Below are positions 1-32,135 of a stretch of DNA of 32,135 bases, piece after piece (within the stretch, counting starts at the first letter, position 1; each line of letters begins with the position of its first letter). The translations under genes were made by a program, and so were the position numbers. The DNA comes from a virus. The stretch covers positions 1-32,135 of IMG/VR virus record IMGVR_UViG_3300020463_000076. One strand, 5' to 3'. The notes beneath the pieces are model-generated. The model did not search any database, was not told the DNA's origin, and worked only from the letters and a program-made list of their open reading frames with translations.

Positions 1-121
1 TTGCATAGTAATCCTGTTTGTGGTAACCTACACTAAAAGGATCAAAAGTTTGGGCCGCGATTGTAAGTATACAAGCATTAGGACCTGTACCTACAGTTTC
101 TATATCTATCATAATATCCAT
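1..121 (-). CDS. DexA-like DEDD-family 3'-5' exonuclease, N-terminal part (truncated by window edge)
   Basis: Reverse-strand reading from the ATG at 121 gives 40 codons open to the window edge, beginning MDIMIDIETVGTGPNACILT and continuing through an AAQTFDPFSVGY stretch. The D-I-E-T tetrad followed by a Gly-rich turn and a hydrophobic strand is motif I (ExoI) of DEDD 3'-5' exonucleases, where Asp and Glu bind the catalytic metals. The spacing and context resemble phage DexA/Rv2179c-type exonucleases, which degrade single-stranded ends during replication, recombination or host DNA breakdown. Only motif I is visible; motifs II and III lie outside. A second in-frame ATG lies at 112. A consensus sigma70 promoter sits immediately upstream, so the transcript would have almost no leader and no Shine-Dalgarno is seen. 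The family is likely; the exact subfamily is not determined. Confidence 0.72.
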   Translation of the reverse strand, partial: MDIMIDIETVGTGPNACILTIAAQTFDPFSVGYHKQDYYA

Positions 122-127
122 AGTATC

Positions 128-155
128 ATTATAGCAGTAAATTAAACTATGTCAA
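128..155 (-). promoter_or_regulatory. Consensus sigma70-type (early) promoter for the exonuclease gene
   Basis: On the minus strand TTGACA (155-150) and TATAAT (133-128) are both perfect consensus hexamers separated by 16 bp. The predicted transcription start is near 121-120, essentially at the exonuclease start codon. The -35 box begins two bases after the stop codon of the upstream basic-protein gene. It shares the GGTTGACATA core with the promoter at 2655-2682. Confidence 0.8.
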
Positions 156-156
156 C

Positions 157-552
157 CTATTTTCTTGGCTTTACTGTTTTCTTTGTGCCGACTGTGCCTT
201 TTAGACTTGTCTTTGGTGGCTTGTATGCTTTTTGAACTTTTCCGCCTGACGAAACAGATTGTTTGCGAATTTTGTTAAGCATACCTAACAGTTTACTTGC
301 TGGATTTACACGTTTTGTTTTCTTGGCTTTACGTGCAGCCTGTTTGCTTTTGGTTTTGCGAGTCACTTTCATCTGTGCTCGCTTCTTTTGATCTATTGGT
401 GCATCACAGTCTTTAGCATTACTTACTACACGGCCACGACGGTTACCACTTGTACATCTCCATTTGGTTTTGAGTTTGTTACCTTTCCTTGAGAACACCA
501 TCTCGTGCTCGTTGACAATCTCAGGTTTTGTTACAAACTCTTCAACTCGCAT
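157..552 (-). CDS. Small lysine/arginine-rich protein, function unknown
   Basis: The ATG at 552 overlaps the stop of the gp13 gene as TAATG, which supports it over a longer reading from a TTG at 567. The product is 131 aa. The N-terminal third is mixed (MRVEEFVTKPEIVNEHEMVF). Residues from about 45 on are very basic, including a run KVTRKTKSKQAARKAKKTKR, and the C-terminus is KKTVKPRK. Two cysteines lie in the first half (CTSGN and DCDAP), too few for an obvious zinc site. No membrane segment or signal peptide is visible. The charge suggests nucleic-acid binding or a packaged or core virion protein, but no family is recognised. Coupling to gp13 argues for late expression with the neck protein. 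Confidence 0.7.
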   Translation of the reverse strand: MRVEEFVTKPEIVNEHEMVFSRKGNKLKTKWRCTSGNRRGRVVSNAKDCDAPIDQKKRAQMKVTRKTKSKQAARKAKKTKRVNPASKLLGMLNKIRKQSVSSGGKVQKAYKPPKTSLKGTVGTKKTVKPRK

Positions 553-1331
553 TAGCCAATTACCCAAGTAAGTGGTTGCGATCCATCTACATAGTTTTTA
601 AGTTCTTCAATTTTTGCATCCATGATAGCAGTACCTTCTGCTTTCATTTGTGCACCGTTAAGTGCAGTACCACCTTGTGGCCCTGCAATAGTGGCAAATT
701 TTTCTCTTGCTTCGCCAATAATAAGTTTAGCATTACCAACCATGTAATCTCTAATCCACTGCGTGGTTGAAAAGTCTGTAAGCAGTTGTACTTCAGGACG
801 CATGTTATAGCACCAAAGTAATACAACTTCACCAGTGGCTTTTATATCTCTCATAAGAGTCAATTGCTTGGTAGCATTGTTAAAATTATAGTTTATAAAT
901 CCACCAAACATTTTAGCAGTTAGTTCTACATACTGCGAATAAAAATCATATGTAGCAAGTCCGCCCATTTGGTTTCCGTTTAGTAGATATGTGTTTAAAG
1001 CGGCCGCACTAAATGGTTCAAACGCAGTTCCTTCTCCGCCATTGCTAAAGCCAATTGTACGTCTAAATATTTGACGCACAGTTTGTATTTCTTGTGGCAA
1101 TGTATAGATATTTGTATCTTCACTTAGTGTAAGAAAATTGTAACTTTCTTCAAAGGCGTTTTCAGCACGTTGTCTATATGTGCCAACTGTTCTTTGATAG
1201 ATACTCTCGTAATGACTTGCATCTAGTTCAGTATCAATTATACCCTCGCCAAGTTGCAATTTAACATAGTCAAATGCTTCTTGTTTCTTAGTTTCTAACG
1301 TTTGATCTAATGTTTGTTGTTGTTCTGCCAT
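552..1331 (-). CDS. gp13: Neck (head completion) protein gp13
   Basis: A 259-aa protein that aligns by eye with T4 gp13 over most of its length. Shared points are an early LG-x-G-I-I-D-T-E-L region, a YTLP strand after about 60 residues, and a C-terminal block W-I-R-D-Y with a GPQGG turn, a charged helix and the ending PLTWVIG, where T4 has WVKDY...PGG...PFGILVG. gp13 forms the neck with gp14 after DNA packaging, closing the portal and joining head to tail. The length is slightly shorter than T4 (about 309 aa). The start ATG at 1331 has a TAGGATGG-type Shine-Dalgarno and a late promoter box just upstream. The downstream basic-protein gene is coupled by TAATG. gp14 and gp15 lie on the opposite strand at 3744-6505. 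Confidence 0.8.
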   Translation of the reverse strand: MAEQQQTLDQTLETKKQEAFDYVKLQLGEGIIDTELDASHYESIYQRTVGTYRQRAENAFEESYNFLTLSEDTNIYTLPQEIQTVRQIFRRTIGFSNGGEGTAFEPFSAAALNTYLLNGNQMGGLATYDFYSQYVELTAKMFGGFINYNFNNATKQLTLMRDIKATGEVVLLWCYNMRPEVQLLTDFSTTQWIRDYMVGNAKLIIGEAREKFATIAGPQGGTALNGAQMKAEGTAIMDAKIEELKNYVDGSQPLTWVIG

Positions 1332-1348
1332 AATACCATCCTATGACA

Positions 1349-1357
1349 GTATTTATG
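1349..1357 (-). promoter_or_regulatory. T4-type late promoter box for gp13
   Basis: CATAAATAC on the minus strand (1357-1349), followed by TGT, lies 18 bp upstream of the gp13 ATG in the gap after the 420-aa gene. It matches the ATAAATA late box found ahead of other virion genes here. Confidence 0.7.
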
Positions 1358-1361
1358 CAAA

Positions 1362-2624
1362 TTACCATGCCTTGAGTATAACAACGTGTTCGTTGCCTCT
1401 ACCATTGTACTTTATTTCTGTTGCTTTTATACTAGCAAACTGTTTCCTATTGTTAGGCTTACCGCCTTTCATCAGTTCTTTAATTTGCTCTGCTGGTTTG
1501 CGAAGTGTTTTCTGTACACTTTTGTTTGGATCAAAACCAATTACACTGTTACTTTTAATACTATAAGTTTGTATTACTGGATCGGCTACTACATATATCA
1601 ACTTACGTGTTTTCGTATTGTAAAGCCAGGCTTCAGTTCCGTTAACCATTTTTTCAGGGCTTAAACTTACCAGTTCTAAGTTATCAAACTTACGTAGATA
1701 TTTAAATTTTCTCACTAATTGTGCGGGAGTCTTTTGTTTTGTAGGTCGAGGTGCTCTGTCTGCCTTTTTCACTTGTACATAACTTGCACAATCAGCCACT
1801 GCTTTCTCAAGAAACTTTTGATATGCACGTATCTGTAATTTGCCTAAATGACTGTAACCTTCAGCTAATTGCACTATCATGTCTTGCTCCAGCTCAGACA
1901 TTTTTGCAATGTCTTTTTTGCTAGGTGGATTCATAAGTTCGTTTATCTCACTTAGTTGTGCTTTCAATGGGCCAGCAATTATGTCAATTGTTTGTGGAGG
2001 ACAACTTTCCTTTTGTAATAGTTTCATTACACTGTACTTGTCTGGATCTTTGTAATCATTATTACAAAAATCATCAACTAGTTCATGCACTGCACCTTCG
2101 ATATCCATTGTCTTATCACGCATGTTTTCTTGTATGCTTTTACGTGCAACTGCTGGTTTTGTGTTATCAACAACTAGTTTTGGAGCAGGAGCAGTTCTTG
2201 CTATTGCTTCTGTGATACTTTTCTTAACATAATTACTAGTTGGTTGTACATCGCCTATTGTACCTGGCAATGTTTGCCAATAAGCATTGTGTTCTGGATG
2301 TATATCAGGCATTCCTTGTCTTAAACATCTTGCATATATGCTGGCATATACCATGCCATTATGCCCATGACGTTTCATAGTCGCAATATCATCTTTGCTA
2401 TATTCGTTTTCTTTCATCCATGCAAGTAAGTCTGGAAATAATTCAACAGGCTTACGTTCTTGATAGTACCAATCTACACTAGTTTGTTTGTGCTTGTGAT
2501 ATGCTTGCCCGCTCATTTGCAATGCAGTTGACCAATTAGGATCTAGTGCTTTACTACGTTGTTTCCTTACTACAGGCTTCTTCTTACGAGTGCCTGGCTT
2601 CATTAAACTTTTGCCTTTTGCCAT
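1362..2624 (-). CDS. Conserved-type marine phage protein of unknown function (420 aa)
   Basis: A 420-aa soluble protein with a basic N-terminus (MAKGKSLMKPGTRKKKPVVRK), a central helical part, and a C-terminal domain with the segment FDNLELVSLSPEKMVNGTEA followed by W-L-Y-N-T-K-T-R-K-L (about residues 310-340). That C-terminal block looks like uncharacterised proteins of T4-like marine phages, but I cannot name a domain or assign a function. No signal peptide or transmembrane helix is evident. The start ATG at 2624 follows an AGGAGCAGAAT-type Shine-Dalgarno. Unlike the neighbouring gp13, it is preceded by a host-type promoter (2655-2682), so it is probably transcribed early or constitutively. 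The stop lies five bases from the gp13 late box. Confidence 0.75.
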   Translation of the reverse strand: MAKGKSLMKPGTRKKKPVVRKQRSKALDPNWSTALQMSGQAYHKHKQTSVDWYYQERKPVELFPDLLAWMKENEYSKDDIATMKRHGHNGMVYASIYARCLRQGMPDIHPEHNAYWQTLPGTIGDVQPTSNYVKKSITEAIARTAPAPKLVVDNTKPAVARKSIQENMRDKTMDIEGAVHELVDDFCNNDYKDPDKYSVMKLLQKESCPPQTIDIIAGPLKAQLSEINELMNPPSKKDIAKMSELEQDMIVQLAEGYSHLGKLQIRAYQKFLEKAVADCASYVQVKKADRAPRPTKQKTPAQLVRKFKYLRKFDNLELVSLSPEKMVNGTEAWLYNTKTRKLIYVVADPVIQTYSIKSNSVIGFDPNKSVQKTLRKPAEQIKELMKGGKPNNRKQFASIKATEIKYNGRGNEHVVILKAW

Positions 2625-2654
2625 ATTCTGCTCCTATTCCTAACTGTTACAAAG

Positions 2655-2682
2655 AGTATAACATGTATATAGTATATGTCAA
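2655..2682 (-). promoter_or_regulatory. Sigma70-type promoter for the 420-aa gene
   Basis: Minus strand TTGACA (2682-2677), 16-bp spacer, TATACT (2660-2655). The predicted start near 2648 leaves a leader of about 25 nt with an AGGAG ribosome binding site before the ATG at 2624. The -35 region is GGTTGACATA, as at 155-150. Confidence 0.75.
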
Positions 2683-2726
2683 CCAAAAAGTTCCAAGACT
2701 TTTGTTATTCTTTTTAAATAAAAAGG

Positions 2727-2754
2727 TTGACTTATCTTTTAACTGTGTTATTAT
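2727..2754 (+). promoter_or_regulatory. Sigma70-type promoter for the small-gene cluster 2786-3713
   Basis: TTGACT (2727-2732), 16-bp spacer, TATTAT (2749-2754), preceded by an A/T-rich tract (2710-2725) that could act as an UP element. It is divergent from the promoter at 2655-2682. The predicted start near 2761 gives a leader of about 25 nt with AGGAG at 2774-2778. Confidence 0.72.
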
Positions 2755-2785
2755 GTATGTACAGTTAGAAATTAGGAGAAAACGT

Positions 2786-3019
2786 ATGCAAAAGAAAATA
2801 CAAATTGTAATGAACATGGGTTACTATACTTCGAAGGAGAATTTCAAACAAGAGCAGTTTGAAAGTGATAAACACGATAGTATACAAGCCGCTGAATATG
2901 ATATCAAGTGGATGATGGAAGTCTCACTTCCAAAAAATATTAAAATTACTTCTAAACATTATGACTACAAAATAGTTGATTGTTATCGAGATCAAATGAC
3001 GGATTTAAAATATGGATAG
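2786..3019 (+). CDS. Small protein of unknown function (77 aa)
   Basis: The start ATG at 2786 is set by AGGAG at 2774-2778 and the promoter at 2727-2754; the longer open frame upstream lies inside the promoter. The product begins MQKKIQIVMNMGYYTSKENF, is hydrophilic, and has a central predicted helix (HDSIQAAEYDIKWMMEVSLP) and a C-terminal strand-like part. No domain is recognised. It is the first of four overlapping small genes, typical of early host-takeover or accessory genes in T4-like phages; that role is inferred from position and promoter only. Confidence 0.65.
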   Translation: MQKKIQIVMNMGYYTSKENFKQEQFESDKHDSIQAAEYDIKWMMEVSLPKNIKITSKHYDYKIVDCYRDQMTDLKYG

Positions 3020-3206
3020 TCGAGAGTTCCAACTGTACGAAAGACGTATAGATAACTGTTGGCATGCCGCTGACGGTTTTGCAGAAGGCACATGGGGCAA
3101 AGATTTCTGGCGACAGAATGCTATGTACCTATTACGTAGAATGAATAGTAAACTAAATGGAGGATTTACACATGAAGTTCATGCTTATAACAATGATGTT
3201 GGCTAA
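3012..3206 (+). CDS. Small protein of unknown function (64 aa)
   Basis: The ATG at 3012 overlaps the end of the preceding gene by 8 bp, and the stop lies 35 bp inside the next gene. The product, beginning MDSREFQLYERRIDNCWHAA, is rich in aromatic residues and Arg (WGKDFWRQNAMYLLRRM), compatible with a short helical protein. There is no strong Shine-Dalgarno (only a weak ACGGA), so it would depend on coupling. No family is recognised. It could be an unused frame, but its coding-like composition and tight packing argue for a real gene. Confidence 0.5.
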   Translation: MDSREFQLYERRIDNCWHAADGFAEGTWGKDFWRQNAMYLLRRMNSKLNGGFTHEVHAYNNDVG

Positions 3207-3420
3207 CCCAATGACCTATGCAGATAAGACAACGTGCGATACCGCAGTAGACGCCCTCAAAAGTGTTGATATAGAAGCAGTATGTATACCTGCTGGCATT
3301 GAACAACAAAATGCCACTGATAGAATGCTTAAAAACTTTTTTGACATGGTAACGAAGTTGGAAAATCTAAAAGCACAAAGTTATCAAGGCGGTGGCACAA
3401 CTACGGATGCTTTTAAATGA
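3172..3420 (+). CDS. Small exported protein with signal peptide (82 aa), function unknown
   Basis: The start is placed at ATG 3172 because a perfect GGAGG lies at 3159-3163, 8 bases upstream; an upstream ATG at 3157 would overlap that site. The product starts MKFMLITMMLANPMTYADKT, a short signal peptide: Lys at position 2, a hydrophobic core, and a plausible signal peptidase I site after T-Y-A (residue 17). The mature part, about 65 aa, has two cysteines (TTCDT and AVCIP) that could form a disulfide in the periplasm, then a helix (NATDRMLKNFFDMVTKLENL) and a Gly/Thr-rich tail. No family is recognised. Superinfection exclusion or envelope modification is possible but unsupported by any motif. 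Confidence 0.65.
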   Translation: MKFMLITMMLANPMTYADKTTCDTAVDALKSVDIEAVCIPAGIEQQNATDRMLKNFFDMVTKLENLKAQSYQGGGTTTDAFK

Positions 3421-3713
3421 ACCAGACATTATTAGGATTATCTTTTGATACTAGCAAGTACCACAAAGGAATACAACTTGTACTTGATTTTGAAAAGTAT
3501 GAGCTTAGTGTTGTACAACACGAAGGCAGTTATGGAGGCCCACAAGGCTTGTATGAAATAATGGTTAGTGTTGCCGGCCGAGGAGTTGAACTGCCTGGCA
3601 TTACAGAGCCAGGCGATACTGTGAAAGGCTTTTTAACACTAGAAGATGTCAGTGGCATTTGTAAGAAGATGACTGCCATAACAGGCAACGATCCAGTAAA
3701 GGTAAACATCTAA
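3417..3713 (+). CDS. Small protein of unknown function (98 aa)
   Basis: The ATG overlaps the stop of the exported protein as ATGA, so translation is probably coupled. The product (MNQTLLGLSFDTSKYHKGIQ onward) looks like a compact alpha/beta protein. It has alternating hydrophobic strands (GIQLVLDFEKYELSVVQHEG), a Gly-rich loop (YGGPQGLYEIMV) and a C-terminal LEDVSGICKKM helix. No catalytic motif is recognised. It is the last gene of the cluster started by the promoter at 2727-2754; a late promoter for gp14 begins four bases after its stop. Confidence 0.62.
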   Translation: MNQTLLGLSFDTSKYHKGIQLVLDFEKYELSVVQHEGSYGGPQGLYEIMVSVAGRGVELPGITEPGDTVKGFLTLEDVSGICKKMTAITGNDPVKVNI

Positions 3714-3716
3714 GGC

Positions 3717-3725
3717 CATAAATAC
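3717..3725 (+). promoter_or_regulatory. T4-type late promoter box for gp14-gp15-Nudix
   Basis: CATAAATAC on the plus strand, 18 bp ahead of the gp14 ATG (3744), in the 30-bp gap after the small-gene cluster. It has the same sequence and spacing as the minus-strand box ahead of gp13. Confidence 0.75.
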
Positions 3726-3744
3726 AGTAAGAAGGATTACTGTA
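3723..3744 (+). promoter_or_regulatory. Perfect hairpin presenting the gp14 Shine-Dalgarno in its loop
   Basis: TACAGTAA (3723-3730) and TTACTGTA (3737-3744) form a perfect 8-bp stem with a 6-base loop GAAGGA (3731-3736) that is the Shine-Dalgarno. The last stem base is the A of the ATG. The 5' arm overlaps the late box, so a late transcript starting near 3731 would lack it, whereas a read-through transcript from the early promoter would contain the whole hairpin. Confidence 0.6.
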
Positions 3745-5102
3745 TGCCAAGACTTAGTTTATATCGCCCAAATCGCCAAAACGATTATAAATTTATCGAC
3801 CGCACTGTTATGGAAATGTATCAGGTTGGCGGTGTTGATATGTTTATTCACAAATATCTCGGACCAACACCACACGGTGATGATAGCTCAAGTGTAAGCG
3901 GCGGTACACAAGATGCTACACAGCCTGCTTATTCAAGCGAGTCTCCACTGTTTATCGAGGATTTATTTCTACTAGAAAACAGAGACAGAAAATATGACGA
4001 TGATGTATACCAAATGCGAGGTGTATACAATGCACAAGACATTGACTTTGATCTAAGTCAATTTGGTTTATTTCTCAACAACGATACACTGTTTATTACT
4101 TTTCATTACAACTTTATGATCGATACACTTGGTCGTAAACTAATGAGTGGAGACGTTCTTGAGCTACCAAACTTAAAAGATTTCAATCCATTAGATAGCG
4201 GAATAGCAAGAGCAATACCGAAGTATTATGTTATACAAGATGCCGCTTTTGCCAGTGAAGGCTTTTCACAAACTTGGTTACCACACTTATGGCGTGTTAA
4301 AGCAACACCACTGGTAAGTGCTCAAGAGTACTACGATATACTGAAAAAACCGTTTGAGCAAGATAATATTTGGGACAATGGAAACTATTATCCTAAAGGC
4401 AGTATAGTATTAAGTGGTGATACATACTACAAGGCCATAGATGATGTGGATCCTGGTGTAGAAATCACTGATACAACTAAATGGCAAGAGTTTACTCCAC
4501 TTACCGAGCAAGAAACTTTTGGTACTGTTGTAAAAGATAGAGAAATAAACGATGCTATTCTTACACAAGCAGAGTACGAAGTTCCTTACAGTGGATATGA
4601 CAATGTAAAGTTTTATATTGTACCAACCAATGAAGATGGCACACCAGCAGATCCAAACAGTTATACAGTAGATAATACAGGCATTACTGTCGATACAACA
4701 AATGTTGACGTAGATGGACAACCACAATCACCGAGAGCAAATGGTTATACTCTTGGATACTTAACTGGTGATGGAATTGCACCAAATGGGTTACCTGTTA
4801 CTCCGGGCACAAGTTTCCCACAGAATGCACAAGAAGGCGACTTTGCACTACGTTTAGATTACTATCCAAATAGACTTTTTCGCTACAGTGGCAATCGTTG
4901 GGTTAAGTACGAAGACGATGTGAGGACTAATTTGACACCAGGTGATAAAGAAAAAGCAGTTGCTAATTACGGCAATGTAAAATCACAAACACAACGCAGT
5001 AGTTTTGTAAACAACACTAACGAAACCACAACTGAAGATCGTGGTAAGATACCTGAACGTCAACCATTAAGCAAGATACTTAAACCGCAGGCTGACAATT
5101 AA
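3744..5102 (+). CDS. gp14: Neck protein gp14, with carbohydrate-binding-like insertion
   Basis: A 452-aa protein. Residues 1-195 align by eye with T4 gp14: EMYQVGGVDMFIHKYLG matches the QMRGVEMYYVPRE region, and SQFGLFLNNDTLFITF...LMSGDVLELPNL matches SNFGMQVDDEVTLSI...EGDLIYFPM. gp14 joins gp13 at the neck so that tails can attach. T4 gp14 is about 256 aa; the rest is extension. Residues 210-250 (W-D-N-G-N-Y-Y-P-K-G-S-I-V, G-D-T-Y-Y-K-A and a final W) resemble a CBM5/12-type chitin/cellulose-binding module. Near residues 365-405 is G-D-F-A-L-R-L-D-Y-Y-P-N-R-L-F-R-Y and N-R-W-V-K-Y. It is expressed from the late box at 3717 and coupled to gp15 by TAATG. Confidence 0.82.
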   Translation: MPRLSLYRPNRQNDYKFIDRTVMEMYQVGGVDMFIHKYLGPTPHGDDSSSVSGGTQDATQPAYSSESPLFIEDLFLLENRDRKYDDDVYQMRGVYNAQDIDFDLSQFGLFLNNDTLFITFHYNFMIDTLGRKLMSGDVLELPNLKDFNPLDSGIARAIPKYYVIQDAAFASEGFSQTWLPHLWRVKATPLVSAQEYYDILKKPFEQDNIWDNGNYYPKGSIVLSGDTYYKAIDDVDPGVEITDTTKWQEFTPLTEQETFGTVVKDREINDAILTQAEYEVPYSGYDNVKFYIVPTNEDGTPADPNSYTVDNTGITVDTTNVDVDGQPQSPRANGYTLGYLTGDGIAPNGLPVTPGTSFPQNAQEGDFALRLDYYPNRLFRYSGNRWVKYEDDVRTNLTPGDKEKAVANYGNVKSQTQRSSFVNNTNETTTEDRGKIPERQPLSKILKPQADN

Positions 5103-6505
5103 TGCAACAGTTTTTTTATGACGAACAAATACGCAGATTCTTGTTGCAGTTTACAAGAGTGTTTTCAAACTTTCAAGTAGAGTACGGTAGAACAGAAGAT
5201 AACACAGAAAAGGCATTGTATAGAGTGCCTGTACGGTACGGCGATGCTACAAGACAAGCTCAAACAATTATACAACAGAATAGTGCAAATAGTTTGCCAT
5301 CAACGCCTTTAATGACATTTCATGTTACAAATTTAAACTATGCAAGAGATAGAATACAAGAACCTACATTTGTACAGAAACAAAATGTACGTCAAAGATA
5401 TTGGGACACAGAAAGCGAGTCGTACGAAACTACTCAAGGTAATGCATTTACAATAGAAAAATTGATGCCAGTGCCTTTTGATTTAGAAGTAAACTTAGAT
5501 GTTTGGACTTCAAATACCAATCAAAAATTACAATTGCTTGAACAAGTACTAACACTTTTTAATCCAGCCCTTGAGATACAAAGCACAGAAAATTTTATAG
5601 ACTGGACCAGTTTAAGTGTCATGTATCTAGAACAAGTCACATGGAGTTCTCGTTCTATCCCCCAGGGTACAGATGATGCAATTGATATTGCCACACTACG
5701 TTTTGTGATGCCAATTTTTATTTCTCCACCTGCAAAAGTAAAGAAATTGGGTGTAGTTGAAAAAATTGTTGCTAGTGTATTTGACGGCAACGGCGACATG
5801 GCTGAAGCCATATTTGACAGTGACCTATTACTGGGTACACGACAAAAATTTACACCTTTCAATTATCAAACCTTATTAATTGGTAACAAATTACAGGTAC
5901 TTGAAACTAAAGCTGTAGTTACAAACAATGCAGGTGTGCAGGTTCCAACTGCACCGCCCAGCAACCTATTGTGGCACACTATAGTTAATTTATATGGTGC
6001 TTTACGAAACGGAATAAGCCAAATAAGACTTGATAATCCATATGACGATACTATAATAGTAGGAACAGTAAGTTACGATCCAACAGATGATAGATTTTTA
6101 CTTTTTACTATAGACACTGATACAATTCCTGCCAACACACTCGATGCAGTCAATGCGATTGTAGACCCACAAGCAAAAGGTCCAGATACAATAAACGGTT
6201 TGCCTGCAGCGGCGGCTGGACAGAGATATTTGTTTATTAACGATACTGGCAGTAGCAGTACAGAAGACCCAGGTTTTGCACAAGCATGGAGAGGCACAGA
6301 CGGTACAATATTAGTAGCAAACACAAACGACATTGTGCAATATGATGGGCAACGGTGGAATATTGCGTTTGATTCTAGCAAAGAAACTAATGTGCAATAT
6401 GTAAGTAATCTCACTACCAGTGTTCAATATCGCTGGGCAAACAATGAATGGTTAAAAAGTTACGAAGGGTTATACACTGAAGGAAATTGGAGTTTAGTGC
6501 TTTGA
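5102..6505 (+). CDS. gp15: Tail sheath stabiliser / tail terminator gp15
   Basis: A 467-aa protein starting at the ATG in the TAATG overlap with gp14. Residues 1-215 align by eye with T4 gp15: F-Y-D-E-Q-I-R-R-F with F-S-N-F-Q-V (T4 FYNSSFRRY, FSNIQI), R-V-P-V-R-Y (T4 RVPITY), V-T-N-L-N-Y-A-R-D-R (T4 LVDFSYNAP), P-V-P-F-D-L-E-V-N-L-D-V-W-T, L-L-E-Q-V-L-T-L-F-N-P (T4 IVEQILPYFQP) and F-V-M-P-I-F-I-S-P-P. gp15 caps the contracted or extended tail and binds gp14. T4 gp15 is about 272 aa; the extra C-terminal 200 residues hold aromatic segments such as DIVQYDGQRWNIAF and QYRWANNEWLKSY, similar to the tail of gp14 here. The Nudix gene follows by a 4-bp overlap. Confidence 0.85.
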   Translation: MQQFFYDEQIRRFLLQFTRVFSNFQVEYGRTEDNTEKALYRVPVRYGDATRQAQTIIQQNSANSLPSTPLMTFHVTNLNYARDRIQEPTFVQKQNVRQRYWDTESESYETTQGNAFTIEKLMPVPFDLEVNLDVWTSNTNQKLQLLEQVLTLFNPALEIQSTENFIDWTSLSVMYLEQVTWSSRSIPQGTDDAIDIATLRFVMPIFISPPAKVKKLGVVEKIVASVFDGNGDMAEAIFDSDLLLGTRQKFTPFNYQTLLIGNKLQVLETKAVVTNNAGVQVPTAPPSNLLWHTIVNLYGALRNGISQIRLDNPYDDTIIVGTVSYDPTDDRFLLFTIDTDTIPANTLDAVNAIVDPQAKGPDTINGLPAAAAGQRYLFINDTGSSSTEDPGFAQAWRGTDGTILVANTNDIVQYDGQRWNIAFDSSKETNVQYVSNLTTSVQYRWANNEWLKSYEGLYTEGNWSLVL

Positions 6506-6945
6506 TAAACGCGGTTGGTGTATGGTTTTATAGTATTAGTACTGCTAGGTATCTATATTTGCTAAGGAACGATAATAAAAATCCAGGATGTTGGGGCTTA
6601 CCAGGCGGTAAAGTTGATAGTGGCGAAAATCTTACTGATGCTATACAAAGAGAATGCTTAGAAGAAATTGGAATATGGCCTGAAATTGTTAAACTAGTGC
6701 CCATAGAAAAATTTACGAGTGCTGACAATCATTTTAGCTATCATACTTTTTTTTGTTTAATTGATAATGAATTTACACCTGTGTTGAACAACGAACATCA
6801 CGGGTACAGTTGGATCAAATCAGGCGTATGGCCAAAACCATTACATCCAGGGCTATGGACTACAATCAATTTTGAAGAAATTTTAGCAAAGATTGATACA
6901 ATAAAACGTTTTCAAATATCACAATATGAGATAAACTCTGCATAA
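6502..6945 (+). CDS. Nudix hydrolase
   Basis: A complete Nudix box lies at residues 36-58 counted from the chosen start: G-K-V-D-S-G-E, then seven residues, then R-E-C-L-E-E-I-G-I, matching GX5EX7REUXEEXGU with all metal-binding glutamates present. These enzymes cleave nucleoside diphosphates linked to another moiety (damaged NTPs, ADP-ribose, capped or dinucleoside compounds); the substrate is not predictable. The start is probably TTG at 6502, which overlaps the gp15 stop as TTGA with GGAG at 6489-6492; an upstream TTG at 6487 is also in frame. The product is 147 aa. The block PKPLHPGLWTT near the C-terminus looks like Nudix proteins of marine T4-like phages. The 3' end overlaps the convergent gene by 34 bp, and no terminator is seen. 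Confidence 0.88.
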   Translation: MINAVGVWFYSISTARYLYLLRNDNKNPGCWGLPGGKVDSGENLTDAIQRECLEEIGIWPEIVKLVPIEKFTSADNHFSYHTFFCLIDNEFTPVLNNEHHGYSWIKSGVWPKPLHPGLWTTINFEEILAKIDTIKRFQISQYEINSA

Positions 6946-7601
6946 GTCATGTGATTAAAGTTTGCATTTTTTCGCCACATGTCGTCTGCTTTGGCTCCAT
7001 CTCTTACATAGTAAAATTTAGTAGTCCTATAGGTATCAAATACCTGATTCATTTGTTTTATTAACTTTACATCTGGCTCATCTTGATCATCAAGTCCGTC
7101 AACTCCGAGTAAAAATATTTCTTTATGCCCATCAAAACAAGCTAGCCACGTTGCTACTACTACACTTTTACCTCTGACTCCATAAGGCACAAGATAGTAC
7201 TCACCAGGATCTTCAATACAATTACGTGCATTTGTGTAAACACTTACACGTTCTTGATAGGCATCTTCTTTTATTTCTTGCAGTTTTTGTTGATCAAACT
7301 CTACATAAAAATCACACTGCATTTCTCGCCAACAACCTTCTGAGCCATAACTTTGTAAACGTTTACGTCCGAGGTGCCAACCTGCGTGTTGTTCAATTTT
7401 TGTTTTAAGATTTAATTTGCCGTGGCGGGTGGTGTTGTATCGACTTTGCCCGTCACCAATTACTGCGGCGCGACCACTTATGTGTTGATTTTCGATGGGG
7501 TTGTCAATCCATTCGCGTTCTTGATGCTTTTTGCCATTTTTTATTGTATTGACAGTGATGACAAACTCGCCGTCGTATTCAGTGCGATACCTCTCGGGCA
7601 T
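6912..7601 (-). CDS. Sialyltransferase/MptE-like protein, paralogue of the 20575 gene
   Basis: A 229-aa protein with three motifs matching the protein at 19985-20575. They are A-V-I-G-D-G-Q-S-R (residues 46-54, versus FVLGNGNSR), Y-G-S-E-G-C-W-R-E-M-Q-C-D (85-97, versus YGCNWLMKEFTPD) and L-A-C-F-D-G-H-K-E-I-F-L-L-G-V-D (153-168, versus MACIDGHSDIYLVGMD). The G-x-G-x-S start and the later D/E-rich strand recall GT42 sialyltransferases and DUF115/MptE nucleotide-binding folds. A glycan-modifying role on fibres or the host surface is inferred. Its GDGQS and YGSEGC variants are less canonical than those of the paralogue, and it has an N-terminal extension of about 40 residues. The ATG at 7601 overlaps the preceding fibre gene as TAATG. 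It is convergent with the Nudix gene. Confidence 0.65.
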   Translation of the reverse strand: MPERYRTEYDGEFVITVNTIKNGKKHQEREWIDNPIENQHISGRAAVIGDGQSRYNTTRHGKLNLKTKIEQHAGWHLGRKRLQSYGSEGCWREMQCDFYVEFDQQKLQEIKEDAYQERVSVYTNARNCIEDPGEYYLVPYGVRGKSVVVATWLACFDGHKEIFLLGVDGLDDQDEPDVKLIKQMNQVFDTYRTTKFYYVRDGAKADDMWRKNANFNHMTYAEFISYCDI

Positions 7602-8600
7602 TACATACGCCCTACAAGGACTTCTATAACTCCGGTACCTTCACTGTCTTTGTCTTCAATTGCTTTTCCAATTGCACTGCCGGCAGGTGGTCCATGTAAA
7701 TCTTTATGTGCTTCTGCATGTCCTGGTGTTCGACTACTAACAAGGAATTCACCTTTACGTACAGGTCCTACGACCTTGCATGGAACACGCCCAATAAGAG
7801 CAACACTTATTCCATCTAAGTCATTATTCATTAGATATGCTGGATCAGTTGACACTATTCCTGCAATAGTAGGGCTCCATGGTCTTGTTGTTTGCGTGAC
7901 TTCTGCCGTTCCGCCTAGTTCAACAACAGTACCTGGCTCGTAATCTGCATCACTTGTATATTTCTCTGCCAAGTCAGCATATCTTGCCTGTGTTGCAGTG
8001 GCTGTAATTACTCCAGCACTGAAGTCGCCACTTCCATCTCTTGCAACAATGGTACTTCCTGTGTTTGCATTGGTTGCATTTGATGTTACCGTGAACGTTG
8101 CACCTTCTGCTGATGCACTACCACTTAGTCCTGTACCAGAAACGGCGCCGGCCGCTACATAATTACCAGTTGTGTCTGTGCCTAATGCGACACTATTTGC
8201 TTGTATAGTTGTGCTGATGCTTATCCCTGCACTTCCATCAAAGTCAGCAGTGCCAACTACATCTCCACTTAGTGCGATTGCTCTAGCAGTTGCTAAGGTA
8301 GCGGCACTACCACTTGCATTGCCAGTTAAGGCGCCTATAAATGTTGCAGATGTCAAAGACCCTGAGCTTGGATTATATGTGAGGCCACTATCTTGTGTAA
8401 CTGCTGTCAATGCACCTGAGGTTATTGAGCCAACATAGATTAGTCGTTCTGCATTGGTTGATGTATCGCTTGTAACAGTGGCTCCGGCTGCACCAAAACT
8501 CATTGCACCTGATCCATCAGTAATAAGTGCTTGTCCCGACGACCCATCTGCTGCTGGTAATGTAAATGTTACACTACTTGCAACAGTAGCAGGTGCTTCT
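7601..8600 (-). repeat. Duplicated fibre C-terminal module, copy A
   Basis: Codons about 91-423 of the 423-aa fibre are homologous to 10257-11316. Long stretches differ mainly at third codon positions, for example around 8020-8160 versus 10660-10800. The amino-acid runs AERLIYVGSITSGALTAVTQ and SNATNANTG are shared exactly or almost so. Confidence 0.8.
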
Positions 8601-8872
8601 AATGCAACAAACTCTCCGCCTGTAGCGTCTTGAAAGCGTAATTCTGCTCTGGCTAACATATCAACTTGAGTGTTTATTTGTGGTGATGTTAATGTTTTAT
8701 TTGTAAGTGTTTGTGAAGCGGCATTTTGTGTTAATGCAAATCCGCCAGCAGTACTACCATCATGTACCCTTACGGTATCTAGTGTGGTATCAATACTAAG
8801 TTCGCCAGCACTACCTGTGAAGTTGTTATTCTGTGTTGTTGTTCCACGTCTAAATTGTAGTACGGTTGGCAT
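7601..8872 (-). CDS. Tail fibre / adhesin protein (423 aa)
   Basis: The N-terminus (VLQFRRGTTTQNNNFTGSAG then ELSIDTTLDTVRVHDG) is the small domain common at the start of phage tail-fibre and receptor-binding proteins (Mtd-N-like). The middle is low-complexity Gly/Ser/Thr/Ala repeat (residues 90-295). The C-terminal domain (about 298-423: YADLAEKYTSDADYEPGTVV, AGIVSTDPAYLMN, GRVPCKVVGPVRKGEFLVSS) is nearly the same as that of the 10257-13766 protein. It resembles the fold around Peptidase_G2-type self-cleaving C-terminal domains, but cleavage is not shown. It is translated from AGGAG at 8883-8879 behind the late box at 8890-8898 and coupled downstream to the glycosyltransferase-like gene. Confidence 0.78.
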   Translation of the reverse strand: MPTVLQFRRGTTTQNNNFTGSAGELSIDTTLDTVRVHDGSTAGGFALTQNAASQTLTNKTLTSPQINTQVDMLARAELRFQDATGGEFVALEAPATVASSVTFTLPAADGSSGQALITDGSGAMSFGAAGATVTSDTSTNAERLIYVGSITSGALTAVTQDSGLTYNPSSGSLTSATFIGALTGNASGSAATLATARAIALSGDVVGTADFDGSAGISISTTIQANSVALGTDTTGNYVAAGAVSGTGLSGSASAEGATFTVTSNATNANTGSTIVARDGSGDFSAGVITATATQARYADLAEKYTSDADYEPGTVVELGGTAEVTQTTRPWSPTIAGIVSTDPAYLMNNDLDGISVALIGRVPCKVVGPVRKGEFLVSSRTPGHAEAHKDLHGPPAGSAIGKAIEDKDSEGTGVIEVLVGRM

Positions 8873-8889
8873 TGTGTTCTCCTAACAGT

Positions 8890-8898
8890 GTATTTATT
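8890..8898 (-). promoter_or_regulatory. T4-type late promoter box for the 423-aa fibre
   Basis: AATAAATAC on the minus strand (8898-8890), overlapping the stop codon of the upstream 424-aa gene and six bases from the AGGAG of the fibre gene. The transcript leader would be only about 13 nt. Confidence 0.62.
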
Positions 8899-10171
8899 AA
8901 CTTAATACACCTAAATCTGTTGCAGTCGGAATAGATCCAGCTGGGTCCATCATGCTATAGACTTGGCCTAAACTTACACCAAAAGCATCTGTACCACCTG
9001 ATTCAAAGGGTGTTTCAACGCTTCCTGTTTGATCAAACTGTTTTGCTAGATCAAAGTTGCCTTCACTACCGGGTAATGGTGTAACTGTACTATTTGGAAA
9101 TGAATTTCCTCCTGATCCACCACCTGCGTTATCAACAAATGATAAAACACCTGAACCATTTGTTTGTATTACTTGTCCACTTGACCCATCAGCTGGTAAG
9201 GTATAGACTACATCACTTGATACTGTGGATGGTGCTTTAAATCCAAGGTAATTGCTACTGTCACTATCATATAATCTTAAATCTTGTTGTCCTCTAATTT
9301 GAAAATTGGTACCATTTAAAAGTTGTAAACTATCAGATCTTAGTCGCATATTAATGTTATTTGAACCTGCTTTACTATTAGCAAATTCAATTAGTCCATC
9401 TTCTGTACCATCACTCGCATCTTGTATTTTAGCTGTAATTTTTGCATATACAACTTCTTGATCAGCGTCATTTTCTCCTTGAAACTTTAATTGTCCTAAG
9501 TAATCTGCATCTGCTGGTGATGCACTGTTGCGTTTCATTGTGATTACAGGAGCGGCAGTGCTTGAGTCTTCGGTGGTTGTCAGTAGTAATGTATCGCCTG
9601 TGCTTGTATTTGTAAATGTTGCACTGGTTAAAGCAGGGGTTAAACTTGGTGTAACTGTTAGTGTATCAGTACCATCGTTAGTGGTTAATGCTACATTGGT
9701 TCCAGCAACCAGTGTGAGTGTATCTCCAATCTGATCTGCTACTATGCTGTTTTGCCCTGAAACTGCAATGGTACCATATGCGGCATTTCCATTACGTACA
9801 AAGGTAAGTGTAGTTGATCCGATGGTAATTGGATTATCTGTTGTTAACTTCCACTGGGTATCCGCATAGGTGGTACCTTCAGTTATCATTATAATTGTAC
9901 CAGCTTTGATATCACCAGTAGCATCAGCATCAGTTGTTCTAGCCCATGTTCCGTTTGAACCAGCACCAACCGTGGTTACTATGTAAATACCGTTTTCACT
10001 GCCTGTAGTTTGAGCAGTCACTAAAACTCTATCTCTTAGTGCTAAACTTACACCATCAACAGTTGCAGGTGCTCCGCCACTGAGTGTAAGGTTAGAGGTA
10101 GTTACTGCCCTAGCGGTTTGCTTATAGTCTATATCTTGTAGTTGATGGGCACGAGGCCTAGTTAATCCCAT
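8897..10171 (-). CDS. Tail fibre-like virion protein (424 aa)
   Basis: Starts MGLTRPRAHQLQDIDYKQTA. Residues about 40-130 (DRVLVTAQTTGSENGIYIVT then TWARTTDADATGDIKAGTII, ending TLTFVRNG) are a phage fibre module found again inside the 10257-13766 protein (ERLLVKNQAAQLQNGIYTVT). The middle is Thr/Ser/Asp-rich beta repeat, followed by YLGFKAPSTVSSDVVYTLPA, also shared with neighbours. A Gly-rich linker (AGGGSGGNSF) leads to a C-terminal segment rich in Pro, Phe and Gly (FPNSTVTPLPGSEGNFDLAK) ending DLGVLS. It is likely part of a tail fibre or a fibre-tip adaptor; no enzymatic motif is visible. An AAGGAT ribosome binding site and a late box (10191-10199) precede it. Confidence 0.72.
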   Translation of the reverse strand: MGLTRPRAHQLQDIDYKQTARAVTTSNLTLSGGAPATVDGVSLALRDRVLVTAQTTGSENGIYIVTTVGAGSNGTWARTTDADATGDIKAGTIIMITEGTTYADTQWKLTTDNPITIGSTTLTFVRNGNAAYGTIAVSGQNSIVADQIGDTLTLVAGTNVALTTNDGTDTLTVTPSLTPALTSATFTNTSTGDTLLLTTTEDSSTAAPVITMKRNSASPADADYLGQLKFQGENDADQEVVYAKITAKIQDASDGTEDGLIEFANSKAGSNNINMRLRSDSLQLLNGTNFQIRGQQDLRLYDSDSSNYLGFKAPSTVSSDVVYTLPADGSSGQVIQTNGSGVLSFVDNAGGGSGGNSFPNSTVTPLPGSEGNFDLAKQFDQTGSVETPFESGGTDAFGVSLGQVYSMMDPAGSIPTATDLGVLS

Positions 10172-10190
10172 TGTGTATCCTTATATGGAC

Positions 10191-10199
10191 ATATTTATC
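10191..10199 (-). promoter_or_regulatory. T4-type late promoter box for the 424-aa fibre
   Basis: GATAAATAT on the minus strand (10199-10191), 20 bp upstream of the ATG at 10171. It lies directly downstream of the terminator at 10213-10240, so the unit is insulated from the previous one. Confidence 0.65.
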
Positions 10200-10212
10200 A
10201 GAAAATGTAGTC

Positions 10213-10240
10213 AAAAAAATAGCACCCGAAGGTGCTATTT
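10213..10240 (-). terminator. Intrinsic terminator with UUCG tetraloop after the 1169-aa fibre gene
   Basis: Minus-strand AAATAGCACC, loop TTCG, GGTGCTATTT, then TTTT. This is a 10-bp perfect stem closed by C(UUCG)G and a seven-T tail counting the stem end. It starts 17 bases after the stop of the fibre gene. A near copy lies at 21414-21444. Confidence 0.9.
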
Positions 10241-10256
10241 CTAAATTTGTGTATGA

Positions 10257-11316
10257 TTACATCATCATTGCTAGTATTTCAATTGTGCCTTCTCCGCCTG
10301 CATGTGCTTCGATTGCTTTACCAATTACTGTACCAATTGCTGGACTGTTGTTGGCCATTGCCATACCGTTACCTGCTGATACCATTAAGTCACCTGCGGC
10401 TACTGCGCCTGTTACTTTACATGGTACTCTTCCAGATATTGCAAGAGCTGCACCAGCTTGATCAGTGTTCATTAAGTAAGCTGGATCTGTGGATATAATA
10501 CCTGCTACTGCATGATGGTTTGCTTCATTGCATGATGCAATTTTGCCTTCACCTGCAAAGTGTACTACTGTACCTGCATCAATATCGCCATCTGTGGCAT
10601 ACATCTCAGCCAAGTCAGCGTATCTTGCTTGTGTTGCAGTTGCAGTTATAACGCCTGCACTAAAGTCTCCTGAGCCATCTCTTGCAACAATAGTACCGCC
10701 AGTGTTTGCGTTAGTTGCGTTTGATGTAACAGTAAATGTTGCACCTTCTGCTCCTGCACTACCACTTAGTCCTGTACCTGATACTGCTCCTGCAGCCACA
10801 TAGTTACCTGTTGTGTCAGTTGATAATGCAACTGAGTTGGCTGCAATTGTTGCGGCAATACTAATACCGGCACTTCCATCAAAGTTTGCAGTACCAGTGA
10901 CATCACCAGTAAGTGCAATTGCTCTTGCGGTTGTAAGTGTGGCTGCACTTCCTGTTGTGTTTTGGTTAAGTGTTGCAACACGAGCCGCTGCTACTGTGCC
11001 TGAAGCGATATTACTACCGTTCAATCCAGTTAAGCCAGCACCGCCACCAATATATTCAGCACTTGTAATAGTACCTGTACTTGGATTGTATGTTAGTCCA
11101 CTGTCTTGTGTAACTGCTGTTAAAGCACCAGAAGTGATCGAACCAACGTAGATTAATCTTTCTGCGTTAGTTGCAGTATCACTAGTTACTGTTGCACCAG
11201 CTGCACCAAAACTCATTGCGCCTGAACCGTCAGTAATAAGTGCTTGACCACTTGTACCATCTGCGGCCGGTAGCGTAAATGCTACGTTTGAACCAACAGT
11301 TGCCGGAGCACTCAAT
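10257..11316 (-). repeat. Duplicated fibre C-terminal module, copy B
   Basis: Homologous to 7601-8600 at DNA and protein level. This copy carries an extra segment of about 30 codons (AGLTGLNGSNIASGTVAAAR then VATLNQN, near 10960-11050), a common phage fibre repeat. Its extreme C-terminus has diverged (IEILAMMM versus IEVLVGRM). Confidence 0.8.
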
Positions 11317-13766
11317 GTTACAGTGTTTGAATCATCTGAATCATAAAAGATTGCACTGCCTAAGTGTGCTTCTTGCCAATGTAATGCGGCACTACCTAAG
11401 TCTAGGTTTCCGTCACTTACAGGAAGTAGATCACCTGTTATCTTGACTTGTGCAGCACCATCTATTGCTTCAACAATAGCAGTACCATTTGCGTTTGCTA
11501 GCGAAGTAATAGTTGATGTTGTAGTAAGTTTTCTAACTTCAATTACATCAGCCGCTATTGGAGCTTCTGTAAATGTTAATGTTGTTCCACTTACCGCATA
11601 AGCTGTTGTTGGTAACTGTACCACACCGTTGATTGCAACAATACAACTTGCAGTTGTTTGTGCTTCACTTAGTGTAAATGCTACTGTACTATTATCACCA
11701 GTAAATGTTTGTGATGCAATAGTTGTAAAGTCACTACCAGCAGTTTTCCAACTACCTGATGTGTAAAATTCTACTGCCTCTAGTGAGCTGTTATAACGAA
11801 ACATACCAGTTGCTGGTGATGGTCTCTGTGCAGTTGTTCCAACCGGTAACATTAATGAATCTGTACTGTCAACTTTTAATGTTGCACCTGCAGTTGCAGT
11901 AGCACCACTTATTATCACAGTATTTGTACCAGCATCAACTTTCAACAAGTTAGCATCAGAACTACCTTCAATAACAAAGTCTTTATCAGCACCTGCTTGG
12001 TTCACAGTAATTACTGTACCTGCAGTATCAATGTCACTAGCACTAATGGTTATTCCACTGTCTGATGTTAATGTAGAACCACTTACTGCGCCTGAGAAGT
12101 CACCGATAGCACCGGTTACGTTACCTGCTATTACGTTTCCTGCGCCAGTTGTAACGTTACCACTTGTAGTAAGTGTGGTTACACTTGCAATAGCACCTGA
12201 AGTAATAGTTGCAGTTCCATCTGTTATTGTTGCACCTTGTACTGTACCTGTAGCAGTAAAACTGTCACCGTTAGCAACACCAATATTTGGAGTTGTTAGA
12301 TTAGCACTTGTCTTAACAATCACTGCGTCTGAACTTATAGCAGTTGTAACGTCATCAACGTTAACACTTAGTATATCACCAGTTTTTGCTAAACCATCAC
12401 CTGCAGTAATTTGACCAGCACCTGAGAACTGTTCAAAAACAATTGCAGTTGTACCAACTGTTAGTCCTGTTGCGTCTGTTGTACACACAAAACCGTTGTC
12501 TGCGTTAGTAGTACCTTCTTCAATAAAAGTAAAACCACCTGGTATTTCTGCGGCTGCATCAAAGTCAGTTGCTCTTGTAAGTACGAAAGCTGCACCTACT
12601 GCACCGACTGAGGTCACTGTGTAGATACCATTTTGCAATTGTGCTGCCTGGTTCTTGACAAGTAGTCTTTCACCAGCTACCATTGTTACGCCGTCAATTG
12701 CGGCTAATACACCGTTTGCATCGGCAGTTAATGTAGCACCAACACCTGAGGCACCGTTAGAGTATGTCACTGCGGCTAATGCGGCAGTTGTTGCGGCCAC
12801 ACATGATGCTTTAATATCTAAACCTGAAGCCACACCATCAACATATGATTTGTTGGCGGCATCGTTAGCACCAGTTGGGGTAGCAAGTGAAGTAATTCTC
12901 TTACTTGAAGCAACAATTGTACCAGCTCCTGTTGGAACAAGTGTTACTGAATCGTCGGTACCTGTAGCAGTAATTGTTATTGCAGCACCTTCTACGTCTG
13001 GTGTACTAACTTTTGTACTTGCTGTAACTGTACCTGAGAATGCACCGTTAACACCTGAAGCTATACTACCACTTGATAATGTTGCAGTTCCATCTGTTAT
13101 AGAACCACCTTGTACTGCACCACTGAATGTTGCGGCAACACCACCTGTAAGTGATCCTGAAGTAATTGTAGCAGTACCATCTGTTAATGATCCACCTTTT
13201 ACTTCGCCAGTTGCAGTTACTTTTGCGCCAGTAGTTAAGTTACCACCTGCAACGTTTCCAGTTGCAGTAATTGTTGTCACTGCCGTAATTGAACTACCAG
13301 CTGCAATTGTACTTGAAGCATTAAGTGCAGTTGTTACGTTTCCTGTTGGTGCAAGGTTAACCATTGACAAGTCTTTGAAGTCAGCGTCAACTTTACTTGC
13401 TAGTGTAATTGCAGTACCTGTACCGTCGTCAGTTGTTAAACCTGCTTTGAATGTATCGTCTGTTTCGTCAAAGATCCATGCAACGTTGTTTGCATCTCCA
13501 CGCTCTCCAATAAAACCAATATCCTTTGATGGTGCACCAGTTTCGTTTTTAGCAAGAAGAATAACTGGATCTTCAATAATTGTGTTAACAGAATCCAACG
13601 CAGTAGTTGTTCCGTTAACTGTTAAGTTTCCTGTAACTGTAAGGTTACTACCATATGTTAAATCAGCAGCCAGTTTGTTAGCACTGATTGAGTTATTAAC
13701 CAACTTAGCCGATGCTACAATAGTTGCATCTGTTATCTGGTTGTTATGTATTCGGGTTAAAGCCAT
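10257..13766 (-). CDS. Long tail fibre / adhesin protein (1169 aa)
   Basis: The start is placed at ATG 13766 (MALTRIHNNQITDATIVASA), the conventional fibre N-terminus; a further 16 codons of open frame upstream look untranslated. The N-terminal 100 residues (LTVTGNLTVNGTTTALDSVN, then IIEDPVILLAKNE) form a beta-helix-like fibre domain. A long run of 8-20 residue Gly/Thr/Ala repeats of the form ATITSGSL and GGSITDGTATLSSG follows (about residues 120-260). Next come an ERLLVKNQAAQLQNGIYTVT module, a QRPSPATGMFRYNSSLEAVE module, a GDNSTVAFTLSEAQTTASCI module and the duplicated C-terminal module with YADLAEMYATDGDIDAGTVV. It is a probable receptor-binding fibre shaft plus tip. It is preceded by a weak AAAG ribosome site and ends at a strong terminator. 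Confidence 0.8.
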   Translation of the reverse strand: MALTRIHNNQITDATIVASAKLVNNSISANKLAADLTYGSNLTVTGNLTVNGTTTALDSVNTIIEDPVILLAKNETGAPSKDIGFIGERGDANNVAWIFDETDDTFKAGLTTDDGTGTAITLASKVDADFKDLSMVNLAPTGNVTTALNASSTIAAGSSITAVTTITATGNVAGGNLTTGAKVTATGEVKGGSLTDGTATITSGSLTGGVAATFSGAVQGGSITDGTATLSSGSIASGVNGAFSGTVTASTKVSTPDVEGAAITITATGTDDSVTLVPTGAGTIVASSKRITSLATPTGANDAANKSYVDGVASGLDIKASCVAATTAALAAVTYSNGASGVGATLTADANGVLAAIDGVTMVAGERLLVKNQAAQLQNGIYTVTSVGAVGAAFVLTRATDFDAAAEIPGGFTFIEEGTTNADNGFVCTTDATGLTVGTTAIVFEQFSGAGQITAGDGLAKTGDILSVNVDDVTTAISSDAVIVKTSANLTTPNIGVANGDSFTATGTVQGATITDGTATITSGAIASVTTLTTSGNVTTGAGNVIAGNVTGAIGDFSGAVSGSTLTSDSGITISASDIDTAGTVITVNQAGADKDFVIEGSSDANLLKVDAGTNTVIISGATATAGATLKVDSTDSLMLPVGTTAQRPSPATGMFRYNSSLEAVEFYTSGSWKTAGSDFTTIASQTFTGDNSTVAFTLSEAQTTASCIVAINGVVQLPTTAYAVSGTTLTFTEAPIAADVIEVRKLTTTSTITSLANANGTAIVEAIDGAAQVKITGDLLPVSDGNLDLGSAALHWQEAHLGSAIFYDSDDSNTVTLSAPATVGSNVAFTLPAADGTSGQALITDGSGAMSFGAAGATVTSDTATNAERLIYVGSITSGALTAVTQDSGLTYNPSTGTITSAEYIGGGAGLTGLNGSNIASGTVAAARVATLNQNTTGSAATLTTARAIALTGDVTGTANFDGSAGISIAATIAANSVALSTDTTGNYVAAGAVSGTGLSGSAGAEGATFTVTSNATNANTGGTIVARDGSGDFSAGVITATATQARYADLAEMYATDGDIDAGTVVHFAGEGKIASCNEANHHAVAGIISTDPAYLMNTDQAGAALAISGRVPCKVTGAVAAGDLMVSAGNGMAMANNSPAIGTVIGKAIEAHAGGEGTIEILAMMM

Positions 13767-13850
13767 TTTTGTAAACTTTCTTTGTAATTTGTTAAAGCTA
13801 AAGCACAGTGACAATCCAGATTAACTGTACTGCACTCACTCTTATGATAA

Positions 13851-13857
13851 TATTTAG
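13851..13857 (-). promoter_or_regulatory. Possible late promoter box for the 1169-aa fibre
   Basis: CTAAATA on the minus strand (13857-13851), the variant late box described for marine T4-like phages. It implies a leader of about 78 nt to the ATG at 13766, longer than the other units. The surrounding gap (13767-13919) holds no gene that I can support. Confidence 0.45.
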
Positions 13858-13919
13858 CGGTGGGTGTAATTTTTAATATAGAGCAAAAAAGAAGGTTTAA
13901 AGGACCAAGTGAATGGTTA

Positions 13920-15191
13920 TTATGCGGCCGAAATCACTCCGTCAAAGCGAACTTGTTGCCAGTTTGAACCGTTATATACGGCCAAACAAGGTGCCCCTCC
14001 ATTACCGTTACTGACGTAAATTATCTGTCCAGCGGCTTTATTTGCTAGTGCATTTGCTTGTGTTACAGTGTATGTTGGTAGTTGTAGACTATGCACAGTT
14101 GCAAATTGTGCAACTCCATTAGCGTCAACACTAATTGTATCACCTAATCCGTTTGTAATTTCTGATATGGTAGTCAGAGAACTTATTTTACGGACTTCAA
14201 TAGCATCGCCACTAGCTGGTGCTTCAGTAAAAGTTAATGTCGTGCCACTGACTGCATAAGCAGTGGTTGGTGCTTGTACTGTACCGTTTATGCTTACAAT
14301 AACACTTGCAGTAGTTGCAGTAGTACTTAAGGTAAAAGCTACGGTACTGTTATCCCCTGAAAAACTTTGTGTAGTAATTGTAGCAGTATCATCACCTACA
14401 TTTACAAAAGAACTGCCATTATAAACTTCCAACGAGGTGTTAGTTGTATTATAACGTAGATCACCAGTGACCGGAGTACTTGGACGTTGTGCAGTGGTTC
14501 CCACACTGACATTCAATGCAGTTGTGTTATCGACTTGCACTGTACCTTGGCTGGTTGTTTGCAATATAATATTAGCGCCAGCATTAGTGGTGCTTAAAGT
14601 TGTATCAGTTACAGTTATATTTCCTATAGAAGTGCCACCACCTACACCAAAAGGTCCAATGTATCTTGCGCCGACAATATATACTGACTTTCCTGTTATA
14701 CCTGTTCCGATAACCGACGGAATGTTGACACCATTAAAGTTTAACACACCAGAAGAATAATCAAAAAACCATTCATCGTTGTTTCCAGAACCTGCTTGGA
14801 ATAATTGTGTACCTCCTGTTTGTGGATCACTTGAACCTGCATCATCAACATAAACTTTCACCAGATATGTTGACCCAAATTCTGTTGGTATCCAGTCAGT
14901 TAAATTTGTTTTCCAAGTTCTGTTATCAGGAGCACTAAGGTCTTCTACAGTTTCAACAGTGGAGCTACCACCAGCGGCATCTTGGTAAATGTTTACAATA
15001 CTGCTGGCGGCTGCCGGCTTAACGCCCGGAATGCTTCCAGAACTTTGCCATACTTTATCACCTCGCATCAACAGTGGTGATGGAATACTTTCGTTGAAAG
15101 CCTGCTTGTTAGCATTTGGAGCAGTTTTTGTTACTCCAAATCCAAGCTTCTTCCATAAAAAATCTACTTTGGTGCTATCAGCCAATGCCAT
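13920..15191 (-). CDS. Tail fibre-like virion protein (423 aa)
   Basis: Starts MALADSTKVDFLWKKLGFGV at an ATG overlapping the stop of the 1128-aa gene as TAATG. Residues 60-180 form a distinct domain (SIVNIYQDAAGGSSTVETVE, WIPTEFGSTYLVKVYVDDAG, EWFFDYSSGVLNFNGVN, IYIVGARYIGP-like strand) that looks like the N-terminal part of marine phage fibres. It then contains QRPSTPVTGDLRYNTTNTSL (about 235-255) and GDNSTVAFTLSTTATTASVI (about 280-300), modules repeated in the neighbouring fibres. The C-terminus (AGQIIYVSNGNGGAPCLAVY then NGSNWQQVRFDGVISAA) is a small beta domain typical of fibre ends. No enzyme motif is visible. Confidence 0.72.
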   Translation of the reverse strand: MALADSTKVDFLWKKLGFGVTKTAPNANKQAFNESIPSPLLMRGDKVWQSSGSIPGVKPAAASSIVNIYQDAAGGSSTVETVEDLSAPDNRTWKTNLTDWIPTEFGSTYLVKVYVDDAGSSDPQTGGTQLFQAGSGNNDEWFFDYSSGVLNFNGVNIPSVIGTGITGKSVYIVGARYIGPFGVGGGTSIGNITVTDTTLSTTNAGANIILQTTSQGTVQVDNTTALNVSVGTTAQRPSTPVTGDLRYNTTNTSLEVYNGSSFVNVGDDTATITTQSFSGDNSTVAFTLSTTATTASVIVSINGTVQAPTTAYAVSGTTLTFTEAPASGDAIEVRKISSLTTISEITNGLGDTISVDANGVAQFATVHSLQLPTYTVTQANALANKAAGQIIYVSNGNGGAPCLAVYNGSNWQQVRFDGVISAA

Positions 15192-18100
15192 TAGGTTTGT
15201 ACTCCTACACTAACTGATGTAAGTGTTTGTCCAGATCCTAGTGCAATACGCACTAGCACATTGTTTCCTGTAGCGTTTGAACTATTCTCACTTCCAAGTG
15301 TCATGGTATAAGACGCATTTATTCCTGTGTCAGTTGGAACAATATCAGCACCAGTCAACGCACATCCATTACTACCGTTACCACCATTTCCTGTGTCCGC
15401 ACCTGGTACACCTGCGCCTCCATATTGTATACTACCACTGACCCATCCGTTCAATGAACTTGCAGTATCAATAGCCGTCCCGGGTGCGGCAATAAAGACA
15501 CCTTTGATTCCGGTGGTACTGTTTATTGCAATATCAAAGTTTGCAACAGTTGCTCTACGGAATGCAAAAGTAATGTATTGATTACCCGTTCGACTGCCTG
15601 CTAGATTTGGTCCAGCAGGTAAATATCCACTGCTTAAATCTGTTACAAAATGTTTTAGTGTTCCAAAACGCACTATTGCTTCTGAAGTTCCTGCAACAGT
15701 AGCGGCTCCTGTAAAAGCGTTTGCAGTGTAATAGTTTGTACCGCCTGCAAAACTTGGAGTGTCAGCAAATCCACCAAAGCCAGTTACACGCTTTCCGTCA
15801 TCATCAAAGTTAGTTCCTAATGAATCACTAACAGGAATATTTTCTTCGTCAAATCCTGTTAAACTTGCACTGTAAATTTGTATATATTTGTTGGTTAAAT
15901 CTACTACACTACTATTTCCGTTTACATTAAACATTTGTGCATCAAGATAACCAACTGCTCTTGCACTTCCGTTTATAAGAATGTTAATGGTTCCTAAAGT
16001 ATATGCACTTCCAACACCAGTAGTTGCGTTTGGCACACCACCGGTAAGAAAAGTTGGGGACCCGTCAATTTGAGCATAGGTTTTATTCTGTGTGTTTATT
16101 ATACTTCCCGAAGTACTTTCTGCAAGAGTACCTGTTGTGGATCTAAATGGCGTTGTTGTATTTCTATATGTTTGTCCAACAAAATTTGACACAGTAAGTC
16201 CAGTAATGTTTACTGCCGGAGAGCCTGTGTTGTAATATGGCACACCAGAAATGTATCTAAATGTTCCAGCAGTGGCTTGTGTAATAGTTGCACCACCTTG
16301 ATTTACTGTTGGCACCGATGTCATGTCATCTTTGACAAAGCCTACTGTGTTTGTTGTGCCTGCAGTACTGTGCGTTAAACTTGTGTCGTTGTATCCTACA
16401 CTTATTCCGCTGGTTGCCTTTGAAACTCTAGCATCAAAAACTTTAGCAAATCCTGTTGGATATGTGCTGGCACTGATTTCATTGTGTGCATCTCCATCAT
16501 TTACTACCACCAAGTCAGTATAGGTACCTGCTCCATCTCCACCAGCAGTAAACGTTACTGCTCCAGAGGCACTGTTATTAAAGGTTGCAGTGAGTGATCC
16601 TGATATTGCCGTATTTGCATCTGTGACTGTGCTAGTTTGAATAGGATCAGCACTTGTATATCTTGTGACACTTGAACCGTTGGCAGGAATATTACCACCA
16701 CTTCTGTCAGTTGCTCCTGCGGCTAACAATGGACTCGTACCTTGACTACCAGTTGACATGCTTAATGTTTTTGAACTTAATGCACCTGGTGCTGCAGGAT
16801 TGGCTTTTATTGTAATAAAATTAGTTTTTGTTTCAGTATCCGATTGTGCTATGGTATCTGGAGTTCCACTTGATACTAATGCTACTGTAAAACTTGCTAC
16901 ACTGCCATAGCTGTTTGTAATATTGGCGGCACCAGGAGTACCTGCTCCACTTGTAATAGCACCTGTTGTGTTACCATCTCCAAATGTAAAATTTGTTGTT
17001 GTAACATTTTGACTTGTATTTTGAAATGTTACAAGCCCTCTGTCTGTGGTAGCAAGTCCTGGACGATAATCAGTAAACAAATATCCATCTTGTGCATCGT
17101 CACCTGTTCTATCACTTGTAATAACAGTTGTACCGTTAAAGATACTGCGTATGTCAGGTTCTACAACAATAGCAATGTTGGCCGCATTGAATGGACTGCT
17201 CGAGTGTCCAGTAAGGGTTGATAGTTGTGTTTGAAATGTTGCAGTAGTGCCACCAGATTGTTGTCCACCACTAAGAGCATATGTGTGATTTAATGTACTA
17301 CCTGGATTACCAGCAACACCATTCTGTATGTTTATACTGCTTACGTTGCCATCACCAAAAGTGTATCTATACTTTTGACCACTACCAAATAGTGCAGTAG
17401 TTCCTGGATCAGTAGCAGTTGTATTTGTAAATTGGACGACTCCACCTGAAGTTGCTTCTTCATTGACTACACGCACAACGTTTGCACTAAATGTTGTGGT
17501 TTGGGGAGTGAACACGCTGATAGTAGTTGGTGCACTAGTAACTGATACAGGACTTGCACCAGCAGTGTTTGATACACCAGTTAGCACAATATTATATTGT
17601 GTATCACCACCTGTGTTGTTATATGTATTCTGTACAGTTGTAAAATCTGTAGCAGGTTGTACGTTTGCACCTTGTCCCCAACTAAGATCAAAACTGGTTG
17701 TAACAAATTGACTTGCATTTGTAATGGTAGCAGTTGCACCTGTATCAATAGTATTATCATCAAGTGTAAAAGCTGGAATAGGTGTTGGAGTGAACAGTGT
17801 AATGAAATTTGTTTTTGAGATGCTATCTGCACTGCCTTTGGCACCTGCGGCTATGTTGCCTGCTAAGGTTCCGTTTGTATTTTTTGCAGTAAAAGCAACT
17901 GTAAATTGGCCACCTGCGGCATTATTATATGTATGTGATGGATTTTGAGAAGTTGAAGTGTTGCCATCGCCAAAATTCCATTCATATCCGTTGGCATTTC
18001 CTGTAAAGGTTCCTGTAAAGTTTACAGTCATAGGACTTGGACCAGCAGTTGGTGAACCTGAAAAATCAGCTTGGCCTACGAATGTGCTATTTCCAACATT

Positions 18101-18577
18101 AAGTATTACTTGATTTAAATCATCAATACTGTCTGTTACTTTTGATGTTGCAGTAAATCCATCATATGCAACGTTTGCAGTGAGACTCCCGTCAGCCGGC
18201 AAGCCAAGATTAATTGTATTACCACGTACACTGGCTAAATTTGCACCAGTGGTCCAGCTTAGTACACCACTACCGTTAGTTGTAAGTAATTGCCCTGTTG
18301 TGCCACCAGTGATTGTTACCGCAGTATTAGCTCCTAAATTCACAGGACTGCCTGATAAATTAAGTGTGCTTTCTGATGTTATTGCGTTTCCAGAAAGGGT
18401 TAGGTTCGCAATCTTAGCGGTACCTGGAGCATGTAATGGTTGTGTAGGTGTGGCCGTTCCGATACCAACACGATTGTTCACCACATCAATAAACAATGTA
18501 CTTGTATCGACGGCAATATTAGTGGGTCTCTCGAGATTACTCGCTAATGCTTTACCAGAAACTCTTGCAATGGCCAT
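15191..18577 (-). CDS. Large PKD-domain tail fibre / adhesin (1128 aa)
   Basis: Starts MAIARVSGKALASNLERPTN. The N-terminal motif NNRVGIGTATPTQPLHAPG (34-52) is a fibre-head repeat. PKD-type domains follow: one at about 169-264 with the signature YEWNFGDGNTS, a degenerate one with FDLSWGQGANVQ (about 297-308), and further copies marked by YRYTFGDGNVS and NFTFGDGNTTG in the 400-570 range. PKD folds are extracellular spacers that often bind polysaccharide or protein. The second half (GFAKVFDARVSKATSGISVG onward) has the VGYNDTSLTHSTAGTTNTVG and FAFRRATVANFDIAINSTTG segments of a Gly/Thr-rich C-terminal domain. It is a probable host-adhesion fibre, translated from AAGGAT behind the late box at 18602-18610. 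Confidence 0.75.
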   Translation of the reverse strand: MAIARVSGKALASNLERPTNIAVDTSTLFIDVVNNRVGIGTATPTQPLHAPGTAKIANLTLSGNAITSESTLNLSGSPVNLGANTAVTITGGTTGQLLTTNGSGVLSWTTGANLASVRGNTINLGLPADGSLTANVAYDGFTATSKVTDSIDDLNQVILNVGNSTFVGQADFSGSPTAGPSPMTVNFTGTFTGNANGYEWNFGDGNTSTSQNPSHTYNNAAGGQFTVAFTAKNTNGTLAGNIAAGAKGSADSISKTNFITLFTPTPIPAFTLDDNTIDTGATATITNASQFVTTSFDLSWGQGANVQPATDFTTVQNTYNNTGGDTQYNIVLTGVSNTAGASPVSVTSAPTTISVFTPQTTTFSANVVRVVNEEATSGGVVQFTNTTATDPGTTALFGSGQKYRYTFGDGNVSSINIQNGVAGNPGSTLNHTYALSGGQQSGGTTATFQTQLSTLTGHSSSPFNAANIAIVVEPDIRSIFNGTTVITSDRTGDDAQDGYLFTDYRPGLATTDRGLVTFQNTSQNVTTTNFTFGDGNTTGAITSGAGTPGAANITNSYGSVASFTVALVSSGTPDTIAQSDTETKTNFITIKANPAAPGALSSKTLSMSTGSQGTSPLLAAGATDRSGGNIPANGSSVTRYTSADPIQTSTVTDANTAISGSLTATFNNSASGAVTFTAGGDGAGTYTDLVVVNDGDAHNEISASTYPTGFAKVFDARVSKATSGISVGYNDTSLTHSTAGTTNTVGFVKDDMTSVPTVNQGGATITQATAGTFRYISGVPYYNTGSPAVNITGLTVSNFVGQTYRNTTTPFRSTTGTLAESTSGSIINTQNKTYAQIDGSPTFLTGGVPNATTGVGSAYTLGTINILINGSARAVGYLDAQMFNVNGNSSVVDLTNKYIQIYSASLTGFDEENIPVSDSLGTNFDDDGKRVTGFGGFADTPSFAGGTNYYTANAFTGAATVAGTSEAIVRFGTLKHFVTDLSSGYLPAGPNLAGSRTGNQYITFAFRRATVANFDIAINSTTGIKGVFIAAPGTAIDTASSLNGWVSGSIQYGGAGVPGADTGNGGNGSNGCALTGADIVPTDTGINASYTMTLGSENSSNATGNNVLVRIALGSGQTLTSVSVGVQT

Positions 18578-18601
18578 TAATTACTATCCTTAAACTTTGC
18601 A

Positions 18602-18610
18602 GTATTTATC
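18602..18610 (-). promoter_or_regulatory. T4-type late promoter box for the 1128-aa fibre operon
   Basis: GATAAATAC on the minus strand (18610-18602), followed by TGC, 25 bp before the ATG at 18577 and just after the stop of the 135-aa gene. Confidence 0.7.
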
Positions 18611-18614
18611 GCAA

Positions 18615-19022
18615 TTAATTAGGAGTGTTACCAAGTCCGTGAATTACATTAATAGGTTCTGATGCAAGAGGAGCGGCACTAAAAGTAATGTCTGCTCCGC
18701 TTCCTGTAATTGTATATACGCCAGTTGGTTGTTGGTAGATGTTTGAGACGAATACAATCACTTGATCGGCTGCACTTACTGTTGTGCCAAGAGTAAATGT
18801 TAGAGTGGAGTTATCACCAGTAAAGCTATCTACTGTAATATTTGCCTCACCAGTATTAGCAAGTGTTTTATATACCGTTCCGTCAAAGTATTCCATGAAA
18901 TTTGTGCTAGAATTAAATCTAAAAAGTCCAAAAGCAGGTGCGGCCGGACGACTTGCAGTAGTACCACCAGGAACCACTGCTCCACCTATTCCAGGAATAA
19001 CTCTATTCTTGAGAAAACCCAT
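18615..19022 (-). CDS. Small fibre-associated virion protein (135 aa)
   Basis: Starts MGFLKNRVIPGIGGAVVPGG. Residues 22-52 (ASRPAAPAFGLFRFNSSTNF then MEYFDGTVYKTLA) and 66-125 (SFTGDNSTLTFTLGTTVSAA then D-Q-V-I-V-F-V) are a stand-alone copy of the module pair also found in the 1169-aa and 423-aa fibres. It lies three bases after the 104-aa gene with no recognisable Shine-Dalgarno, so expression is probably coupled. It is likely a minor fibre or collar component. Confidence 0.68.
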   Translation of the reverse strand: MGFLKNRVIPGIGGAVVPGGTTASRPAAPAFGLFRFNSSTNFMEYFDGTVYKTLANTGEANITVDSFTGDNSTLTFTLGTTVSAADQVIVFVSNIYQQPTGVYTITGSGADITFSAAPLASEPINVIHGLGNTPN

Positions 19023-19025
19023 TTA

Positions 19026-19340
19026 CTAGATCGCCGTAAATGATGTAACCGCATTAATTCCAGTAGCACCACTTGAGACAATTTGTACAAAATCGCCATT
19101 TGCAAGTAATAGTTTTTCACCACCTGAGTAAAGTTGATAACTGTCAGTGTTATTAATGCTTAGTGTTTTAGCGACTAAATTAGTCGTTCCAGCAGTACCA
19201 CCACTTGGTATTACATGGATATCTACAGTCAATGTACCACCTGAAGAGTTTGTTAAGTTTAAATAAGTTATTGCAGTGTTATTTGTGCTTGTGTACACTG
19301 TGGTTAAACTATTTGATACGGCAGTTACTGATATTGTCAT
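19026..19340 (-). CDS. Small beta-rich virion protein (104 aa)
   Basis: Starts MTISVTAVSNSLTTVYTSTN with an AAGGAAAAG ribosome binding site. The whole protein is alternating Thr/Ser/Val strands with Gly turns (NSSGGTLTVDIHVIPSGGTA, LYSGGEKLLLANGDFVQIVS), consistent with a beta-sandwich virion protein of the kind found beside fibre genes in marine T4-like phages. It is in one operon with its neighbours. No specific function is assigned. Confidence 0.65.
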   Translation of the reverse strand: MTISVTAVSNSLTTVYTSTNNTAITYLNLTNSSGGTLTVDIHVIPSGGTAGTTNLVAKTLSINNTDSYQLYSGGEKLLLANGDFVQIVSSGATGINAVTSFTAI

Positions 19341-19349
19341 TTCTTTTCC

Positions 19350-19988
19350 TTAAAATATTATGCCAAAAACAATTGCCTTGCTTTTGCTTACTAGTTCATC
19401 TGTTGTTGTGCCGTCTACAAAGTAAACGCCTGTTCCGCCACTACCTGCTACACCACCATGCAATACTGTGGTGTCTGTTACTGCTCCAGGCACTGCACTG
19501 TCTGCCAGTTGTAATCCTGTAGTGAGGTTTATGTTTCCAGTGACATTAAGTTGGCTTGTGTCTGTAAATGTAAAATTTGATGAAGCACCAAACGAACCTG
19601 AGGCATTAAACTGCACTTGTGTATTTGCACCAGCGACTGCACCAGCGGCTGCAGTACCAATTTCGCTCCATGTACCAGTTTCCCCTGTGGTTCCAGTACT
19701 TGTACTAAGTTCCCATTTGTTATCATTGGTATTGTAACGAATACCAGCAAATGTTGTAGCGGTCTTGTGTGTCAATAATCCAGCATTACTTGCATACGTT
19801 GCAGTATTACTCATGTTAACCATAACAAATGGGTCTTTTACATCCAATTGTTCTGTGTTAATATATGTAACATTACCGTTGACTGTAAGGTTACCGTCAA
19901 TTTCTGTGTTACTAGCAATATGAACCATGTCTGTTGCATTTATGGTTTCAATATAGTAATCGCCGTCAATTCTTTTCTTTGTGTTCAT
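19350..19988 (-). CDS. Tail fibre-like virion protein (212 aa)
   Basis: Starts MNTKKRIDGDYYIETINATD at an ATG overlapping the upstream gene as ATGA. Residues 31-60 (EIDGNLTVNGNVTYINTEQL then DVKDPFVMVN) match the fibre-shaft start of the 1169-aa protein (TVTGNLTVNGTTTALDSVNT). Next are FAGIRYNTNDNKWELSTSTG and a Gly/Ala linker with GANTQVQFNASGSFGASSNF, a common phage fibre segment. It is a likely short-fibre or fibre-connector protein. A weak late-type box (20003-20011) lies inside the preceding gene. Confidence 0.7.
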   Translation of the reverse strand: MNTKKRIDGDYYIETINATDMVHIASNTEIDGNLTVNGNVTYINTEQLDVKDPFVMVNMSNTATYASNAGLLTHKTATTFAGIRYNTNDNKWELSTSTGTTGETGTWSEIGTAAAGAVAGANTQVQFNASGSFGASSNFTFTDTSQLNVTGNINLTTGLQLADSAVPGAVTDTTVLHGGVAGSGGTGVYFVDGTTTDELVSKSKAIVFGIIF

Positions 19989-20575
19989 AATGGGCCTCTA
20001 GCAGTATTTACCATTTCAAGAAAGCTCTCCATACTCATTATTTTCATGTTGCTTAGTTTACTAAATGTTTTCACAAAGGAGCTTTCAGTACCCTCTACTC
20101 TATAGAACTGTCTATTCGGATAGTCTTCAGTTATCAATTTTGTTAATTGGTTTACCCAGTTGCCTGCATAAGTTGGCGGATCAAGTGCTTTTTTATAAAA
20201 TTCTCTGTCAGCATATATATTATTAAACATACCGTTTGTTGTACCGAGATCCATACCTACAAGATAAATGTCACTGTGTCCATCAATACAAGCCATGGCG
20301 GCTGCATTTGGTCCACTACTAAATCCTTTATATTCGTTATGTAAACTTTTACCGCCAAGTTCTAATATCGGTTTACGTGTATGGAACCTGTGTTTTTGTG
20401 CATAACCAGACTCTTGTATTCTATCTGCAATGGGTCTATCAGTGGCAATTAAGCAGTCAGGCGTGAATTCTTTCATCAACCAATTACACCCATAGGTTTT
20501 ACCAAGAGGTGACAATTTTGTCAGATTCACTGACAGTCTACTGTTTCCGTTTCCTAATACAAATGCCGCACTCAT
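19985..20575 (-). CDS. Sialyltransferase/MptE-like protein (196 aa)
   Basis: The N-terminus AAFVLGNGNSRLSV (3-16) carries the G-N-G-x-S nucleotide-binding start. It is followed by YGCNWLMKEFTPDCLIATDR (28-47), in which an R/G-C-N and a later D-x-x pattern resemble GT42 sialyltransferases and DUF115/MptE-type proteins. Residues 86-110 hold SGPNAAAMACIDGHSDIYLV then GMDL. The probable role is glycan transfer or surface-glycan modification; catalysis is not demonstrated. It has a paralogue at 6912-7601 at the other end of the fibre cluster. Its Shine-Dalgarno (GAGG, 20586-20583) is inside the 3' arm of a hairpin, suggesting attenuated or regulated translation. Stop and next start overlap as ATGA. 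Confidence 0.7.
   Translation of the reverse strand: MSAAFVLGNGNSRLSVNLTKLSPLGKTYGCNWLMKEFTPDCLIATDRPIADRIQESGYAQKHRFHTRKPILELGGKSLHNEYKGFSSGPNAAAMACIDGHSDIYLVGMDLGTTNGMFNNIYADREFYKKALDPPTYAGNWVNQLTKLITEDYPNRQFYRVEGTESSFVKTFSKLSNMKIMSMESFLEMVNTARGPL
20003..20011 (-). promoter_or_regulatory. Weak late-type box ahead of the 212-aa fibre gene
   Basis: GGTAAATAC-like sequence (GTAAATA at 20011-20005, then CTGC) inside the end of the glycosyltransferase-like gene, one base from the usual ATAAATA core. Together with the GAGG site it sits correctly for the ATG at 19988. Confidence 0.4.
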
Positions 20576-20578
20576 GAA

Positions 20579-20611
20579 AAACCCTCACTGTACTTAATAC
20601 AGTAAGGGTTT
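20579..20611 (-). terminator. Terminator/attenuator-like hairpin covering a ribosome binding site
   Basis: A 14-bp stem (arms 20611-20598 and 20592-20579) with a single G-U pair and a 5-base loop, followed by a U-run directly before the ATG at 20575. It lies between the stop of the 229-aa gene and the next start. The GAGG of the downstream gene lies in its 3' arm. Confidence 0.7.
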
Positions 20612-20631
20612 GGTTGGTTAAAAACTTATTA

Positions 20632-21321
20632 TTAACCTAAGTCAGGATTCTCAACTTGTACTAAATCACGTGTTGCTGGCGATGCAGACGAACCTGATCC
20701 ACCAATCTTCACTGTGTCATCTAGTATGTTAAAGAAGTTTAACAATACTGGAGCATCTGCAAAAGATATTCCATGCTTGTTGCTAAAACGCTTTAGACGT
20801 ACCAATGATGATCCTACATCAGTGTAAGATACTGTCATACTTCCTGTTGATAAAGCAGAATCTGCTTCGTTTGCTAATGTACATATTCCACATTCAGCAA
20901 CTGTTCCTGAAGAACCAGCGGCTGAGGCTGCTTCTACAGTAAAAATCATTCCTACTGCAATAGTACCTTTACCAGCACCCATTGAAGCCCAGTCAGTATC
21001 GCCTACTGCGACAACTCTTACTGTGGATCCAACTACTGCGTTTGCAGGGTCAATTGCACTTGCATCTAGTCTTGATACTAAAAACTTTGAAGCACCTTTT
21101 TGTTTGATAATAAAACCTTCGCCTTCAGCAGTTATACTTCCGCCTGTTGGACGTACTCTTGTAGATGTAATTGGATTTTGTATGCTACTAAGCCCAACGT
21201 TTCCACCTACTACACCATAATATAATTCACCTGATGGTGTTCTGTTTGCAACATCATCACCTGGATTATTATACGCAATGTCTTTTGTAAGACTTTTTGC
21301 AATTTTTAACGGTCTTCCCAT
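20632..21321 (-). CDS. Virion structural protein next to the capsid gene (229 aa)
   Basis: Starts MGRPLKIAKSLTKDIAYNNP with AAGGAG upstream. The N-terminal part GVVGGNVGLSS (about 37-47) with TRVRPTGGS (about 54-62), and EGFIIKQKGASKFLV (about 67-81), resembles virion proteins near gene 23 in marine T4-like phages. Then come VGDTDWASMGAGKGTIAVGM (about 105-124), ECGICTLANEAD, and LVRLKRFSNKHGISFAD near the end. No T4 counterpart is recognised; a head decoration or accessory role is only suggested by position. Transcription starts from its own late box at 21396-21404, with an approximately 70-nt leader that contains a small CCCG/CGGG hairpin (about 21345-21360). Confidence 0.65.
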   Translation of the reverse strand: MGRPLKIAKSLTKDIAYNNPGDDVANRTPSGELYYGVVGGNVGLSSIQNPITSTRVRPTGGSITAEGEGFIIKQKGASKFLVSRLDASAIDPANAVVGSTVRVVAVGDTDWASMGAGKGTIAVGMIFTVEAASAAGSSGTVAECGICTLANEADSALSTGSMTVSYTDVGSSLVRLKRFSNKHGISFADAPVLLNFFNILDDTVKIGGSGSSASPATRDLVQVENPDLG

Positions 21322-21395
21322 TTGTTTTCTCCTTATAAAGTTCCCGTTCTAGCGGGTACGCAGTTTTGTCTGCATAAACACGTTATTGTGCAACA

Positions 21396-21404
21396 GTATT
21401 TATG
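21396..21404 (-). promoter_or_regulatory. T4-type late promoter box for the 229-aa virion protein
   Basis: CATAAATAC on the minus strand (21404-21396), followed by TGT, immediately downstream of the capsid-gene terminator. Confidence 0.7.
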
Positions 21405-21413
21405 GGTACGCAA

Positions 21414-21444
21414 GTCAAAAAAATAGCACCCAAAGGTGCTATTT
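21414..21444 (-). terminator. Intrinsic terminator after the major capsid gene
   Basis: Minus-strand AAATAGCACC (21444-21435), loop TTTG, GGTGCTATTT (21430-21421), then a T-run to 21414. The stem is identical to that of the terminator at 10213-10240, with two changes in the loop. It begins about 20 bases after the gp23 stop. Confidence 0.9.
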
Positions 21445-21464
21445 TTAAAGTTTTTAGTTTACTA

Positions 21465-22652
21465 TTATGAGAATGATAAGTTGCTTACTGCAATTTCACC
21501 CACATAGTCACCAGCATTACCAAATGATGACGCAGTGTTTGATAACTCGATATAACCATATCTAGTCATGAAACTTACTACTGGCTCAAATGTTGCCGGG
21601 TCTAATACAACGCCAGAACTCATTAGCGGTACGTATGGACAGTAGAATGCTGGAGCGTCAGTTTCTGATGCACCTTTGTATCCTACTAATACTGCTTGAG
21701 CGTCTGATGCATATGAATCACAGAATACTCTCATTGTACCGTTTAATGTACCTACAAACTTAGTGTTTGTTGGTGCTTCAAAAGTACCTTCTGTTGTTCT
21801 TGCAAATGCTGAAGTTGTAGCTGATTGTAATACTGTTAATGAAGCTGGAGAAACAACTGCATAGTTACCTGCACCACGTCTTGTACGTTGTGCAATTAAG
21901 TTAGCTGTTCTGTTTATTAACACTGCTAAAGCGGCATGCTCATCACCAACGAAAGTAGCAGTACCTGATACTGCAGCCTGGTTGTATGTGAATTCAGTTG
22001 CGGCTAATGTACGTAGAGATAATAGAATCTCTTGATCGATTTCAGCGGTAATCTCTTGAGCTAATGCTGCCATGATTTCTGCTTCTACGTCGATACCGTG
22101 CATTGCTTGTGCATCTTGAGCTGCTTCAAAAGTCCATCTTGCGGACAATTTACGTGTCTTTGCTTCTACAGGTTGCTTTAAAATTTGCACAGAAATTCTG
22201 TTACCTGCTACACCTTCTAAAGTTGCTGTATTTCCACCACCGTAACCAGTTGCGGTTCCAGTGTTGTTAGAATATGCTGTTGCAATCTTGAATGGTGACA
22301 ATGCTTCTTCACCAGCAACTGTTGATGTTGCGGCTATGGAGTTGTCAGTCATTGCGTCTGCATAACGTACTCTAAGTGTATGGATTTGGCCGACTGGTCC
22401 AGTCATAGGCTGAACACCAACTAATTCGTTGGCAATAACAGTTGGCATAACACGTCGAATTACAGGTAAAATAACTCTGTTAAGAGTTGCAATGTTACCT
22501 GATGAAGTTGATCCCGCTGTTGCGTTCTCTTTCAAGTGTCTTTTGGTGTTTTCTAAGATAACACCCATTGTTGAGCGACGAGCACCTTGTAATCCTTCTA
22601 GGAGGGCTTCTTTGGTCTCACCCCAACGGCTTTCTAGTAGTTCTTGTGACAT
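21465..22652 (-). CDS. gp23: Major capsid protein gp23
   Basis: A 395-aa HK97-fold capsid protein of the T4 gp23 type. Diagnostic stretches are RVILPVIRRVMPTVIANELV then GVQPMTGPVGQIHTLRVRYA (about 59-98), KLSARWTFEAAQDAQAMHGI then DVEAEIMAALAQEITAEIDQ, and AVLVGYKGASETDAPAFYCP then YVPLMSSGVVLDPATFEP. The likely gp21 cleavage site is after L-K-E (residues 40-42), which removes the propeptide. It is shorter than T4 gp23 (521 aa), as in marine relatives. AAGGAG (spacing about 8) precedes the ATG; the ATG lies in a small 5-bp GACAT/ATGTC hairpin. No late box lies nearby, so it is likely transcribed from upstream, and it ends at a strong terminator. Confidence 0.95.
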   Translation of the reverse strand: MSQELLESRWGETKEALLEGLQGARRSTMGVILENTKRHLKENATAGSTSSGNIATLNRVILPVIRRVMPTVIANELVGVQPMTGPVGQIHTLRVRYADAMTDNSIAATSTVAGEEALSPFKIATAYSNNTGTATGYGGGNTATLEGVAGNRISVQILKQPVEAKTRKLSARWTFEAAQDAQAMHGIDVEAEIMAALAQEITAEIDQEILLSLRTLAATEFTYNQAAVSGTATFVGDEHAALAVLINRTANLIAQRTRRGAGNYAVVSPASLTVLQSATTSAFARTTEGTFEAPTNTKFVGTLNGTMRVFCDSYASDAQAVLVGYKGASETDAPAFYCPYVPLMSSGVVLDPATFEPVVSFMTRYGYIELSNTASSFGNAGDYVGEIAVSNLSFS

Positions 22653-22672
22653 TTATATGTCTCCTTTTTAGT

Positions 22673-23761
22673 TTAAAGCCCTGCTAGGCGTTTTAGGTCA
22701 ATAACGTTGCTATCAGCATCGTTAGTGGCTTTGTCGACAACCTTTGCAGTTTTATTACCAGTTTGTTCAGTTAAACTTGCAGCCTTTTTAGTTGCTTTGG
22801 TTTCGCTGATTACTGCTGGCAAATATTTTTCAAAAGCGTTCTTCAATCGAGATGTCTGAACGTTTTCAAGTAAGTTAGTCATAATTTCTCTCTTCTCATC
22901 ATTAAGAGGAGATAGAAGCTCATCCAATGTAGCATCACGCTCATTGGCTTCCCTTATAACTTTTATTTCGTTATTTTTGCTCTCAACAAGTGCTTTCGCC
23001 TTGTCTTGAACCTTGATGGCTTCTGCCAACTGTTTATCTTGTTTAGCAATTTTTGCATTTAGTTTACGTACTTCTTCATTTTCATTTAAATGTGTAGCAC
23101 CAAACTCTGTTGCATATGCTTCAAAGATTCGACGACCAAAATTGTTCTCACGAGCAATTTTAATGTCTTCTTTAAGTTGACCCATTTCAGCCTTAAGATG
23201 CGTAGATACAGTTGAAGCCATCTTCTTAGCAGATTCTTTTATGAACTTGCTCTTTAGATTGTCAAGTTTATTGCGTGCTTGTGAAACAAGTTTTACTTTA
23301 GTTTCCACTAAGTCTTTCTTGTCACTTGCAAATTCCTTGATTTCTTCAGCTAAAGCACCAACAACAAATGATTCTAATTTCTCAAAACCTGTTTTTGATG
23401 TTTTACGATCCATGCGTAGTTCTTTTAACTCTTCTGAAAGTTGTTTTACTAAAAAGCCGTTAAACTTATCAGCATTTTCTTTCATCTTGTTATGAAACTT
23501 TACACGATCACCAGCTAGTGCAGTCTTCTCTTCTTGCAAAGATTTGATTTCACTGGCTAAGCCTTCTGTAACCATTTTATCTAGGGCGTCTACCATCACA
23601 GTTTTATCATGCTCATAGCGTTGTGCAAACTCCTCACGAAGTTCGGCACGCACTGTCTCCTTGGCCTCTACCATTTTTGCTTCCCATTGTTCAGCAATAG
23701 CAGTACGAGTGTCCTCATTGACGAGATCGCTATCTAATAGTGGTTTAATAGCATCTAACAT
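22673..23761 (-). CDS. gp22: Prohead core scaffold protein gp22
   Basis: A 362-aa charged, almost wholly alpha-helical protein: ALDKMVTEGLASEIKSLQEE, ADKFNGFLVKQLSEELKELR, EKLESFVVGALAEEIKEFAS and KLNAKIAKQDKQLAEAIKVQ indicate long coiled coils. Together with its place between gp21 and gp23 this identifies the T4 gp22 scaffold, around which the prohead shell assembles and which gp21 then degrades. Translation starts at ATG 23761 behind AGGAG. The C-terminus (NVIDLKRLAGL) is not acidic, unlike the core proteins upstream. T4 gp22 is about 269 aa, so this one is longer. Confidence 0.88.
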   Translation of the reverse strand: MLDAIKPLLDSDLVNEDTRTAIAEQWEAKMVEAKETVRAELREEFAQRYEHDKTVMVDALDKMVTEGLASEIKSLQEEKTALAGDRVKFHNKMKENADKFNGFLVKQLSEELKELRMDRKTSKTGFEKLESFVVGALAEEIKEFASDKKDLVETKVKLVSQARNKLDNLKSKFIKESAKKMASTVSTHLKAEMGQLKEDIKIARENNFGRRIFEAYATEFGATHLNENEEVRKLNAKIAKQDKQLAEAIKVQDKAKALVESKNNEIKVIREANERDATLDELLSPLNDEKREIMTNLLENVQTSRLKNAFEKYLPAVISETKATKKAASLTEQTGNKTAKVVDKATNDADSNVIDLKRLAGL

Positions 23762-23770
23762 GCGATTCTC

Positions 23771-24400
23771 CTAAATTTTTAGGTCTCTGATAAGACGAGA
23801 AACTTCGTCTTTCAGGTACTTTTGTATTTTGCCGTCTTTCCCAGACTCACGAGCCATTTCTAAAATGTGATGTCCATGTTTCATGTTCATCAGTCCTTCA
23901 TAAATTGCTTTTGGATAAGCATTTGGAGCACTGGGTTGTGCGACCACGTCTACAGTTACTATTTCAAAGTCACTGACACGTCCGTTATGTGGATCAACGT
24001 TACCTGAACCACGACTCGATACGCCCAATCTCACACCGGACTGAAGCATAGTTTTCACTAGCTCGCCCATCGGAGTTGGGAGAATTTTTAGTTTTCCATA
24101 ACCATTAGGCCCGTCCATCCACATGTTTTCAATCATGTGGCACACACGGTCTAAATTAATTTTAAGGTCATCTGGATGATCTACTTCGCCAAGAACACTA
24201 TTACCTTCTTTAATTTGCTCATTAAGTGTTTCGACTGCTTCTGCAATCTGACTCACTGGGTATACACGTTCGTTGGCATTTTTTACGTCACCTTGTATGC
24301 AGATGCCCTCCATATAGAGATTCTTACCATCTTTGCCCTCAACGATTTGCATCTTTGCAGCTTCAAAAGTAAGATCTTCTCTAAGGTATAGCTGTCCCAT
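23771..24400 (-). CDS. gp21: Prohead core protease gp21
   Basis: A 209-aa serine protease of the T4 gp21 family. Visible motifs are GEVDHPDDL (His75) and GVSSRGSG (Ser128/129), the expected catalytic His and Ser, followed by VTVDVVAQPSAPNAYPKAIY (149-167), which contains a conserved Asp. It cleaves scaffold, core and capsid proteins at (L/I)xE sites during head maturation. The start MGQLYLREDLTFEAAKMQIV is supported by T4-like gene order; the ribosome binding site is weak. It sits between the gp67-like gene and gp22. Confidence 0.92.
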   Translation of the reverse strand: MGQLYLREDLTFEAAKMQIVEGKDGKNLYMEGICIQGDVKNANERVYPVSQIAEAVETLNEQIKEGNSVLGEVDHPDDLKINLDRVCHMIENMWMDGPNGYGKLKILPTPMGELVKTMLQSGVRLGVSSRGSGNVDPHNGRVSDFEIVTVDVVAQPSAPNAYPKAIYEGLMNMKHGHHILEMARESGKDGKIQKYLKDEVSRLIRDLKI

Positions 24401-24420
24401 ATACTCGGTCCTTTGCTAGA

Positions 24421-25350
24421 TTAGTCTATAACACTCTTGGTGTTAACACCAGAGGCTTGTGCTAATTCAGGCTTTGGAGCTGGCTTTACGTCTGGCTTTG
24501 TAGTTCCGTCCATGTCACCATATTTTGGTGTTGGGCGGCCTTGTGCACCTTTGTTACCATCATCAAAATCGACTGGCTTTGCATCCATTCCTTTTTGACC
24601 TGAGTTGGCAGCTACTGGACTTTTACTAGCTGGTGAAGTTGTAACCGGCTTTGGTGCTGGAACTAAATCTACAGCCTCATTAAAACCTTCTACTTCTACG
24701 TCAACATCAATTGGCTCGTCCATTTTGGCCTGCATGTCATCAATCTCGTCCTGCTCCATGTCAGTATCGCTATCAATGTCTGAGATCTCATCTTGCTCAC
24801 CTTCGATGTCGTCTGTGTTATCGTCAACCTGTGCCATTAACTCTTCGAATTCACCCATTAGTTCATCTAATTTGTCTTCGATGTCTACTACACGGTCTTC
24901 TAATTCTTCTTCGCCGTCATCATCATCAACGTCGATATCGATCATTTCGATTTCTTCTTCTTCGTCTTCCATTCTGACGCCTTCTTCTTCGGCTTCTACT
25001 TCGTCAATTAAATCGTCAACTTGTGATCCGCCAATTTCTGACTCATTTACGTCATCATCAATTTTTTGTTTGTTGTCATGTTCTGCGTCACGCTTTCCCA
25101 TCTTACCCATTTCATCATCACGACGATCTTTCATGGATTGTTTCTTACCTGACTCAGCACCGTCTTTGGCACCTAAATGCTCATCTTCGCGGTCTTTATA
25201 GCCTTGCTTTTTTTCTGTAATTTCTTCTTCAGACATAATCTCTTCATATATGTCTCTTGACTTTTCAACAACTATGTCGTGAAAAAGTGCCTTTGCATTC
25301 TTTTCGTCATCGTTGATAACGAATTCAATTAATTGCTCAAATTTGTTCAT
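24421..25350 (-). CDS. gp67: Acidic prohead core protein, gp67-like (309 aa)
   Basis: The N-terminus MNKFEQLIEFVINDDEKNAK then ALFHDIVVEKSRDIYEEIMSEEE aligns by eye with T4 gp67 (MEELIEAIKSNDLVAARKLF). The rest is extremely Asp/Glu-rich (residues about 95-225, with runs such as MEDEEEEIEMIDIDVDDDDG), then a Pro/Lys/Ala linker to the end. T4 gp67 is only about 80 aa with the same acidic tail, so this is a roughly fourfold expansion. It is probably an internal scaffold component that gp21 degrades during maturation. The exact correspondence to gp67 rather than gp68 rests on the N-terminal match. Confidence 0.75.
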   Translation of the reverse strand: MNKFEQLIEFVINDDEKNAKALFHDIVVEKSRDIYEEIMSEEEITEKKQGYKDREDEHLGAKDGAESGKKQSMKDRRDDEMGKMGKRDAEHDNKQKIDDDVNESEIGGSQVDDLIDEVEAEEEGVRMEDEEEEIEMIDIDVDDDDGEEELEDRVVDIEDKLDELMGEFEELMAQVDDNTDDIEGEQDEISDIDSDTDMEQDEIDDMQAKMDEPIDVDVEVEGFNEAVDLVPAPKPVTTSPASKSPVAANSGQKGMDAKPVDFDDGNKGAQGRPTPKYGDMDGTTKPDVKPAPKPELAQASGVNTKSVID

Positions 25351-25464
25351 GTGAAAATTTTCCTTCTAAGTATTGGGCTCAGTATAGTACTTACAAGAAA
25401 AATAAAAAACTAGTAGTTTATAGGGGTAAAAGTGGTATAAAATGAAAATTTTATTAAGATAAGT
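25351..25464 (-). promoter_or_regulatory. AT-rich 114-bp gap with a weak late-type box
   Basis: Minus-strand CTATAAACT (25424-25416) is a poor match to TATAAATA and lies about 65 bp ahead of the gp67-like ATG. The sequence TGAAAATTTT occurs twice (near 25352 and near 25443). No gene or convincing terminator is seen. Confidence 0.3.
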
Positions 25465-25686
25465 CTACAATTGCGGAGGAGGCGGAGCAAACTGTGCTTG
25501 TATCTTTTTAAGTTCTTCAGTTTTTTCGTAGTTACGCATATCATACATCTTACGCAACTTTGATATTTGCTTTAGTGTAAGTTTAGTTTTGCGTAGCTCA
25601 CCAAGCTCAGGAACACTGTTATCATCCTTTTGCTCTTGATAATCTTCGTCTGATTGATTGTGATCATAAAATTCGAATAGTTTCAT
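25465..25686 (-). CDS. Small protein between portal and gp67-like core protein (73 aa)
   Basis: Starts MKLFEFYDHNQSDEDYQEQK, continues with an acidic stretch, then a basic helix (LRKTKLTLKQISKLRKMYDM) and ends in a proline run (FAPPPPQL). The pattern, including the K-L-R-K-M helix and Pro-rich end, resembles small proteins found next to gp20 in marine T4-like phages. By position it may replace gp67 or gp68 of T4, but no sequence match was seen. There is no Shine-Dalgarno, and an ATAAATA sequence lies only five bases from the ATG, overlapping the portal stop; leaderless or coupled expression is possible. Confidence 0.6.
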   Translation of the reverse strand: MKLFEFYDHNQSDEDYQEQKDDNSVPELGELRKTKLTLKQISKLRKMYDMRNYEKTEELKKIQAQFAPPPPQL

Positions 25687-25694
25687 AATAATAT

Positions 25695-27443
25695 TTATGC
25701 CGGAGGCGCTTCTGCAGGAACATCAACATTTACATCAATTTCTTCGCCACCAGCTGCTGGATCTGCGGCTTCCTCACCGGCTACTGCGTCTCCCATTTCT
25801 ACGTCACCTTCAAAATCGCCTGGACTGACTCCAACTGTACGTAAATCACTGCCGGTTGGTTCAGTTTCAATTGGTTGCCCAGTTTCTTGTTCCCATTGTT
25901 CTGTATTCTCTTGTAGTTCGTCTTCAGTTAATCCTAAGTAACGTTTCATTAAAAAACGTTTACTCATATAAGGCAACTGCTCTAATGCACTGAATGCTTG
26001 AATTCTTGTTGTGTCTAGTTCTGCTTGTCTGTAACTCGCAAAGTTTTGTGGAGGATTAAACTTAATACTAAACAATCCACTGTCAATGTTAAAGCCTCTC
26101 CAACGCATAAACATTTTAAATTCATCATCAAGTTTAAGTACCACTTGTCTTTGCAGTCTTTCACAGTACTGATTGAATCTAAATTCTTGTATCAGTGCAG
26201 TACCAACACGCCCGTCGTTCATTGGACGATCTGAATCATCTGGACCAGTGGGCAGGTATGAACTTGGCACACGCAGTCCTCTACACATCTTGTTGTTAAA
26301 ATATTTTAAATCGTCAATTTGTCCGAGATTTTCACCACCTGGTAATGTTTCAACTTTTGATCCTCTTCCTTCTGCAGTCTGCGGAAAGAAGTAGTCTTCG
26401 TTAATACTGAGTGGATTGTACATGGTGTCCATTGTTGTAGCACCTTGTCCACCTTGTGCAGATGGAATACGTCTTTGATGTACTTCGTTTTTAACACGCT
26501 CAACAAACTGCATGGCAAGATGCGATGGCATATTACCTACATCAATGTAAAACACTCGTCTTTCAGGAGCACGTTGTACTCTGTATATCAGTATAGCATC
26601 TTCAAGCAGTTCTTTTTGCTTGAAAACTTTAAATATCATCTCCAAAACACTTTGACTAAATGGCCAGTAAAAGTCTAAACCTTCACTTAGTCCTAGGTGT
26701 ACAACATTCTTTGCATCAATTACTGTTTCATTAATAGTATGTTCAAATCTACTACCAGTGCTAGGTGTATTCGGAATGTTATAATTTGCTCCGCCGCCCA
26801 TTGCGCCGTTACCACCAGTACCATTTATCTGTCCGGTGTTGCCGGCACCATAGTCTACAGTGTTTTTGCTTGTAACACTCATGTTTTGAAAGTTTGGATT
26901 AATGTCTCTTATTACGTACTGTTCTGGCCGTTTGCCATCGTTTTCGTTAACAATTACTCGTACAACTTTAGCCATGTCAACCCAGTACATTTCAAATGTT
27001 TCTGGATCACGCACAAACACTTGGTCGCCGTATTTTAACACATTACGAAACATCTTAAACACACGTTGATCAAGTTTGTTTAATTTGGTCCACTGCTTTA
27101 ATTGTGTACGTATTATTTCTATTTCGTTGTTTGTTGGAGTATCTGTATAGGATACTTCAAATGGTGTATTGTTACTTTCATTTTCTTGTGTTGAAAATTC
27201 AGCAAGTATATCTAAACATGCATTTACTTCACTATCAGTATCCATATTCTCATACTGATTGTAGCGTTCTATTCTATTAGGGTGTCCTGTGTATACTTCA
27301 GGCAAATGACTTTGATAGTTTTTAAATCCAAATTCGCCGTTGGAACCAGTTCCGTAATTAGGTCCGCGTTGTGTTTGACCGCTTATAGGACTCAGTTGTC
27401 CGCCGGTGCTACCAACTGCTTTAAAGTATTTTTTCCAAGACAT
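25695..27443 (-). CDS. gp20: Portal vertex protein gp20
   Basis: A 582-aa portal of the T4 gp20 family. Recognisable stretches are YNQYENMDTDSEVNACLDIL then AEFSTQ (65-90), MFRNVLKYGDQVFVRDPETF (about 130-150), FYWPFSQSVLEMIFKVFKQK then ELLEDAILIYRVQRAPERRV then FYIDVGNMPSHLAMQFVERV, PSSYLPTGPDDSDRPMNDGR, and FRFNQYCERLQRQVVLKLDD. The dodecameric portal initiates prohead assembly and is the DNA entry channel. The C-terminal 50 residues are acidic and Pro/Ala-rich. It has a late box at 27473-27481; the ribosome site is weak (GGAA). Confidence 0.95.
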   Translation of the reverse strand: MSWKKYFKAVGSTGGQLSPISGQTQRGPNYGTGSNGEFGFKNYQSHLPEVYTGHPNRIERYNQYENMDTDSEVNACLDILAEFSTQENESNNTPFEVSYTDTPTNNEIEIIRTQLKQWTKLNKLDQRVFKMFRNVLKYGDQVFVRDPETFEMYWVDMAKVVRVIVNENDGKRPEQYVIRDINPNFQNMSVTSKNTVDYGAGNTGQINGTGGNGAMGGGANYNIPNTPSTGSRFEHTINETVIDAKNVVHLGLSEGLDFYWPFSQSVLEMIFKVFKQKELLEDAILIYRVQRAPERRVFYIDVGNMPSHLAMQFVERVKNEVHQRRIPSAQGGQGATTMDTMYNPLSINEDYFFPQTAEGRGSKVETLPGGENLGQIDDLKYFNNKMCRGLRVPSSYLPTGPDDSDRPMNDGRVGTALIQEFRFNQYCERLQRQVVLKLDDEFKMFMRWRGFNIDSGLFSIKFNPPQNFASYRQAELDTTRIQAFSALEQLPYMSKRFLMKRYLGLTEDELQENTEQWEQETGQPIETEPTGSDLRTVGVSPGDFEGDVEMGDAVAGEEAADPAAGGEEIDVNVDVPAEAPPA

Positions 27444-27472
27444 GTAATTTCCAATGTACTCTTTGTTATAGA

Positions 27473-27481
27473 GTATTTATC
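27473..27481 (-). promoter_or_regulatory. T4-type late promoter box for the portal-to-capsid operon
   Basis: GATAAATAC on the minus strand (27481-27473), 30 bp before the gp20 ATG. It overlaps the end region of the tape-measure-like gene and may serve all genes from gp20 to gp23. Confidence 0.7.
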
Positions 27482-27482
27482 A

Positions 27483-29753
27483 CTATGATCTAGCGGCCTG
27501 TAGTATTTTAGTATTGATTTGATTTGCACGTGATGTTTCATTTATCAACATATCAAGTCTTGCAAGTTGTGCTTCGCCAAGAGCATTCTGCATACCTCCG
27601 CCTGCGGCGGCTCCTGTTTCTATTGCCGGTGTAGCTGATTCACCGAGAGAATTGAAAAATGATGTCGTGTCACCCATACCACCTGCAATACCGCCTGCGG
27701 GACCTGCCATTGCACCTATACCTGGGCTAAGAGTTGGTAATTGGTTGTTAGGCATAATCATACCAGCAGTATCTGGTATCATAAGTTCTGGGCCTTGTTC
27801 TCCAACCATATAAAGTTCATCTTTATTTACTGGACCACCCATGGCATTTTTTTTCTTTGCTTTGTTTGCAGGTTTTTTTGTAAACAGTTCTCCAAACCAT
27901 GAGTCGTCATCAAAGTCAACCATATCCTGACCAACGCCTTCTTTACCGGCTGCATTTCCTGCTATAAGTCCCACAAGTGCACCTATACCGCCACCAATGG
28001 CAGTTCCTATTCCTGGAAGAATAAAACTTCCAATAGTAGCACCAATGGCTGCTCCGCCACCAGCGCCGAGGCCAGACGTAAGTGCAACATCACCTTTTTC
28101 TACAGTTTCTTTACCTAATCCAGCTTCTTGTCTAAGCATTTTTGCTATTTCTTCTTTTGTTTTACCTACGTATTTCATAAGGGACTGAGTACCTTCGACC
28201 ATGCCTTTTGTAAATGTTTCAATACCTGCAGCGGCCGCTGGTAACGTTGTTTGTAATGCTAGTTCATCTAATGCTTTTCCTGCTTTTATCATTGACTCTT
28301 GTGCATTTATCATCGAGTTTGTTACACCATCTGTGGTCTTTGCCGTTTGATCAACCTGTTTTGAAACTTTACCTATCTGCTCACCAAATTTGGCACCGAA
28401 TGTTAAGTTTTGTAGATCTAATATCACTGGTTCTAATGCAGTCCCCATACCACCAACTGCCATTGCAAACTTATCACCGCCCATGGATTGATATCTCGCA
28501 GCACCAGCTTCTTGCAATTTCATAAGTGCAGTGTCTCTATCGATTTGTCCAGCTTTTAATTGTGCTATAATCTGCATACCAGCAGCACCTGTGGCCTGTT
28601 GAAAGTTCTTAGCGGCGTCAGTTCCTAAGTTGTCACCAAGTGCATCTGCAAAACCTGCGGCAATAGCCGGTGCTCTTTCTTTTAATACTGATGTTACGCC
28701 TTGAATGTTTTCAACTGCGTCTTTTCCAGCAGTGCCTCCAAGTTTTGCTTGTACTTGTCTAAGAGCGGCTGATGCTCTGACATTACGCATTTGGTCGTCG
28801 AGTTCTTTCTGTTGTTCGCTTACGCTTCTGCCCGTAAGTTTTGAAAGTTCTGTTAAGTTTTTGATATAATTTTGAGAACCTTGTGCAAGTGAACGTGCAT
28901 CTCTTGCTTCGTTACGTCCTAATCTCTGTTGTAGTCCAATATAACCTGCAGTCAGTTCATTCTGTTGTTCTACTGTTACACCAAGTGCAAGTAAGCCTCT
29001 TCTAAAAGGCACCATTTCTTTACTGGTACTTGCTAGTGTTTTGGCGGCATCTGCACTGTTACCTAGTGCAAACACTAAGTCAGGTGCAGTTTTATTAATT
29101 ACGCCTGCAAATGTACTAAAACTTAATCCAGCATCAATGGCTTGATTTGCTAGTCCTCTTAGTCCGTCAGCACCTAATGCTCCAACTTGTCCTGCTTGTC
29201 TATAAGCCTTACTTGCACGTTCAAGTTCTGCAGTTAGCATAGGCCCAACTGTGTTGATTATATTACCGGCTGCTTCTGCTAAGGCCGCAGTAATCTTACC
29301 AGCGGCACTGACCAATCCACCAATTGCTCCACCAACAACTGGAATACTACTCAATGCATCGCCAAGTGCATCAACTACTCCACCGGTTAGTGACCCTGCT
29401 TTCTTAATTGTATCACCAGTAAGTTTGATTGCTGGATTTAGACTGGTAAAACTTTCTCTGTTTTCTCTTATGTCGGATGCGGCTTCGCCGAATCTAACCG
29501 CTAAATCTGCACTTCTACGTGCAAGATTGCTTACACTACCAGCAAATCGGCCTACACCTTTAGCGCCTTTGTTAACTTCTGCAGTTTGTAACTTTTCTGC
29601 ATCAGACTGTGCTTTTGATGACTTGGATGCATTCATTAAGGCTCTATTGACTTTTTCTACTTCCTTAGGGTCAATGGTCTTGCCTTGGGCAATGGTTTGA
29701 TTCAGAGCTTGAACTGCTCTGGTAAGTTCTTCGATGGTTTGATCGTCTGCCAT
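27483..29753 (-). CDS. Tail tape-measure-like protein (756 aa)
   Basis: The C-terminal segment NAMGGPVNKDELYMVGEQGP then ELMIPDTAGMIMPNN (about residues 650-690) is the motif typical of phage tail tape-measure proteins (Gly-rich start, YxVGExGPE, P-x-x-G-x-I-x-x-N). Two Gly/Ala-rich hydrophobic regions, at about 110-180 (SSIPVVGGAIGGLVSAAGKI) and about 555-605 (GSFILPGIGTAIGGGIGALV), separated by helices, also fit. Tape measures set tail length and occupy the tail lumen. A T4-type gp29 is not recognised in this window. The start ATG at 29753 has no good Shine-Dalgarno. A late box lies at 29798-29806 and gp26 is divergent. Confidence 0.68.
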   Translation of the reverse strand: MADDQTIEELTRAVQALNQTIAQGKTIDPKEVEKVNRALMNASKSSKAQSDAEKLQTAEVNKGAKGVGRFAGSVSNLARRSADLAVRFGEAASDIRENRESFTSLNPAIKLTGDTIKKAGSLTGGVVDALGDALSSIPVVGGAIGGLVSAAGKITAALAEAAGNIINTVGPMLTAELERASKAYRQAGQVGALGADGLRGLANQAIDAGLSFSTFAGVINKTAPDLVFALGNSADAAKTLASTSKEMVPFRRGLLALGVTVEQQNELTAGYIGLQQRLGRNEARDARSLAQGSQNYIKNLTELSKLTGRSVSEQQKELDDQMRNVRASAALRQVQAKLGGTAGKDAVENIQGVTSVLKERAPAIAAGFADALGDNLGTDAAKNFQQATGAAGMQIIAQLKAGQIDRDTALMKLQEAGAARYQSMGGDKFAMAVGGMGTALEPVILDLQNLTFGAKFGEQIGKVSKQVDQTAKTTDGVTNSMINAQESMIKAGKALDELALQTTLPAAAAGIETFTKGMVEGTQSLMKYVGKTKEEIAKMLRQEAGLGKETVEKGDVALTSGLGAGGGAAIGATIGSFILPGIGTAIGGGIGALVGLIAGNAAGKEGVGQDMVDFDDDSWFGELFTKKPANKAKKKNAMGGPVNKDELYMVGEQGPELMIPDTAGMIMPNNQLPTLSPGIGAMAGPAGGIAGGMGDTTSFFNSLGESATPAIETGAAAGGGMQNALGEAQLARLDMLINETSRANQINTKILQAARS

Positions 29754-29778
29754 TAATTAAAAGCCCGTTTTTTAGCCG

Positions 29779-29786
29779 TATAAGTA
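29779..29786 (+). promoter_or_regulatory. Late-type box for the gp26 operon
   Basis: TATAAGTA on the plus strand, 7 of 8 matches to TATAAATA, 31 bp ahead of the gp26 ATG with AGGA between. It interleaves with the opposite-strand box at 29798-29806. Confidence 0.5.
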
Positions 29787-29797
29787 CAATGTTAACT

Positions 29798-29806
29798 GTA
29801 TTTATG
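29798..29806 (-). promoter_or_regulatory. T4-type late promoter box for the tape-measure-like gene
   Basis: CATAAATAC on the minus strand (29806-29798), followed by AGT, 44 bp upstream of the ATG at 29753. Confidence 0.65.
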
Positions 29807-29817
29807 TAGGAAAAAAC

Positions 29818-30663
29818 ATGGAAGTAAAACAAGAGAATCCACTTGCTAAACATTTTAGGCAACCAGCAATCTATATTAAGTTGCCCAGTGATGGTGCATA
29901 CTATGATGAATCAGTCGTTGACATGCCAGAAAATGGTGAATTGCCAGTGTATCCAATGACTGCCCTTGATGAGATTCAATATAGAACTGCTGATGCATTG
30001 TTTAACGGCGCCGCAGTAGCAAATGTAATAACAAGTTGTATTCCGGCATTTAAGGACCCGTGGCAGATAAGCACTGCTGATTTAGACACATTGTTAATAT
30101 CAATTCGCATGGCAAGTTATGGTCATGAGATGGACTTTACAAGTACTTGTCCAAAATGCGAAGAAATTAGTGACTTTGGAATTGATCTAAGAACAATTCT
30201 CGAAAGTGTTTCTATGCCAGATTATAGTACGCCTGTTGTCAATGGAGACGTTAGTATTCATTTTAAACCATTAAGTTACAAAGAACAAAATGATAACAAC
30301 TTAGTACAATTTCAAGATCAAAAAATGCTCGAATCACTTCCGCAAAGTGATTTGCCAGAAGAGGAAAAACTACAAAAAATACAAGAAGCATTTACCAATA
30401 TAAGTGTATTAACACTAAATGCTATTGCTGATAGCATAGCAATGATCAAAGCTGGCGATGATATAGTGGTTGATAAAACGCATATCAAAGAATATTTGCA
30501 AAACTGTGATAACAAACACTTTGATAAAATACGTAAGAAAATTGAGTACATCAAAGAAGTCAGTGAAATAAAACCATTACATATTACTTGTGATAAATGC
30601 CAACACAAATACGAAACGCCGTTTACACTAAATGTTGCAAATTTTTTCGCATCAGGCTCTTAA
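29818..30663 (+). CDS. gp26: Baseplate hub protein gp26, T4_baseplate family
   Basis: A 281-aa protein beginning MEVKQENPLAKHFRQPAIYI then KLPSDGAYYDE, with PVYPMTALDEIQYRTADALF then NGAAVANVITSCIPAFKDPW, a pattern of the gp26/gp51-type baseplate hub family. Two CxxC pairs, CPKC (111-114) and CDKC (258-261), could together bind zinc. gp26 helps assemble the central hub of the baseplate. Two slippery heptamers occur six codons before its stop, and the next ORF is open in the -1 frame (see the frameshift site). ATG 29818 follows AGGAAAAAAC. The T4 homologue is shorter (about 208 aa) and lacks a visible second reading frame extension. Confidence 0.72.
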   Translation: MEVKQENPLAKHFRQPAIYIKLPSDGAYYDESVVDMPENGELPVYPMTALDEIQYRTADALFNGAAVANVITSCIPAFKDPWQISTADLDTLLISIRMASYGHEMDFTSTCPKCEEISDFGIDLRTILESVSMPDYSTPVVNGDVSIHFKPLSYKEQNDNNLVQFQDQKMLESLPQSDLPEEEKLQKIQEAFTNISVLTLNAIADSIAMIKAGDDIVVDKTHIKEYLQNCDNKHFDKIRKKIEYIKEVSEIKPLHITCDKCQHKYETPFTLNVANFFASGS

Positions 30664-30878
30664 CGTCCTCTCCTGAGCGTATCGAACAGATCGTGAATGA
30701 CATGGACAAAGAAGTTAAGGGCCTTAAAGAAGACATGCTCAAAATGGTTTGGTACATGAGAGGCGGTGTGACTTACAGTGAAATAGTACACATGAGTCAA
30801 CCTGAACGTGAATACATTGGTAGTCTAATAAAAGAAAACTTAGAAACTGCAAAGAAAACTGGACAACCGTTTTGGTAA
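30597..30878 (+). CDS. -1 frame ORF overlapping gp26 end; predicted frameshift extension
   Basis: The open frame begins at ATG 30597 inside gene 26 and ends at 30878, giving 93 codons. The coding-like part starts around TSSPERIEQIVNDMDKEVKG and continues LKEDMLKMVWYMRGGVTYSE to a GQPFW terminus. Candidate independent starts (ATG 30597, GTG 30693, ATG 30702) all lack a good Shine-Dalgarno. The block MVWYMRGGVTY with the ETAKKTGQPFW end resembles small proteins after gp26 in marine T4-like phages, perhaps corresponding to gp51. The most economical reading is a fusion made by -1 frameshifting at 30639-30648, giving about 353 aa. Independent expression or a sequencing indel in the T6 run cannot be excluded. 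Confidence 0.6.
   Translation: MPTQIRNAVYTKCCKFFRIRLLTSSPERIEQIVNDMDKEVKGLKEDMLKMVWYMRGGVTYSEIVHMSQPEREYIGSLIKENLETAKKTGQPFW
30639..30648 (+). promoter_or_regulatory. Predicted -1 programmed ribosomal frameshift site
   Basis: In the gp26 frame, A AAT TTT (30639-30645) and T TTT TTC (30642-30648) are two overlapping X XXY YYZ slippery heptamers. A 5-bp stem TCAGG (30652-30656) with CCTGA (30672-30676) lies a few bases downstream and could stimulate slippage. Confidence 0.6.
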
Positions 30879-31381
30879 TTCAACAAGTAAAAGCTGATAT
30901 AGAAGAATGGTTGGTTAATTTTGTTGAGGTTTCGCATCCTGCACTTGGAAACTTTCCGCCTTGTCCTTTTGCCCGACAGGCAAGATTGCAAAACAAATAC
31001 GATGTTAGACTTGGAGATGATCTAGAACGCGATTTATTTTTGTTCAGCAAAAAACAATACTTAGGCAAAAATGATGTGGTCATATATGCTTATCCTCCCA
31101 AGCAGTATGATGATGCGTACTTCAATTGGGTAGTTGATGTTGTAAACACTTCAAAAGGATTTACCAAACGGGATCTACTTGCACTTGCGGACCATCCAGA
31201 CACTGTAGAAGAACACAACGGGGTGTGTTTTAACATGGGTAAATATGCACTTGTACTCATACAAGACAAAACAAAACTACAGGACCATTCAAAGATGTTA
31301 GCCCACAAAGGCTATTATGATGGCTGGGACGAAGAATACCTGAAAGATGTATTTGCACACAGGAAAGATCCAAGACAATGA
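30872..31381 (+). CDS. Marine phage protein of unknown function (169 aa)
   Basis: The only start codons near the beginning are TTG 30872 (overlapping the previous stop by 7 bp) and the unusual ATT at 30878; TTG is taken. The product has the block VSHPALGNFPPCPFARQARL (about 20-39), typical of an uncharacterised family in marine phages and bacteria, then VVIYAYPPKQYDDAYFNWVV then DVVN and a C-terminal YYDGWDEEYLKDVFAHRKDP. A cysteine and aromatic residues are conspicuous, but I know no function. Coupling to its neighbours is tight, and it ends in an ATGA overlap with the next gene. It belongs to the plus-strand unit started by the gp26 promoter. Confidence 0.62.
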   Translation: MVIQQVKADIEEWLVNFVEVSHPALGNFPPCPFARQARLQNKYDVRLGDDLERDLFLFSKKQYLGKNDVVIYAYPPKQYDDAYFNWVVDVVNTSKGFTKRDLLALADHPDTVEEHNGVCFNMGKYALVLIQDKTKLQDHSKMLAHKGYYDGWDEEYLKDVFAHRKDPRQ

Positions 31382-31815
31382 TATACGCACGAATTGACCT
31401 CAGCAAAACCAACTATGAAGTTATACCTGAATACAAAAAAGTAAAACTTCCTCCTGTAGTGCCAAGCACACTAGAAGCAATCTACAATGCCTATTGTATT
31501 CATAAAAAGTTTAAAAGTGTTATGCCAATATTTGATGAAGAATACTATGACAACAACAACGAACTATTTGGTTACTACAACAAAGAAGAAAAACTGGTTG
31601 CATTCAGTTTACTTAGATGTTATAATAAGAAAAACGTTGAAGCAGTACAATTTGCTTGGGACTATGAAAATCCAGGATTACGGCTAGGCATTCGCAGTCT
31701 AAAAAACGAATGTGCAGTGTTTAAAAACCGCGGTTTTGACTATTTGTACCTAGGACAAGCAGATGATTACAAAACAAAAATTGATGGTTTTGAAACGTTA
31801 GGAGCAAGATTATAA
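31378..31815 (+). CDS. GNAT-fold acyltransferase-like protein (145 aa)
   Basis: Starts in the ATGA overlap with the preceding gene. The central part (FGYYNKEEKLVAFSLLRCYN, VEAVQFAWDYENPGLRLGIR) and the segment KNRGFDYLYLGQADDYKTKI then DGFETLGARL look like the end of a GNAT fold, especially the arginyl/leucyl-protein transferase (Ate/Bpt) type, where a Y-x-Y-L-G motif is followed by Y-K and F-x-x-L-G. The substrate is unknown, and no independent catalytic residues could be identified. It may modify a virion or host protein. A TAATG overlap links it to the next gene. Confidence 0.5.
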   Translation: MIYARIDLSKTNYEVIPEYKKVKLPPVVPSTLEAIYNAYCIHKKFKSVMPIFDEEYYDNNNELFGYYNKEEKLVAFSLLRCYNKKNVEAVQFAWDYENPGLRLGIRSLKNECAVFKNRGFDYLYLGQADDYKTKIDGFETLGARL

Positions 31816-32132
31816 TGAACGTTTATACAGTTTACGCCGATATAAAAGAAGGTATAGATGCACGAACTTTTGTGTCTAACATGAAGCTTTTCCTTGATAA
31901 ATTACCCACTATGCATGCCTATAGAATAACAAGAATGAAGTTAGGATTTCGCAGTATGGACTTGCCAGAGTTTAGAATTGATATGGAATTTGAAACCATG
32001 CAGGCCTTAGATGATGCAATGTCGCATGTGGTATCAAACGCGGATGATATCGAAACTGAACATGTAGGATTCAATCAGTGGGTAGATGAAGAAACCATAC
32101 AACACTTTCTCTATCGAGACTACCCAGACTAG
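31815..32132 (+). CDS. Ferredoxin-like small protein, DUF6614-type (105 aa)
   Basis: Starts MNVYTVYADIKEGIDARTFV and ends IQHFLYRDYPD. The pattern of an N-terminal strand, a first helix, R-x-T-R-x-K-L-G-F-R, E-F-R-I-D-M-E-F and the terminal L-Y-R-D-Y-P-D resembles a small bacterial family (DUF6614-like, from memory) with a likely dimeric alpha-beta barrel fold and unknown role. It is complete within the window; the stop is at 32130-32132. Translation is coupled to the GNAT-like gene by TAATG. Confidence 0.55.
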   Translation: MNVYTVYADIKEGIDARTFVSNMKLFLDKLPTMHAYRITRMKLGFRSMDLPEFRIDMEFETMQALDDAMSHVVSNADDIETEHVGFNQWVDEETIQHFLYRDYPD

Positions 32133-32135
32133 CAC

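Follow-up and report, generated by a model that had tools for sequence, protein, structure and literature searches.

How many proteins are made from gene 26 is the question raised by this locus. In the window, i.e., the whole 32,135 nt stretch of viral DNA analysed here (IMG/VR record IMGVR_UViG_3300020463_000076), gene 26 (29818–30663, + strand) encodes gp26, a protein of 281 aa which we regard as the putative short isoform of a tail assembly chaperone, and a second open frame, shifted by −1, runs across its 3′ end. The initial annotation had proposed that a −1 ribosomal frameshift extends a fraction of gp26 to about 353 aa. This proposal is supported by a conserved heptamer, phase and coding constraint, and from comparative sequence evidence we estimate a probability of about 0.92 that gene 26 gives rise to two proteins by a −1 ribosomal frameshift near its end, resembling the G/GT arrangement.

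Gene 26 and its slip site

gp26 matches the T4_baseplate family PF12322 in Pfam (E-value 3e-17; 63.5 bits, curated cut-off 24.5) and the baseplate hub family phrog_150 in PHROG (E-value 4e-22); its usual annotation is baseplate hub protein. AlphaFold2 predicts an alpha/beta protein with a mean pLDDT of 89.6. The gene closes with the codons GCA AAT TTT TTC GCA TCA GGC TCT TAA, in which two overlapping −1 heptamers had been noticed before. Both are indeed present and both lie in the X XXY YYZ phase of gp26, namely A AAT TTT at 30639–30645 and the main heptamer, T TTT TTC, at 30642–30648 (both + strand). In-phase heptamers of any kind occur 32 times in the 24 main genes of the window (9,518 codons), and among these genes gp26 alone has a heptamer of any kind within its last 60 nt, and T TTT TTC/T is found in no other gene.

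The −1 frame is open across the slip site, as had been stated, and reaches from 30597 to 30878; a slip at the heptamer results in a computed fused product of 353 aa. Its extension, the predicted C-terminal domain of the long isoform, covers 30642–30878 (+ strand; 78 codons from the slip site plus the stop codon) and is based on tblastn, dN/dS, hhalign and AlphaFold2. The end of the extension is overlapped by an ORF with a TTG start (30872–31381, + strand), which matches phrog_28122, a family of unknown function (E-value 7e-16).

Conservation of the slip site in related phages

Using tblastn, gp26 was found in 62 phage records, mostly of jumbo myophages of approx. 280–490 kb, at about 22–32% identity. 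When the −1 extension was queried alone, the matches, again in jumbo phages, began at the slip site beside gp26 and in −1 phase. Each of the 16 isolate loci has T TTT TTC or T TTT TTT 10–40 nt before the gp26 stop codon, and the extension beyond the slip comprises 57–75 aa. Scans of IMG/VR and GenBank yielded 177 distinct jumbo/marine loci, including the isolates and the window, and 63 cyanophage-type loci; since single, broadly sampled alignments were too diverse to seed the contig scans, sub-group alignments were used instead. T TTT TTC/T is present in slip phase in 176 of the 177 jumbo/marine loci and in 63/63 cyanophage-type loci, adding up to 239 of 240 distinct loci; A AAT TTT occurs in 66 of the 177. 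The one locus without six Ts (L185, near 4827) has five and keeps A AAT TTT, so that in all 240 an in-phase X XXY YYZ heptamer is located close to where the upstream frame ends, as is expected of a programmed −1 frameshift. Every one of them also has a −1 extension, two of which are short because they are cut by contig ends. The initial annotation had singled out the heptamers, the −1 phase and the length of the T run for comparison among homologues: the heptamers recur as described, the phase is conserved over hundreds of loci rather than being unrelated between homologues, and independent contigs show the same run. The same junction was detected in four further lineages, represented by S-CAM1, Sinorhizobium phiM7, the Vibrio schizoT4-type vB_ValM_R10Z and Pseudomonas pf16, and the S-PM2-type extension is found in 602 phage records, most of the listed ones overlapping the gp26/gp51 junction. 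Two side observations concern variants of the site. T TTT TTT replaces T TTT TTC in XacN1, RAS14, phiM7 and pf16, and L185 offers a natural test case for the other heptamer, A AAT TTT.

A sequencing or assembly error in the T run could in principle hide one continuous gene, as homopolymers are error-prone and the run here is TTTTTT. This comparison refutes it, leaving a negligible probability: T6 and the two-frame structure recur across 240 distinct loci, and they are also seen in genomes of isolates that different laboratories sequenced.

Codon choice at the site was compared with the remainder of the genes. The first Phe codon is always TTT in the slip group, while the other Phe codons of these genes comprise 1187 TTT and 549 TTC. 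The codon preceding it always ends in T, even though eight different codons are used (AAT, AGT, GAT, CAT, ACT, CGT, TAT, GCT); in the cyanophage type, TCT also occurs at this position. Given gene-internal codon usage, and if the 68 cluster representatives are taken to be independent, log10 P is about −23 for the T-ending preceding codon and about −18 for the constant TTT. The FF pair itself is conserved in T4 gp26 as well (..KEFFELL), where it is encoded by TTC TTT after GAG and forms no slip site. Conservation of the slip site appears to exceed that of the protein sequence, since the combination of a T-ending codon with TTT is very unlikely by chance.

Coding constraint on the −1 extension

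Past the gp26 stop codon, pairwise dN/dS is 0.114 in the −1 frame (233 pairs) compared to 1.5 and 2.3 in the two remaining frames; in the cyanophage type, the corresponding values are 0.087 versus 1.5 and 2.5. Even between the gp26 stop codon and the first possible start codon in the −1 frame, the ratio is 0.23 as opposed to 1.4 and 2.0. As judged by these substitution ratios, strong purifying selection acts on the extension in the −1 frame but in neither of the others, and it extends to codons ahead of any possible start. The codon-level constraint that the initial annotation had proposed to look for is clearly found. That the frame continues open across the site and is subject to selection is a further property expected of a frameshift.

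That the downstream ORF has no good Shine-Dalgarno sequence, as had been remarked, is a fair description: no ATG, GTG or TTG in the −1 frame precedes the slip in 131 of 175 related loci, nor in any of the 63 cyanophage-type loci; in the window, an ATG lies ahead of the slip at 30597. Nevertheless, gene 26 and its extension might be two separate genes, gp26 ending at its stop codon and a small gp51 beginning by coupled re-initiation near or after it. This is how public records present gp51 of S-PM2, phiM7, CBB and others, namely as a separate CDS, and an ATG or GTG does occur shortly past the slip site in some loci. However, the first start codon after the slip has no constant place, being found anywhere from 9 to 117 nt downstream, and is preceded by SD-like words in only 39 of 175 loci. 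Since, moreover, constraint in the −1 frame is present upstream of any start, independent initiation fails to account for the extension. Two separate genes would also leave the invariant T TTT TTC and the stem described below unexplained, and T4 has a single gene in which this domain is joined to a gp26-like one. We consider this arrangement very unlikely.

A predicted stem-loop downstream of the slip site

The 5-bp stem TCAGG/CCTGA, which had initially been suggested as downstream element, is broken in an alignment of close relatives and was abandoned. Instead, a stem of 11 bp with a loop of 49 nt is predicted, whose 5′ arm (30654–30664, + strand) starts 5 nt after T TTT TTC and whose 3′ arm is located at 30714–30724 (+ strand; fold z −2.77). 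Folding of 60 nt downstream misses this stem (z 0.4 for the window), which is revealed when 83–85 nt are folded. In 17 distinct relatives, 92.5% of the cells of the 11-bp stem are paired, two of its pairs show paired changes on both sides, and pairing falls to 20–59% if the partner is shifted by one to three columns. RNAalifold, applied to the alignment of close relatives, returned no consensus structure. Among 69 representatives, the region downstream of the heptamer has a mean z of −1.85 compared to −0.17 in control windows (p = 5e-8); the stem is less pronounced in the cyanophage type (mean z −1.37). A contiguous stem of at least 8 bp starting 3–12 nt after the heptamer was found in 100 of 174 loci, versus 14 of 174 after codon shuffling. 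The RNA structure expected 5–9 nt downstream of a frameshift site would be provided by the predicted 11-bp stem, along with the family-wide excess. An SD-like stimulator upstream of the slip was also considered and rejected, as it is found in only 4 of 68 representatives.

The 5′ arm of the stem is fixed, while the 3′ arm is found in several registers and its position differs between clades. Tentatively, and with somewhat less than even odds, we propose that a fixed 5′ arm with a moving 3′ arm would be an unreported type of stimulator and that the frameshift in gene 26 would probably be the ancestral state.

These findings also bear on transcriptional slippage, in which RNA polymerase would add or drop a U in the T run so that the mRNA itself changes frame. 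Although a run of six Ts is available, polymerase slippage favours longer runs, and in these loci the run has a length of exactly six in nearly all cases and of seven in a few, and is not longer. It always begins at the wobble position, so two tRNAs can re-pair, and a T4-group gene with GAG TTT TTT AAA lacks this two-tRNA register. The five Ts of L185 are accompanied by an alternative ribosomal heptamer, and a stem at ribosomal spacing would not be expected. Slippage of the polymerase is, in our view, very improbable, even slightly more so than two separate genes.

Relation of the extension to gp51 of T4

Databases were searched for homologs of both parts of the fused product. The window extension alone has no significant match in Pfam or PHROG; its relatives match phrog_18291. 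AlphaFold2 predicts an all-helical extension (pLDDT 91). T4 gp51 consists of PF12322 over residues 1–201 and a further C-terminal part. In hhalign profile comparisons, the short form aligns with T4-type gp26 (E-value 6e-9) and the fused product aligns colinearly with T4-type gp51 (E-value 2e-6); the match of the extension to the C-terminus of T4-type gp51 is modest (E-value 2e-5, probability 76%, 32 columns). On the basis of these profiles, we consider the extension and the C-terminal part of T4 gp51 to be homologs. What is annotated as gp51 in S-PM2 is this −1 extension.

The number of PF12322 genes per phage is two in T4, 44RR and EC-F2, where the pair consists of a short gp26 and a long gp51, and one in phages that carry the slip site, namely S-PM2, Atu_ph07, 121Q and XacN1. 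The two genes are divergent in T4 and 44RR, and in tandem, with gp51 first, in EC-F2, from which it appears that the duplicated pair was rearranged. According to a comparison from 2010, gp51 of cyanophages and marine vibriophages is missing the first ~200 residues (PMC3037559). A frameshift from gp26 would supply these residues and explain the short cyanophage gp51.

Neither gp26 nor the extension has convincing sequence relatives among solved structures, and the gp26 fold has no match in PDB at E ≤ 0.001; consequently, the fold provides no tie to lambda gpG or other solved chaperones. In BFVD, the matches are T4-type hub/assembly proteins.

Tail gene neighbours and the putative chaperone role

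A candidate tail tape measure gene adjoins gp26 in divergent orientation (27483–29753, − strand; 756 aa). Its product, likely the client of the chaperone, matches the tail length tape measure family phrog_167 (E-value 1.4e-11) and contains a glycine-zipper stretch at residues 563–604. Several neighbours of gp26 in jumbo phages have no tape-measure match. A position beside the tape measure gene is typical of G/GT chaperones, and so are a short and a C-terminally extended form with a common N-terminal domain, which would be produced by the predicted slip here and by two genes in T4. The comparison with G/GT made in the initial annotation gains support from this neighbour and from the homology of the extension to T4 gp51. 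In phage CBB, virion mass spectrometry listed 55 proteins, and CBB_249/250, corresponding to gp26 and the extension, were not among them, an absence recorded for this one phage; its tape-measure-like neighbour was abundant, with 29 peptides (PMC5259590). Based on the short/long design, the tape measure neighbour and the CBB virion list, gp26 and the gp26-gp51 fusion would fit a tail assembly chaperone of the G/GT type. Further downstream, a 145-aa ORF (31378–31815, + strand) matches PF04377, the C-terminus of arginyl-tRNA-protein transferases (26.6 bits; cut-off 25), which is unusual near phage tail genes.

Discussion

From the conserved site, its phase and the stem we infer that slipping takes place and that it is confined to a minority of ribosomes. 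Most ribosomes would stop at 30663 and release gp26 of 281 aa. The others would slip back by one base, tRNA-Phe re-pairing on T TTT TTC and perhaps tRNA-Asn on A AAT TTT, assisted by the 11-bp stem-loop five bases downstream, and would read on to 30878 to form a gp26-gp51 fusion of 353 aa. If lambda G/GT is taken as a model, the short form may coat the tape measure protein, and the less abundant long form, whose tail is helical, may help tube subunits to polymerise around it, and neither would need to be in the virion.

Frameshifted tail chaperones are already known as a principle. Xu, Hendrix and Duda reportedly described a conserved tail-gene frameshift in 2004, and Vladimirov et al. (2022, Virology 566:9–15) are said to have identified the tail assembly chaperones of T4-like phages. 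In later papers, this work by Vladimirov, Gautam and Davidson is credited with polyT frameshift signals in the TAC-N genes of T4-like phages (PMC12846349) and with the occurrence, in some of these phages, of a short gene together with a fused long one (PMC10885494). The remark in the initial annotation that it knew of no described frameshift in gene 26 of T4-like phages may not stand, and the 2022 work probably covers part of the present finding.

It is conceivable, though we would rate it just short of an even chance, that a −1 frameshift in gene 26, aided by a stem-loop, is the common and probably ancestral route to a long tail chaperone in the T4 superfamily outside the T4 type, that the T4 type replaced it with a duplicated, fused gp51, and that cyanophages and marine vibriophages have no independent gene for the small “gp51”. 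T4 has long been the stated exception to the tail-gene frameshift, a review from 2016 calling the G-T shift general in long-tailed phages “except T4” (PMC5009743), and its wider kin would show this frameshift throughout. The puzzle of the short cyanophage and vibriophage gp51 from 2010 (PMC3037559) would be explained, hundreds of records would appear to be mis-annotated, and what gp26/gp51 do in tail assembly becomes testable.

Compared to known systems, gene 26 resembles lambda G/GT in that a −1 slip, predicted here, close to the 3′ terminus of a gene adjoining the tape measure gives rise to two forms, one short and one long, and in that the products need not be in the virion. It differs in that no link in sequence or solved fold to lambda was found, that the slip site is T TTT TTC, and that in the window gene 26 and the tape measure candidate are divergently oriented. 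In the Vandenendeviridae/Andersonviridae (phage Adele), a polyT −1 slip likewise lies at the end of the short gene, with the −1 frame open in all genomes (PMC12846349); the motif there is given as GTTTTT and the phage group is a different one. The cyanophage pair, e.g., of S-PM2, has the same T TTT TTC in the same phase and a gp51 which equals the −1 extension, but its extension is shorter (57–64 aa), its stem weaker, and a large tail gene follows directly after the pair. In T4, gp26 is homologous to the short form and gp51 combines a gp26-type domain with the same C-terminal part; in this phage, however, two divergent genes encode the short and long forms, and a slip site is absent. Frameshift and gene duplication would thus provide a clear case of two routes serving the same job.
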